A stretch of DNA of 64,000 nt from Lysinibacter sp. HNR (GTDB taxonomy: Bacteria; Actinomycetota; Actinomycetes; Actinomycetales; Microbacteriaceae), in the NCBI RefSeq assembly GCF_029760935.1, contig NZ_CP121684.1, positions 310,001-374,000 of the forward strand. Direction: 5' to 3'. Positions 1 through 64,000 of this stretch are shown in pieces (position 1 is the first letter of the stretch; every line of letters starts with the position of its first letter). A program made the position numbers and the translations under genes. The notes beneath the pieces are model-generated. The model was given only the letters and a program-made list of their open reading frames with translations. It did no database searches and was not told where the DNA came from.

Positions 1-678
1 GATATCGAAATAGATAGTGAGCAGGATATCATGCGCATCCAATCAGGCAGTCTGCTTTCCGAGCGCCGTAATGTTGTCCATCATCTCATTTCAGATCCGA
101 TGCAGACGCTTACTTGGCTAGTAGCTGGTGTTATGACGGGAGGGGATGTTCATATTGATGCTCATGATGTCCGCATTCTCAGACAGAGCATGCAGGCAGA
201 ATGTGAAGCTCTCACGAGAATGGGCTTTGAGATCCACGAGTCAGCTAGAAGTCTCTCGATTGCCAATGGTGCTCGACCCATTAAAGGGATTGACCTTAAG
301 ATTCACTCACGTGGCGTGTTTAGTGATGCGCAACCAATTTTTGCGTTACTTATGACAAAACTGTCTGGCTTTTCGACCATTATCGACACAGTTTGGCGGC
401 GACGTTATGAGTATGTGCAAGGCCTTAACGCATTGGGGGGTAGTATACGAAAGACTTCATCCGGCATTCGTATTGCTGGAGGGTACCCTCCGTCCATATC
501 AGATGTTAGGGTCACTGGAACTGATTTGAGAGCTGCTGTCTCATTGGTTCTTGCTGGAACAGCTATTAACGGTACTACTATGGTTTATGGAGTTGAGCAT
601 CTTGATCGGGGTTTTACGAATTTTGCATCGGTCCTTGAATCTTTAGGTGGTTCGGTGACTCGAGAGGGCTTTGAGTGA
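1..678 (+). CDS. MurA-like enolpyruvyltransferase, 3' part (cut by window edge)
   Basis: The frame is open from base 1; the ATG at 31 is internal, so the gene starts outside the window. The visible ~226 residues match the C-terminal part of UDP-N-acetylglucosamine 1-carboxyvinyltransferase (EPSP synthase fold): ITGG-like MTGGDVHI near the start, a degenerate substrate loop SRGVFSDAQ that keeps the Asp of the usual PTDxQ motif, the GTDLRAAVSLVLAG motif and the HLDRGF motif near the end. MurA transfers enolpyruvate from PEP to UDP-GlcNAc in the first committed step of peptidoglycan synthesis. The loop has lost the usual PGFPTD context, so this is probably a divergent paralogue rather than the housekeeping copy. 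Related enolpyruvyltransferases also act in nucleoside antibiotic pathways. Its stop overlaps the next gene's GTG, so the two are coupled. Substrate is not determinable here. Confidence 0.8.
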   Translation, partial: DIEIDSEQDIMRIQSGSLLSERRNVVHHLISDPMQTLTWLVAGVMTGGDVHIDAHDVRILRQSMQAECEALTRMGFEIHESARSLSIANGARPIKGIDLKIHSRGVFSDAQPIFALLMTKLSGFSTIIDTVWRRRYEYVQGLNALGGSIRKTSSGIRIAGGYPPSISDVRVTGTDLRAAVSLVLAGTAINGTTMVYGVEHLDRGFTNFASVLESLGGSVTREGFE

Positions 679-1217
679 AAGTTCGAAGAATTCTTGTACT
701 CGGCTCTCCAGGGGTTGGGAAAACTACTATCTCCCGCCTGCTATCAAATAGATTAAGAATTCCGTACATTTCCCTTGATGATGAGTATTGGCAAGCTGAT
801 TGGGAGCGTCCATCATGCCAGGAGTGGAGCAAAACGCTTAAGGCCATTACAGAGCGTTCGTCGTGGGTTATAGATGGAAATCATGCACGAACCCTTACAG
901 TACGTGCAAGCAGGGCGGAAGTCGCAGTAATTGTTTCAGCACCGGCGCTGCTTTGCTGTTACCGAATATTGTATCGAGTAGTCCGTATACGCCGAGGGGA
1001 ATATAGCTTGGCACCCAAACGTGTCGCTGCTCAATTAGAGGTCGGTGTAAAAACCTCAGCAAGTAAAGACCTTTTTGAGCTCCTTGTGCTTGCTTTGCGT
1101 TTCCAGAAGAAGACTCTTCCGGAGGTTCTTGGTGTGCTTGCTGACAGTGGAGTTCGAATTGTGCGGGTAACTTATAAGACTAGTGATCAGGAGATAGAGC
1201 GTTTATTACGGGGATAA
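675..1217 (+). CDS. P-loop nucleoside/nucleotide kinase-like protein (adenylate kinase/FlaR-like)
   Basis: 180 residues beginning at GTG 675, which overlaps the TGA of the MurA-like gene (GTGA overlap), so translation is coupled. A Walker A loop GSPGVGKTT lies at residues 10-18, followed by LDDEYW and WVIDGNH motifs typical of the small 'topology modulation'/adenylate-kinase-like family (about 170-180 residues). Such proteins phosphorylate small substrates, but the substrate of this family is generally unknown. The tight pairing with a MurA-like enzyme suggests that both act on one small metabolite; this is inference. The gene ends one base before the convergent MFS gene's stop codon at 1219. 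Confidence 0.7.
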   Translation: MKVRRILVLGSPGVGKTTISRLLSNRLRIPYISLDDEYWQADWERPSCQEWSKTLKAITERSSWVIDGNHARTLTVRASRAEVAVIVSAPALLCCYRILYRVVRIRRGEYSLAPKRVAAQLEVGVKTSASKDLFELLVLALRFQKKTLPEVLGVLADSGVRIVRVTYKTSDQEIERLLRG

Positions 1218-1218
1218 T

Positions 1219-2511
1219 CTACAGGGTTTTGGGCCGCATTCGTAGAAGAGCTGATCCTAGAGTGCAGAGAACTGCAACTTCTCCGATTGCAGCAACCCAT
1301 AGCGCTGCTGGAATACCAAGCTTTTCCCCGATAAAAGAGATAATCAGGGCGCCGAGCGGCAGGCTGCTCATTATTGCGACTCGGGCGCTTGCGTTTACCT
1401 TTCCCAGAGCTCCCGGAGGCGTGAGTTTTTGTCGAAGGGTTACGAGGGCAATGTTGATGATCGGGGTTCCATAGCCGATCAAAACTTGTGCGGCAAGCAG
1501 AGTAGCCAGTGGGATGCTGGTCCAAGCTGAGAGTGCCAGCAGAATCGTTCCCAAAGCCATTGATGTAAGCCCGAGAGCGACACACTGACCCTCGTGAAAT
1601 TTTTTAGACCAATATGGGTAGGTTGCTGCTCCACAGAATGCACCAACACCTAAAAGTGCGACGCTAATACCAAGTATTGTGGGATTATAACCCAGCGTGC
1701 GTGTCACAAAAAGCACAAAGAGCGCGCTTGCTCCTGCTACAAAAATATTCAAGAATGCCCCGGATGTCACAACTAGTCGAATCTGGCGTGATTGCCAGAC
1801 GAGTCGAAGTCCGGATAGTACGTCTTCAAAGATTTTTGGATTAGGTGAGTCTTTTTCCGTAGGAGGTTGGGGGAGGATCCTGTAGCGCCCCGGTAAAAAG
1901 AGCAGTGCGACAAGGGCGATCAAAAAGGTGACTGAATTTATTGAAATGAGGTATTCAGGTTTGTAGGCGGTGGCGAGTACTCCTCCAAGAAGTGGGCCTG
2001 CGAGTTGTGCGATGGAGCGGATAAGTTCCAAACGGCTGTTTGCTAGGCCAAGGAGGTCTGTCGATACGAGGTCCGGAACGTAGGTTTGGTATGCAATATC
2101 AAAGAATACGTTACATATCCCAACGAAAAACGCAATAATTATCAGGGCAGGAATTGTGAGTTGATTTATAAAAGCCAGTATAGGAATTATAGTAATTAGG
2201 ATACCCCGTACCACATTGCAGATCACCATAATTACCCAGCGGCTGGTGCGATCCACGATCGTTCCGGCTAGAAGACCAAAGATGATGATGGGCAGCCAGC
2301 CGGCTGCGCTGAGTACACCGATCATGAACTCACCGGAGTGCAACGTGAGAACAGCGATGATGGGTATCATCATAGAAGCGATCTGAGTGCCAAAAAGTGA
2401 CAAAGATTCCCCTGCAAGTACAATGCGGAAGACTCCGGGTAGCCTTAATCTCTTTGGGATTTCCTCAGGAGTGTTTGGATCCCCCATTTGTGGGGGAGTA
2501 GGAATTGTCAT
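1219..2511 (-). CDS. MFS exporter (macrolide-efflux/EntS-like)
   Basis: 430 residues with about 12 hydrophobic segments. It carries the MFS loop motif GLLAGTIVDRTSRW after the second segment and resembles the MFS_3 group, which includes EntS and macrolide efflux proteins that export natural products. The ATG at 2511 overlaps the TGA of the upstream DUF6065-like gene (ATGA), so the two are translationally coupled. In context it is the last gene of a minus-strand unit that starts with a 30-residue peptide gene, so exporting a modified peptide, or giving self-immunity, is the simplest role (inference). The cytosolic tail is short and basic (RMRPKTL). Confidence 0.8.
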   Translation of the reverse strand: MTIPTPPQMGDPNTPEEIPKRLRLPGVFRIVLAGESLSLFGTQIASMMIPIIAVLTLHSGEFMIGVLSAAGWLPIIIFGLLAGTIVDRTSRWVIMVICNVVRGILITIIPILAFINQLTIPALIIIAFFVGICNVFFDIAYQTYVPDLVSTDLLGLANSRLELIRSIAQLAGPLLGGVLATAYKPEYLISINSVTFLIALVALLFLPGRYRILPQPPTEKDSPNPKIFEDVLSGLRLVWQSRQIRLVVTSGAFLNIFVAGASALFVLFVTRTLGYNPTILGISVALLGVGAFCGAATYPYWSKKFHEGQCVALGLTSMALGTILLALSAWTSIPLATLLAAQVLIGYGTPIINIALVTLRQKLTPPGALGKVNASARVAIMSSLPLGALIISFIGEKLGIPAALWVAAIGEVAVLCTLGSALLRMRPKTL

Positions 2512-3245
2512 ACTTCACTTTGCTTATCGTAACAGGGCTGATCTCTGCGACGTTTTCTTGACGCGCGTGAGTACCCGCCAGGACGATCACTTTCCCTTAT
2601 ACTCATTGCTGTTGTAAACGTGGAAACACTATGAGCTTTTGTGAAGGTATGTTTAAATAGCGATGTGGTCAGCATTTGCCGGGGAAACGGATGGAGAGCG
2701 GCTATAGGATACGACGACCTAAACCGCACAGGTTCATCTGTACGACGAAATCTGATATTTAAAAGAATTGGACCGTGCCACCAGTCTGTTTCAGTGATAC
2801 CGTCAAGAACATCATAGGTAAGAGGGTTAGCGAAGTTGGGCACCGGACGGGTTAACGTGCACCATTCTGGGTCAGATGTACACACGAGGCCTGTCCACAA
2901 TTGCACGTAGCCAGGTTCTGGCAAGGCAACTATAGCAGGGACGCTTTCTGTTCCTTTAACTGTGCAGCTAAAAGCTTGAGAACTATTTGCCATGTGTCCG
3001 AGTAGTAAATTGTTGGCTGGGAGCCATTGGTTCGCCTCCCCGTGCAACCACAGCAAATCATTCCCATTCCAAACTAGACTAAAGTCACATGGGGGATAGA
3101 GCCACCACCCCTGACCAGAGGCTAATCTGAACGGTTCGCAATGCGCTGCAGCGCGAAAAGGGGCTGTTCCCCCAACGCTAGTGTCTGCTATGCGTAGTTG
3201 TTCATGGTTAGTTTTCACAAAGCTTTCGAAAGCGTGTGTCGGCAT
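2508..3245 (-). CDS. DUF6065-like protein of putative peptide locus
   Basis: 245 residues. I recognise the pattern of the DUF6065 family: an aromatic GWWLYPPCDF...WNG segment, a VQLWTGLVCTSDPEW segment, then ITETDWWHGPILLNIRFRRTDEPVRF and PIAALHPFPR. The function of the family is not known to me. The first ~185 residues carry these motifs. The last ~60 are Ser/Thr/Arg-rich and look like a private tail ending in a basic cluster. The start at 3245 is preceded by AAGGAAG at a good distance. It lies between a small peptide gene (upstream, same strand) and an MFS exporter with which it overlaps by 4 bases. It may act on the peptide (inference); no cofactor motif is visible. Confidence 0.6.
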   Translation of the reverse strand: MPTHAFESFVKTNHEQLRIADTSVGGTAPFRAAAHCEPFRLASGQGWWLYPPCDFSLVWNGNDLLWLHGEANQWLPANNLLLGHMANSSQAFSCTVKGTESVPAIVALPEPGYVQLWTGLVCTSDPEWCTLTRPVPNFANPLTYDVLDGITETDWWHGPILLNIRFRRTDEPVRFRSSYPIAALHPFPRQMLTTSLFKHTFTKAHSVSTFTTAMSIRESDRPGGYSRASRKRRRDQPCYDKQSEV

Positions 3246-3317
3246 TGACTTCCTTTTGCTAGAACGATAAATGTAAAACTAATACTAGTTAGTTGCTGTA
3301 GGTAGCTCATCAAAGTT

Positions 3318-3354
3318 CTCGCTTGGCCTCACTTCCATGATGAGGCCAAGCGAG
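3318..3354 (-). terminator. Strong hairpin between peptide gene and DUF6065-like gene
   Basis: A 14-bp perfect stem (3318-3331 with 3341-3354) with a 9-nt loop lies 22 bases past the stop of the peptide gene. There is only a weak T run after it on the minus strand (AACTTT). It could be a terminator or a partial attenuator and 3' stabiliser that makes precursor peptide more abundant than the downstream enzyme and exporter, an arrangement known from many peptide natural-product operons. Confidence 0.65.
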
Positions 3355-3376
3355 ATTTATAGAGAACGTGGCACGT

Positions 3377-3469
3377 TTACCAACCGGCACCATGCGTATT
3401 GCCACGGTAGCTTCGAATTTCGGCAATTAGCTCTGCGATTTCTTCATCTTGTTTATCGAGATCGTGCAT
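3377..3469 (-). CDS. 30-residue peptide, candidate RiPP precursor or signal peptide
   Basis: The minus-strand frame has ATG at 3469-3467 and TAA at 3379-3377, giving 30 residues. Its ribosome site is GAGGAGGTG, near-perfect to the 16S 3' end, 10 nt before ATG, with a -35/-10 pair upstream and a hairpin downstream. The first ~20 residues are strongly acidic and helix-prone (MHDLDKQDEEIAEL...), like a recognition leader. The last eleven, SYRGNTHGAGW, are Gly-rich and end in Trp, like a modifiable core. It lies directly upstream of a DUF6065-like gene and an MFS exporter on the same strand. No Cys is present, so a lanthipeptide or disulfide peptide is unlikely. An unmodified signalling peptide is the main alternative. 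The coding call rests on SD strength, promoter, hairpin and position; no homologue is known to me. Confidence 0.6.
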   Translation of the reverse strand: MHDLDKQDEEIAELIAEIRSYRGNTHGAGW

Positions 3470-3510
3470 TTGCTTTACACCTCCTCACAGTTCATTGTGT
3501 TATTTTGACA

Positions 3511-3539
3511 ATTTTAGTGATTTTTTATAATTTATGTAA
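3511..3539 (-). promoter_or_regulatory. Putative promoter of the peptide gene
   Basis: Read on the minus strand: TTACAT (3539-3534), a 17-bp spacer, then TAAAAT (3516-3511). Transcription would begin near 3504 and give a ~35-nt leader with the strong SD. The surrounding DNA is very AT-rich. Confidence 0.45.
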
Positions 3540-3611
3540 GCGGGTCTGCTGCATGTTTGGGTGACATCTGATCTGGCTTGCTTATGGAGGTAAGCCTGGA
3601 AGGATGGCATC

Positions 3612-3966
3612 ATGCCTCAGCCTTATCCGAAAGAGTTCCGTGACGATGTTGTGCGCGTCGTACGGAGCTGTGAACCTGGTATCACGATCAAGCAGATCGC
3701 GGAAGACTTCGGTGTTCACCCCATGACAGTACATACTTGGATGCGTCGTGCACTGGTCGACGAGGGAACAGCATCGGACCAGTCTCGTGCTGAAGAAGTC
3801 GAGAGCCGTGAGCTACGAAAACGAATTCGTCTACTCGAGCAAGAGAACGAGATATTACGACGAGCAGCAGCATATTTATCACAAGCAAACCTACCGGGAA
3901 AAGACTCTACCCGCTCGTGACTGAGCTCGCTGTGACAGGGATTCCTGTGACGGTGACGTGCAGCAG
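3612..3966 (+). mobile_element. IS3-family remnant: orfA plus first codons of orfB
   Basis: 3612-3920 encodes an intact 102-residue OrfA: an N-terminal helix-turn-helix (YPKEFRDDVVRVVRS...IKQIAEDFGVHPMTVHTW) and a leucine-zipper-like end (RKRIRLLEQENEILRRAAAYL). In the -1 frame the start of OrfB follows (YPLVTELAVTGIPVTVTC), as expected for the programmed frameshift of IS3 elements. OrfB then breaks off near 3966, where unrelated minus-strand coding sequence begins. The catalytic DDE domain is missing, so the element is dead. Confidence 0.85.
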
Positions 3967-4094
3967 ACCCCTCGGTTTGCATTAGAGATTGCAATCCCGG
4001 CGTATATCCCACCGCCAGTTATTGCTAAGCCGCCAGCAAGAAGAATCGCTAAGAGTTTTTTATGTTTAAATTCAAATAATTTATCTTTTATCAT
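3966..4094 (-). pseudogene. N-terminal stub of a membrane or secreted protein truncated by the IS3 remnant
   Basis: The first ~43 residues start MIKDKLFEFKHKKLLAIL and contain one hydrophobic segment (LLAILLAGGLAITGGGIYAGIAI) after a Lys-rich head, typical of a signal anchor. The frame then runs into sequence antisense to the IS3 OrfB start (CCTSPSQES...), so the native protein is cut at about residue 42. The family of the lost part is unknown. The leader DNA is very AT-rich. Confidence 0.6.
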
Positions 4095-4208
4095 TTTTTA
4101 CCCCTAAGTTTTCTTTTTGTCAAAAAGCTTTGCTTTTATGTTCTTGCGGTCTCTTGTAAAGGTCAATATGTAATGTAGGTCTTCCGGTTGGCCTAAATGA
4201 CACATTAG

Positions 4209-4236
4209 CAATACTATTGATAAATAGTCAATATTG
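4209..4236. promoter_or_regulatory. Inverted repeat upstream of XRE regulator (candidate operator)
   Basis: Interrupted dyad: CAATA/TATTG outer arms (4209-4213, 4232-4236) and TATTGA/TCAATA inner arms (4215-4220, 4228-4233), 26 bases before the ATG of the small XRE regulator. Autoregulation is a plausible use. No binding evidence is available. Confidence 0.35.
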
Positions 4237-4261
4237 CCGAAAAGTGTCGTATGCTGGTGGG

Positions 4262-4483
4262 ATGACTGAGGTTGGAGAAGTTCTGCGCGCTCGTGTGCAT
4301 GAGCGGATGTATGGACGTTTCCGGTCGAATGCGGCGATTGCGCGTGCTTTAGGGATGGATCCGAGTGAGTTCCACCGAAAGATTCACGGTCAGCGACCGT
4401 GGTTTTTGCGTGACGTTGTGGCCCTAGCCGAGCAGCTTGAAACTACAGTGGGGTGGTTGATTGGTGAAACCGATAAGCCATAA
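4262..4483 (+). CDS. Small XRE/Cro-type DNA-binding protein
   Basis: 73 residues from ATG 4262; an in-frame upstream start at 4217 would add 15 residues with no SD support. The helix-turn-helix spans about residues 20-45 (SNAAIARALGMDPSEFHRKIHGQRPW), followed by LRDVVALAEQLETTVGWLIGE, typical of Cro/C1-like proteins. It sits just inside a tRNA-fragment boundary, as phage or island regulators often do. An inverted repeat precedes it. No partner toxin or integrase is adjacent. Confidence 0.75.
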   Translation: MTEVGEVLRARVHERMYGRFRSNAAIARALGMDPSEFHRKIHGQRPWFLRDVVALAEQLETTVGWLIGETDKP

Positions 4484-4982
4484 TTTTTGCCCTAAAATTC
4501 TTATGTGTCAATCACATTAAATCTTTAGTCTGCAATACTATGGCCATTCGCGGTTTTGAGGAGGTTCATAGGGCGCAAATCGTTGGTAGGATCATCCTAC
4601 ATTTTGGGCGCTCTTATCGTTTAGAACGGCTAAAACGGCTAAAAAATAGCTTAAAAAGTCAGAAAATCCAGGGTTCCCTACGGAATTGAGAGTGCACGTC
4701 AGGTTCAAATCCCTCCGTCTCCGCCAATCTAGCACCGGAAATCAACCTTTTTGAGCCTGGTGGTCAGACGGAATTGTGATTTAGCAGTGAATGCGGCGAT
4801 TGGGGCCAGCATGAAGGCCGAGAACTATGTTCGCCGAACACGGTTGAGGTGGGGAACGCTTTGAAAGCGAAGCCTCAGATCGCCGCGTGGCTCTTCGGAT
4901 TTTGGCGGGGTGTTTAGTGTTTTGTTGTATGTCTGGCGTGGCTATGCACGTATAAAGAACGAGGGTATCGCAGTCTTGAAGT
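4484..4982. other. Intergenic stretch around the att fragment
   Basis: Apart from the tRNA fragment (4702-4726) and a small palindrome (4586-4600, GTAGGATCATCCTAC), I see no gene here. The tandem GGCTAAAACGGCTAAAA segment at about 4628-4643 is a short direct repeat. The left end of the ISL3 remnant presumably begins near 4900. Confidence 0.5.
4702..4726 (+). other. tRNA-Ser 3' fragment, likely attachment site (attR)
   Basis: A 25-bp stretch from the T-loop (TTCAAAT) through the acceptor 3' strand, discriminator G and encoded CCA. The upstream T-stem strand (GTCAG) does not pair with CCCTC, so no complete tRNA is present. The acceptor (CGTCTCC) and discriminator G fit a tRNA-Ser. A lone 3' end starting at the T-loop is the usual footprint of tyrosine-recombinase integration. 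The orientation puts the inserted DNA to the left (1-4701). Confidence 0.65.
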
Positions 4983-5429
4983 GTGACCATCAAAAACACA
5001 AATACCCTCGTCCATACCGATCCTACTCGTATTCTCCACACACTCGTGGGGTTGAAGAAGATTCGAGTACTCGCGTACCAACGCACAGGCCCCCGTGTGG
5101 AACTCGTGATCGAGCTAGCCCGGGTGAACCCGGTATGCCCGTCGTGTAACACTCGTGGGCGTATCAAAGACCGTCCCATCGTGCGTTATACCGATCTCCC
5201 CGCGTTCGGAACAAAGATCACACTCGCGTGGCGTAAACACCGACTCTGGTGCCCGTCCCCGCAGTGTCCACGACACACCTGGACACTCACCGATCACCGA
5301 ATCGCAGCCAAGAGTTGTCTGCTCACCACGCGATGCGCGAAATGGGTGACTGAGCAAGTCGGACACGGTCGGGCAATATCAGATGTTGACCGCAAACTCG
5401 GCCTCGGTAACCGGTCAGAAGCATTCTGA
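4983..5429 (+). pseudogene. ISL3-family transposase, N-terminal fragment
   Basis: About 148 residues with the N-terminal zinc-finger of ISL3 transposases (CPSCNTRG ... WCPSPQCPRHTW) and the following helical DNA-binding segment (KWVTEQVGHGRAISDVDRKLG). Full-length proteins are ~400-430 residues and carry the DDE domain, which is absent here. The frame ends at 5429, next to the TetR gene. Confidence 0.85.
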
Positions 5430-5457
5430 CGAGATTGTACGAAAGGGGTAGCATCAA

Positions 5458-6084
5458 TCAAAATGTGTCGTTGCGGCGGTTTTGGGCGATGGTTGCGTCG
5501 ATGAGGGTTGCTGCCGCCCGGCGAGCGTGTATTGCGGCTTTGGGGGTGCCGGCGATAGCGGCAGTTGTTTGCGCACCTTCGGCTAGGAGCGCGAGCTGAG
5601 CGGCAAGTTCATGTGCTAGAGCAGTATTTGGAACAACATCAGCTGCGAGAGGGATCACGGATTCTTGGAATGATTGCTTGTGTTGCTTAGCGGCGGCGGA
5701 GACCGCAGAGGAGGTTGCACCGAGTTCGCCGAAAGCGTTGATGAAGCCGCAACCGCGAAAACCGGTGTCACTGAACCAGGATTCGAGGAAGTCGTACATT
5801 GCCAGGAGTTTGTCACGGGGGGTTGTTGCAGCATCGACCGCTAAAGTGATGCCATGTTCCCAAATAGTGTGCCGTTCACCTAGAACAGCCACTATAAGTT
5901 TGTCTTTGCCTGGGAATTCGGCGTAGAGCCGTTTGAGCGATACCTCCGCAACGGTACGGATCTCGTCCATGCCAACGGCTTGAATGCCTCTGCTGTAGAA
6001 GAGTTCGTCAGCCGTTTTGATAATGCGGGTTCGAACATCATCGGTGGTCGGTTGGGAGGTTGTTTCCGGCATGAGGTGTTCCAT
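5458..6084 (-). CDS. TetR-family repressor
   Basis: 208 residues from ATG 6084, or 204 from the second ATG at 6072 (MPETTSQ), both plausible. The N-terminal HTH (TRIIKTADELFYSRGIQAVGMDEIRTVAEVSLKRLYAEFPGKDKLIVAVL) is typical of TetR. The C-terminal part (LESWFSDTGFRGCGFINAFGELG) matches the TetR_C group often found next to hydrolase or oxidoreductase genes. It is divergent from an alpha/beta hydrolase with two palindromic operators between them, so it very likely represses both. The ligand is unknown. Confidence 0.85.
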   Translation of the reverse strand: MEHLMPETTSQPTTDDVRTRIIKTADELFYSRGIQAVGMDEIRTVAEVSLKRLYAEFPGKDKLIVAVLGERHTIWEHGITLAVDAATTPRDKLLAMYDFLESWFSDTGFRGCGFINAFGELGATSSAVSAAAKQHKQSFQESVIPLAADVVPNTALAHELAAQLALLAEGAQTTAAIAGTPKAAIHARRAAATLIDATIAQNRRNDTF

Positions 6085-6114
6085 TTCTGGGTTTTTCTCG
6101 GCGCAGCTTGCGCT

Positions 6115-6130
6115 GAGAACAATCGTTCTC
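6115..6130. promoter_or_regulatory. TetR operator, copy 1 (imperfect palindrome)
   Basis: GAGAACAATCGTTCTC: the same 16-bp site as copy 2 with a two-base asymmetry in the middle. It is nearer the tetR side of the divergent intergenic region. Confidence 0.7.
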
Positions 6131-6144
6131 TATATTTATAATAA

Positions 6145-7026
<882 letters not shown>

Positions 7027-7390
7027 AACAGGTAGGGACGTCCAGATCGCGATCAGCGTTTGGTCGTCCGTTTTCCCCGGCAATAGGGAGTGTGCGCTGG
7101 GACCGATTGTGTAACACGTAACACAGGCGGTGAAATGGTTCGGAGTCGTGAGGAAACCCCGAATGCGAATATACGGGAAGTACCGCACTAGTAGGGTCTT
7201 GGGTGGTCTTACAGTGTTTGTAACACAGCCACACACTCGCGGCTCGGTCGAATCGGCGTACGGGGGCCCGGATTACGACCTTATGATCGGCTAAACCAAG
7301 GGAGACCATTTTGGGTGTTCGTGATCTGTGGGTTGCCGTCCGCGGTAACACCAGCTGGCAGTTCATTGAGTATGGGTCCCACAATGGATC
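7027..7390. other. Degenerate stretch, no intact gene
   Basis: No convincing coding frame. It sits between the hydrolase and an IS3 orfB fragment, and may contain decayed transposase sequence, but I could not align it by eye. Confidence 0.4.
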
Positions 7391-7774
7391 ATGTCCTTGA
7401 GCTCACGGCTGAGGGGTTATTTTTGCACTCAACCACCTTACGGCACCGTCCTTGACCTCGGAGAGGTGACTGGATGTGTGCTGCATACGGATCGTGGGTC
7501 GCGGTTTCGCAGCGGGAAACTACAGTGTGTTCTTACGAGTCACGGGATGATTGGCTCGGTGGGACGTGTGGGTGCTGCTGGGGGTAACGTGGTGATGGAA
7601 TCGTTCTTTAGTGCGCTTCAGAAGAACATTTTGAATCGTCGAGCCTGGTATACCCGGGAAGAGTTGGGGGTCGCGATCGTGATTTGGATTAAGCGTGCCT
7701 ATCATCGACGGCGTAGACAGGCGCGGCTTTGTTGTTTGACACCGGTCGAGTATGAAGCCATCATGAATAAATAG
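7391..7774 (+). pseudogene. IS3-family OrfB, C-terminal fragment
   Basis: From about residue 27 of this frame the sequence matches the end of an IS3 DDE transposase: LHTDRGSRF (second catalytic Asp), then IGSVGRVGAAGGNVVMESFFSALQKN (catalytic Glu), ending with the common YHRRRRQ...LTPVEYE segment. The N-terminal half of OrfB is missing, and the first ~25 residues look unrelated. It need not be the same copy as the orfA remnant at 3612. Confidence 0.8.
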
Positions 7775-7800
7775 GTCGCACTCGCTGCCTGACAAAACTG

Positions 7801-8269
7801 TCACCTAAATGTGCACCAGACCCATCTCTTCGAAATGCGCTTGTGTCTTTCGGTGGTCAATCCTCGCACGGTTAACGAGAGCACCATCTCACAGGTTCCA
7901 CCTAAACAGCGTTTACGCTCGGGTGCGATCATGGGTTTAAATGATGCTTCCCGATCCCTGGGAACGTCAATCTTGACTGGACCGATCTCGGTGAGCACGG
8001 TTTTTGCTCGGGTTCCGTTGCGGTGATTTGTCCTGGTGGGGGTATCACCAGGTTAGTGACCGAGGTGTTCAGTCAGTTCTGCTTCGAGCGCGGATTCCAA
8101 CACAGTTTTAGTTGGGGCTCGAGAGTAACCCGCCGGGACCTACCAGGCTGACGCCTTGTTCCTGGGCCTGCGCTAAAAGCTGGGCTGCGAGTTCTTTCTG
8201 ATCAATGATTTCTCCGGCCACTGGATCAATCATCTTGTTATCCGACACGGTATCGGTAATCGTGGTCAT
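7801..8269 (-). pseudogene. IS256-family (mutator) transposase, frameshifted N-terminal fragment
   Basis: From ATG 8269 the frame reads MTTITDTVSDNKMIDPVAGE..., then QGVSLVGPGGLL. After a frame change it continues with TKTVLESALEAELTEHLGH, and after another with VLTEIGPVKIDVPRDREASF...RCLGGTCEMVLSLTVRGLTT, the conserved N-terminal order of IS256 transposases. At least two frameshifts and loss of the DDE domain show it is dead. Confidence 0.85.
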
Positions 8270-8514
8270 AGTCTTTATTCCTTATGGATCAGACCGACCT
8301 ACCCAACGTTAATCAGACAAGACCCCGAGGCAAAGGCCCCTGTTTGTTATCCCGCAGCGTATTGACTCCGGCGGACATTGTTATTCCTGTGCCAAGGATA
8401 GCTCAGAAGGGCGTGGTCTGTTTTCTTTGTATAGGTTTAGGTGGATAATGATAATCTATTCAAATAATGTATATTGCGATAGTTTGATTAGGTCTTTTAT
8501 TGAAAAGGAAAGTC
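8270..8514. other. Intergenic region upstream of LRR gene
   Basis: AT-rich from about 8440 onward with several TATTAT-like hexamers that could serve as the promoter of the LRR gene. No gene seen. Confidence 0.4.
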
Positions 8515-9402
8515 ATGTTGAGAAAGATATACCAGCTTATAGGCGTGGGAGCGCTCGGTGTTCTTGTTGTCGGGATGTTCTTCGGGGTATCGTCTGCACG
8601 TGCTAATGATGTGGTTATGCCTAAGGCACAGGTAGCTGATATGCGGGATGTCTCGGCCGATCTGGTGCAGATAAGTGACGATAATTTTAGGGCGTGTATT
8701 CACAACGCCCTTGATAAAGGCGAAAACGATGTTATTACGCTGCAGGAGGCAAAAAACCTGGATAGGTTGAGCTGTAGAGGCGCGGGTATTAAAAGCGTTA
8801 AAGGGATTGAAGGGTTTACAAATCTCACGGACTTGTATTTGAATTTTAATCAGATTATTGATATAACTCCGTTGGCTGGGTTGGAAAATCTTACGGACCT
8901 GTATCTGACTGTTAACCAGATTGTTGATGTTGCTCCGTTGGCTGGGTTGAAGAACCTTGCGAAGGTATGTTTGTCTGGTAATCAGATTGTTGATATAACT
9001 CCGTTGGCTGGGTTGGAAAACCTTGCGAAGCTATATTTGTCTGGTAATCAGATTGTTGATGTTGCTCCGTTGGCTGGGTTGGAAAACCTTGCGAAGCTAT
9101 ATTTGTCTGGTAATCAGATTGTTGATGTTGCTCCGTTGGCTGGGTTGAAGAACCTTGCGAAGGTATGTTTGTCTGGTAATCAGATTGTTGATGTTGCTCC
9201 GTTGGCTGGGTTGGAAAACCTTGGAGTTCTGGATTTGCGTGATAATCAGATTGTTGATGTTGCTCCGTTGGCTGGGTTGGAAAACCTTGGAGTTCTGGAT
9301 TTGCGTGATAATCAGATTGTTGATGTTGCTCCGTTGGCTGGGTTGGAAAACCTTGGAGTTCTGATTTTACAGAAGAACCGGGTTGTTGATGTTGCCGCAT
9401 GA
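8515..9402 (+). pseudogene. Secreted internalin-like LRR protein, truncated N-terminal half
   Basis: ATG 8515 is preceded by AAAGGAAAG at 4-6 nt; a TTG at 8500 is less likely. A signal peptide (MLRKIYQLIGVGALGVLVVG...ARA) is followed by a cap domain (DDNFRACIHNALDKGENDVITLQEAKNLDRLSC) shared with the LRR protein at 10954. Then come eight 22-residue LRRs of consensus VDVAPLAGLENLxxLxLxxNQI. The frame stops abruptly in the ninth repeat (VDVAA). The paralogue at 10954 continues into an Ig-like domain and a LANTG anchor. The matching tail of this gene survives in broken form at ~10270-10755, beyond an IS30 fragment. If translated, the product is secreted but not anchored. Confidence 0.75.
8857..9384 (+). 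repeat. Tandem 66-bp LRR-coding repeats (8 units)
   Basis: Eight units of exactly 66 bp, several nearly identical at DNA level (for example the repeated GTTGATGTTGCTCCGTTGGC core). Such arrays expand and contract by recombination. Differences are concentrated in the LAKLYLSG/LAKVCLSG/LGVLDLRD segment on the concave LRR face. Confidence 0.9.
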
Positions 9403-9786
9403 TCCAAGGTAACGATGCAGAGTCCTCCGCTTGATATACATCTGCTATAGAAATTTTTGGGAGCCCACATAGTGGCGGGATTTACGTGACTGTTGAGCGA
9501 ACCCCGTCGCTACAGTGGGGTCCCAGGACGCTGCCTGATTCCCAGTGCCTAAACTCTTCTCATGAATTAACTCTTTAGGGTCATATCATGGATAGATAAC
9601 CGGTAGTGAATCTGATGTGTGTTCACGTTTTGCCTCTGATAAGGCGGCGTTTCTTGTGTTCCCGAGAAAGGTGCTGTCATGACCTAAGATGCTGCTGAGC
9701 CGGGAAGTAGATCCACGCACACACTGTTTCGAGACTGGCTCACGTATGTTTGTCGTAGGGGAGCTTGCGGGTAACCATCCGCTGAT
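9403..9786. other. Non-coding stretch between LRR truncation and IS30 fragment
   Basis: No supportable gene on either strand. It is probably part of the rearranged DNA that split the LRR gene. Confidence 0.4.
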
Positions 9787-10176
9787 TTATTCTGGTGTCC
9801 ATTTTCGTCGCATCTGTGAGGTCAACCAGGTGATCAACGGGTCATGTCGCATCCGGTGGGGCTGAGGCGAACGAGTGCGACGAATCATCGCGTTGTGGGT
9901 GTGCCTGGCTTGCGAGATGAGATGGTCGTGAGGGTTTCTGGTTTTGATTTTGTTCCGGGAATGTGTGTGAAGATTCGCATGATCGTGTTCCGGTTGCCAG
10001 AAACGACGCGTGATCTCTCGGCTAATCGTAGAGCGGTGAACACCAAACTCACTGCTGGGTTGAGCATAAGATACTTGATGATCCAGAAGTTTCTTGATCA
10101 TGATTCTGGCATCAAGCGTGAGATGGCGGTAATGTGTGCAAAAGAAACCACAGCCCTTCGGTAATGGTCTAGACAA
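9787..10176 (-). pseudogene. IS30-family transposase, N-terminal fragment
   Basis: About 129 residues with the IS30 HTH pattern: YRHLTLDARIMIKKLLDHQVSYAQ...FGVHRSTISREI, then FWQPEHDHANL and HRMRHDPLITWLTSQMRRKWTPE. The DDE domain that should follow is missing. The adjacent DNA on both sides belongs to one LRR-type gene, so this element or its neighbourhood interrupted that gene. Confidence 0.85.
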
Positions 10177-10269
10177 CTAACTTACACTCTAGTGTTGCAC
10201 TTCCATTTAGAAGTCAGATGTTCTATATTTTTCTTTGCTCGCAATCTAAGATTGTTCGGGGTTGACGGG

Positions 10270-10755
10270 ACTTTAGCTTCTTTACCTGCACAGGAATCAG
10301 ATTGGCGATGTTTCTTCTTCTATACCCGCTGGTGGCCCTGGGGACAGAGATTTGGGGATACGGGTAAAGGATCGTTTTGCCTTCTATCGAGGTGGGTACT
10401 GATCAGCAGGACCCCGTTATTTGGTGTAGTGCTAGGTCTGACCTGGTTCCTGTGAGCACGCAGAGTGGTCCCACTGAGGTCTCTCCCTGCGGGTTAGGGT
10501 GGACGTACACGGCCAGTGATCCGAATGTTTTGGCTGGAACTGGGATAACGCTATTAACCCGCGTTCACAGTGACTTTTTCCGCGGAGATAGCTCAGGACT
10601 CAATATCACCCATTAACCCTGGTCTCTGTCCTGGCTCAACCCCGGGTATCCTCCCGGATCTGAGTGTGGGTTTGGGGCAGGGTGGTGATGGGGGCTTGTG
10701 TGGTGGCAAACGTGCAAATACCGGTGCTCCCGATGTGTTGCTATTTGGTGTTTGA
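10270..10755 (+). pseudogene. Detached C-terminal part of an LRR surface protein
   Basis: In pieces over several frames: NQIGDVSSSIPAGGPGDRDLG (compare NQISDVSSLYPAAIRGTEIRG in the intact LRR protein at 10954), VPVSTQSGPTEVSP (compare VPVSPQSGSAEILP), GLGWTYTASDPNV (compare GLSWTYTTSGSNT) and finally a CGGKRANTGAPD segment matching the LANTG sorting motif. Several frame changes and stops lie between them. It is best read as the lost tail of the LRR gene that begins at 8515. Confidence 0.7.
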
Positions 10756-10953
10756 GGCGGAGCGATTGCTCTTGTCGCCACGGTATCGTGTGGGCAACGC
10801 AGACAAATTCGGTGGGAAGTGTAGCGTTCTTGTTCCAATTCTTGCACATTATGCTCTAAAATTATTTGAAAATGACATATTGCTGATGGATTTTATCCAG
10901 AGCTTAAGTTTTTCTTGAGTGGTGAATATCACTGTAAACATTGGAAGTAATGT

Positions 10954-12129
10954 ATGAAAATAATGAGTCGTTTTGTGTTGGCGGGAGTATTTATTGTCAC
11001 TACCACAGCGGGGATGCTGGTTTGTGCGTCGTCGGCGAGTGCTGTCGACGTTGTGATTCCCGACGCAAGTTTTAAAGCGTGTATCAATGAGAGGCTTGGA
11101 CAAGCTCCGGATGCTGCCATCACGGTGAACCAGGCAGAATCGTTAGATGCCCTAGAGTGCCACGCAAAGGGGATTGTAAGTATTGAGGGGATTCAGTCCT
11201 TTACGAACCTTACATACCTCATGCTGGGAAATAACCAGATCAATAACGTTGCTCCTTTGGCAGCACTGAGCCGCCTCGATGCCTTGTCCCTAGCCGGTAA
11301 TCAGATTAGTGACATCGCTCCGTTAGCAGGGTTGAATAATCTTTTTGGCTTGTTCCTAGGCAACAATCAGATTAGCGATGTTAGTTCGCTCGTGCCGCTG
11401 GAAAACCTCGAGCAACTGTCTCTGGCGCATAACCAGATTAGTGACATCGCTCCGTTAGCGGAACTGACAAATCTGGGATTTTTGTTCCTGGACAATAACC
11501 AGATTAGCGATCTCGCTCCGTTGGCGCATCTGGTAAACCTCCGGAGCCTGTTTCTCAACGATAATCTGGTGAGTGACGTTACCCCGTTGGCAAATCTAGG
11601 GGCCCTCGAGTTTCTGTGGCTGTACAGCAATCAGATTAGTGATGTGTCTTCGCTTTACCCGGCGGCCATCCGGGGTACAGAGATACGAGGACGAGAGCAA
11701 ACAATTACTCTTCCCCCTATTTCCGCGGGTGTTGTTCAGGAAACTCCCCTCATCGGGTACAGCGGTAGGTTTGATCGGGTTCCAGTAAGCCCGCAGAGCG
11801 GTTCGGCAGAGATTCTCCCCGGCGGATTATCGTGGACTTACACAACTAGCGGTTCGAATACTCTGACCTGGGAGTGGGTGAACACTATTAACCCACCGCA
11901 GACGATAGCCTTTTCCGGTCAGATAGTGCAGGAATCAACACCGTCCATACCTCCGAGCCCGAACGTTTTGCCGGAGCCGAATATTATTCCAGGACAACCC
12001 GGTGCCAACGGCAGTGGCCAGCTTGCCAACACCGGTATTGCTGATCCGTTACCGTCGGGTATTTTGAGCGGTGCGTTGGCTCTTGCGGGCGTGGTGCTGT
12101 GGGCGTCCCGACTGAGGGCACGTCGATAA
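10954..12129 (+). CDS. Internalin-like LRR surface protein with LAxTG sortase anchor
   Basis: 391 residues. Signal peptide (about 1-30, ending SSASA), LRR cap (DASFKACINERLGQAPDAAITVNQAESLDALEC), seven leucine-rich repeats of 22 residues (about 80-235; SDIAPLAxLxNLxxLxLxxNQI), an Ig-like/bacterial adhesion domain (about 240-330; VPVSPQSGSAEILPGGLSWTYTTSGSNTLTWEW), a Pro-rich linker, then LANTG, a hydrophobic segment and RLRARR. LAxTG is the preferred signal of actinobacterial class E sortases. Such LRRs in Gram-positives bind proteins of host or neighbouring cells, but the target here is unknown. It is the intact paralogue of the broken LRR gene just upstream. Confidence 0.88.
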   Translation: MKIMSRFVLAGVFIVTTTAGMLVCASSASAVDVVIPDASFKACINERLGQAPDAAITVNQAESLDALECHAKGIVSIEGIQSFTNLTYLMLGNNQINNVAPLAALSRLDALSLAGNQISDIAPLAGLNNLFGLFLGNNQISDVSSLVPLENLEQLSLAHNQISDIAPLAELTNLGFLFLDNNQISDLAPLAHLVNLRSLFLNDNLVSDVTPLANLGALEFLWLYSNQISDVSSLYPAAIRGTEIRGREQTITLPPISAGVVQETPLIGYSGRFDRVPVSPQSGSAEILPGGLSWTYTTSGSNTLTWEWVNTINPPQTIAFSGQIVQESTPSIPPSPNVLPEPNIIPGQPGANGSGQLANTGIADPLPSGILSGALALAGVVLWASRLRARR

Positions 12130-12262
12130 AACAAAAGTCTCAAGTAATTCAACAAACCTTCAGGTTCTGAGGGTAATATTGTCGATTATATAGGTGCGTG
12201 TGGGTTGGGGAACCCGGGTTTTACGAGTTATCTTATTGTCTTTGCGTGGGGGTGTTTGAGAC

Positions 12263-13918
12263 ATGGCCAGAATTTCTGGTTCAGGTTATGAACTGAAGGT
12301 TATCGACAGGGCAGCCACGACTGTGTTTTCTGGGCGCTTTCGTTGGTTGGGACGGGTGTTGGGTGTTTTTGTGGCGGCCACGGTGGCGCTGGTGATGCTG
12401 GGGGTAGCCCCGGCCAGTGCGGCCATCCCAAATATCCCAAACATATGGTTCGCCGATGTTTCTGGGTACAAGGGTAATTACCCCACTCAGGTGGCTTTTA
12501 GTCCCGATGGAAAAATTGCCTACAGCACCAACGGGCTAACGAACTCCGTATCGGTAATTGACGCGGTAACACACAAGCAGATAAAGCATGTCCAGGGCTT
12601 TACGGGGGACGCTCCATACGGCGTAGCGTTCACTCCCGATGGAAAAACCGCATACGTCGCCAACCAATTTAGTAATTCGGTTACCGTGATCGATACGACC
12701 TATCACGCTCAGGTGCAGGAGGTCAAAGGCTTTGTGGGAGAGCGACCCACAAACCTGGAAATAAGCCCGGATGGGCGGTTTGCCTACGTTGGCAATATGA
12801 GCAGCAACTCGGTTTCTGTGATTGATGTGGCCGAGCACGCTCAGGTGGGCGAGGTGAAGAACTTGGCGGTGAGGTCACCGCTGGGGATCGCCTTTAGCCC
12901 CGATGGGAGTACCGCCTACATCGGCAACCGGGATCACAACAATGGTGGTGTCGCTGTGGTGGATGTGGGTACTCATACTCAGACCGCTACTGTTTCTAAC
13001 TACACCGGGAGAACGCCGTCAGGAATGGCATTTACACCGGACGGCAAATTTGCGTACATCACCTCCTACGGCGTCAGAGGCCAGGTGGCTGTGGTGGACG
13101 CTACTACTCACGAGCAGGTGGGGACTATTGCGGGACTCTACACGGTGTTCACGAGTGAGGTGGCATTCAGCCCCGACGGGGACACTGCCTATATTGCTAG
13201 TTTTATAGACAAATCCGTTCTGGTGGTGGATGTTCCCACCCACACGCAGAAAAGCATGATTACCGGTCTTTCCTACTCCCCGACCGACGTGGCGGTCAAC
13301 CCTGACGGAAGTGCTGCCTACGTCACTTCTTTTGCGGTGTCGGTTATTAGCGGCCCCCACACCGCACCGCGGGTGACACATCAACCGACTGATGTAACCG
13401 CGGAGGTGGGAGAAGAAGTAGAGTTTGTGGCAACGGCTCGTGCCCTACCCGCGCCGACGGTGCGGTGGCAGATTGCAGAGGCAGGAAGCGAAATTTTCAC
13501 TGACGTCCCCGGGGAAGCTTCGGATACGATGCGCGTTACGGTGAGCGAGGATGATAATGGAAGCCACTATCGAGCCCGTTTCAGTAACGATCTTGGTGTG
13601 GTGACTACCGCACCGGCCGTCCTGAACGTCGCTTCTACACCGGAGATTCCACCCGGAGGTAATCCGGAGCAACCGGGCGCTGTGGAGCCAAACCCAATTC
13701 CCGAGGGGGCAACCCCGGAGACTATACCGGAGAACGGTCCGATGGCACTGGGATTCCCGAGTGAGGCCTCGCCTGAGGATACAAAGAACGGGCTAGCGAT
13801 GACCGGGTTTGAGGGGGCAACGTTGTTCTCTTTTGTGGCGATCATCCTTCTAACGACCGGTGCTCTGGTTGTGATGCTTGCACGGCGACAGCCCAGCGCT
13901 GCAAAACGAAGGGTCTAA
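12263..13918 (+). CDS. Secreted YVTN beta-propeller protein with Ig domain and LAxTG anchor
   Basis: 551 residues from a normal ATG. Signal segment at about 30-55 (VLGVFVAATVALVMLGVAPASA), about seven propeller blades with recurring VAFSPDGKxAYVxNxxSNSVSVID (about 60-370), an Ig-like domain (about 375-460; PTDVTAEVGEEVEFVATARALPAPTVRWQ), a Pro/Glu linker, then LAMTG, a hydrophobic anchor and RRQPSAAKRRV. Likely displayed on the wall by a class E-type sortase. Unlike the four paralogues at 30450-36759, its start codon is ATG. Its stop overlaps the convergent permease gene by a few bases. Confidence 0.88.
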   Translation: MARISGSGYELKVIDRAATTVFSGRFRWLGRVLGVFVAATVALVMLGVAPASAAIPNIPNIWFADVSGYKGNYPTQVAFSPDGKIAYSTNGLTNSVSVIDAVTHKQIKHVQGFTGDAPYGVAFTPDGKTAYVANQFSNSVTVIDTTYHAQVQEVKGFVGERPTNLEISPDGRFAYVGNMSSNSVSVIDVAEHAQVGEVKNLAVRSPLGIAFSPDGSTAYIGNRDHNNGGVAVVDVGTHTQTATVSNYTGRTPSGMAFTPDGKFAYITSYGVRGQVAVVDATTHEQVGTIAGLYTVFTSEVAFSPDGDTAYIASFIDKSVLVVDVPTHTQKSMITGLSYSPTDVAVNPDGSAAYVTSFAVSVISGPHTAPRVTHQPTDVTAEVGEEVEFVATARALPAPTVRWQIAEAGSEIFTDVPGEASDTMRVTVSEDDNGSHYRARFSNDLGVVTTAPAVLNVASTPEIPPGGNPEQPGAVEPNPIPEGATPETIPENGPMALGFPSEASPEDTKNGLAMTGFEGATLFSFVAIILLTTGALVVMLARRQPSAAKRRV

Positions 13919-15330
13919 GCTTTCTGGGAGGCGGCACCCGCAGGTCCCGGGGACGGCCGAGGACCGGTGCCTTTGTGGCGACCCGTCACAAAGTACATCA
14001 GCACCACAAGCAGTAGCGTGGGGACGCCAACAATTAGCGTCATCCGAAACTCTTCCGTAAAAATTGTGGTGACCATGGTTGCGAACATAAGAAAAGCGCC
14101 GAGCAGAGTTCCCACGGGAAAGCCCGGCATTCTGAAGCTGAGTCTTTTGCCCTCGGCTGTGAGCCGCCGCCGAAAAAACCAGTGCGTTATAAAGACAACC
14201 ATCCAGGTGAACATCGCGCCGAATAGCGAGATAGCAATCATGGTCACAACTGCCTGATCAGGAATTAGTATGCTGACCACCGTGGCAACGGCGATGCCCG
14301 CCGTTGACGCAAGAAGGGCGTTTACGGGGGCGCCGTTTTTTCTCACTCGACCGAGGAATCGCGGAGCATCCCCCGCGCGTGACAGGCTGAACATCATGCG
14401 GGTGGAAATATAAAGCTGACTGTTCATGGCGGAGAGCGCCGCAACGATCACGATAAAGTTGAGCACGCTACCCGCGTAGGGAATTCCCACAAACTCCATG
14501 ACGGTCACAAACGGACTCCCACCCGCCAGAAGTTGTGCGGTGGGAACGATCGCCACGATCAGGGTGATTGTGAGAACATAAAAAATTATCAGGCGCAGGA
14601 CGGTAGCTTTAAACGCCTTGCGTACAGCCTGATCCGGATCCTTGGCCTCACCCGCTGCCACAGCGATCATCTCGATACCCAGGTAGCTAAAGATCGACAC
14701 AATAACCGCAAACCACATTCCGGTGAATCCGTTGGCAAAAAATCCCGCACCTTCAAAAAGGTTATGAAAGCCTGCCCCCGGTTCTTGATCGTCAAAAATA
14801 ACAAAGATCCCCACCACGATAAAGGCCAGGATGGCAAAAACTTTGATGCTGGAGAACCAATATTCTAGTGTTCCAAACGTCTTAACGTTCAGGGCATTTA
14901 CGAAGATGAGTGCTCCGGCAAAGATCACCACCCAGATCCAAGACGGAACATGAGGGAACCAAAATCCCATGTATTCACCGATTGCTGTCACCTCCGTTCC
15001 TACGGCGAGAACAACGCACGACCAATACAGGTAACGTACGAGATAGCCCATGAGGGGCCCTATGTAATATTCGGCATAGGCTCCAAAGGACCCAGAGGTT
15101 GAGTGTGTGATCGTCATTTCGGCGAGACATCCCATGAGTAAGAACGCAATAAAACCACCGATGATGTAGCTCAAAATAACGCTGGGGCCGGCCAAACCGA
15201 TTGCAAACTTGCTCCCGAGAAAGAGACCTGTTCCTATTGCCCCGCCCAGGGCAATCATGCCCATTTGTCTGGAGGTGAGTCGAGGGTTGAGGCCTTGCTC
15301 TCGGGCTTGGATATCGCTGAAATCGCTCAC
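13915..15330 (-). CDS. APC-family amino acid permease
   Basis: 471 residues and ~12 membrane segments. The N-terminal motif LTSRQMGMIALGGAIGTGLFLGS and the EMTITHSTSGSFGAYAEYYIGP segment are typical of the AAT group (GABA/aromatic/asparagine/proline permeases), which import amino acids by proton symport. ATG 15330 has a GGAGGTTATTG leader. It is monocistronic, convergent with the propeller gene. The substrate cannot be assigned by sight. Confidence 0.88.
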   Translation of the reverse strand: MSDFSDIQAREQGLNPRLTSRQMGMIALGGAIGTGLFLGSKFAIGLAGPSVILSYIIGGFIAFLLMGCLAEMTITHSTSGSFGAYAEYYIGPLMGYLVRYLYWSCVVLAVGTEVTAIGEYMGFWFPHVPSWIWVVIFAGALIFVNALNVKTFGTLEYWFSSIKVFAILAFIVVGIFVIFDDQEPGAGFHNLFEGAGFFANGFTGMWFAVIVSIFSYLGIEMIAVAAGEAKDPDQAVRKAFKATVLRLIIFYVLTITLIVAIVPTAQLLAGGSPFVTVMEFVGIPYAGSVLNFIVIVAALSAMNSQLYISTRMMFSLSRAGDAPRFLGRVRKNGAPVNALLASTAGIAVATVVSILIPDQAVVTMIAISLFGAMFTWMVVFITHWFFRRRLTAEGKRLSFRMPGFPVGTLLGAFLMFATMVTTIFTEEFRMTLIVGVPTLLLVVLMYFVTGRHKGTGPRPSPGPAGAASQKA

Positions 15331-15668
15331 AATAACCTCCCTGTCGATAACTCTTATGGGCCGATGTCTTTGTTTTTTGCCCGCTCCTCGATGTGTCTAA
15401 CGCAGAGGGGTATCTCACAGCGTAATACCATTGGATCGTCATGGTTCCTAATAACACCCTTTTGGGCAAGAGTTGATAGCCGCGGTAGTTATTCGGAAGC
15501 TCAAACTTACACAGTTTTGACTATCCGGAAATTCACGTGATAATGAGCAAAGGCTAAAATTGGCGTGGCTTCTCGGCGTCTGGCGAGAAAGTTTCTGGTT
15601 GTGATTTCACATTGAGGTGCTTTGTAAGGTAGTATCGTTCTTGGCTCAAAATGAGCCGGCAAAGCATG

Positions 15669-15741
<73 letters not shown>

Positions 15742-15979
15742 CATTTTTGATGAGTCGGGATATAGCTTACGCGTGATTTACAAATCATCTCCTGTGTGGG
15801 TGAAATCATGTGCCGGTTTTTGCTGGTCGCTTACCCGATGGTTTTGGGCACTGTCTTGGTGAGACTCCCCTTGGCTTGCGGAACGGGCTTAACAGGGAAA
15901 GCTGGGCTTGGACTATCCGAGTGGTGCGAGAGGGTCCTCTGCTGTTGCGGGTTCCTCTCGCACCGTATCGGCAAGTGAA

Positions 15980-17359
15980 TTAGAGTCGTGCAGAGATGGC
16001 GCGCGCGACCTCTTCGCCCGTGCGAACTGCTCCGTCGAAGAAACCAGCCCAGCGATCCGCCATCTCGGTTCCTGCCCAATAAATGCGACCGACCGGGGCA
16101 GTGAGCACATCGCCGAAGTTGCTCCACAATCCGGGGGGCATGAACGCGGCAAAGGCACCTCCGGCCCAGGGGTCGCGAGGCCAGTCGGCCTCGTCGTAGG
16201 TCACGGGTGAGAGCGCTTCTTCTCCGAGGTAGTTGGCGAAGTCTCCGAGAACGGCCGCGCGGCGATCTTCGTCGGAGAGCTCGGACCAGCGGCCATAGCG
16301 GTTCCCCACGACAAACGTGGCAAGAACCCCAACACCCGTAGTGGGGTCAGAGCTATCAGCAATGAGCTCAATCCACTTTTGGTTCCCAAAGCCGTAGCCG
16401 GAGAGTCCTTTTTCTCGCCAGAAGGGGCGATCATATGAGACAAGAACCTTTGCGCAGGTTCCCATGGGAACGCGTTGCATAAGTTGTTCGCGTCGGGCCG
16501 GAAGTGGTGGGTGATAGGAGATGTGGCCGGCGAGGTGCGGGGGCATCGCAAGTACCACAAACTTGGCCCGGTGCGTCGCGTGTGTGGTGGTAACCTCAAC
16601 GCCGGAAGGGCTGTGCGTGATATCGCGTACCTGCTCACCCAGGCGGACGGAGTTTGTGAGCTCTGCGGCGATCAGTGCGGGAACCTGTCCTGCACCCCCG
16701 TGAATGAGGTCTTCTTCTGGGTCCTCCTGCTGTGCGGCGCTCTTTTGGCCCCAGAGTGCGTGCAGAAGAGAGATCTGGTTGGGCTCCGCCGGTCCGAGGT
16801 AACCCACCGCTCGGGTCATGTAGGAAAGGTACCAGTTTCCAAACGCGGTTTTTGTGTTGTCGTGAATCCAGCGAGCGAAGGTGTCACTATCAAGGCGTGG
16901 GTTATCGCCCTCATTGCCTGGATGGCCGTCGGGAAGTGTCTTGGCGAGTCGGGTGAATTTCTGCCAGGCCTGGTTGGCATCGTGCCATTCCTCAGCGCTG
17001 ATCTCTCCGGGCGCTCCTGTCGGTTGCTCGGGGAATGTCCCCGCGAACTCGTAGCGGTCATCGCCCCAGAGCATAACACTATTGCCGAGGAGGGGAGAGG
17101 GAAAGCGTGGCAGATTGTACTCGTCAAGCAATCTTAAGAAACGGTCCTGTGTGGGGCCTACCCACTGCCCACCCAAGTCTATCCACTGTCCCGAGGGGAG
17201 AAACTTGCCCACCATTCTTCCGCCCAGTCGCTCCTGGGCTTCTATTACTAGAACATTGTGTCCACGACGTTGCAGGTCGCGGGCGGTCACCAAGCCTGCC
17301 AGACCCGCGCCCACCACTACACAGTCGTATTCTGTTGTGCCGTATGTGTTCTTACTCAT
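15980..17359 (-). CDS. Flavin monoamine oxidase family protein
   Basis: 459 residues. The FAD dinucleotide fold VVVGAGLAGLVTARDLQRRG is at ~13-32, GRMVG and DLGGQWVGPTQDR follow, and the C-terminal flavin-site motif GRIYWAGTEMADRWAGFFDGAVRTGEEVA is at ~423-451. This is the pattern of bacterial putrescine/tyramine-type amine oxidases that deaminate amines to aldehydes with H2O2. No signal peptide, so cytosolic. Nearby are an amino-acid permease and a peptide transporter, compatible with nitrogen-compound use (inference). Confidence 0.88.
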   Translation of the reverse strand: MSKNTYGTTEYDCVVVGAGLAGLVTARDLQRRGHNVLVIEAQERLGGRMVGKFLPSGQWIDLGGQWVGPTQDRFLRLLDEYNLPRFPSPLLGNSVMLWGDDRYEFAGTFPEQPTGAPGEISAEEWHDANQAWQKFTRLAKTLPDGHPGNEGDNPRLDSDTFARWIHDNTKTAFGNWYLSYMTRAVGYLGPAEPNQISLLHALWGQKSAAQQEDPEEDLIHGGAGQVPALIAAELTNSVRLGEQVRDITHSPSGVEVTTTHATHRAKFVVLAMPPHLAGHISYHPPLPARREQLMQRVPMGTCAKVLVSYDRPFWREKGLSGYGFGNQKWIELIADSSDPTTGVGVLATFVVGNRYGRWSELSDEDRRAAVLGDFANYLGEEALSPVTYDEADWPRDPWAGGAFAAFMPPGLWSNFGDVLTAPVGRIYWAGTEMADRWAGFFDGAVRTGEEVARAISARL

Positions 17360-17690
17360 ATGATTTGCTTCCCTGGGGTTCGAGGAGACAGGAATTTATC
17401 AGGATTAATTATTATTTTCTCCTTAAATATTACCGCAACTACGGTGATTTCTCAGGCTGTGTATGGGTGATCTTTGTGTATTTGATGCGGAATTATTGTG
17501 AGCGTGGTGCGTGACTAACACGTTTTAATGGGCCATAACGGTATAGTCATTATTAATTATATTTTTTATAAGTGCCCCAATTACTTGTGGTTTGACGGCG
17601 CAGCCAAAACTATGAGTGTGGGGTCGCTGCTTGTTATATGGCGACAGTGTGAGTTGTCGTATTGGTGTTAATGAATGGAGGATATTGCAG

Positions 17691-18107
17691 ATGAGTGCTG
17701 CAATTAATGCGTTGAGGCTGGCTCAGGAGCGTGCGATGAAGGTTCGCCCCGGGGTAGGTGGATTTCCCGTCCTTGCGGAGGTTCTTTACCGTGCAGGAGT
17801 TTACCGTAATGAGTGGTTTCTTCCCGGTGCACAGAGCTTGTATTTTACGGAACTCGGCGTGGTGGTTCAACAGGGAGAGCCGGTGATCCGTGGGCTTGCA
17901 GATGTGCCTGTCTTTGATCAGGAGGAACTGGTACGAGTGCTCAGACGTGACCAGGCGGGAAAGACGACGTTTCCCGAGTTCTTAGAGGGTGCCTGGGGAG
18001 CCGGAGTGGTTCACTACATCGTGGATTTTCCCGCTCGGATTGTTACCTACCTGGGTAGCGATGGTCAAAAATATGTTGAATCTTATCCCGAGGTGTCTCT
18101 CGACTAA
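17691..18107 (+). CDS. DUF1398-family protein
   Basis: 138 residues from ATG 17691, with GGAGG about 10 nt upstream; a longer frame from 17616 lacks support. The order GGFPVLAEVLYRAGVYRNEWFLPGAQSLYF ... LRRDQAGKTTFPEFLEGAWGAGVVHYIVDFPARIVTYLGSDG resembles DUF1398 (YbcV-like), small cytosolic proteins of unknown function. It stands alone between the amine oxidase and the peptide transporter. Confidence 0.65.
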   Translation: MSAAINALRLAQERAMKVRPGVGGFPVLAEVLYRAGVYRNEWFLPGAQSLYFTELGVVVQQGEPVIRGLADVPVFDQEELVRVLRRDQAGKTTFPEFLEGAWGAGVVHYIVDFPARIVTYLGSDGQKYVESYPEVSLD

Positions 18108-18320
18108 CGTGTTTAGCGTCTTGGTGTTGGCATCGTCGACGCGGTGCAGGCTCCGACCGTAGGGCTCTTTTACCCACCTTCGTGGTGTAGTATTTTTCCA
18201 CACACTCCGCCAGGGGAAGCCCGTGCGCTAGAGTGTAGGTGAGTTGCGCTGTTGAGTGAAGCGCTCTCCCGTAATAAGTTCTTGAATAATCAGCGAAGAT
18301 AATAAAAGAGGTTAAACGTC
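18108..18320. other. Intergenic region before the dpp/opp operon
   Basis: No gene. A GTTAAACGTC segment precedes the ATG at 18321, and AGAGG about 12 nt upstream may be the ribosome site. The operon promoter must lie here, but I see no clear -35/-10 pair. Confidence 0.35.
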
Positions 18321-19953
18321 ATGATCACAAAGCGAACGCTTCCACGCGTTTTCTAGCTACTCTGAGCGGTGTTGCAGCCCTGGCTCTTATCGCCGCAGGC
18401 TGCTCTAACGACTCTTCGCGGGGGGGGGGGGGGGGGTAATAGCCTCATTGTCGGTACTACCGATAAAGTTGTCAGCCTTGATCCCGCGGGTGCGTACGAC
18501 AATGCTTCTTTTGTCGTGATGAATCAGGTGTATCCTTTTCTTCTGAACACACCGCTGGGGAGTCCGGATGTTCAACCGGATATCGCTGTCTCCGCTGAGT
18601 TCACCTCACCAACCGAGTACACCGTTGTTCTTAAAGAGGGCCTCACCTTTGCAAACGGCAATGACCTCACCTCCGAGGACGTTAAATTTACGTTTGATCG
18701 GCAGCTAGCGATTAACGACCCTGAGGGGCCGGCATCCCTTCTCTATAACACTGGAGAGTGTTTCCGCTCCCGACGACACCACAGTTGTTTTTACGCTTAA
18801 AGAGGCCAACGATCAGATCTTCCCTCAGGTTCTCTCCAGCCCCGCGGGACCGATAATTGACAAAGACGTCTTCCCCGCAGACAAAATTCTGAGTGATGAC
18901 GAAATCGTTCAGGAAAAGCCCTTTGCGGGTCAATACATCATCACCAGCTACCAGAAGAACACCCTGATCGGATACGAGAGCAACCCCAACTATCAGGGAC
19001 TGCTGGGAGCCCCCAAAACTGATGTGGTCAATACTCGCTACTACACCAGTGCCCCCAACCTGAAGCTTGATATTCAGGAGGGAAACATTGACGTGGCTTT
19101 TCGTAGCCTCTCTCCCACGGACATCGAAGATTTGCGAAATAACGATAGTGTGAACGTGGTGGACGGCCCGGGTGGTGAGATCCGCTACATCGTGTTCAAC
19201 TTCAATACTCAACCGTACGGTGCGTCAACACCCGAGGCCGACTCGGCAAAGGCGCTTGCGGTGCGTCAGGCCGTTGCCGACCTGATCGACCGTGACGAAA
19301 TTGCCCAGGATGTCTACAAGGAAACCTACACCCCTCTCTACTCTTACGTGGCAAGCGGGTTGACCGGGGCGAACGAGTCTCTGAAAGAGCTGTACGGTGA
19401 CAAGCAGGGTGGTCCCGATGCGGCAGTGGCCAAGGCGCGTCTTGAGGCGGCAGGGGTGCAGATTCCGGTAGAGCTGAGTCTGCAGTACAGCAACGACCAC
19501 TATGGCCCATCGTCCGGCGACGAGTATGCCCTTATCAAAGATCAGCTAGAGGCCGACGGCCTCTTTTCGGTTGACCTGCAAACAACGGAGTGGGTGCAGT
19601 ACTCTAAAGATCGCACCTCAGATGTCTACCCCGCCTATCAGCTCGGCTGGTTTCCCGACTACTCCGACTCTGATAGCTACCTCACCCCCTTCTTCCTCAC
19701 GGATAATTTCCTGATGAACCACTACGACAATCCCGAGGTAAACAACCTTATTGTTCAGCAAGCCACTACGGCCGATCGCGACGCACGCGTTGCCCTCATT
19801 GAGCAGATCCAGAAGAGCGTTGCGGCTGATCTCTCGACCGTTCCGTATCTCCAGGGTGATCAGGTTGCTATCACGGGAACCGATGTTCTTGGTGCGGCGG
19901 ACACCCTCGACGCGTCGTTTAAGTTCCGCTACGGAGCCCTCTCCAAGAACTAA
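18321..19953 (+). pseudogene. Peptide/oligopeptide ABC substrate-binding lipoprotein, with frame lesions
   Basis: Joined over three frame changes it is a normal family-5 solute-binding lipoprotein: MITKRTLPRVF, then LATLSGVAALALIAAGCSNDSS (lipobox AAGC), then SLIVGTTDKVVSLDPAGAYDN and PDIAVSAEFTSPTEYTVVLKEGLTFANG, then SVSAPDDTTVVFTLKEAN and onward to 19953. The lesions are one base missing near the T4 run at 18349 (TAG stop at 18354), a G17 tract at 18420 that is one G too long for the lipoprotein frame, and one extra base (or two missing) near 18745-18752. The rest of the operon is largely intact. Either a decaying gene, phase variation at the G tract, or sequence errors. Confidence 0.75.
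18420..18436 (+). repeat. Homopolymer of 17 G within the lipoprotein gene
   Basis: 17 consecutive G just after the lipobox Cys codon and its SNDSS linker. With 16 (or 13, 19) G the signal peptide joins the downstream frame; with 17 it hits TAATAG at once. Such tracts are slip-prone in vivo and also error-prone in sequencing. Confidence 0.85.
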
Positions 19954-20040
19954 TCGCCGGATAAGCGGTTGATACGGGGTAGGCGGTTTTTGGGAGTTAC
20001 CGCCCACCCCAAATACGAGAACATACACGTTCAGACCGGA

Positions 20041-21145
20041 ATGGAACCCATGTCTTCAGATCACTCGGGCACGGTGGCAACCACGGTTCAGCCACCACAA
20101 AAGCCCGTAAAAACAACAAAGAATCACGGGCTTGGCAGATATATTATTGTGCGGGCACTCCTCATCATCCCCACCATTTTTATTCTGGTCACCGTTGTTT
20201 TTTTTGCTGATGCGTGCCACGGGTGACCCGCTCACCGCGGCACTCGGGGGGCGCCTCTCCAGCGATCAGCTTGCGGAGCGTATCCACGCGGCCGGTTATG
20301 ATCGGCCCCTCATCGTGCAGTACTTGGAATACCTGGGGCAGGTTTTTACGGGTGACTTTGGAACCACCCTCAGCGATAATCAACCGGTCACGCAGGTGCT
20401 TCTCACCTACGGGCTGGCAACGGTGGAGCTTGCCTTTTACGCCCTCATCGTTGCCCTCATCGTGGGGATTCCCCTGGGCATGCTCGCGGCATATCGGCGC
20501 GATCGGTTCACGGACGCGGGTCTACGGATCTTTGCCATCCTCTGCTACGCAACTCCGGTTTTCTTTGCCGGGCTGTTATTAAAGCTGATTTTTTCAGTGT
20601 GGCTGAAGGCGCTGCCCGTCGCGGGACGTGCCTCTACCTCCGCCGAGCTCCACATGCAGATGCTGCCCAACAAGACGGGGATATACCTCATCGATGCGAT
20701 ACAGACGGGCAACTCCGCAATCATCGCCGACGTGGTGCTGCACGCCGTCCTACCGGGAATCGCCCTGGGGCTTCTCACTGCGGGGGTGTTTCTCCGCCTG
20801 GTACGCACCAATATGATCAGCACGCTTACAACGGAATATGTTGGTGCGGCAAGGTCTCGGGGAGTGGTAGAGTTTCGCCTGGTGCGTAAACACGCCTATC
20901 GGCCGGCCCTAATCCCCATTATTACCGTGATGGGAATGCAAATTGCGATGTTGCTGGGTGGTGCTGTGCTCACCGAAACCACATTTGAGTGGAAGGGGCT
21001 GGGGTTCCAACTCGCTCAGTACCTGCAAGCCCGTGACTTTGTTGCGGTTCAGGGGATTGTTGCACTCCTTGCGGTTGTAGTGGCTGTGACCAATTTTTTG
21101 GTTGACATCATCGCGGCGCTTATCGATCCGAGAGTGAGGTACTAG
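20041..21145 (+). CDS. Peptide ABC transporter permease (DppB/OppB-like), frameshifted in a T8 run
   Basis: The N-terminal part (from ATG 20041 or 20050) reads ...GLGRYIIVRALLIIPTIFILVTVVFF and then goes out of frame at the T8 run (20198-20205). One more T restores FFLLMRATGDPLTAALGGRLSSDQLAERIHAAGYDRPLIVQYLEYLGQ, the classic DppB beginning. The remaining ~310 residues are intact, with six membrane segments and the EAA loop YVGAARSRGV. It forms the channel with the next gene product. As given, translation would need a frameshift or a start inside the second frame. Confidence 0.75.
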
Positions 21146-21146
21146 C

Positions 21147-22346
21147 GTGTCTCTTTCCCCATCGCAGACAGACGCTGTTTCTGTTCCGTCGTCACAGCCC
21201 GCAAAGCCCTCCTTATTTCTGCGCCTCCCGGTGATTCGCCAGTTCGTGCAGAGCATGGGGTGGCAGAGGGTTATGCTGCTCGTAGGTCTCAGCCTCACGG
21301 GAGTCTTTGTGCTGACGGCTCTTTTTGCGCCGATCATCGCGCCCTACGGGTTCGCTCAGAGGCGGGACGCCGCAGGAACTTTTGGGCCGCAACAGCCGCC
21401 CAGCCCCGAACACATCTGGGGGACAACCGTTGGTGGGTATGACGTTTTTTCCCGCGTGATCTGGGGTGCACAGACAGCACTGCTGGTCATCGTGGTTGCC
21501 GTTATCCTCTCGCTCTTTCTCGGGGTTTTTCTGGGGCTGGTATCCGGTTATTTTGGCGGATGGTTTGATCGAATTCTTGTGGTGCTGTGCGACGCCATCT
21601 ATGCTTTCCCGTCGTTGCTGCTCGCTATCGTGATGTCGATTGTTATTAGCGGTGGACAGTCCAGCATGTGGGGTGGGATTTTTGCCGCCGCTATTTCCAT
21701 CACCGTGGTGTTTGTGCCCCAGTATTTCCGTGTGATCCGAGCCGAAACCGTGCGTATTAAGACCGAAGCGTACGTTGAGTCTGCGCGTGTTGTTGGTGCG
21801 AGCAGCCCACGAATCATGTTCCGCCACGTCTTGCGTAACGCCACCCGCACCCTGCCCCTGATCTTTACGCTTAACTCGTCAGAGGCGATCCTCACCCTTG
21901 CAGGACTCGGTTTTCTTGGTTTTGGAATTGAACCAACGGCCGCAGCGGAATGGGGCTACGACCTGAACAAATCGATTTCGGACGTTTCCACCGGTATCTG
22001 GTGGACCGCGCTTTTCCCCGGTCTTGCGATTGTTCTTGTGGTGTTGGGCATCACCCTGGTGGGTGAAAGCCTCAACGACCTGGCCGATCCGCGGCTGCGG
22101 GGTCGCCGTGCCGTTAAACGGGCGATTGGTCGCAGATCCCCGCTATCTCAGGTTAGTAGCTCCTCTGGGAATAAAGGCCGGGATCCCGTGCAGCACGGGG
22201 AGCACAATCTCTCCAACCATAGAGACGATGATCTTCCTGATCACAGGGGTGACGATCCTTCCCGCTACAGGGGTGACGGTAGCGACGCATCGGAAAATAA
22301 AGCATCCGCTAGAGAAAACAGTCGAGAGAACGGGGAGCGGTCATGA
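21147..22346 (+). CDS. Peptide ABC transporter permease (DppC/OppC-like)
   Basis: 399 residues from GTG 21147, one base after the previous stop. The N-terminal OppC domain (LVGLSLTGVFVLTALFAPIIAPYG) and the permease part carry the EAA loop YVESARVVGASSPRIMFRHVLRN and the end LNDLADPRLRGR. About 65 residues past this usual end is an unusual acidic/basic tail with imperfect repeats (HRDDDLPDHRGDDPSRYRGDG). It overlaps the ATPase gene by 4 bases (ATGA). Confidence 0.9.
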   Translation: MSLSPSQTDAVSVPSSQPAKPSLFLRLPVIRQFVQSMGWQRVMLLVGLSLTGVFVLTALFAPIIAPYGFAQRRDAAGTFGPQQPPSPEHIWGTTVGGYDVFSRVIWGAQTALLVIVVAVILSLFLGVFLGLVSGYFGGWFDRILVVLCDAIYAFPSLLLAIVMSIVISGGQSSMWGGIFAAAISITVVFVPQYFRVIRAETVRIKTEAYVESARVVGASSPRIMFRHVLRNATRTLPLIFTLNSSEAILTLAGLGFLGFGIEPTAAAEWGYDLNKSISDVSTGIWWTALFPGLAIVLVVLGITLVGESLNDLADPRLRGRRAVKRAIGRRSPLSQVSSSSGNKGRDPVQHGEHNLSNHRDDDLPDHRGDDPSRYRGDGSDASENKASARENSRENGERS

Positions 22347-24085
22347 CACAGCCCACCACACCCAACGCGGCTGATGCCTTCGGGGTCGAGCGTGGATCCA
22401 CCGAAAAAGATATCGTGTCGATCTCTCATCTTTCGGTTTCTTTTGCAACCGATATGGGGGAGGTCACGGCGGTTGACGATGTGTCGTTGGCCGTGCGTTC
22501 GGGGGAAATCCTGGCGGTTGTGGGGGAGAGCGGCAGTGGTAAAACCGTCACCGCCAAGACCATTCTGGGGCTGCTCCCTGAAACGGCTACGACTGCGGGC
22601 GCGGTCTTATTGCACAATCGTGAGAAAAACATCACCTCTGACGTGATTACACTCAGCAAGAAGAGGTTACGGGAGATTCGCGGAAGTGATGTTTCGATGG
22701 TGTTTCAGGAACCCTCTACCGCGCTGAACCCCGTATACACGGTCGGCTGGCAGATAGCCGAGGGAATCCGCGCCCACACGAGGGTGAGCAGAAAAGAGGC
22801 GAGGGAACAAGTCATTGAGATTATGCGTCGAGTGGGCATCCCAGAGCCCGAGGAGCGCGTGGACTATTACCCGCACCAATTTTCGGGGGGACAAAAACAG
22901 CGCATCATCATTGCGATGGCCCTCGTGCTCAACCCTGGCCTGATCGTTGCCGACGAGCCCACCACAGCCCTCGACGTGACCGTGCAGGCTGAAATTCTTG
23001 ATCTGCTTCGCCGCTGCCGGGACGAGTTTGGTGCCGCCATTGTGCTCATTACACACAATATGGGGGTTGTTGCCGACCTGGCGGATCGTGTTGCGGTGAT
23101 GTATCGCGGGGAACTGGTGGAGCAGGCGGGGGTGAAAGAACTTTTTGCCTCTCCGCGGGAGCAATACACACGTGAGCTATTGGCCGCGGTACCCAAGATC
23201 GGGGTCGGGCCCGCGCTCGCCGCGGAACGAGCAGCCGCCCGTGAGCCGGGGTGGAACGAAAAACCGCCCCTCGTGGTTGCGCGCGACCTGCACATAGAGT
23301 TTCCGGGACGCCTGGGACGTAGCGGCTTTGTGGCGGTTGATGGAATCAGTTTTGAGATCCGACGCGGAGAGGTTCTGGGTCTGGTGGGCGAGTCGGGTTC
23401 GGGTAAAACCACGACGGGACGAGCGATAGCCGGGCTGAACCGGGTGACGGGCGGTTCTCTCCGTGTGCTCGGATACGAGATGCGGGGGATGCGTGAGAGA
23501 GCGTTTAAGAAGTTCCGTAAAGATATTGGATTTGTATTCCAAGACCCCGCTTCAAGCTTTAACCCTCTGCTTACGGTAGCTGAGTGTGTTGCGGAGCCCC
23601 TGGTGGTTCACGGTAGAGCTGCGCACGCATCGGATGCCCGGTCCAGGGTGAACGATCTCTTGGAAGCGGTGCAACTTCCGCGTTCCTACGGCGATCGTTA
23701 CCCGCACGAATTGAGCGGTGGTCAGCGGCAGCGGGCAAGCCTGGCGCGTGCTCTCGCTCTAGAACCGCAGCTTCTGATTGCCGATGAGCCAACCTCGGCC
23801 CTAGACGTATCGGTGCAGGCCCGTGTGTTAGAGCTCTTCTCCGAGCTGCAGAGAGAGCTCGGCTTTGCCTGCCTCTTTATTAGTCACGACCTCGCCGTTG
23901 TTGACCTACTCGCCGACCGGATCGCGGTTCTGTATCACGGTAAGCTGGTGGAGGAGGGGCCGGGTTCCCAGGTGCTGGTACATCCGCACCATCCCTACAC
24001 CCAGCGGCTCTTGGCCTCTCTTCCGGTTCCAGATCCGGTTCTCCAGGCCGCGAGGCGAGAAAAACTGCGGGCCCTGTCTGAATGA
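22343..24085 (+). CDS. Fused two-domain peptide ABC transporter ATPase (DppD-DppF type)
   Basis: 580 residues with two complete ABC domains. Domain 1 (about 20-290): Walker A GESGSGKT, signature FSGGQKQR, Walker B LIVADEPTTALD. Domain 2 (about 305-575): GESGSGKT, LSGGQRQR, LLIADEPTSALD. Each ends with the oligopeptide-transporter C-terminal segment (ASPREQYTRELLAAVP; VHPHHPYTQRLLASLPVPDP). The DppD-DppF fusion is common in actinobacteria. It powers the neighbouring permeases. The intact state contrasts with the damaged binding protein at the start of the operon. Confidence 0.92.
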   Translation: MTQPTTPNAADAFGVERGSTEKDIVSISHLSVSFATDMGEVTAVDDVSLAVRSGEILAVVGESGSGKTVTAKTILGLLPETATTAGAVLLHNREKNITSDVITLSKKRLREIRGSDVSMVFQEPSTALNPVYTVGWQIAEGIRAHTRVSRKEAREQVIEIMRRVGIPEPEERVDYYPHQFSGGQKQRIIIAMALVLNPGLIVADEPTTALDVTVQAEILDLLRRCRDEFGAAIVLITHNMGVVADLADRVAVMYRGELVEQAGVKELFASPREQYTRELLAAVPKIGVGPALAAERAAAREPGWNEKPPLVVARDLHIEFPGRLGRSGFVAVDGISFEIRRGEVLGLVGESGSGKTTTGRAIAGLNRVTGGSLRVLGYEMRGMRERAFKKFRKDIGFVFQDPASSFNPLLTVAECVAEPLVVHGRAAHASDARSRVNDLLEAVQLPRSYGDRYPHELSGGQRQRASLARALALEPQLLIADEPTSALDVSVQARVLELFSELQRELGFACLFISHDLAVVDLLADRIAVLYHGKLVEEGPGSQVLVHPHHPYTQRLLASLPVPDPVLQAARREKLRALSE

Positions 24086-24136
24086 TCCGAGCGTGGCCGC
24101 GGGCCGACTGTATTGCCCCGGTGGCGGAGCGCGGAG

Positions 24137-25126
24137 CTAGGCGGGTATCAATCCCAAAGCTTTCACCGCATTGTGCTCCTCGAGGAGTTCGTTCACGGAC
24201 GCCTCAATACGTTCTCGAGAGAAGAGATCAATCGTAAGCCCCTGAACTATCTTCCACGAACCGTCGACGCTGCGAGCCGGAAACGAGGAGACTATCCCCT
24301 CGGGAATTCCATACGAGCCGTCGGAGGGGAGCGCCACAGAGGTCCAGCGCTGAGGGGTGCCGGATATCCAATCACGCATGTGGTCAATGGCGGCGTTAGC
24401 CGCGCTCGCTGCTGAGGAAGAGCCTCGTGTGTTGATGATCTCTGCTCCTCGCTGCGCCACGCGACGAATGTATTCTCCCCGAGCCCACAGCGGATCTAGC
24501 GTGTCGAGTGCCGGTGCGTTGGATATGGTTGCGTGGCTCAGATCGGGGTATTGTGTGGCGGAGTGATTTCCCCACACCGTGATTCCGTTGATTTCGGAGA
24601 CATGTACCCGTGCTTCCTGGGCAAGAATGCCGATGGCTCGATTGTGGTCAAGGCGAGTGAGTGCGGTGAAACGCTCGGGGGGTACGTCGGGAGCATTGTG
24701 CTGGGCGATGAGAGCGTTTGTGTTGGCGGGGTTTCCCACAACGATTACGCGGATGTTATCGTCTGCGTGATCGTTAATCGCCCGGCCCTGGGGCCCAAAG
24801 ATACCACCGTTCGCCTGGAGTAGGTCTGCTCTCTCCATGCCCGCTGTGCGGGGGCGTGCACCCACAAGAAAGGCTACGCTGGCTCCCTCAAAGGCTGCGT
24901 TTGGATCCGTGAAAATATCAACGCTGTGCAGCAGGGGAAACGCGCAATCGGTGAGTTCGAGGGCGACTCCTTCGGCGGCTTGAAGCCCCTGTGGGACTTC
25001 AAGTAGTCTCAGCCTGACGGACTGTTGCGACCCGAGGAGAGCACCGGAGGCTATGCGGAAGAGGGCGGCGTAGCCAATTTGCCCTCCGGCTCCTGTGAGG
25101 GTGATGGTTACTGGTTGTGCACTCAT
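24137..25126 (-). CDS. mdh: Malate dehydrogenase
   Basis: 329 residues from ATG 25126 ([28 protein letters not shown]); the frame is open upstream but earlier starts lack support. NAD-binding GAGGQIGY, substrate arginines in [19 protein letters not shown] and the catalytic His in [11 protein letters not shown] are all present. It oxidises malate to oxaloacetate in the TCA cycle. The length and the [12 protein letters not shown] end fit actinobacterial enzymes. Monocistronic and convergent to the dpp operon. Confidence 0.96.
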
Positions 25127-25406
25127 GGATTTAGTATAGGTAGTCTGCACACTGCCGGGGAATTGGCCGGGTTGCGATGGAGTTGCACCGGTTATCAATC
25201 TATTCGGGAGCATCACGGTCGCGGCAGTTGGGCGTGTGATCGCCCGTAGAAGTTGGGTTGCGCGCAGAGGCAAGAGATAAGCATGATAGATGCCGGTTGG
25301 TATTATTGATTCATCCCGTGTCTTCTACTTCACGGGGTACTTCCTTGCCCAGATCCATGTGCAAAAGCGCGATTCTGACAGCTCTCCAATGCGGAATTCA
25401 GGCTCG
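25127..25406. other. Intergenic between mdh and the HxlR gene
   Basis: No gene recognised. It contains the mdh promoter and the 3' end of the HxlR gene. Confidence 0.4.
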
Positions 25407-25796
25407 CTAGGATGGTATTGACTCGGCCACGTGGACACCTTGCGATGCTGCCCACGAGTAACCCCAATGGCTCATGGCGTTGATGAGCGGTCGTAATGTC
25501 TCACCCAGCGGCGTGAGAGCGTATTCGACTCTTGGCGGAACCTCGGGGAAGACGGTTCGACGTACCAGGCCGTCTCCCTCAAGTTCGCGTAGCTGTCTAG
25601 TAAGAACGCGGTCAGTGATGTCACCAACTTCGCGGCGCAGCTCTCCGTAGCGAAGTGTGCGGTCAAGTAGCAGTTCGACAATCGTGAGCTTCCAGGCCCC
25701 ACCGACGACGCTTACTGTTACCTCAACTGGACAGACACTGAGCGCGTGTCGAATTGATTCTCGCATAACACTATCCAATCTGTAAGTATTTGACAA
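25407..25796 (-). CDS. HxlR-family transcriptional regulator
   Basis: 129 residues with the winged-helix HxlR pattern: CPVEVTVSVVGGAWKLTIVELLLDRTLRYGELRREVGDITDRVLTRQLRELEGDGLVRRTVFPEVPPRVEYALTPLGETL. The start overlaps the divergent MFS reading frame, so the intergenic region is very short. HxlR proteins usually control an adjacent divergent oxidoreductase or exporter. Here those neighbours (25844-27205) are partly decayed. Confidence 0.88.
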   Translation of the reverse strand: MSNTYRLDSVMRESIRHALSVCPVEVTVSVVGGAWKLTIVELLLDRTLRYGELRREVGDITDRVLTRQLRELEGDGLVRRTVFPEVPPRVEYALTPLGETLRPLINAMSHWGYSWAASQGVHVAESIPS

Positions 25797-25843
25797 TAAA
25801 GTGCATACTTACGTCTTCGTCATTTGCATGCTTGAATCGTTAC

Positions 25844-26632
25844 ATGCCTTCCTGCGAAACACCAGAGCAAGCTGTGGGGTGTCGACTGCGTATGCTGGTG
25901 GTGTTCTTTCTTATTCCTGGTGTCGCGATGGCATCGTGGGTTACTCGAACACCGACGATCCGGGATGAGATCGGGCCTTCGTTTGCTGAGATGGCCATAG
26001 CGCTTTTCGGCCTGTCACCAAGTTCGCTTCTCGGAGTACTGGGGTCGAGGCGGCTTGTTGCTCGGTTTGGCACGAAATGTACATCGGTGATCGGTCTCTG
26101 GTTCGCTGTCGCATCGCTCGTGATGATTCCTGTAGGCAACGTCTGTGGTAGCGCTGTTGTCGTTGCAACAGGACTCGGCCTGTTTGGCCTTGGTATGGGA
26201 ATATGTGAAATTGCCATCAATATCGACGGTGCAGAGGTCGAACGTCTTTTGGGGCGTTTAGTGATGTACGTCTTGCAGGTTAGCTACAGTCTGGGCCTAT
26301 TGATAGGTGCTCGCGCCGGATTCGGTTTGAATGCGTTAAACGTTCCGGTTTCTCTGCATCTGCCTGTCCTTGCAGGCGCTATCGTGCCAGCCATCTTCGT
26401 CTTTCAGCAAGATATTTCTCGCAAGCTTAGTGTCCGTCACGTCAACGATGAGCACAATGTCTCCCATTCAAGTGCGTGGCGTGATTATAGGTTATTTCTC
26501 ATTGGTCTTCTTCTAACTGACTATTTCACCTCTTTATTCCGTACATCTTTATTCCGTACATCTGAAACCCAAGGAGATAATCATGTCCATTTCATCCGGT
26601 ATCAACGACGTCCCCTTCTCTGTTGGTGTTGA
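25844..26632 (+). pseudogene. MFS transporter, C-terminally truncated
   Basis: From ATG 25844 the frame encodes about seven membrane segments, with PTIRDEIGPSFAEMAIALFGLSPSSLLG and the MFS loop SRRLVARFGTK, similar to the YbjJ-type MFS group. It breaks off at LLLTDYF, where a short direct repeat (TTATTCCGTACATCT twice, ~26534-26563) precedes unrelated sequence running into the cupin gene. The second half of the transporter is missing, so it is probably non-functional. The direct repeat may mark the deletion junction. Confidence 0.7.
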
Positions 26633-26966
26633 CTCAGTCGTTCTCGAACCAGAGCTCACCTTTCCTGGTGAGGTTCTTGAAGGCGACCCGAGGATGACGA
26701 TTGGTGAGATTTGGGAGTCTGCAGACCGCACCCAGTGGCGCGGTATCTGGCAGGTCGAGCCGGGGAAGTTCACCTGGACATTCCCCGGAGACGAGTTTTT
26801 CGTAGTGACCTCCGGTCACGCCACCGTCGAACGTGAGAATGGTGAACCGCTAGAGCTGGTTGCCGGGATGGTCGCCATTTTCAACCCAGGAGACGTCACC
26901 ACTTGGACAGTGCACGAAACTCTTCGCAAGGCACTGCATCTCGGCGGCCTCCCCGAGACTGCCTGA
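26583..26966 (+). CDS. Cupin-domain protein
   Basis: 127 residues from ATG 26583 with AAGGAGATAATC just upstream. A small single-domain cupin of the DUF861/EutQ-like type: IWESADRTQWRGIWQVEPGKFTWTFPGDEFFVVTSGHATVERENGEPLELVAGMVAIFNPGDVTTWTV. The first motif has F instead of a metal His, so metal binding is uncertain. Such proteins commonly sit next to HxlR regulators and NAD(P)H quinone oxidoreductases, as here. Function unknown. Confidence 0.8.
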   Translation: MSISSGINDVPFSVGVDSVVLEPELTFPGEVLEGDPRMTIGEIWESADRTQWRGIWQVEPGKFTWTFPGDEFFVVTSGHATVERENGEPLELVAGMVAIFNPGDVTTWTVHETLRKALHLGGLPETA

Positions 26967-27010
26967 TCACTGCACACGTTCCGACTAAAGACAGGAAGCG
27001 CAACGTAGAA

Positions 27011-27205
27011 ATGTCCACTAAACACGTCCTCGTAGTCTGGGAGCACCCTCGTACAAACTCACTCACCTCAGCAATTGCGGGTGACGTCATTGCAGAACCC
27101 ACCGTCAAAGGTCTAGAAGTTGATGTACTTGACCTCTATCGTGACTGTTTCAATCCCGTGCGGGCGACGGGATCAGAACGGTGTTACGAGCTCATCGGGG
27201 GATGA
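27011..27205 (+). pseudogene. NAD(P)H quinone oxidoreductase-like flavodoxin, N-terminal fragment
   Basis: 64 residues from ATG 27011: MSTKHVLVVWEHPRTNSLTSAIAGDVI...VDVLDLYRDCFNPV resembles the start of the KefF/NQO1-type flavodoxin fold (usually ~200 residues), then stops early at 27205. Remnant of an oxidoreductase probably once regulated by the HxlR protein. Confidence 0.6.
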
Positions 27206-27808
27206 GCGAGAGTCGCATGAAGCGAGCCGCGGAATGGTTCCTCACACTGAGAAGAAGACACACTCGACCGGTCATCCACTATCTTGTGCGATAAGCCCCT
27301 CTTTTAATACCAAGAAAGGAGCCGGGGAATGTTCCCCGACTCCCATCCTGCACCAAGAGGGTCTTGCAATCACTAATCGCTGATAACACTTTAAGCGTTC
27401 AACGTCCCACAAGAATATAACAGAATCATAACGGACACCAGTTATGGTCTTGTGATCTATCGATTTTCTCAGGGACCTCTCGGTTAGTGAGGAGCTTGGG
27501 GGTAAGACGTTGGAATCATCCCGAAGTAGGATGCCTCTGGTACGTTTGATTGATGTGGGGCAGGGTTCCCCGATGCTGAACTTAGTACTATGAATCTCTA
27601 CGCACCTGAACCAGCAGTCCAGGGTTCTGAGGCCCAGGCATCTAACCCAGCAAACATTGTATTCACCGGAATTGTCTCAATTGATGTAACCGATGTGTTC
27701 GGAGTGAACAATCCGGTACCCGAGTGACCGGGCAGGTTTTCACCGTATAAAACCGTGTGAAGAACGAGCAGACAGCGGGATAGGATTCTGGTCTCTTGAG
27801 GAGGAAAA
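27206..27808. other. Gene-poor stretch
   Basis: No gene I can support. There is an imperfect hairpin at 27318-27343 (GGAG.CGGGGA / TCCCCG.CTCC) without a T tract. A 45-codon + frame at 27590-27727 has no SD and no recognised relative. Confidence 0.4.
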
Positions 27809-28558
27809 CTAGAACAGATCTGGGCTGGGGGTGCTGCTGTGTCGGATTGATACGTCCGCGTGGCGGTCAAATCGATAACCTACGCCACGAACCGTGCGAA
27901 CGATGTCTTGGTAGTCCCCCAGCTTAACTCGCAGGCGTCGTACGTGAACATCAATGGTTCGTTCGCTGGGAATCTCCTCGTCTTTTGCATCGTCCCACAG
28001 CCCACTAATAAGTTCGTGGCGTTCTATCGTTTGGCCCTCGCGAAGCACCAAGAACTGAATTAGTTCAAACTCTTTGTAGGTGAGTGAGACGGGATTGTTA
28101 TCGAGCAACAAGCGTTTGCGGGAGAGATCGATGACAACACCGTCACGGGCGCGATCCAGATCGAGATCAACCTCGGGCTTGCGGTGGCGGGCAACTGCTG
28201 CCGGATCGCCGAGAGCAAGCCTCACAACGTCAACATCGCGACCACCCGTTTGTTCTGGGGCCAGTGCAACTGCCGCATAGGTTTCTGACCCGGGTGCAAT
28301 GTGGGCGGTGAGCTGCTTGAGAGCCTCAACAATCGCCCCGAGGGAGGTTTCTGCGTCTGCGGCTTTATCTTCGTCAAAGCCGACATAGAAGGCAAATCCC
28401 CTGGCTTCCGTTCCGGCGGGTACTGCACGGATGTTGGGGGTTGCTGGGGCGGGTGATGCGAGGTCGGGACGGGCGGAAGCTATGCTTTGTGGGCGGAAAG
28501 CCCTGGTTTTTTCGTGGGTGTGTGAAGTGGTCTGGGTGGTTGTGGTGATGAGTGACAT
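27809..28558 (-). CDS. Winged-helix (OmpR/PhoB-type) DNA-binding protein without receiver domain
   Basis: 249 residues. The N-terminal ~140 residues are low-complexity followed by an unassigned domain (ARGFAFYVGFDEDKAADAETSLGAIVEALKQLTAHI...TYAAVALAPEQTGGRDVDVVRLAL), not a phosphoreceiver. The C-terminal part is a PhoB-like winged helix (VVIDLSRKRLLLDNNPVSLTYKEFELIQFLVLREGQTIERHELISGLW ... RTIDVHVRRLRVKLGDYQDIVRTVRGVGYRF). This architecture is familiar from Microbacteriaceae. It is preceded by a 33-residue Cys-containing ORF with its own promoter and a ~200-nt leader, suggesting control by attenuation (inference). Confidence 0.85.
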   Translation of the reverse strand: MSLITTTTQTTSHTHEKTRAFRPQSIASARPDLASPAPATPNIRAVPAGTEARGFAFYVGFDEDKAADAETSLGAIVEALKQLTAHIAPGSETYAAVALAPEQTGGRDVDVVRLALGDPAAVARHRKPEVDLDLDRARDGVVIDLSRKRLLLDNNPVSLTYKEFELIQFLVLREGQTIERHELISGLWDDAKDEEIPSERTIDVHVRRLRVKLGDYQDIVRTVRGVGYRFDRHADVSIRHSSTPSPDLF

Positions 28559-28758
28559 GAGAAATCCTTAGAGGATGTGTTGAGACCGTTGCCTGGGTAC
28601 TACGGAGTAACCACACGGTGCTCAGGTGCTGTGCGAGAACGATATCTCGAGAAGGGGCAGCGTAACGCTGGACGCTAGATGCGTGGGGGTTCTCTTGTTT
28701 CCACCGCAGATCGGATGATACCGAAGGGGGAGTGTGAACCGGCAGCTGGGTAAGAGAG
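28559..28758 (-). promoter_or_regulatory. Transcribed spacer between leader ORF and winged-helix gene
   Basis: 200 nt without a gene. A small stem (CAGCG TTA CGCTG) occurs near 28647-28659. This spacer is where anti-/terminator or SD-sequestering folds would be expected if the leader ORF regulates the gene. I could not compute the folds. Confidence 0.35.
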
Positions 28759-28860
28759 TTAGCTGCACATTCGACAACACGGAACAACGTTACCGGCCAT
28801 CATCATGCCGGCAGTCCTGGGGGCCGCCGGGGCGATCAGGGCATACACGTTGTCAGTCAT
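28759..28860 (-). CDS. Leaderless Cys-rich leader peptide (33 residues)
   Basis: Minus-strand ATG 28860 to TAA 28759. The peptide starts MTDNVYALIAPAAPRTAG, has MMMAGNVV in the middle and ends PCCRMCS, so three of the last six residues are Cys. There is no SD, but a TTGACA-17-TTTACT promoter puts the expected transcription start on or next to the ATG, as in leaderless mRNAs, which are common in actinobacteria. In mycobacteria, leaderless ORFs with terminal Cys runs are known as cysteine-sensing attenuators. Position 200 nt before a regulator gene fits that model. Not tested. Confidence 0.6.
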   Translation of the reverse strand: MTDNVYALIAPAAPRTAGMMMAGNVVPCCRMCS

Positions 28861-28867
28861 GAATGAT

Positions 28868-28896
28868 AGTAAACCCAATATGTCGCTGTGTGTCAA
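28868..28896 (-). promoter_or_regulatory. Promoter TTGACA-17-TTTACT for the leader ORF
   Basis: Minus strand: consensus -35 TTGACA at 28896-28891, 17-bp spacer, -10 TTTACT at 28873-28868. The ATG at 28860 lies 8 nt past the -10, which is about +1. Confidence 0.65.
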
Positions 28897-29241
28897 GGGT
28901 TATGTTGCGTTGGCCTCGGTGGTGTAAGGATTTTTATTGCCTCATCGTTCTGTAATTCCGCGTAAAAACAGGGCTTTTGTCTGTTTTATGCTGGAAAAGT
29001 ATTTTTAGAAATTGCTTCTGGGGGAAGGGGTTTCGAGGTGTGACGGGTAGCTTTACGGCAAGAGGACGGGGTGTAGCCGAGACCTGGGTCATCGTTGATG
29101 AAAGTTGTACCCCGATTGATGATGCCACGGTGCCCGGTCGCTGGTGCCGAGGCTTAGCTGACGGCGTTGAAAGACGCCCGGTCGCTGCTGCCGACGCTCA
29201 GCCCACGGTGTTGAACGATGCGTGAATGACGATGCCGAAGC

Positions 29242-29877
29242 CTAATCGATGGTGCCGTAGAGGCGGTCCCCCGCGTCGCCCAAGCCGGGAACGATGTAAC
29301 CGTGCTCATTAAGGCGCTCGTCAACGGCACCCAGAACGAGCGTTACGTTACGACCCTCGGTCGTTTTACGAAGCCTCTCGATTCCCTCAGGGGCGGCTAG
29401 TACGCACACGGCAGTGACATCGTCTGCGCCGCGATCGAAGAGAAATTGAACGGCTGCCGCTAGTGACCCGCCCGTGGCAAGCATGGGATCAAGAACGTAG
29501 CACTGGCGGCCCTCGAGATTTTCGGGTAGCCGCTCCGCATAGGTGAGTGGCTGAAACGTAGTTTCATCCCGAGCCATCCCTAGGAAGCCCACCTCGGCGG
29601 TGGGCAGCAGCTTGACCATTCCCTCAAGCATCCCCAAGCCGGCCCGGAGAATTGGCACGACCAGGGGAACAGGGTGCGCGAGACGTACTCCCACGGTTTT
29701 ACGTACGGGGGTTTCGACCTCGATCTCTTCGACGATAACTTCGCGCGTGGCTTCGTAAGCCAGGAGGGTAACAATCTCCTCGATCAGTGCCCGAAACGTG
29801 GGTTGTGCTGTGTCTTTGTCACGGAGAACCGTGAGCTTGTGTGTGATCAATGGGTGGTCTGCAACAAAAACTCGCAT
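29242..29877 (-). CDS. upp: Uracil phosphoribosyltransferase
   Basis: 211 residues, the usual length. It converts uracil and PRPP to UMP (pyrimidine salvage). It shows [23 protein letters not shown] near the N-terminus, the PRPP-binding motif [17 protein letters not shown] and the C-terminal [16 protein letters not shown] uracil-site motif. Divergent from tadA. Confidence 0.96.
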
Positions 29878-29945
29878 AGAGTAAATCTAGTAGATTTTTT
29901 CCCTCGAGTTGATCAGCACACACAATTGGTATGGAAGAGGTTGCC

Positions 29946-30422
29946 GTGTCTCAGCCTGGAATAGCGGTGAGCCGTAGGTATCGAGGGTGGATGCTCGAGG
30001 CGTTGGAGGAGGCCAAACGCGCACTTGTCACGGGTGATGTTCCCGTTGGTGCCCTGATTTTTGATGTAAACGGTGTGCTGATTGGCTCCGGGCGCAATAT
30101 GCGCCAGGGCACATACGACCCAACCGCTCACGCAGAAGTTGTGGCGATCAAGCAGGCCGCACAGCATGTGCAAGATCGTGTCCTTGAGGGCTGCACTCTT
30201 GTGGTCACCCTGGAGCCGTGTGTCATGTGTGCGGGGGCAATCGCTACTGCGCGTATTCCTACGGTGGTTTTTGGTGCCTGGGATGAGAAGGCTGGTGCTG
30301 CGGGTAGCGTTTATGACGTGCTCCGTGATCGTCGTTTACCGCATCGCTCTGAGGTTATTGCGGGTGTAGAAGAAGACGCTAGTGCTGCTCTGCTCCGAGA
30401 GTTCTTTGCGGGGCAGCGCTAG
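29946..30422 (+). CDS. tadA: tRNA adenosine(34) deaminase
   Basis: GTG 29946 is chosen because GAAGAGG lies 5 nt upstream (158 residues); ATG 29931 is the alternative. Zinc deaminase motifs HAE (His62, Glu64) and PCVMC (Cys92, Cys95) are complete. The enzyme makes inosine at the wobble position of tRNA-Arg(ACG), which is itself encoded at 15669. ARIPTVVFGAWDEKAGAAGSVYDVL matches the TadA family. Its stop lies 27 bases before the stop of the convergent propeller gene. Confidence 0.94.
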   Translation: MSQPGIAVSRRYRGWMLEALEEAKRALVTGDVPVGALIFDVNGVLIGSGRNMRQGTYDPTAHAEVVAIKQAAQHVQDRVLEGCTLVVTLEPCVMCAGAIATARIPTVVFGAWDEKAGAAGSVYDVLRDRRLPHRSEVIAGVEEDASAALLREFFAGQR

Positions 30423-30449
30423 CCGTTTTCTGAGCCGAGAGTTGAGCGG

Positions 30450-32003
30450 TTATTCAATCGGGCGAACTCGTGTGAGAGCTGCTGCCGTTCCCAGGGCAAT
30501 AAACATGCCTGCCAGATACCAGGAGGCCGTGTTCTTCTCTGTTCCGGTGTTTGCAAGGTGCCCGGGCCCGCCTGCCGTGGTGAGCGCTTGGGGAGCGCTT
30601 GGCGGTGGGTCTACGGGTGTGGAGGGAACGGGGGCGGCTGCGACCGTGATGCTGTATTCTCGGGTTGCTTCCGGTTCTATCCCATTGGTAGCAACGACCG
30701 TGAAGGTGTATGTTCCGGGTTGTACGGTGGGGATGATGGTTCCGGTGAGGGCTCCGGTTGCTCCGTCGAGGCTGAGTCCGCTGGGAACGCTTGAGGCTCC
30801 GGGGGTTGTTGCCGCGGTGTTTGTTCCGAGGGCAAAGCTGATTGTGGGTGTGGGGTACCCGGTTGTAACAAACGTATAGCTGGTGTACGCGGCCCCGGCG
30901 GCCCCGGTTGCCAGTGCTGCGGGGGCGAGTGTGGGTGCGAGCGGCAGGGCAAGAACCGAAACTGAATTGCCGGGGTAATTCGCAACGTACGCTTTATCTC
31001 CGCCGGGTGCGATTGCAATTCCTAGGCCACCCTGCCCACTATAACCCGTTACGGTACCAATTTGTGTGTGGTCGGAGACGCGGATGATGGCTACGCCTCC
31101 CTCGCTGTAGTTGGTGACGTAAGCTGTGGTTTGGTCTGGTGAAAATGCTACAAACTCGGGGTAGACTCCGACGCTGTCAATTGTGGTGACTTGGCTGTGA
31201 CTTGAAGCGTTGATAACCGAAACAGAGCCACTGGTGGTGTTGGCAACATACGCAATGCTGCCATCCGATGAAAAGGTCACGCCCTCGGGGTAATTCTGGT
31301 CGTAACAAGCGACCTCTCCCGTCTGCGTGTGCGTGGTCACGTCAATAATGGCGATGTAGTCATTGGTGAGGCCTATGCTGGTAACGTAAGCCTTACTTCC
31401 GTCTGGTGTAAAAGCCACGTCATTGGGAGCGCTTTCAACATCAAAATTGTGAACCGTTGCAATTTGTGTATGATCGGACACCCTAATGACAGAGATGGTG
31501 CCACCACTGTAATTAGTAACATAGGCATACTGTCCATCGGGAGTAAAAGCTACGCCCCAGGGATTTGTTCCGGTGTAGCCAGTAACTAGCTGGGTTTGCT
31601 TGTTTTGAGTGAGGTCGATAACGGATACTGTGCCACTGCTCCAGTTGGTGACGTAGACATACCGTTCGTCGGGGGAAATTGCTATCTGTTCTGGGCTATT
31701 CCCTGCGTAATCGGTGATATCCCCGGTTATTGTGTTGTCGGCAACGTTGATGATAGAGACAGAGTTGCTGCTCTCGTTGGTGACATAAGCAGTGGCCCCA
31801 TCGGAGGTGAAGGCTACACCCACGGGGCCGAGGCGGCCCGTATATCCCTGTACAGTGCCTATTTCTTGAGCAAGAGGGGGAAGAGCTAAAGCACTTTGTG
31901 CTCCTAGCGGGACAAGTGCCACGGAAAGGAAGGTTGCGAGGATGCTGACTTTTCTCACGCAGAACTTTTTTGCGCCATTTATTGAATTATACGAAATGTT
32001 AAT
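30450..32003 (-). CDS. Secreted YVTN beta-propeller surface protein D (ATT start)
   Basis: 517 residues from ATT 32003, with GAGGT exactly 6 nt upstream. The nearest conventional start is GTG 31958, which has no SD and would remove 15 residues. An in-frame TAG lies 4 codons before ATT, so translation cannot come from further upstream. Signal peptide to about residue 41 (GAQSALA), ~7 propeller blades of VAFTSDGATAYVTNESSNSVSIINV type (about 45-350), an Ig-like putative domain (PTLAPAALATGAAGAAYTSYTFVTTGYPTPTISFALG), a Pro-rich linker, LANTG anchor, hydrophobic segment and basic tail. Aligned with A-C, the first 38 residues match without gaps. Likely an adhesin or scaffold on the wall. Confidence 0.85.
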   Translation of the reverse strand: MNISYNSINGAKKFCVRKVSILATFLSVALVPLGAQSALALPPLAQEIGTVQGYTGRLGPVGVAFTSDGATAYVTNESSNSVSIINVADNTITGDITDYAGNSPEQIAISPDERYVYVTNWSSGTVSVIDLTQNKQTQLVTGYTGTNPWGVAFTPDGQYAYVTNYSGGTISVIRVSDHTQIATVHNFDVESAPNDVAFTPDGSKAYVTSIGLTNDYIAIIDVTTHTQTGEVACYDQNYPEGVTFSSDGSIAYVANTTSGSVSVINASSHSQVTTIDSVGVYPEFVAFSPDQTTAYVTNYSEGGVAIIRVSDHTQIGTVTGYSGQGGLGIAIAPGGDKAYVANYPGNSVSVLALPLAPTLAPAALATGAAGAAYTSYTFVTTGYPTPTISFALGTNTAATTPGASSVPSGLSLDGATGALTGTIIPTVQPGTYTFTVVATNGIEPEATREYSITVAAAPVPSTPVDPPPSAPQALTTAGGPGHLANTGTEKNTASWYLAGMFIALGTAAALTRVRPIE

Positions 32004-32014
32004 TTCAGTACCTC
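32001..32014 (-). promoter_or_regulatory. SD plus ATT initiation site of propeller gene D
   Basis: Minus strand: GAGGT (32014-32010), spacer ACTGAA, then ATT (32003-32001). Preceded by TAG CGA in the same arrangement as at gene B, as if copied with the stop codon of a former neighbour. Confidence 0.75.
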
Positions 32015-32129
32015 GCTATAGTAAACAATGCAGTCATTTTGTGTTAGCTTACAAATCTTATTGATTGGCGAAAAGAGCTTTTTTGTTCATTTTGTTCCAG
32101 TGGTGTGGAAAAATGAGGGCCAGTATGAT

Positions 32130-33656
32130 CTAACGAACTGAGCGAATCCGCTTTAAGAGGGCTGTGGCGCCGAGAGTAATGAGTATCGCCGCTAGATAAC
32201 CGGTCATGTTATTTTCCCCGCCGCTGTTTGCAAGTACTCCTGGCATTCCTGTTGCGGGCGGTTGGGATTTTTGTGTTGGATTCGCGGGACTGGGCGGCGC
32301 GGCCAGAACGGTGAGGCTGTACTCTCGGGCTGCGTTTGGCTCTACCCCGTTGGCGGCAATAACCGTGAAGGTGTAGGTTCCGGGTTGAACAGCGTTGAGG
32401 ATCGTGCCGGTGAGAAATCCGTTTGTGTCCAGGGTGAGGCCGCCGGGCACGCTCGCATTCCCTGGAACTGTTGCCACGGTATTAGTGCCGAGAGAGAAGC
32501 CTATCGCGGCGGTCGGGAATCCGGTTGTTGTAAATGTAAAACCGGAGTAGGCTGCTCCGACTGTGCCGCTTGTTGGTTGTGTTGGATTGAGCGTAGGCGC
32601 GGTTGGCAGGCTAAGAACCGCGATTGAATTACTCTCAAAGTTAGCAACATAGGCAGTGCTTCTCTGTGGGTTGATCGCAATTCCTACCGGACCCAGCTGG
32701 TTGTAGTTTGTGACCAGGCCAATTTGGGTGTTACTGCTGACCTCGACGATAGATACAGAAGCGCTGTTGTCGTTGGTGATGTAGGCGGTGGTTCCGTCAG
32801 TGGAGAAAGCTACGGCCCAGGGCGTCAGCTCAGCGTAACCGATGACCCTACCGCTTTCGGTGCCTGTGGCGACGTTGATAATGGAGACAGAGGAATTCCC
32901 GGAATTGGTGACATAGGCGACCTGTCCGCTGGGCGAAAATTTCACGTCCCAGGGCCCCGTGCCCGTGTAGCCGACAATGTCTTCCGTTCGTGTGCCCGAG
33001 GCAACATCAATGACTGAGACGGCGTTGCTGCCTATACTGACGACGTATGCGATGGTTCCGTCGGGCGAAAAAGCCACGTTCCGGGGTGCTTCATAGGTGT
33101 AGTTTGCAACGGAACCAATCTGTTTGTGACCAACCGTATCGATAATGGAGATTGTGCCGTTGCCCGAGTTGGTAACATACGCGATATTTTCGGTCGGAGA
33201 GAACGCAACACCAGAAGGGGCCACCCCAAGGTAGTCTGTGACCGTTGCGATTTGCGTGTGGGTGGCCACATTGATCACGGAGATAGAGTTGCTGGCTATG
33301 TTGGTAACGTAGGCAACGGTTCCGCTTGGTGAAAACGTTAGGTTCCAGGGTTCGACTCCGGTGTAGTCTTTGACTCTTCCTGTCTCTGTGTTGGAGGCGA
33401 GATCAATGATCGAGACCGATCCGCTACCCGAGTTGGTCACGTAGGCGGTGTTTCCATCGGGTGCTATGGTCACCCCCAGGGGTCCGAGTCCGATGTGGTC
33501 TGCTATGATTCCTGTTTGCCCGGCGAGAGGGGTTGTGGCCGAGGCGCTTTGTTCCCCTAGAGGCAGGACGAGTAGGGATAATGTTGTTATGAGAGCATAG
33601 ATAAACCTTGGGAAGCGTTTCTGCGCTCCAAATAATCTGTGATTTAAGGTACTAAT
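32130..33656 (-). CDS. Secreted YVTN beta-propeller surface protein C (ATT start)
   Basis: 508 residues from ATT 33656 (GAGGT, 6-nt spacer). An in-frame TTG at 33680 exists but has no SD. The first 38 residues align gap-free with the other three paralogues (LPLGEQSA at 31-38). Propeller blades (VTIAPDGNTAYVTNSGSGSVSIIDL...), one Ig-like domain (PTQPTSGTVGAAYSGFTFTTTGFPTAAIGFSLGTNTVATVPG) and a LANSG variant sorting motif with hydrophobic anchor and KRIRSVR tail. Ser in place of Thr in the motif is unusual for sortase substrates. Third gene of a four-gene minus-strand array. Confidence 0.85.
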   Translation of the reverse strand: MSTLNHRLFGAQKRFPRFIYALITTLSLLVLPLGEQSASATTPLAGQTGIIADHIGLGPLGVTIAPDGNTAYVTNSGSGSVSIIDLASNTETGRVKDYTGVEPWNLTFSPSGTVAYVTNIASNSISVINVATHTQIATVTDYLGVAPSGVAFSPTENIAYVTNSGNGTISIIDTVGHKQIGSVANYTYEAPRNVAFSPDGTIAYVVSIGSNAVSVIDVASGTRTEDIVGYTGTGPWDVKFSPSGQVAYVTNSGNSSVSIINVATGTESGRVIGYAELTPWAVAFSTDGTTAYITNDNSASVSIVEVSSNTQIGLVTNYNQLGPVGIAINPQRSTAYVANFESNSIAVLSLPTAPTLNPTQPTSGTVGAAYSGFTFTTTGFPTAAIGFSLGTNTVATVPGNASVPGGLTLDTNGFLTGTILNAVQPGTYTFTVIAANGVEPNAAREYSLTVLAAPPSPANPTQKSQPPATGMPGVLANSGGENNMTGYLAAILITLGATALLKRIRSVR

Positions 33657-33667
33657 TTTGCGACCTC
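33654..33667 (-). promoter_or_regulatory. SD plus ATT initiation site of propeller gene C
   Basis: Minus strand: GAGGT (33667-33663), spacer CGCAAA, then ATT (33656-33654). Confidence 0.75.
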
Positions 33668-33714
33668 TCTCACTAATCAATAGTGCATTTTCTGGTTTAG
33701 TTAGTCATTGACAA

Positions 33715-35220
33715 CTATTTGGCCGCCGTGCGCCGTGCCACGATTGCTATGGCTCCGAGGACAACCAATATGCCGGCCAGATAATGGATGCTGTGATTTT
33801 GGACACCGCTGTTTGCCAGTTCTCCTGGCATACCAACTGTGGGGGTTGGTGCTGGCGGGTTTGGGGCGGCAAGAACGGTGAGGCTATAGCTTTGGAGCGC
33901 GTTCGGCTCGGCGCCGTTACTGGCAACAATCACAAAGTTGTACGTTCCGGGTTGCACCGTGGAGAGTATGGTGCCGGAGAGAACCCCCTCCGTGTCGAGG
34001 CTTAATCCGCTGGGTACGCTTGCGTTTCCGGGGACTGTTGCCGCGGTGTTTGTGCCCGCGGCAAAGCTTGTTATCGGGGCGGGGAAACCCGTTGTTGTAA
34101 AGGTAAATCCAGTATAGGTTGCTCCGGCAGTACCGTTTACAGGTTGCGCTGTATTGAGTGTGGGTGGGACCGGTAGGCTCAGAACCGAGATTGAATCGTT
34201 TCCGGGGTTGGCGACGTAGGCCGTGGGGTTTAGTGGGTGGACGGCTATCCCCACGGGTGCCACCCCGGTGTAGCCCGTGACCTCGCCTATAGGTTCGTGA
34301 TTACTGACGTTAACGGCAGTAACCGAGTCGCTCCCGGTGTTGGCAATATATGCGGTAACCCCGTCGCGCGAAAATGCCACTCCCCAGGGTTCTTGGAACG
34401 GTGTGTAGTTATCGATCGTTTTTATTTGGTTTCTTGTCGCAACATCAATGATAGAAACAGAGTTGGTTCCAAAATTAGTGACGTATGCGGTGGCTCCATT
34501 AGGCGAGATTGCGATTCCCCGAGGGTCTGTTTGGTTATAGTTAGCAACCGTATAAACCTGTTTATCTTCGGTGGTGTCGATGATGGAGATGGTGTCGTAA
34601 TTGATAACGTACGCGAGGCTGCTTCCAGGTACCAGCGCGATATCTTTGGGAGAAGTGCCGTCATAGTCAGTGACTAGCCTCTCCTGCTTTTTTGTGGTGG
34701 TGTTGATGACAGAGATGGAGCTGTTGATTGAATTAGTGACGTACGCGGTCGTTCCATCGGGTGAAAAAACCACACCCGCGGGGCCGACTTGATCGTAATC
34801 CTCGATTGTCCCGGTTTGTTTATGCTCGGTGACGTCGATAATGGAGACGCTGTTACCAAGGAGGTTGGTAACGTACGCGGTCGTTCCGTCGGGGGAGAAG
34901 GCTACGCCCCACGGGCCACCGCCCACGAAATCCACAACGTTCCCTATCTTGTGATTAGTGGCGACGTCGATAATGGAGACGGAGTTGCTGTCCAAGTTAG
35001 TGACGTAAGCGGTTGTTCCGTCGGGCGTTATGGCTATATTCTCAGGCCCGTTCCCAATGGACTCGGTGATAGTTCCTGTTTGGGCGGCGAGGGCTGTATC
35101 GGCCGAGGCGCTCTGTGCTCCCAAGGGTATTAAAAGTAGGGATAGCACCGCCACTAAGATAGGCATTTTTATTGCGTTTCTTCTGTGTGTGCGGAATAGC
35201 ACGCCGTGTGAAATGTTAAT
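33715..35220 (-). CDS. Secreted YVTN beta-propeller surface protein B (ATT start)
   Basis: 501 residues from ATT 35220, 12 bases after the TAG of gene A, with GAGGT wedged between the TAG and the start. The TAG of A is in the same frame as B. GTG 35202 and ATG 35184 are later conventional candidates without SD. Signal peptide (VAVLSLLLIPLGAQSASA), blades with SPDGTTAYVTNLLGNSVSIIDV, Ig-like domain (AQPVNGTAGATYTGFTFTTTGFPAPITSFAAGTNTAATVPG), LANSG motif, membrane segment and RRTAAK tail. Strongly similar to A and C, indicating recent tandem duplication. Confidence 0.85.
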   Translation of the reverse strand: MNISHGVLFRTHRRNAIKMPILVAVLSLLLIPLGAQSASADTALAAQTGTITESIGNGPENIAITPDGTTAYVTNLDSNSVSIIDVATNHKIGNVVDFVGGGPWGVAFSPDGTTAYVTNLLGNSVSIIDVTEHKQTGTIEDYDQVGPAGVVFSPDGTTAYVTNSINSSISVINTTTKKQERLVTDYDGTSPKDIALVPGSSLAYVINYDTISIIDTTEDKQVYTVANYNQTDPRGIAISPNGATAYVTNFGTNSVSIIDVATRNQIKTIDNYTPFQEPWGVAFSRDGVTAYIANTGSDSVTAVNVSNHEPIGEVTGYTGVAPVGIAVHPLNPTAYVANPGNDSISVLSLPVPPTLNTAQPVNGTAGATYTGFTFTTTGFPAPITSFAAGTNTAATVPGNASVPSGLSLDTEGVLSGTILSTVQPGTYNFVIVASNGAEPNALQSYSLTVLAAPNPPAPTPTVGMPGELANSGVQNHSIHYLAGILVVLGAIAIVARRTAAK

Positions 35221-35231
35221 TTTGCAACCTC
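35218..35231 (-). promoter_or_regulatory. SD plus ATT initiation site of propeller gene B
   Basis: Minus strand: GAGGT (35231-35227), spacer TGCAAA, then ATT (35220-35218). It begins directly after the TAG of gene A. Confidence 0.75.
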
Positions 35232-35232
35232 G

Positions 35233-36759
35233 CTAATTAGTCAGTGACGCACATTTAATAGTGTTTGATTTGTTCCACTCTCGTGCCAGTGTAGCTATGA
35301 CACCGAGGGCGATGAGCAGTCCTGCCAGAGGTGTAGGGGTGTAATCTGTGCTGCCGGTGTTTGCAAGCTCCCCCGCCGTGTTTATTACGGGTGCTGCGGG
35401 CTTTGGTGGAGCAACGACAGTGAGACTATACTCCTGGGTCGCATCTGGGACGACGCCGTTACTGGCGACAACGCTAAAACTGTAGGTTCCGGGCTGTGCC
35501 GTGCTTGAGATAGTGCCCGACAGGACTCCCGCGGTATTCACGTTCAATCCACTGGGAACACTTGCGTTTCCGGGTGATGTTGCCTCGGTATTTGTGTTGG
35601 GAGCAAAGGCTGTTGCCGGCGTGGGGAACCCGGTTGTTGCAAATGTAAATCCGACATAGGGCGACCCGACAGTGCCTTCTGTCGGTTGAGCTGGGTTGAG
35701 TATGGGTGGGGTCGGAAGACGCAGAACGGATACTGAGTTGCTATAGGCATTGGTAACGTAGGCAGTGTCCCCCAGCGGCACAATGGTAACGGGACTTAGC
35801 CCCGTGTAGTGTGCGACCACACCCGTCTGGGTGCCACTGTTCACCTCGATAACAGACACGGAGTTACTCCCACTATTGGCGACGTAGACTGTGGTGCCGT
35901 CAGGCGAAAAGGTGAGGTCCCAGGGCGTGTTTCCCGTGTAGTTGGTGACCGTCCCGGTTTGGATACCGGCGGTGGCGTTGATGATGGAGACGGAATCGCT
36001 GCCGTAGTTGGTGACGTACGCGAGAGTTCCGTCGGGTGAAAAAGCGATGTGCCAGGGAGCGTTTCCCGTGTAGCTGGCGATTGTCCCGGCTTGTTTGTTT
36101 TGAGTGGTGTCGAGGACAAACACAGAGTTGCCCTGGGGGTCGGCAACGTATGCAACACTTCCGCCGGGTGCGAGCTCCAGGCTCCAGGCTGTTCGGCCGG
36201 TGTAGTCGGCTACTAGCCCGGTTTGTGTGTGGTTAGCGGTATCGATGATAGAGATAGAAGCGCTCTCAAAGTTGGTGACATACGCGGTGGTTCCATCGGG
36301 TGAAAATGTCACATCTGAGGGCGCATTCTCCGTGTAGTTATCGATGATTTCGGTTTGTACATTGTTTATGGCATCGATAACTGAAATGGTGTCACCAACA
36401 ATGTTGGTGACATAGGCGACCGTTCCATCGGGTGAAAAAGCGATGCTCCACGGTGCGCCCCCGCTGTAGTTTGCGATAAAACCGGTTTGTGTGTTGCTGG
36501 CAACGTCGACGATGGAGACAGACTCACTGTCGGTGTTGGCAATATATGCGGTGGTTCCATTGGGCGAGATTGCCGCTCCCGAGGGAGACTGGCCGCTATA
36601 GCTGGCTATAAGAGCTATTTGCTCGGCAATGGGAGTGACGGCTGAGGCGGGCTGTGCCCCGAACGAGATAAAAAGCAGAGACAGTACAGCTGTGAAACTA
36701 AGAGGTGTTCTTGCATCGTATTTTTTTACATGACATGAGCCACGGTATGAAGTATCTAT
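35233..36759 (-). CDS. Secreted YVTN beta-propeller surface protein A (ATA start)
   Basis: 508 residues from ATA 36759 with GAGGT exactly 6 nt upstream. There is no ATG, GTG or TTG in this frame until GTG 36312, which would delete the signal peptide and two blades, so the ATA is the only start that gives a paralogue-like protein. The first 38 residues align gap-free with B-D (SFTAVLSLLFISFGAQPASA signal). Blades carry IAFSPDGTVAYVTNIVGDTISVIDA and similar. The Ig-like domain (AQPTEGTVGSPYVGFTFATTGFPTPATAFAPNTNTEATSPG) precedes LANTG, a hydrophobic anchor and a tail NKSNTIKCASLTN longer than in the others. First gene of the array. Confidence 0.8.
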   Translation of the reverse strand: MDTSYRGSCHVKKYDARTPLSFTAVLSLLFISFGAQPASAVTPIAEQIALIASYSGQSPSGAAISPNGTTAYIANTDSESVSIVDVASNTQTGFIANYSGGAPWSIAFSPDGTVAYVTNIVGDTISVIDAINNVQTEIIDNYTENAPSDVTFSPDGTTAYVTNFESASISIIDTANHTQTGLVADYTGRTAWSLELAPGGSVAYVADPQGNSVFVLDTTQNKQAGTIASYTGNAPWHIAFSPDGTLAYVTNYGSDSVSIINATAGIQTGTVTNYTGNTPWDLTFSPDGTTVYVANSGSNSVSVIEVNSGTQTGVVAHYTGLSPVTIVPLGDTAYVTNAYSNSVSVLRLPTPPILNPAQPTEGTVGSPYVGFTFATTGFPTPATAFAPNTNTEATSPGNASVPSGLNVNTAGVLSGTISSTAQPGTYSFSVVASNGVVPDATQEYSLTVVAPPKPAAPVINTAGELANTGSTDYTPTPLAGLLIALGVIATLAREWNKSNTIKCASLTN

Positions 36760-36770
36760 TTTGTTACCTC
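36757..36770 (-). promoter_or_regulatory. SD plus ATA initiation site of propeller gene A
   Basis: Minus strand: GAGGT (36770-36766), spacer AACAAA, then ATA (36759-36757). Decides the start of gene A. Confidence 0.7.
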
Positions 36771-36938
36771 TTATGTTAGTAAATATGATTCACGTTTGGT
36801 TTAGTATACAAAATCAATAGCGATTGTGGCGATATTTATTGACCGACACCTCACTGTCGATACCCCAAAGGTGTGCGGGATGCTGCTTTTACCGCATCCG
36901 CCTATTGGGGCTGCTCTATCTATACCTGGGCGTGCGCG

Positions 36939-37934
36939 CTAGTCGGAGCTTCTCAGCACAATAGCCTCCGTGGAGGGTGCCGGGTCGTGAGGATCGATGT
37001 ATACGTCGGGCTCGAGATAGATCACGCGCGCTGCGGGAACCGCGTTGCGGATGCGCTCCTCGGCTTTATTAATTAGTACCGAGAGCTCAGCAATGGTTTT
37101 GCGGGGAGAAACAGCGATCTTTGCCCCGATCAGAAATTCGTCAGGGCCAAGATAGAGGCTCTTCATATGGATGATTCGCTCAATCTCGTCGTCCCTGAGC
37201 AGAGCCTTCTCAATAAGAACGATATCTTCGTCAGAGGCGCCCTCGCCAACAAGCAGGCTCTTGATCTCTACGCCAAGAATGATCGCAACGGCAATGAGAA
37301 GAATACCAATAAGGATTGTTGCAATACCGTCAAAAAGGCCATTACCCGTGATGGTGGTGAGCCCCACACCCAACAGTGCAATGACAAGACCGGCAAGGGC
37401 GGCAACATCCTCGAGCAAAACCACGGGAAGTTCGGGGGCCTTGGAACGCCGCACAAACTGAACCCAGGATTTATTGCCGCGCAGGGGATTGCTTTCGCGG
37501 ACGGCGGTGCGCAGCGAGAAGCTCTCTAGCACTATAGCCACCAGCAGCACACCAACGGGCAGCCACCACGCCTCAAGCGGGTGAGGGTCTTGAATTTTAT
37601 TCACACCCTCGTATACAGAGAAAACGCCGCCGACAGTAAAGAGAATGATGGCAACTACAAACGCGTAGACAAAGCGCACGCGTCCATAACCAAAGGGATG
37701 CTCCCGATCTGCCTTTTGCCTGGCGCGTTTATGCCCCAGGAGTAGCAGAAGCTGATTGCCGGAGTCGGCGAGAGAGTGCACTCCCTCCGCCAGCAGCGCG
37801 GAGGAACCCGAGATAAACCACGCAAAAAACTTTGCAATCGCAATTCCGAGATTTGCTCCGAATGCTGCGATTATGGCTTTTCTTCCGCCTGAAGCGCTCA
37901 CAGGTTCTCCGATTTCTGCGGTGGGGGTGTTCAT
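36939..37934 (-). CDS. Cation diffusion facilitator (CDF) metal exporter
   Basis: 331 residues. Six membrane segments in the first ~215 residues, with the metal-site motif EGVHSLADSGNQ in segment 2 and LLEDVAALAGL in segment 5, then a cytosolic ferredoxin-like domain (EIERIIHMKSLYLGPDEFLIGAKIAVSP...YLEPDVYIDP). It exports divalent metals (Zn, Mn or Fe) by proton antiport; the metal is not predictable by eye. Divergent from proC. Confidence 0.9.
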   Translation of the reverse strand: MNTPTAEIGEPVSASGGRKAIIAAFGANLGIAIAKFFAWFISGSSALLAEGVHSLADSGNQLLLLLGHKRARQKADREHPFGYGRVRFVYAFVVAIILFTVGGVFSVYEGVNKIQDPHPLEAWWLPVGVLLVAIVLESFSLRTAVRESNPLRGNKSWVQFVRRSKAPELPVVLLEDVAALAGLVIALLGVGLTTITGNGLFDGIATILIGILLIAVAIILGVEIKSLLVGEGASDEDIVLIEKALLRDDEIERIIHMKSLYLGPDEFLIGAKIAVSPRKTIAELSVLINKAEERIRNAVPAARVIYLEPDVYIDPHDPAPSTEAIVLRSSD

Positions 37935-37953
37935 ACCATTCTATGATGGTGGG

Positions 37954-38808
37954 GTGACCGCCCATAAAGAGAATATTCAATTACCCATTATTGCTATCCT
38001 TGGACTCGGATCGATGGGGGGTGCCATTCTCTCGGGACTACGTAATCCGCTGGTGCGGCCCTCGGGGGGCATCCGTGTGACCAACCGAACCGCGTCAAAA
38101 GCGGCGGCTTTTGACGGAGACGATGACGTTATCGCCTACGCGCTCGAGAATGACCCCGACGCAAATCGCAGGGCGGTGACTGGAGCGCAGATCGTTTTGG
38201 TTGCGGTGAAACCCTGGATGGTTTCAGATCTTATGGCCGAGATTGCCGACGCCCTTGAACCCGGCACCATTGTGGTGAGCGTTGCCTCCGGGGTGGCCTC
38301 CAAAACCTATGAGGACGCTCTGCCCCCAAACATCTCCGTGCTACGTTCGATGCCCAACACCCCCGCCGTGGTGGGGAAGGCCGTGACGGGCCTGAGCCAC
38401 GGGAGCCGGTCGAGCGAGGCTGACCTGAAACTTGTTACCGCTGTTTTTGAGACGGTTGGCACCGTGATTGTTGTTCCCGAATCCCAGCTAGACGCGCTCA
38501 GCACCATCTCGGGATCGGGGCCCGCATATGTTTTTCTCTTTATCGAAAAACTGATGGCGGCGGCTGTCTCCCTGGGGTTCGATGCAGAACAGGCCAGGGT
38601 GCTGGTGGAGGGAACGTTTGCCGGTGCGTCCGAACTTGTGGTTGCTACCGGCACCAACCCGGCTGAGCTGCGACGGCAGGTAACGAGCCCGCAGGGAACC
38701 ACAGAGCGCGCGATCGCGGTGTTTCAGAAACATATTCCCGACAAGGTGTTTGTTGACGCCGTCGAGGCTGCTCTTGCCCGTGCACGGGAGTTGGGCTCTT
38801 CCCCCTAA
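37954..38808 (+). CDS. proC: Pyrroline-5-carboxylate reductase
   Basis: 284 residues from GTG 37954 (GGTGGG upstream). NAD(P)-binding LGLGSMGGAILSGL, SVASGVASKTYED, LRSMPNTPAVVGKAVTGLS and the C-terminal SGSGPAYVFLFIEKLMAAAVSLGF...TSPQGTTERAI motifs are complete. Last step of proline synthesis. The longer open frame upstream overlaps the divergent CDF gene and is not used. Confidence 0.95.
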   Translation: MTAHKENIQLPIIAILGLGSMGGAILSGLRNPLVRPSGGIRVTNRTASKAAAFDGDDDVIAYALENDPDANRRAVTGAQIVLVAVKPWMVSDLMAEIADALEPGTIVVSVASGVASKTYEDALPPNISVLRSMPNTPAVVGKAVTGLSHGSRSSEADLKLVTAVFETVGTVIVVPESQLDALSTISGSGPAYVFLFIEKLMAAAVSLGFDAEQARVLVEGTFAGASELVVATGTNPAELRRQVTSPQGTTERAIAVFQKHIPDKVFVDAVEAALARARELGSSP

Positions 38809-38933
38809 GCGCGGTCGTCAGCGCAACGCACCGATTTGAGGAGGCTGTATCGTAGGGTGCAGCCATGTTGTGTGCGTGAGTCGGGTGGAAAAGAACTCGA
38901 AAGATCGAGCCTGAGTGGGAATAGAATGGGCCT

Positions 38934-39488
38934 ATGGTGCGAGCATCCAATATTCCCGCAATAGAAAAAGCTACGCAAAAAACCTGGGCGCAGTGGCTCG
39001 ATTTTTTTAATTCCCACGGCGCCGCGCAACTTTCTCATCCAGAAATTGCCGCTCTTGCCTACGAAGAAATCGTGAGCCTACCGATTAACTCGGGGTGGTG
39101 GGCACAGGCAACCGCGATCGCTTTTGAACAGCAGGCGGGTCTTCGTTCCCCCGGGCAAAGTCGCCGAGGAAGCTTTGCTGTGACCGTGAGTAGAACACTG
39201 GTGGGAACGGTGGACGGCGCTCGCGATAGGTGGGAGACATTTATTGCCGATCGTCAGGATTTTAATACCGTTCCCGTCGAGGGGGAAGCCTCAATCAGCG
39301 GCGCAAACGAGTGGCGCTATTGGCGTTGCCGCCTGGAGGACGGCTCCCGAATCAGCGTTGATATTTACCAGAAGGTGCCGGAAAAGGTTACATTTTCGCT
39401 GAATCACAGCAAGCTGGAATCGGCGGAGAAGGTAGAGCAGTGGCGAGCGTACTGGAAGGGCCTATTGAAGGACTTTGTGGTGGTGTAG
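38934..39488 (+). CDS. DUF4287-like small cytosolic protein
   Basis: 184 residues. The first ~80 match the DUF4287 pattern (KTWAQWLDFFNSHGAAQLSHPEIAALAYE...GWWAQATAIAFEQQAGLRSPGQS). The rest looks like a START/AHSA1-type domain (SFAVTVSRTLVGTVDGARDRWETF...WRCRLEDGSRISVDIYQKVPEKVTFSLNHSKLESAEKVEQWRAYWKGLLKDF). This fusion is found in several actinobacteria. Function unknown. Confidence 0.7.
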   Translation: MVRASNIPAIEKATQKTWAQWLDFFNSHGAAQLSHPEIAALAYEEIVSLPINSGWWAQATAIAFEQQAGLRSPGQSRRGSFAVTVSRTLVGTVDGARDRWETFIADRQDFNTVPVEGEASISGANEWRYWRCRLEDGSRISVDIYQKVPEKVTFSLNHSKLESAEKVEQWRAYWKGLLKDFVVV

Positions 39489-39509
39489 CTTCGCAAGAAC
39501 CTCTCACTA

Positions 39510-39764
39510 TTACTGAGGCCCTTCCCCAGGGCGGACGGCGGGGTCGATAACCAGAAGATCCCCAACTTCGCAATTAAGTTCTAAGCAGATTGATAGAAGG
39601 GTTGAGTATCGGATTGCTCTGGCCCTGTTGTTTTTGAGTACCGAAAGGTTAACCAGGGAAATGCCCACCCGTTTGCTCAGCTGGGTGAGAGTGATCCTGC
39701 GGTCTATGAGTAGTTCGTCAAGGCGACAGTGAACGCCGGTTTCCGTCGGCTCTGAAAACGTCAC
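39510..39764 (-). CDS. XRE/YozG-type small regulator
   Basis: 84 residues: LDELLIDRRITLTQLSKRVGISLVNLSVLKNNRARAIRYSTLLSICLELNCEVGDLLVID is the classic YozG-like Cro/C1 HTH. Directly follows the DUF2975-like gene (stop and start overlap at 39764), a pairing seen widely in Firmicutes and Actinobacteria. Confidence 0.88.
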   Translation of the reverse strand: MTFSEPTETGVHCRLDELLIDRRITLTQLSKRVGISLVNLSVLKNNRARAIRYSTLLSICLELNCEVGDLLVIDPAVRPGEGPQ

Positions 39765-40393
39765 TAGATGAGCCCTTCCGTGTCGCGCTGTATGCGCTCA
39801 CCGGTTTCAAAAGTCAGCGCAATAACAAGAACAATGACCCCGGCGATGATTGGTGTCGTTGTGATATTAAAACTGAAAGGCCAGTAGTAGTCCACGTTTC
39901 TCGTTCCGTTGAGTTGCTCTGCAACGAACCATCCGCCAAAACCGTTGAGCGCTTGGCTGAGCAGTGAACCGATCATGAGGGTCGCTCCGAGTATTATGAA
40001 ACTTCGTGTAATGGGAGGTCTAAACGGGTGTCCACGCAAATTGCCCCAGCTAAGCAGCGTGACCGACACCGCGATCGTCAGGGTTGTGAGGAGGGATATG
40101 AGGCGTCCGGCGATAAGAAACGTGACGGCGGCGGGTGTGATGTCTGAGACGAGAAGGTTGGCCGAGGTGAACGTGCCTGTATTGATAAGGGCCGTTCCAA
40201 AACTATCTGGAACCGGTGTTTCTGCGTTGAGTGTGACGCTGTACTGCCCTGAAGAGAGCTGAATAGCTATGCTCACAACCGTCAGTATAAGCGCGCTGGT
40301 ACCCGTGATGATGGCCGCAATAAACACTAACCAGAGCACCGCTTTGTTTCCCCATCCCGATTTTGTTGCGGCGCGTTTTCATTGCGGTCTCAT
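39764..40393 (-). CDS. DUF2975-like membrane protein, with in-frame TGA at codon 5
   Basis: About 191-209 residues with four membrane segments, pattern of DUF2975 (TLTIAVSVTLLSWGNLRGHPFRPPITRSFIILGATLMIGSLLSQALN). AAGGAG 4 nt before ATG 40393 gives MRPQ, then TGA, then KRAATKSGWGNKAVLWLVFIAA in the same frame. The only later start before the first membrane segment is GTG 40339, without SD. So either the TGA is a nonsense mutation or sequencing error, or translation restarts downstream. Function unknown; its partner is the YozG-type regulator just downstream. Confidence 0.65.
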
Positions 40394-40560
40394 GGTGCTC
40401 CTTGGCTTTCACCGACAGGAAAAACTTATCGATTATCGTTAAGTTATCGCTCATCGATGAGATTAGCAAGAGGCTATGTCTGTGTGTACTCTGGATGTGT
40501 TTTACATCCTGGCAGCGTCCCACAGGCCGGGACTCATAAACCCGGACGCTTTCTCAGTGA

Positions 40561-41226
40561 CTACATGGCCGCAAAGCGCTCGATGTCAGACTCGGTTCCC
40601 GAGACGATAATCAGGTCGTGATTGGAGACCACGGTTTCCCCGGTGGCGTAGGTAAAGTCTTTGCCCGGGGTTTTCACCCCCACGACGGTGACGCGGTATT
40701 TAGAACGCACCCCGCTCTCGTTGAGAGAGAGACCGCGGATGGGCTTCGGGGGATACATCTTGACCAGCACAAAGTCGTCGTCAAACTGGATGAAGTCGAG
40801 CATCCTACCGGAGACCAGGTGGGACACGCGTTCCCCAGCCTCGCGTTCGGGGTAGATCACGTGGTTGACTCCGATGCGCTCCAGTATTGTGCCGTGCGAC
40901 TGCGACATGGCCTTGGCCCAGATCTGGGGAATTCCCAGGTCGACCAGGTTGGCTGCGACCAGTACGCTGGCCTCCACCGAGGAACCCACCGCCACAACGG
41001 CGATATCAAAGTCTTTGGCTCCCAGCTGGATGAGAGCATCCATTGAGCGGGCATCGGCCTGTACCGTGTGGGTCACCCGGTCTGCCCATTTTTGTACCAA
41101 AACAGGGTCGATCTCGACAGCAAGGACCTCGCGATCCAGGCGATCAAGTTGACCGGCTGTGGCAGCCCCAAAACGCCCGAGTCCAATGATGAGCACGGGG
41201 GAGTCGTGACGAATACGATCAACCAA
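40561..41226 (-). CDS. trkA: TrkA-family potassium uptake regulatory protein
   Basis: 221 residues from TTG 41226, which overlaps the TGA of trkH. RCK N domain with the NAD fold VLIIGLGRFGAATAGQLDRLDREVLAVEIDP (about 12-42) and an RCK C domain (GLSLNESGVRSKYRVTVVGVKTPGKDF). Single-unit KtrA/CeoB-like size. It gates the TrkH channel in response to nucleotides. Coupled to trkH. Confidence 0.92.
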   Translation of the reverse strand: MVDRIRHDSPVLIIGLGRFGAATAGQLDRLDREVLAVEIDPVLVQKWADRVTHTVQADARSMDALIQLGAKDFDIAVVAVGSSVEASVLVAANLVDLGIPQIWAKAMSQSHGTILERIGVNHVIYPEREAGERVSHLVSGRMLDFIQFDDDFVLVKMYPPKPIRGLSLNESGVRSKYRVTVVGVKTPGKDFTYATGETVVSNHDLIIVSGTESDIERFAAM

Positions 41227-42661
41227 CGATTGGCCTCTCTTCTGGTCTGCGGAAAAATTGCGAGCGGGTGCTCGCGGCCACTGCGGCGGCGAGAGTAACT
41301 GTACCAACTCGACCGGCCCACATGGTAGCGGCAAGAACATATTTTCCTGCGTCCGGCAGGTTTTCTGTGACACCCGTGCTGAGTCCGCAGGTGCCAAACG
41401 CCGATATTACATCAAATAGCACGTAGTCGAGGGGTAGCTTTGTCATCTGGAGCAGGATGATTGTTGAGGTGGCAATAATGGTCGCGGCCCACAGCACAAC
41501 GCTCACCGCAACCCGCAGCACCTCGGTGGGAATTCGTCGTTCAAACGCCTGGATGTCTTTGTACCCTCGAGCTTCCGCAAAAGCGGCTAAGAACAAGACC
41601 GCCAGGGTTGTTACCTTGATCCCGCCCGCGGTTGACGCCGATCCGCCCCCCACAAACATGAGCATGTCCATGCTGAGCAGGGTGGAGCCGTTCATCTCGC
41701 CCACGTCAAGGGTCGAGAGTCCGCCCGAGCGGGTCATGGTCGACATAAAGAGGGAAGAGAGGATGCGCTGACCAAACGTCTGTTCACCCAGCGTTGCGTC
41801 GTTGTCCCACTCCAACCCGGCAATAGCGAGGGCGCCCAGGGCAATGAGAGCTCCGGTGGTGAGAAGAGTGAGCTTGGCGTGCAGCGGCAGCCTGTGAGGT
41901 CTGCGCCAACCGCGCGCTCGGGCAAACCGGTAAAGCGCAAAAATGACCGGAAACCCGATACTCCCGAGGGAGACTCCCACGCCCAAGACTATGAGCATGT
42001 ACGGATCGGTTTTAAAGGGTTCCATTCCGGCGGCGGTGGGCACAAAACCGGTGTTGGTGAAGGCGGAGGCCGCAAAATAGAAGCTCTGCCACAGGGAGGT
42101 GAGAAACGTTTCCCCCGTGAGCAGCAGGCGGGGAAGGATGAGGAGGGTGAGGGTTCCCTCAATCACCAGAACGCTGGAAACAATCGCTCCCAATAATCCG
42201 CCGATATCGCCGAGACGCACCGTTTGGCTCTCCGCCACGGGGCCGTGGTGGGCGCGTGCCGGGTTGTTGTCGCTTGCCGCGAGTAGGCGCTGTTTAAGCC
42301 CTAGACGCCGTGACACGGCAACCCCCAGGAGACTTGCTACCGTCAATACGCCGATGCCACCAATTTGCAGACCGAGGAGCACAACAATATTTCCGAAGGT
42401 GGACCAGTGCGTGGCCATGTCAACAACCGTCAATCCGGTGACACAGATGGCAGACATCGCTGTAAAGAAGGCGTTGACCAACGGGGTGGGGGAGCCATCC
42501 GCGGCAGAGATGGGAAGCATCAACAGCCCGGTGAAGAGCAGAATCAGCGCGCTAAAGACCGTGATTGCAAAGCGAGCGGGCCACGACTCTACAAAATGAT
42601 TCATCGCCTTGCGGATGCGCTTCAGCAGTGGAAGCTGCGTAGCGGCTATGGGGCGGGTCAT
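41219..42661 (-). CDS. trkH: TrkH/KtrB-family potassium transporter
   Basis: 480 residues. Membrane protein with the four M1-P-M2 repeats of the TrkH family. First filter region AMSAICVTGLTVVD, second AASAFTNTGFVP, third TMTRSGGLSTLDVG, fourth ISAFGTCGLSTGV. K+ (and possibly Na+) uptake with TrkA. The gene order trkH-trkA with a 8-bp overlap is common in actinobacteria. Confidence 0.94.
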   Translation of the reverse strand: MTRPIAATQLPLLKRIRKAMNHFVESWPARFAITVFSALILLFTGLLMLPISAADGSPTPLVNAFFTAMSAICVTGLTVVDMATHWSTFGNIVVLLGLQIGGIGVLTVASLLGVAVSRRLGLKQRLLAASDNNPARAHHGPVAESQTVRLGDIGGLLGAIVSSVLVIEGTLTLLILPRLLLTGETFLTSLWQSFYFAASAFTNTGFVPTAAGMEPFKTDPYMLIVLGVGVSLGSIGFPVIFALYRFARARGWRRPHRLPLHAKLTLLTTGALIALGALAIAGLEWDNDATLGEQTFGQRILSSLFMSTMTRSGGLSTLDVGEMNGSTLLSMDMLMFVGGGSASTAGGIKVTTLAVLFLAAFAEARGYKDIQAFERRIPTEVLRVAVSVVLWAATIIATSTIILLQMTKLPLDYVLFDVISAFGTCGLSTGVTENLPDAGKYVLAATMWAGRVGTVTLAAAVAASTRSQFFRRPEERPIVG

Positions 42662-42757
42662 TCGTATCCTTGGTACCGCGCGAGGGGAACGCGATTTATT
42701 TTAGAAGTTTTCTTAGTTGTTTGCCATGCTACACACAAAGGCAAGTACCCTGTATGT

Positions 42758-43189
42758 ATGCCAGATATATTCAATGTTATTGCGGATGCGACTCGACGCG
42801 ACATTCTGCTTATTCTGCTTGAACGATATCGGCAGGAGAAAGAGATCAGCGTCTCTGAAATTGTGGCCAAGCTTGAGCTGAGTCAGCCAACCGTTTCAAA
42901 GCATCTTAAAGTGCTACGTGAGTCGGATCTGGTGTCGGTCCGCGAGGAGGGGCAGCATCGCTTCTACACGCTTTCTTACGAGCCGTTAGAACAGGTCGAA
43001 GACTTTGTTGTGCCGTTTCTGAGTGCCGACTTTGACGGCGACGTTACGGTGGAGTTTGTCGATGTAGAAGATGACGACCAGGTTTTGAGCGAGGGAGTGG
43101 AGAGCGCAGCCGCTTCGCTGGGACGTGCTGCTGCGGATGCTGGGCATACCGTTCGTGAACTGGTTGCACGTTTCCGGCTGCGTTCTTGA
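42758..43189 (+). CDS. ArsR-family winged-helix regulator
   Basis: 143 residues. The N-terminal HTH (IFNVIADATRRDILLILLE...ISVSEIVAKLELSQPTVSKHLKVLRESDLVSVREEGQHRFYTL) is ArsR-like, without the Cys metal site ELCVC. The acidic C-terminal region (VDVEDDDQVLSEGVE) is unassigned. Divergent from trkH, so it might control it (inference). ATG 42758 is near the likely promoter, so the mRNA may be leaderless. Confidence 0.85.
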   Translation: MPDIFNVIADATRRDILLILLERYRQEKEISVSEIVAKLELSQPTVSKHLKVLRESDLVSVREEGQHRFYTLSYEPLEQVEDFVVPFLSADFDGDVTVEFVDVEDDDQVLSEGVESAAASLGRAAADAGHTVRELVARFRLRS

Positions 43190-43336
43190 GCCGGTGTTCT
43201 TGAGTTGCGGTTTACGAGATGAGGGAAGATTCTCAGGCACCTGAGTTTCGCAGTTAGGGTTTTTGCCCACTAGAATGGTGTTTCTGTCGGTAGTTTTATC
43301 TTTTGACTAAATTTTATAGATCGTGTGAGGTTTTTT

Positions 43337-43435
43337 GTGGGTTCTGTAATTAAGAAGCGCCGCAAGCGGATGGCAAAGAAGAAGCATCGTAAGCTGCTTC
43401 GTAAGACTCGTCACCAGCGTCGCAATAAGAAGTAA
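43337..43435 (+). CDS. 30S ribosomal protein bS22 (AURKAIP1/COX24-type)
   Basis: 32 residues from GTG 43337, 17 of them Lys or Arg (GSVIKKRRKRMAKKKHRKLL...). This tiny highly basic protein is conserved across Actinobacteria and in mycobacteria is part of the small ribosomal subunit. GTGAGG upstream acts as SD. A 9-bp-stem hairpin follows the TAA. Confidence 0.92.
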   Translation: MGSVIKKRRKRMAKKKHRKLLRKTRHQRRNKK

Positions 43436-43456
43436 CAGCTTTCTTTTGAAAAGTGT

Positions 43457-43488
43457 GAGCGCTAGGGCCCTCATTGGTTCTAGCGCTC
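43457..43488. terminator. Bidirectional terminator hairpin after bS22
   Basis: GAGCGCTAG / CTAGCGCTC, 9-bp stem with 14-nt loop, then TTGTTA. It lies between bS22 (+) and the XRE gene (-, stop at 43492), so it can serve both. Confidence 0.75.
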
Positions 43489-43491
43489 TTG

Positions 43492-43737
43492 TTATGCCTG
43501 GGATTCGTCGGTGATTCCGTGGACAAGCTCTGCCATGTCTATTTGAAGGGCTATGCAGATTCTAAACAGTGTTTGGAGTGTGGGTGATGTGTCCCCGCGT
43601 TCGACCCTACCGAGACTGGTGGGGTGCATCTCGCACTCCTCCGCAAGGCTCTCAATGGTGAGCTTTTGCACTCGACGGGCTGAACGGATTCGAGAGCCGA
43701 CGCGCTCCGCCACCTTCTGTTGACGCCAACTATTCAT
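43492..43737 (-). CDS. Small XRE-type regulator
   Basis: 81 residues: VGSRIRSARRVQKLTIESLAEECEMHPTSLGRVERGDTSPTLQTLFRICIALQIDMAELV is a complete Cro/C1 HTH domain. Convergent with bS22, divergent from the glutaredoxin-like gene. No partner toxin seen. Confidence 0.88.
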   Translation of the reverse strand: MNSWRQQKVAERVGSRIRSARRVQKLTIESLAEECEMHPTSLGRVERGDTSPTLQTLFRICIALQIDMAELVHGITDESQA

Positions 43738-43892
43738 CTTTTTAGTAAATTCACTTGTCTATTTTGTATCCAGAGTTTATTTTCATGCGGTGTAAAAACT
43801 TAGGGCGATGATACTGGTCGATTGGGACTCCTTGGGTCCATTTATGACGGTCTGAGGCTGCCCTGGAAACGAGGGGACTAAGCTAGGTGATT

Positions 43893-44165
43893 ATGGCAAC
43901 AACCGAATTGACGCTGATAGGTAAAGCCGGTTGTCACCTCTGTGATGATGCCCGAGACGTGGTTACCGCGGTGCTCGCGCATCCAACACTGATGGAGACG
44001 GGAAGGGACTTTGAACTTGTTGAGAAGTCGATACTCGATGACGAGCAGCTTTTTGAGCGTTACGTTGAGGAAATTCCGGTGCTACTCATAGACGGAAAAG
44101 TTCATAATTACTGGCGCATTGATCCCGAGCGCCTACTCCGAGCACTTCATGCAGAAAGTAGATAG
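43893..44165 (+). CDS. Glutaredoxin-like protein
   Basis: 90 residues. Thioredoxin fold of the DUF836 type with active site CHLC (Cys14, Cys17): LTLIGKAGCHLCDDARDVV ... VEEIPVLLIDGKVHNYWRIDPERLLRAL. Start chosen at ATG 43893; GTG 43887 two codons earlier is possible. Its stop is adjacent to the next gene's ATG, so the pair forms an operon. Confidence 0.85.
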   Translation: MATTELTLIGKAGCHLCDDARDVVTAVLAHPTLMETGRDFELVEKSILDDEQLFERYVEEIPVLLIDGKVHNYWRIDPERLLRALHAESR

Positions 44166-44468
44166 ATGGCTATCCGTCACGTTGTGAGCTGGAAAATTGC
44201 AGCGGATGATCCCGATATACGGGCATCCCAGATCGCGGCGTTTAAAGCCGCGTTGGAAGCATTACCCACGCAGATTAGCCAGATTAAGAATTTGCAGGTG
44301 GGGGTGAACTCTCTGCGCGAGGAAACTAATTGGCACCTCACGCTCATCGTTGACCTTGAGAGTGCTGCGAGTCTCGAGGCGTATGATTCACACCCCGCTC
44401 ATCTTGAGGTTGTTGCGGGCCATCGACACATTTTTGCCGCGCGTGCCGCAGTGGACTTTGAATTCTAG
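44166..44468 (+). CDS. Dabb-domain stress-response protein
   Basis: 100 residues matching the dimeric alpha-beta barrel: MAIRHVVSWKIAADDPDIRASQIAAFKAALEALPTQISQIKNLQVGVNS...DLESAASLEAYDSHPAHLEVVAGH. Function of most members is unknown. Starts one base after the glutaredoxin-like stop codon. Confidence 0.88.
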   Translation: MAIRHVVSWKIAADDPDIRASQIAAFKAALEALPTQISQIKNLQVGVNSLREETNWHLTLIVDLESAASLEAYDSHPAHLEVVAGHRHIFAARAAVDFEF

Positions 44469-44480
44469 GGTGTGTTTCCC

Positions 44481-45140
44481 CTAGTCAAAAACGTTCACGC
44501 GAGTTCCGTTTGCTGTCTGCTCTGCCCGCACCGCGGTGAGGGAGTCTGTGGTGATATCCGCATTGAGTGGACCCGCCACGTGATCTCCCACCAGCCCGAG
44601 GGTTGCGCACCCCGCCGTTCGGGCCGCCGTGAGACCCGCCGGCGCATCCTCGAACACGAGGCAGCGTGTGGGGTCTGCGCCGAGCCGGGACGCTCCTAGG
44701 AGGAACGGTTCGGGATGCGGTTTTCCCTGAGAAACGTCGTCAAAGGTCACCATACTATCGGGCTCTGGCAGCCCGGCAGCGCGAAGCCGAATACGCGCCA
44801 GCACCCGTGTGCAGGAGGTAACGATTGTAAAGGTTCCGGATGGTAGTGAGGTGAGAAGGTCTATTGCTCCGGGAAGAGCAACGATGCCCTCGGTGTCCGA
44901 CTCTTCTAACTCGTTAATGCGCTGGAGAGCAGCTTCTACGCGCTCGGCTGGAACGAGAGTGCGTAGCGTGTGCTCGGCGGGTTTGCCGTGGCTGTCAAGA
45001 AGCAGTCGCGGATCAAAACCCTCTTCTTGGGCAAGCCGCAGCCAGGAACGAATGACCGACGGTGTTGAATCGATAAGCGTGCCGTCTAGGTCAAAGAGCA
45101 GTGCGTCAAATACGTCGGTGAACTTTATATTGTCGGTCAT
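44481..45140 (-). CDS. HAD-superfamily phosphatase (subfamily IA)
   Basis: 219 residues. DLDGTLIDS (Asp17 nucleophile, Asp19), TSCTRVL (motif II), GKPHPEPFLLGASRLG (motif III Lys) and CLVFEDAPAGLTAARTAG (motif IV). Resembles sugar-phosphate phosphatases such as the 2-deoxyglucose-6-phosphatase/YniC group. Same strand as the yajQ gene, 16 bases apart. Confidence 0.9.
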   Translation of the reverse strand: MTDNIKFTDVFDALLFDLDGTLIDSTPSVIRSWLRLAQEEGFDPRLLLDSHGKPAEHTLRTLVPAERVEAALQRINELEESDTEGIVALPGAIDLLTSLPSGTFTIVTSCTRVLARIRLRAAGLPEPDSMVTFDDVSQGKPHPEPFLLGASRLGADPTRCLVFEDAPAGLTAARTAGCATLGLVGDHVAGPLNADITTDSLTAVRAEQTANGTRVNVFD

Positions 45141-45156
45141 CGCTCAGCTCTCCATA

Positions 45157-45645
45157 TCAGCGGAAGTTGACAAATTGCAGGTCAACCTCAACGTCGGCGG
45201 CACGCAGTATCGACATGGTTGCCTGAAGGTCGTCTCTGCTCTTGGAGGAGACCCGAAGCTCTTCTCCCTGAATCTGGCTTTTAACGCTTCGGGGTGCCTC
45301 GTCTCGGATCAGCTTGTTCAGCTTTTTGGCGTTTTCCTGGTCGATGCCCTCTTTAAGGGCGGCCTCGATGCGGTGCTCCTTGCCACTGGGGTAGGGGTCT
45401 TCGACCTTTAAGCTTTTGAGCGAGATGCCGCGCTTAATGAGTTTGGATTGAAACACATCAAGAACAGCTTTTACTCTCTCGACGGTGTCGGCCTTGACGA
45501 GGATCTTGTCTCCGCTCCAATCGATCGATGCCCCAACACCTTTAAAATCGTAGCGCTGCTCAATCTCTTTTTTGGCCTGGTTGAGGGCGTTATTCGCCTC
45601 CATTTTGTCGACCTTGCTTACAACATCAAACGAAGAATCTGCCAT
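45157..45645 (-). CDS. YajQ-family nucleotide-binding protein
   Basis: 162 residues, the full family length (UPF0234): SSFDVVSKVDKMEANNALNQAKKEIEQRYDFKGVGASIDW ... GISLKSLKVEDPYPSGKEHRIEAALKEGI...SVKSQIQGEELRVSSKSRDDLQATM. Some members bind cyclic di-GMP or nucleotides and are linked to stress or virulence control. Confidence 0.94.
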   Translation of the reverse strand: MADSSFDVVSKVDKMEANNALNQAKKEIEQRYDFKGVGASIDWSGDKILVKADTVERVKAVLDVFQSKLIKRGISLKSLKVEDPYPSGKEHRIEAALKEGIDQENAKKLNKLIRDEAPRSVKSQIQGEELRVSSKSRDDLQATMSILRAADVEVDLQFVNFR

Positions 45646-45720
45646 ACCTATATGGTAGTCAGAATTCTTGTGGGTACCAATTGGTTTGTTGTACGAGCGT
45701 CATATGACGGTGACGTGGGA

Positions 45721-46350
45721 CTAGAGAAGATCGTCGTCATCTTCCTCATGGGCTGCGAAGATTTCAAGGGCTTCCTCATCAAGTTTGTCGGCGGGGAGCC
45801 CTGCGTCTTCGCGCACGGCGTGGCGACCCAGGATGAGAAGTTCACGATCCTCGAGAAGCTGTGCAAGCTCATTGAGGTTGAGGTCGGACGCATCGTCGAT
45901 GAGTTGATCCATCATGCGAATGCCGCGATCAAACCAGTCGAGAGCCTGCTCGGTGTTGTGAAGCTCTGCGTAGGTCTCACCCACGAAGGAATAGACCATG
46001 GGGTCTTGGGTGTTCTCTTTGCCTAGGGTATCCGCGAGTTTTTGTGCTTCGGGTTGTTGATTTGTTCGCAGAAGCGCATCCAGGAGATAAACGCGTTTAT
46101 CCGGGGCGACCTCGCCCTCCGCATCCTGTGCCTCCCGTGCAGCTTCGTAGGCGCGACGCGGTAGGCTCGCGTCGTGGAAGCACTCCGCGGCTGCTATGTA
46201 CAGCGCGGCGGGTGAGGTATCGTCGCCGTATTCCGTGTGTGAATCTCTGGCAATCGCGAGGAATTTCTCTGCTGTTATCCGGGCGGTCTCCGGCGTTTCT
46301 GCCGCAAAGCTGGTCTCATCGATGTAGTCCCACGTAACTGTTTTAACCAT
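45721..46350 (-). CDS. TPR-like helical repeat protein
   Basis: 209 residues from ATG 46350 (MVKTVTWDY); a longer frame from 46413 lacks an SD. Helical pairs such as ALYIAAAECFHDASLPRRAYEAAREAQ and MVYSFVGETYAELHNTEQALDWFDRGIRMM read as tetratricopeptide units, ending in a very acidic tail (HEEDDDDLL). Likely a cytosolic scaffold. Common in Microbacteriaceae. Confidence 0.75.
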   Translation of the reverse strand: MVKTVTWDYIDETSFAAETPETARITAEKFLAIARDSHTEYGDDTSPAALYIAAAECFHDASLPRRAYEAAREAQDAEGEVAPDKRVYLLDALLRTNQQPEAQKLADTLGKENTQDPMVYSFVGETYAELHNTEQALDWFDRGIRMMDQLIDDASDLNLNELAQLLEDRELLILGRHAVREDAGLPADKLDEEALEIFAAHEEDDDDLL

Positions 46351-46525
46351 GCGCTCAGTGTAGCTCTTCCCGAGGAGGGAGGCGATGTGAAGCGGGGTAA
46401 ATGTGAGGAACAATCAGAGCTGTGGAGAAATGTGATTTTTCTATTCTTAATTGGCTTCTGGGTCAGATTCATACTATTCTTGTCGAGTGCCTTGGTGCCG
46501 TACTGGTTGCGGCTTAGGGCAAAAA

Positions 46526-46607
46526 GGCGAGTTACCCAAGCGGCCAAAGGGATCTGACTGTAAATCAGCTGTCATCGACTTCGGGGGTTCGAATCCCTCA
46601 CTCGCCA
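46526..46607 (+). tRNA. tRNA-Tyr(GTA)
   Basis: 82 nt, class II cloverleaf with long variable arm. Acceptor GGCGAGT/ACTCGCC, anticodon loop CTGTAAA (GTA), T-loop TTCGAAT. No complete CCA encoded. Confidence 0.94.
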
Positions 46608-46677
46608 CCGTTGTGATGAGTCGGGACATATGTCTCACATGAGTTGTGACTGCGTCTCAGCTTGTTGTGTTGGGGTG

Positions 46678-46705
46678 GGTCGGTCAGCGACCTGGTTGTT
46701 TTTTT
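46678..46705 (+). terminator. Terminator after tRNA-Tyr
   Basis: GGTCG-GTCAG-CGACC stem-loop followed by TGGTTG and seven T. Confidence 0.7.
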
Positions 46706-46870
46706 GGGTTGTATCAGTAGCTGCATCAGGGTGTTGTTGTAATTGGTAAAACCGAACTGGAGACCCCTCGGCTCAATCGTATGCGATGAGCACCCCGCTA
46801 AACCCCGAAGAGCCGGCTTAGTGTTTGGAAACCATTCTCCGCGGCCCGGTAGACAACCCTTTCCGGGTTG

Positions 46871-47533
46871 CTACACGACCCGAATTCGGGTGAGCTCGTT
46901 TGCAACGATTTCGCCCACGCCATCCACGTCAACCTCAATATCGAGGCGATCCGGAACTGCGCGGTATTCCGTCGGGAACCACTCGCGTCCACGTTCAACA
47001 GCAATAAGAAGCCCATTTTCATCGCCGAGAGGGCGAAACCTCGGACCTCCCGGGCCGAAGGGTTCAAGACCAATCTTTTGCGCCTCGCGCTCGAACACGG
47101 AAACATCGGTGACCGGAACTCCGACCTCACTAACCCCGAGGATGCTTGCCCCGCTGAAGGTGCCCTCCTTGTCGTTTGGTACGTCACGTCGGACGATGAG
47201 TTCAAGCACGCTGCCGTCTGGCCCCTCAAAATAGACCGACCGCGAATTCCAGGATTCCGGGCCCTCAAAATCATCTGCGCCCTCGTCCCAGAACAGACTC
47301 GTACGTGATTTCAACCACTGCTTAGCAGGTTCGAATTGGTTGCGCGGGATTTCGAAGGCCAGGTGCTGTGCACCGTGAACCGCACCGGAGCCGCTGATCA
47401 CAAGCTTTGTCCAACCGACTGTCACTACCAGGTGTTCGTGTGTGCGCTCCACCGGCAACTCGAGCATCGTGTGATAAAACTTTTCTGCCACGTCTAAGTC
47501 GGAAGTTCCAAAGTGAACTCTTTTGACGATAAT
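46871..47533 (-). CDS. VOC (glyoxalase/dioxygenase-fold) protein, probable ATT start
   Basis: 220 residues from ATT 47533, with AAAGGGGAG ending 4 nt before it; ATC 47536 is the neighbouring alternative. GTG 47491 is the first conventional start but cuts off the first beta strand. The extended N-terminus IVKRVHFGTSDLDVAEKFYHTML is the standard VOC beginning. Central SVYFEGPDGSVLELIVRRD and GVSEVGVPVTDVSVFEREAQKIGL give a second VOC half, so two paired betaalphabetabetabeta units. A TATAAT box at 47597-47592 gives a short leader. Reaction unknown. Confidence 0.75.
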   Translation of the reverse strand: MIVKRVHFGTSDLDVAEKFYHTMLELPVERTHEHLVVTVGWTKLVISGSGAVHGAQHLAFEIPRNQFEPAKQWLKSRTSLFWDEGADDFEGPESWNSRSVYFEGPDGSVLELIVRRDVPNDKEGTFSGASILGVSEVGVPVTDVSVFEREAQKIGLEPFGPGGPRFRPLGDENGLLIAVERGREWFPTEYRAVPDRLDIEVDVDGVGEIVANELTRIRVV

Positions 47534-47811
47534 GATGCTCCCCTTTCTGAAGTGCGCATCCCCTAATTTAAATGCGTATTCTGCTCACTATATTATAAAG
47601 TTCCTCGCAAGAAAGCGGCGGTCTCTTCTCAAGCAAACACTTTCTGATTAACGGCCACGCGCATCGTCATCTCCGCATCCACAAACTTGTGCTTCACCGA
47701 GTGCGGCGTGGTGTGCAGATAACACTTTTGTATTCAGTGTTTGATTCGTTACCGTAAGGGGGAGCATCGAGAGAGGGTTCGACTTGTGTGATGAGGTCCT
47801 GTACCACCCCG

Positions 47812-49470
47812 CTACATAGCCCTCATCCACACCGTTGACTCGGGAAGGAGAGACTCCCCGGCTGTACCTGATGAGCGCAGCAGCACCTCACCCTCGGGGA
47901 GTCGATGGGGAACGGTACCAAAATTGGTGAGTACCCGGACGTTTCCGACCTCAAACGCAGTAACATTGTCCGGGTATTCTGCCAGCCACCTGAGTTGTGT
48001 GGAACCTAGCGAGTATTCCCGACGTAGCCGAAGCGCTGCCCGGTACAATTCGAGCGTGGAGCCCTCGACCCTTTCCTGCGCGGAGCGAGCGAGAGCACTC
48101 CAATCATCCGGCTGAGGCAGCCAGCTTTTACCCGTGCTATTAAAGCCGTAGGCCGGGGTGTCAGCCTCCCAGGGGATCGGCACTCGGCATCCGTCACGAC
48201 CGTAGCGTTTGCCGTTGTTGCGAAACCACGTGGGATCCTGACGGGCCGAATCGGGGAGGTCAATCACCTCGGGCAGTCCCAGCTCCTCACCCTGATAGAT
48301 GTAGGCAGAACCGGGTAGGGCAAGCATGAGGGCGGATGCTGCACGGGCCCTGCGCAGCCCGACCGTGGCATCGGGTAGTCCCGGTGAGCGTGGCCCAATT
48401 CCGTCACCCTGAGGATTGTCCGCGGTGAGGGCAAGGCGGCTTGCGTGTCGAACAACGTCGTGGTTGGAAAGAACCCAGGTGCTCGGTGCCCCCACGGCGC
48501 TAAAGGCCGCGATGGAGTCGTCAACAATCTTGCGGACTGCGCATGCTGACCACCCCGTTGTCAGATAGGAAAAGTTAAACGCCTGGTGCATCTCGTCGGG
48601 ACGCACCCACAGCGCGAGTTGCGAAAGGGGCTCCACCCAGGCCTCGGCGCACAAAACCCGGTCACCCTCGTAGGAGGCAAAGATGGTGTGCCAATCGCGA
48701 TACACCGTGTGCACTCCGGGCTGTCCAAAGAAAGGAGGAGTCTGATTGTTTTCGAGGCTCCCGCCCATGCTCCCTGCCTCGCGAGGGGGAGTCCAATCGG
48801 GAAGGCCATCCGCCTTGTAGAGGCCGTGCGCAACATCAACCCGAAAACCGTCTACACCCCGATCGAGCCAGAAGCGAAGGATCGAGCGAAACTGTTCGTG
48901 AACCCACGGATTGTTCCAGTCAAAGTCGGGCTGCGAAGAGTCAAAGAGGTGCAGATACCACTGGCCGGGGGTTCCGTCCGTGTTGGTGGTGCGGGTCCAG
49001 GCGGGGCTGCCAAAGACACTCTGCCAATTGTTGGGAGGAAGTTCTCCATCAGAGCCGCGGCCGTCACGGAAAATGTATCGGGCGCGGGCCTCGCTTCCCG
49101 GAGGAGAAGCGAGCGCTTCCTGAAACCAGGGATGGGCACTCGATGAGTGGTTGGGAACCAGATCGATAATCACCCGAAGGCCCAGTTCGTGCGCCCGATC
49201 GAGCATACGATCAAAATCGGAGAGAGTGCCAAAGAGGGGATCAACGTCGGTATAGTCTGCGACGTCGTAGCCCGCATCGTTTTGCGGAGAGGTATAAAAC
49301 GGTGAGAGCCATATCGCATCAACCCCGAGGTTTTGAAGTGCGCTTAGGCGATCCGTAATACCCGGGATATCACCGATGCCGTCACCATTGGAGTCGGCAA
49401 ACGAGCGGGGATAAATCTGATAAATGACGGCTGTGCGCCACCACTCGTTTCCCGGTGTGGTGTGAGTCAT
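47812..49470 (-). CDS. GH13 alpha-glucosidase (oligo-1,6-glucosidase type)
   Basis: 552 residues. The TIM-barrel GH13 motifs are complete: YPRSFADSNGDGIGDIPGI, DLVPNHSS, GFRVDVAH (nucleophile Asp), CAEAWVE (acid/base Glu), LSNHDVVRH. It hydrolyses alpha-glucosides such as isomaltose or sucrose-like substrates in the cytosol. No signal peptide and no sugar transporter next to it. Confidence 0.93.
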   Translation of the reverse strand: MTHTTPGNEWWRTAVIYQIYPRSFADSNGDGIGDIPGITDRLSALQNLGVDAIWLSPFYTSPQNDAGYDVADYTDVDPLFGTLSDFDRMLDRAHELGLRVIIDLVPNHSSSAHPWFQEALASPPGSEARARYIFRDGRGSDGELPPNNWQSVFGSPAWTRTTNTDGTPGQWYLHLFDSSQPDFDWNNPWVHEQFRSILRFWLDRGVDGFRVDVAHGLYKADGLPDWTPPREAGSMGGSLENNQTPPFFGQPGVHTVYRDWHTIFASYEGDRVLCAEAWVEPLSQLALWVRPDEMHQAFNFSYLTTGWSACAVRKIVDDSIAAFSAVGAPSTWVLSNHDVVRHASRLALTADNPQGDGIGPRSPGLPDATVGLRRARAASALMLALPGSAYIYQGEELGLPEVIDLPDSARQDPTWFRNNGKRYGRDGCRVPIPWEADTPAYGFNSTGKSWLPQPDDWSALARSAQERVEGSTLELYRAALRLRREYSLGSTQLRWLAEYPDNVTAFEVGNVRVLTNFGTVPHRLPEGEVLLRSSGTAGESLLPESTVWMRAM

Positions 49471-49726
49471 GATTTTGGTTCTCCAATCACGGTGTGGAAA
49501 TAGGTCCCTTGGGTTGGACTGTCCCTGATCCTTTTCTATCGAAGTTGGCTGGGTATAAGCAAGGCACCGTCCTTGTCTGTAGGTTTTCCGGGTGCGCTGC
49601 GGTGCGGGGCACCCCAGAAGAGAGGTGATTGAAAAGTTGTGTCTGGATTGGCGTTTGTGTCCCGGAAGGTGCTATTCTCTAACGGTTGCTCTTTTGCGTG
49701 TTGTTTTTGAACGCGTGTGAGTAAGC

Positions 49727-49798
<72 letters not shown>

Positions 49799-49847
49799 CT
49801 GGCTTTGATAATAATCGCACTCCAGCGGCTTGAACCAAAGCTATTAT

Positions 49848-49921
49848 GGCTGGGTAGCTCAGTTGGTGAGAGCGCACGACTCATAATCGTGAGGTCGCGG
49901 GTTCAAGTCCCGCTCCAGCTA
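49848..49921 (+). tRNA. tRNA-Met(CAT)
   Basis: 74 nt: acceptor GGCTGGG/TCCAGCT with one G-T end pair, anticodon loop CTCATAA (CAT), T-stem GCGGG/CCCGC. The paired first base marks it as elongator tRNA-Met. No CCA encoded. Confidence 0.92.
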
Positions 49922-49928
49922 CACATGT

Positions 49929-49975
49929 CCTGAGTCGCGACATCGTTGACAAACGGTGTCGCGACTCAGGTTTTT
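49929..49975 (+). terminator. Terminator of the tRNA-Thr/tRNA-Met unit
   Basis: A 14-bp perfect stem (CCTGAGTCGCGACA / TGTCGCGACTCAGG) followed by TTTTT. Confidence 0.9.
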
Positions 49976-50460
49976 CGTAGAGAGCGGCAGATCGGGTGTT
50001 TCACCCCTCTTCCTGCCCATCTAGGGCGGAGCTAGAGTTCTCCATCGGGAGTCTGGCGTAGTGTTCATATTTTGGGGTATCTTGACGGTTCGGTGCGGAC
50101 ACTCAACAAAGACTTATGCTGGGTCTGGATGCTTGGAATACAGGTATAATCGCCACGTGATTCTCACGTCACTCGAGGTCTTTGCTCGTGCGAGTTGTAG
50201 CGCGAGTCCCACAGCACCTTACCTGCCGGGGGATTGTGCGGCGAGGGTTTCGGATTGAGTCTGTTCCCCGAGGACGCCGTGAAGGAATGGATTGAGCACC
50301 AGCCTTCAAGCCTATAAGTCCAGTACCCGACTGTTAACACACATGACCGACAATCTCTCAGTAAAGTGCGACGGTCTTGCGACCATACCTTAACCTATTT
50401 GATTTATTAGATCACTAACTTTGGTGTATCCCTCTTAAGAATCATTAAGGAGAAGAGATT
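49976..50460. other. Intergenic region upstream of the secreted metallopeptidase
   Basis: No gene. AT-rich 50390-50450 presumably holds the promoter. AAGGAGAAG directly precedes the ATG at 50461. Confidence 0.45.
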
Positions 50461-51900
50461 ATGTATTTCAAACGTCTCGCGTATTCACTCATGGGTATGC
50501 CGCTATTGTTTGCTCTAACCGCGGCGCCTCCTGTATCGGCGCAAACCTTGTCTCCCTCAGGAGCGGGAACGTGGCTGCAAGCACCCCTTGGCGAATCTGA
50601 TATCCACAGTGATGGAAGTCAGTATGAAGATGCTAGCTACACTGAAGCGCTTCATTACGCAGTTGACCTGAAGATTGATCCTGTTACAAAGGTTCTCAGC
50701 GGGAAAGCGAAAATAACGGTGAGAACTCTATTACCTGCCACAAATCTTAAGTTTCAATTCAAGAAGCAGTTCGAGGTCTCATCTGCTCTTGTCGATGGAA
50801 AATCTGTGAGGTCGATTGAGCATTCAGAGTCAAATGATCTTGTTCTTCATCTTTCAGGGCAGGTTGAGGCTGGATCCTCTTTTGAGGTCGAAATAACCTA
50901 CTCTGGGCCAATGGTTATTGATATGGATACGGATACGGAATCAGGTTGGCTCAAGAATGAAGCGGGCGAGTTATTGACTGCGTTTGACAGTGACACTTTA
51001 ATCTTTCCGTCTACCCTGAACGCTTCCGGTCGGGCAACCAGCCTTATCACTCTTACCACCCCTGCGGGATGGAAGGGCGTTTCTGTTGGAAAGCTTCAGG
51101 AAGAAACTACGCTGCCGGACGGCAGTAACCAGTTGACCTGGAACGCAACAAAAGAGCTGTCGCCGCGTAGTAACTTTGTTGCTGTCGGAAAATTTGACAT
51201 TGAGCGTTCTGTTCTTCCCGACGGTATGGAGATGGTGAACGCTTTCGGTGAGGGAACCCTTCCTAGCGCTCGGAAAGCAGTTGAAAAGATCTCTGAAACC
51301 CGTGATTTTCTTGAGGATCTTTTTGGTTCGTACCCTTATGATTGGATTGGAGGGGTCTTTATGGAGTTTGGTGATGGACCCGCTGTTGAAAAAGCCGGTC
51401 GTTCATTATTTTTGTCGCTTAAAGACACTTTCACGCCGTCTGTTATGGCCCATGAGATGGCCCATACCTACTGGGGCGATCTCGTGACCGGAATCGGAGA
51501 AAATGGCTTTTGTATGAGTGAGTGCCTTGCGAGTTACGCCCAGTGGAGATGGGATGACCGTAACGGAGAGGCGAGTGCTTCTGATACCTATAGAAAATGG
51601 GTGGCTTCCGCCGATGCTGACCCGGAAAAGTGGAATGGTCTTGGCGGGTGGAATGCCTACTCGAAAGGCCCCGCGGCCTTTTATGCACTAAGTCAGTTTA
51701 TGGGGAGGGATAAGCTTGATGAGGCTCTGCGGAATTTTATACGTGAGAACCGTCATAACACCACTGCTCCTACCCCGTGGAGTGTTCTCGAGGCTGCTAT
51801 TCAAGCTGCGACGGAGAAAGATCTCAGCGAATTTTTCCAGGAGTGGTTCCACTCAGGTACTAGGCCACGTAGCGAGTTTGTAGATTTCCCCGCTGTCTAA
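50461..51900 (+). CDS. Secreted M1-family metallopeptidase
   Basis: 479 residues. Signal peptide to about residue 27 (ALTAAPPVSA). The N-terminal M1 beta-domain (ALHYAVDLKIDPVTKVLSGKAKITVRT) is followed by the catalytic domain with zinc motif HEMAHTYWGD (about 330) and the third ligand Glu 18 residues on (HExxH-x18-E, in FCMSECLASY). The usual GAMEN exopeptidase motif is replaced by GGVFMEFGD. It is shorter than typical ~850-residue aminopeptidases and lacks their C-terminal domain, as in secreted actinobacterial M1 peptidases. Likely hydrolyses peptides outside the cell. Confidence 0.9.
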   Translation: MYFKRLAYSLMGMPLLFALTAAPPVSAQTLSPSGAGTWLQAPLGESDIHSDGSQYEDASYTEALHYAVDLKIDPVTKVLSGKAKITVRTLLPATNLKFQFKKQFEVSSALVDGKSVRSIEHSESNDLVLHLSGQVEAGSSFEVEITYSGPMVIDMDTDTESGWLKNEAGELLTAFDSDTLIFPSTLNASGRATSLITLTTPAGWKGVSVGKLQEETTLPDGSNQLTWNATKELSPRSNFVAVGKFDIERSVLPDGMEMVNAFGEGTLPSARKAVEKISETRDFLEDLFGSYPYDWIGGVFMEFGDGPAVEKAGRSLFLSLKDTFTPSVMAHEMAHTYWGDLVTGIGENGFCMSECLASYAQWRWDDRNGEASASDTYRKWVASADADPEKWNGLGGWNAYSKGPAAFYALSQFMGRDKLDEALRNFIRENRHNTTAPTPWSVLEAAIQAATEKDLSEFFQEWFHSGTRPRSEFVDFPAV

Positions 51901-51927
51901 CGAGTTGAACGGTGTGTGATCCGTGAC

Positions 51928-51968
51928 AGTCGGAGGGGGCGGTGAGACGTTCGCCGCCCCCTCCGACT
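51928..51968. terminator. Bidirectional terminator hairpin
   Basis: A 15-bp perfect GC-rich stem (51928-51942 with 51954-51968) between the convergent M1 and S1 peptidase genes. Confidence 0.8.
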
Positions 51969-52005
51969 ACCTCATCGGTAATTTCATAATTGTGTCTGTG
52001 CGGGG

Positions 52006-52821
52006 TTAGAGCCGAGGGTAGATCTGAGTCATTCCATCGAGGAAGCCCGGCGCTGAGGTTGAGGCAAAGATTCCGGGTTTGCCCCGATCGCCACAAACCG
52101 CTTCGCCCCTGCTTACCACTCCGAGCTGAACTAGTTGGCCGTTTTTCTCTACCAAAAGAGGCCCACCCGAGTCGCCCATGCACACACTAGCGCCCCGTAT
52201 GCCGGCGCAGATATCTGCGTCGGTAACCTCGTCACCCCACAGAGCTTTGCACTGACTCAAGGGCATGATGGGTGCAGTTACTTTTTGGAGAATTGACGGG
52301 GAAACGGCGTTCCACGCCTGGGTTCTGCCCCAACCAATTGCTGTCGCATCACCCACCTGTGCTGTTGCTCCAGGCTCTGGGAGTTGCACGGGAATGATAT
52401 CCTCAATGGCCCTATCTAGAGTAATGAGCGCCGTGTCATTTGACTCTTTGCTCACAATTTTTGCGATCTTCCGGGTTTGCCCGAGGGATTTGTCTACAAT
52501 GTTATGGCTTCCCACGGTTACGGTCGTGTTGTTTATAAGTGTGTCGCTTGTCAGATCGCTCACGCAGTGTTCTGCTGTCAATATGGTTTGCTGATCAATG
52601 AGTGAGCCGCCGCAGAAGTGCCTGCCGTTATCCTGTATTGATGTTGCAAAGGGGAACTCCCCTTGGACGGCATTTGTGCCTCCTACGATGCGAGGAGAGA
52701 TAGCGGGGTTGTTGTTTATCGGCTCCGAGATTTGCTCCGCTTGGGCGCTGAGAGTTCCAGTAGTAAGTGCTAGTAGTGCAGCCGCGGTATAGCTCAGTGC
52801 TGCAACGAATGTTTTGCGCAA
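52006..52821 (-). CDS. Secreted S1A serine protease
   Basis: 271 residues. Signal peptide (SYTAAALLALTTGTLSAQA), short propeptide, mature N-terminus IVGG at 45-48, triad His85 (TAEHC), Asp129 (NDTALITL), Ser218 (GDSGGP). The residue six before Ser218 is Ser212, the position that is Asp in trypsin and Ser in chymotrypsin, so chymotrypsin- or elastase-like specificity is more likely. Six Cys can form the usual disulfides. Convergent with the M1 peptidase, so two secreted proteases are side by side. Confidence 0.93.
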   Translation of the reverse strand: MRKTFVAALSYTAAALLALTTGTLSAQAEQISEPINNNPAISPRIVGGTNAVQGEFPFATSIQDNGRHFCGGSLIDQQTILTAEHCVSDLTSDTLINNTTVTVGSHNIVDKSLGQTRKIAKIVSKESNDTALITLDRAIEDIIPVQLPEPGATAQVGDATAIGWGRTQAWNAVSPSILQKVTAPIMPLSQCKALWGDEVTDADICAGIRGASVCMGDSGGPLLVEKNGQLVQLGVVSRGEAVCGDRGKPGIFASTSAPGFLDGMTQIYPRL

Positions 52822-53099
52822 TATGATACTCCTTTGGCATTTCTAATTTTATTGATTTAATAAATTAGCATAGCTAAGAAATATATAGCTACATATTTAG
52901 TTGCGCTAAATGATTAAATCATTTCTGTTGAGACGAACGGTTAGGGTGCGTGTTTGGTTGAGTCGTGGTACTGGCAACAAAGTTTGTGGTTCTTTTGCCT
53001 CCCGCTTGCTCTTTTCAATCTGGTTGTGTGTGCCTCGGGGTGGGGTTGAGAAAAATAATATTTGCCCTATTTCATATTGAGTACGATGCATATAGCATT
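52822..53099. other. Intergenic region between protease and GAP genes
   Basis: AT-rich divergent promoter region (52850-52915). No gene supported. Confidence 0.4.
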
Positions 53100-53780
53100 A
53101 TGAATATGTTTTGGGAAACTATCGGAGAGATTGTTCCTCTTGCTTTTGGTATTGTTATCTCGCCAATGCCGATTGTTGCCGTAATTGCCTTGCTGCTTGG
53201 TCCTAAGGGCAAGGGGAATGCGGTTGTGTTCACACTTGCCTTTGTCATAGCAACCTTTGTTCTCACGCTCATCTTTGCGTCAGGTGTGAAGAGCACAACC
53301 TCGTCCGATTCCTCCTTTACGACTCTGCTGCATATTGTTTTGGGATTTGTGTTTGCCGGACTGTTCTTTTTTCTCTCTTGGAAAAGCTGGAACGGACGTC
53401 CTCAAAAAGGCAGGGCGGCGGCGGAACCAAAGTGGTTGGCCGCGATTGACTCCTTCAATCTGGTCAAGTCCGTCGGGTTAGGATTGCTCCTTGCAATTAT
53501 CAATGTTAAAAATCTGCCCATCATCATTGCCTCGGGTACTGCGATTGGAACCGCACGTTTAGCTTGGCCGCTGGTTCTGATTGCGGTTACCGCATTCGCC
53601 CTCTTGGCGTGTCTTGGGCTGATCGTTCCAACCGTCATTGGCAGTAGTGGCTCTGCAAGGGTTACTCAATTTCTGAGTTCCGCAAAAGGTGCTCTCATTG
53701 CACACAACAACATCATTATGACCGTGTTATTTCTGATTCTTGGTGCTATTCAACTGGGCAAGGCGATCGGGTCGTTTTGA
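53100..53780 (+). CDS. GAP-family membrane exporter
   Basis: 226 residues from ATG 53100 with six predicted membrane segments. PLAFGIVISPMPIVAVIALLLGPKGKGNAVVF at the start and LAIINVKNLPIIIASG in the middle match the GAP (Sap, LysE-like) family of actinobacteria, in mycobacteria needed to export glycopeptidolipids. The lipid or metabolite moved here is unknown. It lies next to an acyltransferase gene. Confidence 0.85.
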   Translation: MNMFWETIGEIVPLAFGIVISPMPIVAVIALLLGPKGKGNAVVFTLAFVIATFVLTLIFASGVKSTTSSDSSFTTLLHIVLGFVFAGLFFFLSWKSWNGRPQKGRAAAEPKWLAAIDSFNLVKSVGLGLLLAIINVKNLPIIIASGTAIGTARLAWPLVLIAVTAFALLACLGLIVPTVIGSSGSARVTQFLSSAKGALIAHNNIIMTVLFLILGAIQLGKAIGSF

Positions 53781-53884
53781 CGAGGTGACGAGGCTCACTA
53801 TAGTGCTCGGGCTTATTGCGACTTCCCAGAGAGTCGCGCCCTGATTGTGACACAACAGCGATATTCGTGACACATCGGGGCGAG

Positions 53885-55138
53885 ATGGTTGACGGTATGT
53901 CACCTTCACCTTCTGCGCCTTCCGTTACAAGCAATAGTCTTGCTCACCCTCAGGGGCAGAGGGCTTATATTCCCGCTTTGGATGGACTGCGTGGTCTTGC
54001 AATTTTTGGCGTGTTATTATTCCACACGGATAATTTAGCGGGTGGATTCCTTGGGGTTGATCTCTTTTTCGCGCTATCGGGGTATCTCATCACCGATCTG
54101 CTTCTCAGGGAGCTTAATCGATCTGGAGGCATCTCTCTCCTTGGTTTTTGGGAGCGACGGATACGCCGACTTTTTCCCGCTCTAGCCCTGATGATTCTAG
54201 CGGTGACCGCTGCTGTCTGGATAATGGGTGACAGCGACCTTATGAAGACAACCCGCTCAGATGGGCCCTGGGTTGTGTTTAACCTCATGAACTGGCACCT
54301 ACTAGCGGAGTCAGCGGGATACTGGGATCGGTTTGGGGTGGGACGCGTATTTGAACACCTGTGGAGCATCGCGGTTGAGGAACAATTCTACGTGGTGTGG
54401 CCATTGTTGGTGCTTCTTGTTGCGTTTATTGGCTATCGCACACACCGGATCATAGCGTTTTTAGCCGCCGGAATTGCGATTGTGTCGCTGGTGTGCATGA
54501 TTGTGCTGGTTGATCCGGGTGACCCCACCCGTGTGTACATGGGAACAGACACGCGTGCGTTCTCGCTACTACTGGGCGCGGTTGTTGCGACCGGTCCGGT
54601 ACGTCTTATTCTGGGACGTGTCACCCGCGTGTGGGTGGGAGTCATTGGAGCGGTGCTCCTGGTCGTGCTCGGGGCGGCCTGGTTTACGGTGGAAGGGACC
54701 GGGACGAATGGGTTGTTTACCGGCGGTCTATTTGCCCACTCCATTGGCGCGGCCGTGTTAGTGGGGTTGATTGCACAGGGAAGCGACGATCTCATAAGCC
54801 GCTTTCTCTCCTTCCCTCCCCTACGGTGGCTCGGACTCATTTCCTACAGCCTCTACCTCTGGCACTGGCCCGTAATCGTGTTGCTTCCCCCCGAGAAAAC
54901 GGGTCTTGAAAGCTGGGTGCACTCGGCGTTGGTCATTGGTATTTCGATTGTGTGTGCATACGCATCCCTGCGTTTGATTGAGAACCCGATTCGATTTCAC
55001 GCTCCCTGGGCTTGTGGACGCACTGGGGCAATTGTGTTTGCCGGGTTATTAATTTTACTGGTGGCAGTGTGGTTTATGCTTCCCTCAGGACCCGTGACGA
55101 TGATTGATGTTGACCGTCTGGGATCATCAATTCAGTAG
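53885..55138 (+). CDS. Acyltransferase 3 (OafA/YrhL-type) membrane protein
   Basis: About 417 residues from ATG 53885 (53897 is also possible). Ten or so membrane segments with the family motifs YIPALDGLRGLAIFGVLLFHTDN, FFALSGYLI, FWERRIRRLFPAL and EHLWSIAVEEQFYVVWPLLV, and SYSLYLWHWP. It transfers acyl groups to surface sugars (O-acetylation). The usual C-terminal SGNH domain is absent, but a separate SGNH lipoprotein is encoded at 57843. Confidence 0.9.
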   Translation: MVDGMSPSPSAPSVTSNSLAHPQGQRAYIPALDGLRGLAIFGVLLFHTDNLAGGFLGVDLFFALSGYLITDLLLRELNRSGGISLLGFWERRIRRLFPALALMILAVTAAVWIMGDSDLMKTTRSDGPWVVFNLMNWHLLAESAGYWDRFGVGRVFEHLWSIAVEEQFYVVWPLLVLLVAFIGYRTHRIIAFLAAGIAIVSLVCMIVLVDPGDPTRVYMGTDTRAFSLLLGAVVATGPVRLILGRVTRVWVGVIGAVLLVVLGAAWFTVEGTGTNGLFTGGLFAHSIGAAVLVGLIAQGSDDLISRFLSFPPLRWLGLISYSLYLWHWPVIVLLPPEKTGLESWVHSALVIGISIVCAYASLRLIENPIRFHAPWACGRTGAIVFAGLLILLVAVWFMLPSGPVTMIDVDRLGSSIQ

Positions 55139-55603
55139 AGGGCAGGTTCGTCCCCGCACTGAGCCTGGAGTACCCATCGTAAATCTGACCGTGACAGTTG
55201 CCTTTTCTGAACCGCCAGCTTGAATGTGGCTTGCCAGGGTCGTGCAGACGATCTGATCAATGCCCGTTTCAGTTGCCTCGTAATCGGCCAGGGGAACCCG
55301 CAGTGTGATTGTGTTGTCGCTTTCATAGACAAAGACGTATGCACTCGCCTCTGGAATTTCGGTTGTGAACCCAGAGGGTGGCGGACCCTGTATCAGCGAG
55401 GTGAGGGCCTCTGCAATCGTACCGAGTGAACCCCGACGCTGCTTGAACGGTTGGAGCTTTCCGTCTTCTCCTACGAAGTAGAGAGTCCAGCCCTCTGCAA
55501 GACCGGTGGGTGACTCCTGCATATCAATGACACCGCTCGGTTGAATCCCGCAGCCGGTCACTAGGAGAACAACGCACACAGCGGACCACATCGTTCGTTT
55601 CAC
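55127..55603 (-). CDS. GerMN-domain lipoprotein of the two-component operon
   Basis: 158 residues. Signal with lipobox VTGC (Cys18), then a GerMN-type domain (GWTLYFVGEDGKLQPFKQRR...GTIAEALTSLIQGPPPSGFTTEIPE...TITLRVPLAD). It follows the sensor kinase with a 4-base overlap, in the order regulator-kinase-lipoprotein, as in mtrA-mtrB-lpqB, but much shorter than LpqB (no propeller). It may modulate the kinase from outside. Confidence 0.85.
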   Translation of the reverse strand: MKRTMWSAVCVVLLVTGCGIQPSGVIDMQESPTGLAEGWTLYFVGEDGKLQPFKQRRGSLGTIAEALTSLIQGPPPSGFTTEIPEASAYVFVYESDNTITLRVPLADYEATETGIDQIVCTTLASHIQAGGSEKATVTVRFTMGTPGSVRGRTCPLLN

Positions 55604-57045
55604 TCGGGTTCCTCCTGTGTTTTAGCGGGCTTTTGGTCCCGGCCCTGTATGCGTGGGAGTGAGAGGAGAAACTGGGCGCCACCATGCTCAACGCTGGTAG
55701 CGGTGATAGTGCCACCGTGTAGCAGCGCATTCTCGCGTGCTATTGCAAGCCCCAGCCCGCTCCCATCGCTTCGAACGCGTGCGGCATCGGCCTTGTAAAA
55801 ACGGTCAAATATGTGTGAACCAACCTCTTGAGAAAATCCTGGACCGTGGTCAATAACCTTTACCTCAACCGTGCTCTCTGTTGTCGAGATAGCAACCTGT
55901 ACTGGAGGTTTACCGTGGCGTATTGCGTTGCCAATCAGGTTGGCAATGATCACATCGATTCGCCGATGATCAAGCTGACAGAACAGGCTTTTGGGGCCTA
56001 CGACCTCAACCTGATCTCCCCATCCGCGCAGCGCCAGGCAATTGTGTATGATCTCTATGATGTCTGCCAGCTCAACCTTCAGCAACGCCGTTCCCGCATC
56101 GAATCGTGAAATCTCCATGAGGTCTTCCACTAGCCTGACGAGTCGATGGGTCTCGGTGATTGCTAGCTGTGCGGATTCTTGCACCTCTGGTTTCATATCT
56201 GCGGTGGCATCCGTGAGTACTTCGGTAACCGCAACCAGGGTGCTCAACGGTGTGCGTAATTCGTGGGACATATCGGCGGCAAATCTTCTTGCATCGGCTT
56301 CCATCCGCTCCATCGTTTTTATCGATTTTTGTATCGAGTTTGCCATGTCATTAATTGTTTGGGTAAGCTCCGTTAGTTCGTCTGAGCCTGTGGGAAAAGA
56401 ACGGGCATTGAGGTCGCCAGACGCCAGCTGTCGCGCGGTATCTCGTAGATCTCGTATCGGTCGTAAAACGCGGCGAGTGACCAGCAACGCAAGTATCCCC
56501 GAGAGGGGAACGGCAAAAGCTGTGGTGAGCAGGGCTGCCTGGACTGTTTGATCAATCTGGTTTTGTACGTCGTTGAGGCTTCGGATCGTATACACCTCAA
56601 CTCCTGAGGGTCTGCGTACACCGTTTGGGGCGGTGAGCATCACCGGTGTTCCCAGGAGGAGATTTTCCTCGTTTGGGGTTGTGGTTCTTTGAATCACGAC
56701 TCTTTCCCCCGAGCTAACTGCTCTGCGCAGATCGTCGCTGAGAGAAAGCTCGGTGGAACCTGTTGTGAAGACGCGATCTCGGAAGGAAACTGTCACCGTC
56801 CCTCCAACCGATATGGCAATCTGCTCAAGGGTATTTTCGTCGGGAGGATAGCGTAGGCGCGGTGTAACGGCTTCTATCCGACTCGCGAACTCGGAGGCCA
56901 GTTGCTGCTCACGCAGGGCCAGCAGTGAGGACGTCGTTGATGCACCGCTTGCCCAGGCCGCCGTTCCCACGCTCACCACCGTTACGCAGATAAAAGCCAG
57001 GATAAACCGGGAGCGAAGCCCGTGAAGCCGTAACTTTTGTGTCAT
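55600..57045 (-). CDS. Sensor histidine kinase
   Basis: 481 residues. Membrane segment at about 15-35, extracellular sensor ~150 residues (ALREQQLASEFASRIEAVTPRLRYPP...), second membrane segment (AVPLSGILALLVTRRVL), HAMP, H-box DMSHELRTPLSTL, N-box NLIGNAIRHG, D-box DHGPGFSQE and G-box GSGLGLAIA. Coupled to its regulator upstream (overlap of 4 bases) and to a GerMN lipoprotein downstream. Likely an envelope-stress or wall sensor by analogy with MtrB and CseC. Confidence 0.93.
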   Translation of the reverse strand: MTQKLRLHGLRSRFILAFICVTVVSVGTAAWASGASTTSSLLALREQQLASEFASRIEAVTPRLRYPPDENTLEQIAISVGGTVTVSFRDRVFTTGSTELSLSDDLRRAVSSGERVVIQRTTTPNEENLLLGTPVMLTAPNGVRRPSGVEVYTIRSLNDVQNQIDQTVQAALLTTAFAVPLSGILALLVTRRVLRPIRDLRDTARQLASGDLNARSFPTGSDELTELTQTINDMANSIQKSIKTMERMEADARRFAADMSHELRTPLSTLVAVTEVLTDATADMKPEVQESAQLAITETHRLVRLVEDLMEISRFDAGTALLKVELADIIEIIHNCLALRGWGDQVEVVGPKSLFCQLDHRRIDVIIANLIGNAIRHGKPPVQVAISTTESTVEVKVIDHGPGFSQEVGSHIFDRFYKADAARVRSDGSGLGLAIARENALLHGGTITATSVEHGGAQFLLSLPRIQGRDQKPAKTQEEPE

Positions 57046-57716
57046 AGGGGACCAAAACGATAGCCAAAACCGCGCACGGTTTGAACATACTCAGGGTTTG
57101 CCGGATCGTCTTCAATCTTTGCGCGGAGGCGTTGAATACCGTTATCAACCAGGCGAGAATCACCCAGATAGTCGTGTTCCCACACGAGTTCTAGCAGCTG
57201 CTGTCTGCTGAGAACCTGTCCCGGCGTGCGCGACAGGGTGAGCAATAATCGTAGCTCAGTTGGTGTGAGCGGAACGGGTGTGCCCCGGAGAGTGACGGTG
57301 AGGGAGGTGGTGTCGATATGGAGTTCTCTGTGCACGCGGATACTCTCGTGTGTGCTCTCTGAACGACGCAGCACCGCACGGATGCGTGCGTCGAGAACGG
57401 TTGGTTGAGCGGGTTTAACAACGTAGTCGTCCGCACCCGCTTCTAAGCCGTTTATGATGTCAAAGTCATCATTGCGAGCGGTGAGTAAGATGACGGGAGT
57501 GCAACTAGCCTGACGGATACGTCTGCACGTTTCGAAGCCGTTTATTCCCGGTAGCATCACATCTAGCACAACCAGATCGGGCGGTGCGTTGTGAAATTTT
57601 TGCAGGCCTTCCTCACCGGTGCTGGCTACGCTGAGATCGTGACCGTGTCTCCCCAGAGCAAGCTGTAATCCGCGCTGAACCAGGGGGTCATCTTCTATCA
57701 ATAAAAGCTTTGACAT
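57042..57716 (-). CDS. OmpR-family response regulator
   Basis: 224 residues. Receiver with Asp52 phosphorylation site (LVVLDVMLPG), acidic pocket EDD (8-10), and a PhoB-like winged helix (LTPTELRLLLTLSRTPGQVLSRQQLLELVWEHDYLGDSRLVDNGIQRLRAKIEDDPANPEYVQTVRGFGYRF). Start of a regulator-kinase-lipoprotein operon. Divergent from the SGNH lipoprotein gene, which may be a target. Confidence 0.95.
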   Translation of the reverse strand: MSKLLLIEDDPLVQRGLQLALGRHGHDLSVASTGEEGLQKFHNAPPDLVVLDVMLPGINGFETCRRIRQASCTPVILLTARNDDFDIINGLEAGADDYVVKPAQPTVLDARIRAVLRRSESTHESIRVHRELHIDTTSLTVTLRGTPVPLTPTELRLLLTLSRTPGQVLSRQQLLELVWEHDYLGDSRLVDNGIQRLRAKIEDDPANPEYVQTVRGFGYRFGPL

Positions 57717-57842
57717 CTTAGATTCAAGTATTTACGATTTTGGTCAGGCTCGCCACCCTGTCCGGCCGGTTACAGCCTCTTTGAGACGTGTTTGCGACAC
57801 AATGGCGGTGCGGCTGGGACGCTCTGTCCAGATCGTAGAGTC

Positions 57843-58607
57843 ATGAATAAAACTAAGAAAAATACTATTGTGGGTGTGCTCGGGACTTTATTGCTTGTTC
57901 TCACCGCCTGCTCTACCGTCAAAAGCACAGCCGATGCTGAAGGCCAGACCGATCCCGCCGGCAACGGACTCTCTTCTGTCGTTTTTATAGGGGACTCAAT
58001 CGCAGAGGGAATCTCCCAACCGCTGAAGAGCGCCTTTGAGTCCGCTGATGTTAAATACAGTGCATATGTGCAGGCCGGGGGTGGATCTCTTGTCGGACCT
58101 ATCGCCGATGAAACCTGGAAGAAGCTGCCGGCGCTGATCAAAACTGCCCAACCAAACCTCGTTATTTATCAGCTTAATACGTATGATTGGGGCGATGAGA
58201 GCGAACAGACCGCCGCTTACGAACGACTCTTGTCAACCGCTTCTGAGGCCGATGCAAAACTTGCTTTTGTTACCATGCCACCGATTCAACCGGACGAATT
58301 CTACGAACCACACATGGAAGATATTCTACGCACTGCGAGTGTGGCGCAGACTGTTGTGAGTTCCTCTGGAGGAAAAGCATATTTTCTGGACGCAAAAGAA
58401 GTGTGGGGAGAAAACTACGAGCGTATGAGAGATGGCAAGGTATATCGCAGTGAGGATGGTATTCACACCTGTCAGCAGGGTGCCGCACGCCTTACTCAAT
58501 GGCTGCTCAACCAACTCACCGTCTTGTACCCCGATTTCACACCACCCGCTGCGGATAAGTGGGCAAACTCGGGGTGGTCCTCTGCTAAGCAATTTACCGG
58601 CTGTTAG
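57843..58607 (+). CDS. SGNH-hydrolase-like lipoprotein
   Basis: 254 residues from ATG 57843. Lipobox LTAC (Cys23), SGNH block I IGDSIAEG (Ser52), block III-type LNTYDWG, and the Asp-x-x-His block at DGIHTCQQG near the C-terminus. A periplasmic/exterior esterase that could act with the acyltransferase-3 protein encoded 4 kb away. Divergent from the two-component operon. Confidence 0.85.
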   Translation: MNKTKKNTIVGVLGTLLLVLTACSTVKSTADAEGQTDPAGNGLSSVVFIGDSIAEGISQPLKSAFESADVKYSAYVQAGGGSLVGPIADETWKKLPALIKTAQPNLVIYQLNTYDWGDESEQTAAYERLLSTASEADAKLAFVTMPPIQPDEFYEPHMEDILRTASVAQTVVSSSGGKAYFLDAKEVWGENYERMRDGKVYRSEDGIHTCQQGAARLTQWLLNQLTVLYPDFTPPAADKWANSGWSSAKQFTGC

Positions 58608-58729
58608 CCTGTCGCATCACGTTGCGGCGTGCTGAGCAACATGATGTCGTTTGTGCCGCAGCAGCCGCGAGCGGCTCCACGATAGACTAATCGGGTATGT
58701 GGTTCGTGCTTCCGCGCGAGCCTTCCCGA

Positions 58730-60142
58730 ATGTCATCTCCCACCATTGGAGCCGCCGTGGCCGCTGTTAGCCGTCTTGATAAAGTTATCGCCCTTGCCCG
58801 TCACCGCGGGTTTGTTTTCCAAGCGGGTGAGATTTATGGTGGGTCTCGTTCCGCGTGGGACTACGGTCCCTTGGGAACAGAGCTCAAAGAGAACATCAAA
58901 AAGCAGTGGTGGCGTCACATGGTGACCAATCGCGACGATACGGTGGGTATCGACTCCTCTGTTATTTTGCCCCGTCAGGTGTGGGAGGCGTCCGGTCACG
59001 TTGAGGTCTTTAGTGACCCCCTGGTGGAGTGCACAAGCTGTCATAAGCGTTACCGTGCTGATCACCTCGAGGAAGAATACGAGGAGAAAAAGGGGCGAGC
59101 CCCCGAGAACGGCCTAGCCGATATCGTATGTGTGAACTGCGGTACCCGGGGTCAGTGGACAGAGCCGCGCGCGTTCTCCGGACTACTGAAAACCTACCTG
59201 GGGCCGGTTGACGATGAGGTTGGCATGCACTACCTCCGGCCCGAGACGGCTCAGGGGATTTTTGTAAACTTTGCCAACGTGTTGCAGGTATCACGAAAGA
59301 AGCCTCCGTTTGGTATTGGGCAGATCGGGAAGAGCTTTCGTAACGAGATCACTCCCGGAAACTTCATCTTCCGCACCCGTGAGTTCGAGCAGATGGAGAT
59401 GGAGTTTTTTGTCGAGCCCGGCACCGATGAGACATGGCATCAATACTGGATCAACAACCGCCTCAACTGGTACATCAACCTAGGAATCGACCCCGATAAC
59501 CTGCGTCTTTTTGAGCACCCCTTTGAAAAGCTCTCGCACTACTCCAAGGGCACCACCGACATCGAGTACAAATTCGGGTTTGCGGGTGGTGACTGGGGAG
59601 AACTTGAGGGAATTGCTAATCGCACGGACTTCGACCTGAGCACGCACTCCAAGCACTCCGGTAAAGACCTTAGCTTCTTTGATCAGAGCAAGAACGAACG
59701 CTATGTCCCCTACGTGATTGAACCCGCAGCCGGTCTCACGCGCTCACTCATGGCCTTTCTGGTGGATGCCTATCACGAAGAAGAAGTGCCCAACGCAAAG
59801 GGTGGCACGGATACTCGTACGGTGCTTAAACTCGACCCTCGCCTGGCCCCTGTGAAGGCCGCTGTTCTTCCCCTCAGCCGCAACGAGACTCTTTCCCCGC
59901 TGGCGCGTGAGGTTACAAACAACCTGCGTGATCAGTGGAACATCGATTTTGATGATTCGGGTGCCATCGGTCGCCGCTATCGCCGCCAAGACGAGATCGG
60001 AACCCCCTTCTGCGTGACGGTGGACTTTGACTCTCTCGAAGATCATGCCGTGACGGTGCGTGATCGCGACACCATGCAGCAGGAGAGGGTTCCCCTCGAT
60101 AAGCTTTATGTTTATCTGGCCGAAAGACTTAAAGGCGCCTAA
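58730..60142 (+). CDS. glyS: Glycyl-tRNA synthetase (single-chain, homodimeric type)
   Basis: 470 residues from ATG 58730 (ATG 58697 adds 11). Class II motifs: [27 protein letters not shown], the motif-2 region [33 protein letters not shown] and motif 3 near [14 protein letters not shown] Zn-ribbon (CTSCHKRY...CVNCGTRG) is present. Charges tRNA-Gly. Confidence 0.95.
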
Positions 60143-60144
60143 AC

Positions 60145-61149
60145 ATGCCCTATGCGGAACAAGCGGTAAGTGCCCTTCCCACTCCCCGGTTGGAGTACCA
60201 ACGGCTTTTCCGCGGTCAAAAAAACTATCGCTGGTGGAAACCGCTGCTTGCGGTTGTTCTGAGCGCGCTGTTCATTGGTGTTGCGATGAGTATGCTTTTG
60301 GTGGCGGTGGCCGTTTTCGACCTGATTTTTGCGGCGAGCACAGGCCGTCCCGGGTATTTTGTGTCGCTGGACGGGACGATGAACCAGGAGGCTTTTACAC
60401 GAACAGACGCCGCCAACCCCCTGAGTCTGTTGATTAACCTGGCCACAATTGCGCTCTGGATACCGTGCGTTTTGCTGGCCCTGTGGGTCTCGGGTATTCG
60501 CCCCGTGGGTCGGGTGCACTCGGTGGCGATGCGACTTCGGTGGCGCTGGATGGGGGCGTGTGTGCTCCCCGCGCTGGGGGCGACAGCTCTCATGATGGCG
60601 ATCGGGACGATCGTTGCCCCCCTCATCATCGATGAGGCACAACCAGAACCGCTCCCGCTTCCCGGTACCTTTGCGATAGTTGTGTTGATCATTATTGTTG
60701 TGGTTCCCCTGCAGGCTGCGGCGGAGGAGTATGTTTTTCGCGGTTTGCTCACCCAGGTTTTGGGGGCGTGGATAAAGTTTCGTGTGGTGGCTCTAGTGGT
60801 TCCCACCCTTATCTTTGCCTCACTGCACAGCTATGACGTGTGGGGGATTCTCAACGTGGCCATCTTTGGCATCACGGCGGCCTGGATCACACTGCGTACC
60901 GGTGGCCTAGAGGCTGCGATTGTGCTGCATACGATGAACAATGTTGTGCTCTTTCTTCTTCTTGCCACCGGCGCGAGTGGTGATACGCGAGTTGCTACGG
61001 AGACCGCGGGGCCCGTGATACTCATTGGGACAAGCGCCATGATGGCCCTTTACGCGTGGTGGGTCGACAGAAAGCGTCAGAAGGTAGGGCTGGAAACTAC
61101 CGGTGCGTACGATACAGTTGTTCCCGGGGCGGCCCCGTCCCACGGTTAG
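60145..61149 (+). CDS. CPBP-family intramembrane metalloprotease
   Basis: 334 residues with 7-8 membrane segments. The CPBP (Abi) signature EEYVFRGLL (about 193) with further motif histidines in IFASLHSYDVWG and VLHTMNN. Rce1-like glutamic membrane protease. Follows glyS by 2 bases, likely cotranscribed. Confidence 0.9.
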   Translation: MPYAEQAVSALPTPRLEYQRLFRGQKNYRWWKPLLAVVLSALFIGVAMSMLLVAVAVFDLIFAASTGRPGYFVSLDGTMNQEAFTRTDAANPLSLLINLATIALWIPCVLLALWVSGIRPVGRVHSVAMRLRWRWMGACVLPALGATALMMAIGTIVAPLIIDEAQPEPLPLPGTFAIVVLIIIVVVPLQAAAEEYVFRGLLTQVLGAWIKFRVVALVVPTLIFASLHSYDVWGILNVAIFGITAAWITLRTGGLEAAIVLHTMNNVVLFLLLATGASGDTRVATETAGPVILIGTSAMMALYAWWVDRKRQKVGLETTGAYDTVVPGAAPSHG

Positions 61150-61193
61150 GCTCTTGCGCCGTATAAGTTCCAGGGAGAATCAGGGGGTGTCGT

Positions 61194-62603
61194 ATGGATC
61201 AGGATAAAAACCCTCTTCCCGATGATGTTGATGCCGTTGTGATAGGAGCCACCCTCACCGGGCTTATAGCGGCCTGGGAGCTGGTTCGCACCGGAGTAAG
61301 CGTTGTGGTGGTTGATGCGGTAGAGGATTTGGCGGAAACACCAGCCTCAATTGACCTGGTGTCTTCCACCGTACGAGATCCACGGGGTACTCTTGCGCAG
61401 CTGTTTCGTGATCTTGAGATTGAGGACCTGGCCATTGTTTACCCCACGCCTACAGTGGCTGTCTCGCGTTCCACGGGCAAGCCTCTGGTGCTCGACTATG
61501 AGAATGTTTTGGGGATACCCGTCTCACCCCTGGACCGCAGGGTGTCTGCTGTGGTGGGCGCGGGATCGAGCTTTCGAGGCTATCTTGATCGGATCAAACC
61601 GGTGCTCACGGTAGGGAAGGAGCGTTTTATCGGTCCCCTGGTGCGACAGCGATTAGGACCCGGAATTGCACAGTATCTAGTAGAACCCGTGCTGAGGGAT
61701 CGTTTTGGTATCTCGGGTGATGAGATTGAGGTAAACGCCGCAATTCCGGGACTTAACGAGGCCCTGACTCGTGTGGGGTCGCTCTCCGGAGCGGTGCTCT
61801 CCGTGAGCGAGGAGATGGTCGCTCACGAAACCCTCCACTCACTCGTGGGAGGCCTGGGGCTTATCTACAGCACGCTCTTGGAGCGAATTGCATTTTTCGG
61901 TGGGCGCTTTATCACCGGGTATTGTGCGGAAAATGTTGAAGAGAGCCTTAACCCGGGTGTGGTGGGACACGAGTGGGTCATAAACTTTAGCGGCGATAAG
62001 TCGCTCTCCGCATCCGCTGTCATTATTGCGTGTGAGGGTGACAACCTCACAATTGATCCCCGCACAGTGTCCGAGTGGCCCCAGATCACAGAGAAGCGCA
62101 CTCGTCTACGGGGGGAATATGGCAACCGGAACCACGCAGTATATTCCATATCTGTTATGCAATGTGACTCTTCCGCTCTGGTGGATACTCCCCCCTATGT
62201 TGTTGCAGAAAACGATAGCTCAGAGATTTGCCGGGTGGAGAGGGTAAGTGTGCTCTGGCCCCACACGGTAGAAGAAAGCCCGGACGGGTATGAGCTTATC
62301 CGGGTAATTCGTCGCCAAAAATCAGGACTTTCTCTTCAGGAGCAGACGCAAGAGATAGCCGACTTTATGGGAATGTCGCAACTTGATTCGGCCACTCTTG
62401 TGAGGGAGTTTTCCTCGAGCTTGTCACTGGACGAGGCGCGGGTTGTGTTGCTTGCCGACGATGATTCAGATGCTGCGCGAGAGCCGATTCCCACGCTGTC
62501 ATACCTGCCGCTGTGGCCAAGGAATACCCAGCTTGACCACGTTGTAGAGGCTACTCGGCTCCTTTCTACGGGCATCCGTAGAACCATTCTGGGAATCGTA
62601 TAG
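61194..62603 (+). CDS. FAD/NAD-fold oxidoreductase-like protein (protoporphyrinogen oxidase-like, divergent)
   Basis: 469 residues. N-terminal Rossmann segment VVIGATLTGLIAAWELVRTGVSVVVVDA departs from the usual GxGxxG by Thr in place of the second Gly. The middle resembles HemY-like FAD enzymes (KERFIGPLVRQRLGPGIAQYLVEPVLRDRFGI...SLVGGLGLIYSTLLERI). Catalytic residues are not apparent, so it may be a degenerate paralogue. GGAGAA lies before ATG 61194. Confidence 0.75.
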   Translation: MDQDKNPLPDDVDAVVIGATLTGLIAAWELVRTGVSVVVVDAVEDLAETPASIDLVSSTVRDPRGTLAQLFRDLEIEDLAIVYPTPTVAVSRSTGKPLVLDYENVLGIPVSPLDRRVSAVVGAGSSFRGYLDRIKPVLTVGKERFIGPLVRQRLGPGIAQYLVEPVLRDRFGISGDEIEVNAAIPGLNEALTRVGSLSGAVLSVSEEMVAHETLHSLVGGLGLIYSTLLERIAFFGGRFITGYCAENVEESLNPGVVGHEWVINFSGDKSLSASAVIIACEGDNLTIDPRTVSEWPQITEKRTRLRGEYGNRNHAVYSISVMQCDSSALVDTPPYVVAENDSSEICRVERVSVLWPHTVEESPDGYELIRVIRRQKSGLSLQEQTQEIADFMGMSQLDSATLVREFSSSLSLDEARVVLLADDDSDAAREPIPTLSYLPLWPRNTQLDHVVEATRLLSTGIRRTILGIV

Positions 62604-62692
62604 TATTTTTGGAATATACATAGTTACCGGATGGGGCTACTCTGGTAGAAGGAGTAGCAATAAACGAACACAAACCGTAAGGATTAGTAGGT

Positions 62693-63232
62693 ATGAAAGG
62701 CAAGATTGCTTTTATACTGGGAGCATTGCTTGGCTATGTTCTTGGTGCGCGCGCCGGACGCAAACGTTACGAGCAGATAAAAGCCGGTGCAGAGAAGGTA
62801 TGGAACACCCCTCCCGTCCAAACCGCTGCCGAACACGTAAAGGACTTTTTAGGGGCGCAGGGTACCGCGGCCCAGTCTTTTGCGGGAGACGCTGTGAGGG
62901 CGGGGCTTGCACTCCTCGCGGAACGTCTTTCATCACCGCGGGGCGGGGCAACGGAAGATACCCCAACAGGTGATAACCAACAGAGCGCCGGAGCCTCTGC
63001 CGCCTCATCAGGGGAGACGGTTCCGTCAGAGGATACAGCCCCAGGGAATGCCGCTGCGGCGGAAGATGTCTCTTCTGCCGCAACGACCTCGGGTGTAGCC
63101 GGTAAAACTGGTGGATCGGGTAAAACCACTAAAAAAACATCCTCTGCGAAAAAGACCTCGGGTGGTTCAAAAGCGTCGGGTGCGAGTCGCGCCTCGGGCG
63201 CAGCAAAATCTGCACGGGACGGTAAAAAATGA
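62693..63232 (+). CDS. YtxH-like protein with Ala/Lys/Ser-rich tail
   Basis: 179 residues. Short hydrophobic start with GALLGYVLGARAGRKRYEQIKAGAEKVW (YtxH-like gas-vesicle/membrane anchor pattern), then low-complexity acidic (SAGASAASSGETVPSEDTA) and basic (KTTKKTSSAKKTSGGSKASG) segments resembling histone-like tails. First gene of an envelope operon; overlaps the next by 4 bases (ATGAGGG). Confidence 0.75.
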   Translation: MKGKIAFILGALLGYVLGARAGRKRYEQIKAGAEKVWNTPPVQTAAEHVKDFLGAQGTAAQSFAGDAVRAGLALLAERLSSPRGGATEDTPTGDNQQSAGASAASSGETVPSEDTAPGNAAAAEDVSSAATTSGVAGKTGGSGKTTKKTSSAKKTSGGSKASGASRASGAAKSARDGKK

Positions 63233-63636
63233 GGGCGAATGAACGGGGTTCGACGGCATCTCTTTTCACACTCATCACCAGGCTTTTTGCGCAGGTCATT
63301 TCGCTTGCCCGAGCCGAACTAGACAACGCTAAAAAAGAGATCATCCGCAAGCTCAAAAAGCTTGGTTTGGGAATCGCGCTTCTGATTGTTTCCCTGTTTT
63401 TTGTTTTCTTTGCAATTGCGTGTTTTGTAGCGGCAGCTATCGCGGGTATCGCAACCGCTCTCCCCGTGTGGCTCTCGGCCCTGATAGTGGCCGTTGCTCT
63501 GCTACTGATCACCGCAGGCTGTGTGTGGTGGGGTATTCGGAGCCTGCAGAAGGGTGTTCCGATTCCCGATGAAACGCTAGATAGTATCGAGGAAGACTTT
63601 AAATCTATGAGTGAGGCAACGGGTAATGGTCGCTAA
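63229..63636 (+). CDS. Phage-holin-family (DUF1469/YqjE-like) membrane protein
   Basis: 135 residues. Two membrane segments (LGIALLIVSLFFVFFAIACFVAAAIAG and VWLSALIVAVALLLITAGCVWWG) after an amphipathic head (SLFTLITRLFAQVISLARAELDNAKKEI). This family is normal in actinobacterial cell envelopes and is not evidence of prophage. Overlaps the DUF3618 gene. Confidence 0.88.
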   Translation: MRANERGSTASLFTLITRLFAQVISLARAELDNAKKEIIRKLKKLGLGIALLIVSLFFVFFAIACFVAAAIAGIATALPVWLSALIVAVALLLITAGCVWWGIRSLQKGVPIPDETLDSIEEDFKSMSEATGNGR

Positions 63637-64000
63637 ATCGGATGCTCCTGGGAGCGATGAAACACACTACGGTGCGGCGGGGGCAACCGCAGAGAGCTCC
63701 GGGGGGTCGGAGCGAAGCCCGTATCAAGACGATAGCTTCACCGAGCGCAGCGACTTCTCGCGTGCCGGGGAACGTAGCGAAGCCACCGGCTTCGATCGGG
63801 TTGGTGGTTCAACATCGCAGGATATTGAACGTCTCCGTGAAGAGATCGGTGAAACGTTACGTGCCCTCGAAGACAAGCTTAACGTGGGAAAGCGGGTTGA
63901 TGAGGCCGTGGATCGGACGTGTGAACGGGTATCCGATCTGCGCGATAACAATCCGGTTGCATTTGTTATTGGCATCGCCGGTGTTGCCGTACTGGCAGGG
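63626..64000 (+). CDS. DUF3618-domain protein (cut by window edge)
   Basis: From ATG 63626, open to the last base (125 codons). The DUF3618 signature DIERLREEIGETLRALEDKL is at about 72-91, followed by a membrane segment beginning NNPVAFVIGIAGVAVLAG at the edge. Usually partners the holin-family and YtxH-like genes just upstream. Confidence 0.85.
   Translation, partial: MVAKSDAPGSDETHYGAAGATAESSGGSERSPYQDDSFTERSDFSRAGERSEATGFDRVGGSTSQDIERLREEIGETLRALEDKLNVGKRVDEAVDRTCERVSDLRDNNPVAFVIGIAGVAVLAG

Follow-up and report, generated by a model that had tools for sequence, protein, structure and literature searches.

A Microbacteriaceae-wide upstream reading frame with terminal cysteine codons as a candidate attenuator of a winged-helix regulator gene

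Results and Discussion

In the window, by which we mean the whole 64,000-nucleotide stretch of DNA analyzed here, a short upstream open reading frame (uORF) ending in clustered Cys codons lies ahead of a gene for a winged helix-turn-helix (wHTH) regulator, and the same pairing recurs at nearly all of the Microbacteriaceae loci read. We consider it reasonably probable that this leader is a cis-acting, ribosome-mediated, cysteine-responsive attenuator of the regulator gene. Comparison of the sequences supports an anatomy like that of the polycysteine uORFs of mycobacteria, and we infer that the leader senses cysteine.

The features of the locus are collected in Table 1. On the minus strand the order is TTGACA-17-TTTACT-ATCATTC-ATG, the uORF ATG has no Shine-Dalgarno (SD) sequence before it, three of the last six uORF codons are Cys, and the encoded peptide ends PCCRMCS. 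An earlier note on this DNA had described the layout (promoter, ATG, Cys codons, lack of an SD, 200-nucleotide spacer, and wHTH gene), and every detail of it was confirmed in the sequence. An automatic promoter scan of the window passed over the uORF promoter because the scan requires A at position 2 of the -10 element. The small ORF belongs to no family in Pfam or NCBIfam, Rfam gave no match in the region of the leader, and nothing terminator-like was found within positions 27600-29300 in a search for intrinsic terminators. Elsewhere in the window, two overlapping short frames on the plus strand (26903-27383) resemble one interrupted gene, possibly a degraded oxidoreductase.

Table 1. Features of the uORF-regulator locus, in window coordinates
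Feature	Description	Position	Strand	Basis
Promoter	TTGACA (28896-28891), 17 nt, TTTACT (28873-28868)	28868..28896	-	sequence
Alternative -10	TACTAT, overlapping	28871-28866	-	sequence
uORF, very likely leaderless	33 codons plus stop, MTDNVYALIAPAAPRTAGMMMAGNVVPCCRMCS	28759..28860 (ATG at 28860)	-	sequence, profile, relatives
Hairpin a	uORF codons 9-13, stem nt 26-29/34-37	28824..28835	-	covariation
Hairpin b	GCCGGC-AUGAUGAUG-GCCGGU, uORF codons 17-23	28792..28812	-	covariation
Cys-codon core	UGUUGUCGAAUGUGC (C-C-R-M-C), invariant CGA-AUG	28765..28779	-	relatives' codons, second family
Spacer	72 C and 40 G in 200 nt, candidate region for Rho loading	28559..28758	-	base counts
SD of regulator gene	AAGGA	28569-28565	-	sequence
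Regulator	249 aa, wHTH, SD-led	27809..28558	-	PF00486
upp	conserved upstream neighbor	29242..29877	-	PF14681, synteny
tadA-like	tRNA adenosine deaminase, divergent from upp	29931..30422	+	deaminase Pfam matches, synteny

Conservation of the uORF

The regulator is present in 193 of 199 genomes of the family, representing 84 of 85 genera, and the upstream regions of 130 regulator loci were read. In 125 of the 130 loci a uORF before this wHTH regulator was called by an automatic rule that required CRM, CCR, or MM near the ORF end, so that those letters are partly selected for; after inspection the count stood at 128 of 129. Promoter position, reading frame, the choice of Arg and Cys codons, and N-terminal sequence formed no part of the rule. 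Among the five loci missed by the rule, L124, L127, and L128 carry divergent versions, L018 lies at a contig end, and L109 has no uORF. When 248 genomes of the order were searched with a uORF profile, an approach independent of regulator position, 18 of 18 Microbacteriaceae gave one significant match each (E-values 4.6e-17 to 4.4e-12), and the other families among those genomes gave nothing significant. A class-wide pattern, TGYTGYCGAATGYRYGS, excludes most family members, and its few class-wide matches are therefore uninformative. The earlier note had made its reading depend on conservation of the ORF in relatives that have the same regulator, and such conservation is found (125/130 loci). 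Judged from these sequences, the arrangement is not a matter of chance.

TTGAC stands 35 to 38 nucleotides ahead of the uORF ATG in 112 of 125 leaders, the -10 element ends 6 to 7 nucleotides ahead of the ATG in 110 of those 112, and an SD precedes the uORF in none of the 125, so that, from promoter spacing, the ORF is predicted to begin at or within a few nucleotides of the transcription start. The CGAATG core described below is in frame with the promoter-fixed ATG in 119 of 121 loci despite 18 distinct distances between the two, ranging from 9 to 54 codons, and no internal stop intervenes in the 121. The position of the -35 element, the lack of an SD, and the preservation of frame in uORFs of varying length make leaderless translation very likely, and conservation thus strongly supports the earlier proposal of a leaderless, cis-acting Cys-codon leader with +1 at the ATG.

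A Cys-Arg-Met core with constrained codons

As in leaderless polycysteine uORF attenuators, Cys codons are clustered near the stop, and among them lies a conserved core, UGY-CGA-AUG (Cys-Arg-Met). At least two Cys codons fall within the last nine in 122 of 125 leaders, with three as the commonest number (91/125), against a Cys background of 0.6 to 1.3%. The core Arg codon is CGA in 119 cases out of 119, compared with 12 to 15% of Arg codons in neighboring genes, and UGU accounts for 74% of these Cys codons, compared with a background of 21%. The Cys positions turn over between leaders (CCRMC, CACRRMCC, CTRMCCC, and CARMCCC), the number of Cys codons ranges from one to five, in certain leaders the third Cys gives way to Ser, His, Arg, or Pro, and the divergent leaders L124 and L128 have a single core Cys (RRRMCR and SRRMCR). 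The CGA and UGU bias, together with the retention of Cys through positional turnover, indicates that both the Cys cluster and the exact CGAAUG sequence are selected. The terminal Cys codons singled out in the earlier note are therefore conserved as a cluster, but the most invariant part of the leader is the Arg-Met pair CGA-AUG, not the three Cys.

The C-C-R-M-C chemistry and the richness of the peptide in Met and Cys suit an alternative, a metal- or redox-sensing micropeptide (CCxxC; the earlier note had raised a metal- or redox-binding one), or else a nascent chain that stalls according to bound metal or thiol state. A micropeptide would be expected not to be tied to one gene and to show constraint on amino acids rather than codons, and the leaders show the reverse: the uORF is single copy and always in cis ahead of one gene, its Cys and Arg codons are constrained at synonymous sites, its third Cys is replaceable, and its N-terminal two thirds are not conserved between families. 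The strict cis linkage and the nucleotide-level constraint disfavor this alternative, which we regard as very unlikely.

CGA is readable only by the tRNA-Arg with inosine at position 34 (ICG), and that inosine is made by tadA. The CGA codon might accordingly be the true sensor or a co-sensor, with the leader reporting inosine modification, or slow CGA decoding, beside the Cys codons; we hold this to be highly unlikely. Most Microbacteriaceae loci whose flank is long enough keep the order tadA, upp, uORF, and regulator, the name tadA for the divergent deaminase gene of the window being one that we take from general knowledge of the family. The same order was noted in the window (29242-30422), in L007-L035, and in L193-L199, bringing together the gene for the inosine modification and the uORF whose CGA needs it.

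RNA structure within the uORF and in the spacer

Two hairpins, a and b, lie within the uORF. Together they show 12 two-sided cells in 51 P-type leaders, against 1.6 in shuffles, and 11 in 17 A-type leaders, against 4.3, with 0 of 500 shuffles reaching the observed value in either set; because the shuffles keep kinship among the sequences, these covariation counts are to be read as support and not as a probability. For both hairpins, slid registers give lower pairing and covariation scores. The cells of hairpin b are paired in 99% of cases in A-type leaders and 97% in P-type leaders, and the three AUG codons of MMM fall in its loop or upper stem. Hairpin a of the window departs from the consensus on both arms, and its stem is still paired. 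The covarying hairpins indicate that the uORF is more than a peptide, and RNA conservation probably accounts for much of what looks like conservation of the peptide, MMM included.

Such covariation, together with a CGAAUG invariant at the nucleotide level, would also be expected if the leader were purely an RNA or DNA element, whether a structured 5' untranslated region or the operator of the regulator, and the ORF were incidental. That explanation does not account for an ATG fixed at the predicted transcription start or for an in-frame core (119/121) reached without internal stops, and it gains nothing from Rfam. Furthermore, with as many as two mismatches allowed, the core is no more frequent in the genome than a reversed control, and a role as a multi-site operator was rejected because this count gives no sign of a shared operator. 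An incidental ORF thus appears highly improbable to us.

Two pairings between the uORF and the spacer were considered and rejected as general features. Core-spacer pairing through UGUCGAAUG is strong in some lineages, with AUUCGACA next to the SD, and has a mean z of 0.38. Roughly 49 of 118 leaders could pair AUGAUGAUG (MMM) with CAUCAU(C) near the SD, and in the window itself such pairing is weak; AUGAUGAUG-CAUCAUC complementarity is striking in many relatives and reaches 12 bp. In leaders such as L015, L048, L049, L098, and L125, CAUCAUCAUG lies over the regulator start codon and is complementary to AUGAUGAUG across 9 to 12 nucleotides, and in other leaders CAUCAUC stands ahead of the SD instead. 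One subclade (L029, L034, L040, L044, L058, L062, L074-L079, L082, L096, L104, and L105) has a hairpin, GAAGGAUCAC-CCCUC..GAGG-CCUUC, just ahead of the regulator SD, the 3' arm of which offers an alternative pairing partner to the SD.

C exceeds G in all 118 leader spacers, with a mean C/G of 1.71; the median C/G is 1.04 in 75 other upstream regions from the window and seven relatives. A C-rich, G-poor region after the uORF is what a Rho-dependent leader would have, and the composition of the spacer fits Rho loading, making it a candidate region for that step. The calculated energy of opening the SD showed no consistent shift with a ribosome placed at the Cys codons, the CGA, or the stop, or with queued ribosomes.

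Cys-rich uORFs in other families and sulfur metabolism

Orthologs of the regulator (44 to 51% identity) in f6, another family of the order, are preceded by a GTG-start uORF with an unrelated N terminus, and at its end stands the same core, as CCRM(H/Q)A, encoded in nearly every case as UGUUGUCGAAUGC. In families f3, f9, f10, and f13, poly-Cys uORFs lie just ahead of cysK-cysE, so that within the order uORFs of this Cys-rich kind are linked to cysteine genes. Like the leader of the regulator gene, these Micrococcales uORFs have a Cys-rich C terminus, with CCRMCC in one and MMM...CCRTCR in another; they differ in that the target is biosynthetic, several have SD-like leaders, and, in those that were read codon by codon, the CCR motif uses CGC or CGT, the CGA constraint being absent there. 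Such uORFs were seen at L280, L275, and L277 (f10), at L260 and L265 (f9), at L266 (f13), and at L264, L269, L271, L273, and L246 (f3); they sit approximately 1.05 to 1.3 kb upstream of cysE, and in f10 an inverted repeat of the AGCGCTGGC...GCCAGCGCT type directly follows the uORF stop. No Cys uORF precedes cysKE or cysE in the host genome or in the other Microbacteriaceae loci examined. The host genome has cysE, and neither a PAPS reductase (PF01507) nor a sulfite/nitrite reductase (PF01077) was found in searches of it; most sampled Microbacteriaceae likewise lack both. A host without sulfate reduction would therefore depend on reduced sulfur.

Relation to known leaders

Passages in PMC9031893 (citing Canestrari 2020) and PMC4633059 describe cysteine-responsive leaderless polycysteine uORFs in mycobacteria. 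The present leader is like these in having a short ORF at a very likely leaderless 5' end, with a C-terminal Cys cluster, conserved before one gene, and is unlike them in its occurrence in Microbacteriaceae, its PhoB/GlnR-type wHTH target, its invariant CGA-AUG, its covarying in-ORF hairpins, its C-rich spacer of about 200 nucleotides, and the conservation also of its N-terminal part. In mycobacteria a Cys-rich leaderless uORF precedes Rv0485 (Shell 2015, PMC4633059), and Rv0485 is a transcriptional regulator (PMC6593118), so uORF control of a regulator gene is not new in principle. The suggestion in the earlier note that the mycobacterial principle extends to a transcription-factor gene thus holds as regards the target, but this extension is not wholly new. 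The new elements are conservation across the family, a CGA-AUG that does not vary, hairpins inside the ORF that covary, and the different regulator. The toiL uORF of topAI in Escherichia coli, which senses antibiotics, couples stalling to the structure of the ribosome binding site and to termination by Rho (PMC12121999) and offers a possible model for the output step.

A uORF in the leader of an actinobacterial transcription-factor gene is also found in the whiB7/wblC attenuator, from which the present leader differs in its Cys-rich end, its regulator, and the lack of a detected intrinsic terminator. A leader of the WhiB7 kind would respond to general translation stress: any slowing of the ribosome, by an antibiotic, amino acid shortage, or slow CGA decoding, would raise regulator expression, and cysteine would not be the specific signal. 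We judge this possible but doubtful. A CGA-AUG that varies less than the Cys codons, a use of both CGA and UGU far from background, and a transcription-factor target like that of the whiB7 leader (PMC13236596) all fit it, whereas the extreme Cys enrichment retained through turnover and the Cys-rich ends of the cysK leaders of the same order do not, and no terminator or antiterminator of the whiB7 type was found in positions 27600-29300.

The C-terminal domain of the regulator is a PhoB/GlnR-type wHTH, its PF00486 match is the sole Pfam match in the protein, and no receiver domain with a phospho-acceptor Asp was found. The DNA-binding domains of GlnR and PhoB are among the closest solved structures, with matches that cover the C-terminal domain only. 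The N-terminal domain (residues 50 to 130) is conserved; its fold is predicted with modest confidence and has no recognizable match. The related-locus search returned full-length orthologs from Microbacteriaceae only.

Conclusions

In the cysteine-responsive leader that we propose, transcription would start at the uORF AUG and ribosomes would enter without an SD, a step that is well supported. The in-ORF hairpins and the C-rich spacer would form a leader RNA whose state may be set by ribosome passage over the terminal Cys codons. Shortage of Cys-tRNA could slow or stall ribosomes at the UGU codons, with a queue over the short ORF, and the stalled ribosomes might alter leader folding, Rho access to the spacer, or both, and so change regulator expression. 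By analogy with mycobacteria, the likelier direction would be ON under cysteine shortage, and the regulator may in turn adjust the physiology of sulfur or thiols in bacteria unable to reduce sulfate.

This proposal draws on a family-wide uORF present in one copy per genome and always ahead of the same gene, on the Cys cluster with its UGU bias, the in-frame lengths, the covarying hairpins, and the C-rich spacer, and on the CCRM core in f6, the cysK-cysE uORFs, a host without sulfate reduction, and the mycobacterial precedent. Against it stand the single core Cys of L124 and L128, a CGA-AUG invariance for which cysteine sensing does not account, the inconsistent changes in SD accessibility, the missing intrinsic terminator, and the restriction of AUGAUGAUG-CAUCAU pairing to some of the leaders (about 49/118).

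This leader, found almost throughout a large bacterial family, is absent from Pfam, NCBIfam, and Rfam, and its invariant CGA-AUG and covarying hairpins are well-defined features open to direct tests. If the leader is cysteine-responsive, a transcription factor, and not just a biosynthetic operon, would be under the control of a ribosome-read cysteine sensor in these bacteria, and this would give a first indication of what a regulator carried by 193 of 199 genomes does.

Follow-up and report, generated by a model that had tools for sequence, protein, structure and literature searches.

To our knowledge, the AUU, AUA and AUC start codons that have been characterised experimentally all belong to isolated single genes, mostly encoding regulators or translation factors. 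E. coli infC, which encodes IF3, has a start of this AUU/AUC/AUA type and is autoregulated by IF3. In Streptomyces, IF3 represses non-canonical starts, as shown experimentally for sigR with its GTC start, and infC is itself reported to start at ATC (PMC5472188). In S. aureus, the starts of cvfC1 (AUU) and of ccpN and citZ (AUA) were experimentally mapped; AUU and AUA starts backed by strong SDs work there at roughly 10% of AUG, and the non-canonical starts of cvfC1 and ccpN are conserved (PMC13009471). E. coli pcnB is cited in PMC13009471 as a gene whose AUU start limits translation.

Here we describe four tandem genes (A to D) of Lysinibacter sp. HNR, found in a stretch of 64,000 nucleotides ("the window"), that appear to belong to this known class of non-canonical AUH starts, each of them displaying an in-frame ATH codon behind an SD at productive spacing; what would be new is that the class includes a tandem surface-protein family. 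Like infC, the array combines a good SD, an AUH start and an in-frame stop upstream, but infC encodes IF3 and closes a feedback loop, whereas the array is made of four probably wall-anchored surface-protein paralogs. Streptomyces sigR is, as the array genes would be, an actinobacterial gene whose expression is held down by IF3 acting at a non-canonical start, a start that gene finders misannotate; sigR is nevertheless a single regulatory gene starting at GTC, and its IF3 effect is experimental, whereas that on the array is predicted. The S. aureus genes cvfC1, ccpN and citZ share AUU/AUA starts and a strong SD with the array but are single unrelated genes instead of a tandem surface-protein family, and pcnB differs in being a single cytoplasmic enzyme gene.

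Probable start sites in a tandem surface-protein array

The array lies between a tadA-like gene (29931-30422, + strand) and a cation-efflux-like gene (36939-37934), and its features are the following (positions in the window):

36803..36832, minus strand: promoter-like site TCGCCA-18-TATACT, 5' of gene A (consensus match only, near chance density)
36766..36770, minus strand: SD GAGGT of gene A, 6 nt 5' of ATA; this SD is invariant in 4/4 paralogs
35233..36759, minus strand: gene A, secreted YVTN beta-propeller with He_PIG and LANTG anchor; candidate start ATA at 36759, with GAGGTAACAAA directly 5' of it; 508 aa
35227..35231, minus strand: SD GAGGT of gene B, 6 nt 5' of ATT
33715..35220, minus strand: gene B, paralog with LANSG anchor; candidate start ATT at 35220, with GAGGTTGCAAA directly 5' of it; 501 aa
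33663..33667, minus strand: SD GAGGT of gene C, 6 nt 5' of ATT
32130..33656, minus strand: gene C, paralog with LANSG anchor; candidate start ATT at 33656, with GAGGTCGCAAA directly 5' of it; 508 aa
32010..32014, minus strand: SD GAGGT of gene D, 6 nt 5' of ATT
30450..32003, minus strand: gene D, paralog with LANTG anchor; candidate start ATT at 32003, with GAGGTACTGAA directly 5' of it; 517 aa

Each of the four proteins comprises a signal peptide, whose n-region carries about four basic residues, then a YVTN propeller and a He_PIG domain, and at the C-terminus LAN[T/S]G, a hydrophobic stretch and a basic tail. The YVTN repeat model TIGR02276 gave 124 to 146.9 bits in A-D (cut-off 27.85), and the closest solved structure to the propeller part was PDB 1L0Q, a YVTN beta-propeller surface-layer protein (E 5.6e-46), a likeness that concerns the protein only and not the start codons. 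Since a gene for a class E sortase is present in the genome (at 16.6 kb; NF033747, 196.9 bits for a cut-off of 160) and since sortases of this class use LAXTG (PMC5148588), A-D, which have the features of class E sortase substrates with a Ser for the Thr in B and C (LANSG), are probably anchored to the wall by sortase E. The promoter-like site at 36832-36803 possibly drives the array, and no convincing terminator was found between the array genes. Two other LAXTG-type surface genes are found on the + strand of the window, both starting at ATG: one (10954-12129) encodes a leucine-rich-repeat protein that weakly resembles internalin models and the other (12263-13918) a YVTN propeller with an Ig-like domain.

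A preliminary description of this DNA had claimed that GAGGT, exactly 6 nt and then ATT (B, C, D) or ATA (A) precede each protein in frame, and we recovered these exact sites on the minus strand in all four genes. It had also described gap-free N-termini, with which our alignment agrees, the four proteins aligning without gaps from the ATH codon to the signal-peptide motif. As it had stated, an in-frame TAG is found upstream of the ATT of B and D; this codon is located five codons 5' of the ATT, however, with four sense codons in between, and not four codons before it. The SD of gene B opens 1 nt past the stop codon of gene A (35233-35235). In gene A, the closest in-frame stop upstream is 11 codons away, and the reading frame bears out the earlier statement that not a single ATG, GTG or TTG follows in frame until GTG 36312, deep in the propeller; ATA 36759 is the sole SD-backed start candidate in this gene. 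Considering that gene A lacks a canonical start that would keep its signal peptide, a non-canonical start is needed if this gene is functional. Only gene A is forced into such a start, since the three other genes own in-frame canonical codons that keep the signal peptide: GTG 35202 and ATG 35166 in gene B and GTG 31958 in gene D, all inside the n-region, and TTG 33680 in gene C, upstream of its ATT.

Since such codons exist, one could propose that B, C and D begin at GTG 35202 or ATG 35166, TTG 33680 and GTG 31958, respectively, that A is silent or decaying and that the SD and the ATH codon are a relic of an ancestral ATG start; when read from its GTG, gene D would have a textbook short signal peptide (MRKVSILATFLSVALVPLGAQSALA). 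However, an SD was sought at these canonical alternatives of B, C and D and none of them has one; they also sit in differing alignment columns. In addition, the 508 codons of gene A are uninterrupted and encode a conserved propeller and anchor, and one would not expect a leftover SD to remain flawless in all four genes when their proteins share about 50% identity. We therefore regard canonical starts as clearly unlikely and strongly infer, from these sequence features, that initiation takes place at the ATT/ATA codons of A-D. If so, gene calling restricted to canonical codons has a blind spot here: it strips gene A of its signal peptide and 149 residues and gives B, C and D starts that lack an SD.

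Another explanation would be that a sequencing or assembly error turned ATG into ATT or ATA, and frameshifts elsewhere in the window (transporter gene, 18.4-19.9 kb) could hint at indel errors. Such an origin is hardly credible for the array, where four copies with differing flanks carry two different substitutions at the same codon, which are not homopolymer indels.

Conservation and history of the probable weak start codon

A-D display protein identities of 45-53%, and within their start region conservation peaks in the 13-nt SD-to-AT block, which also speaks against canonical starts at scattered positions: 9 of its 13 columns are invariant in A-D, compared with 10 of the 103 columns on its flanks (Fisher p = 6e-6 when ungapped; p = 1.4e-4 on a MAFFT alignment). 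The SD + ATH pattern observed in A-D is real and non-random. Codons 2-19 of A-D showed no third-position excess of change, giving no signal either way, a point that can be counted in favour of the canonical starts discussed above. The absence of a codon-position signal is usual in signal-peptide n-regions. The argument that the n-region is coding consequently rests on the frame, the exact length and the SD, and not on amino-acid constraint.

A fifth paralog, found at 2.39 Mb of the same genome, starts with an ATG preceded by the SD GAGGGGT, and this ATG shares its alignment column with the ATH codon of A-D. Two TAA codons in the search match had raised the possibility that this gene (L005:1483-2541, about 2.392 Mb) is a pseudogene; this was rejected, since it encodes a complete unanchored propeller of 352 aa and then ends at a terminator-like hairpin. 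Taken with the SD and its spacing, the conservation of the block and the lack of an alternative in gene A, this same-column ATG upholds the start-site reading given in the preliminary description, which is probably right.

In a tree of the paralogs, A (ATA) groups with B (ATT) with a support of 94/96, so that the history is explained most simply by an ATT ancestor and a single later change from ATT to ATA. The shared ATT/ATA can then be traced to one ancestral array, indicating that it was inherited and not invented four times independently. Most likely, the weak start was already present in the common ancestor of the array and was kept through deep divergence; the point of note is that all four deep paralogs retain ATT/ATA, none having reverted to ATG, while the fifth paralog has ATG. 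Relatives from the family and beyond (Lumbricidophila, Arthrobacter and others; 30-41% identity) mostly have ATG or GTG near the signal peptide, and no close array orthologs were found in plasmids and viral contigs.

This history also fits a simpler proposal, in which initiation does take place at these codons but their weakness serves no regulation, an ancestral mutation having been fixed, inherited by duplication and compensated by a good SD. A-D are indeed tandem paralogs whose state was probably inherited once, as the grouping of A with B shows, and their SD and A-rich context are good. Yet ATG is only one base change away and, despite the deep divergence of the array (45-53% identity), 4/4 genes remain ATT/ATA; furthermore, in the sampled part of the genome this start type is common only to the array and infC (see below). 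We consider the absence of any role somewhat unlikely, although it is the most serious of the competing explanations.

Genome background, infC and the initiation machinery

A sample of the genome amounting to 864 kb, with about 600 predicted genes and including 40 stretches of 20 kb, was scanned for GAGGT, GGAGG or AGGAG located exactly 6 nt 5' of an in-frame ATT, ATA or ATC near a coding start. Only six genes were retrieved: A-D, infC (ATC) and one likely false match sitting 21 codons inside a gene. The 6-nt spacing itself is common among the SD-preceded canonical starts of this genome. When searched in the whole 2.92 Mb genome, GAGGTNNNRAAATW occurred 12 times; four of these occurrences are the array starts and the other eight are not starts, corresponding to six identical copies of one repeated element and two isolated sites, one of which lies within an apparent coding frame. 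That the SD and ATH codon are part of a repeated mobile element was rejected, since the six GAGGTCACGAAATA copies are those of a different repeat, whose ATA begins a frame of just 8 codons. This GAGGTCACGAAATA repeat is probably an insertion-sequence element, with six identical copies at contig positions 1050309, 1180501, 1337156, 2086590, 2344147 and 2663158. It was also rejected that SD + ATH is a trait of all sortase substrates of this genome, as no SD-preceded ATH start was seen at the signal peptides, as far as these could be placed, of about 17 further LxxTG-type ORFs from the sampled regions.

The infC gene of this genome (contig 705,120; L147:10120; + strand) has an ATC start located 6 nt after AGGAG and reads TTAGGAG CAACGC ATC AGC GAT CCC CGT ACA AAT GAA CGT. 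An in-frame TAG is found just before the SD, 3-4 codons before the ATC, and no canonical codon appears until residue 18, so that this gene would be miscalled by gene finders restricted to ATG/GTG/TTG. Starting at ATC behind an SD and 6 nt, infC provides a natural positive control for the array architecture inside the same genome.

A pattern search that left the anticodon free detected a single initiator-type tRNA, with anticodon CAT; the three 16S 3' ends carry the normal anti-SD GGATCACCTCCTTTCT, and infC/IF3 is intact. With an ordinary initiator tRNA, an ordinary anti-SD and an intact IF3, initiation with fMet is expected, the third base of the codon being left mismatched, and IF3 is known to disfavour start pairs of this kind (PMC10158994). 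Alternatively, this organism could possess an unusual initiator tRNA or a modified ribosome dedicated to recognising AUU/AUA as starts. No support for this alternative was found, and the single CAT tRNA, the three normal anti-SDs and the intact infC argue against it, as does the usual ATG > GTG > TTG order, which holds in the 273 sampled genes whose canonical start is backed by an SD; we thus judge it exceedingly improbable.

A possible IF3-dependent control of the array

The reading that we favour, with a probability of about 0.72, is that A-D are translated through ordinary fMet initiation at AUU (B, C, D) or AUA (A), rescued by the SD and repressed by IF3, leading to a low and coordinated expression, and that this weak start is ancestral and was kept. 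According to this model, the four genes would be on one transcript, on which the GAGGU SD 6 nt upstream and an A-rich spacer would position the 30S subunit, while the initiator tRNA (anticodon CAU) would pair with just the first two positions of AUU or AUA. IF3 would then discriminate against these codons, making initiation slow at each array gene, and the translation rates of the four genes would respond in concert to the IF3-to-ribosome ratio, as does that of infC. Ribosomes that terminate on A may also re-initiate on B, the SD of B starting one base after the stop of A.

Since IF3 discriminates against such codons, a low translation rate would be expected for each array gene, and we infer by analogy that A-D are both weakly translated and sensitive to IF3. 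The preliminary description had suggested that these starts could give the surface array a built-in low-rate or IF3-tuned expression; we find this plausible, and can add one new fact to the idea, infC of the same genome starting at ATC with the same architecture. That the SD-ATH arrangement is otherwise found, in the examined part of the genome, only in the self-regulating infC suggests that the array is deliberately set at a low and IF3-sensitive rate. The selective reason may, hypothetically, be to keep the dose of the surface array low or tied to growth. A stronger version of this model would be that selection keeps the whole surface-protein operon on AUU/AUA, forming a small IF3 regulon with infC in which the IF3-to-ribosome ratio, and thereby the growth state, sets the density of wall propellers by translation; this version is speculative and we hold it to be rather doubtful. 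A tandem family of wall-anchored paralogs that all keep such starts would show that selection can use weak start codons to adjust how much of an entire surface array is made, and would carry control by IF3 beyond IF3 itself and sigma factors.

The RNA structure predicted at the four starts was mostly unremarkable (z -2.0 to +0.6), with no fold in common. A mini-ORF of 3-10 codons, opened by ATG or GTG, is found just 5' of or overlapping each array SD (window 36796-36770, 35257-35231, 33693-33667 and 32040-32014); these mini-ORFs have no SD of their own, their length is not conserved and they possibly arose by chance. Elsewhere in the window, an apparent gene for an ABC-transporter substrate-binding protein (18350-19953, + strand) carries two frameshifts, one of them near a G-rich tract, and corresponds to a pseudogene or to a sequence error.
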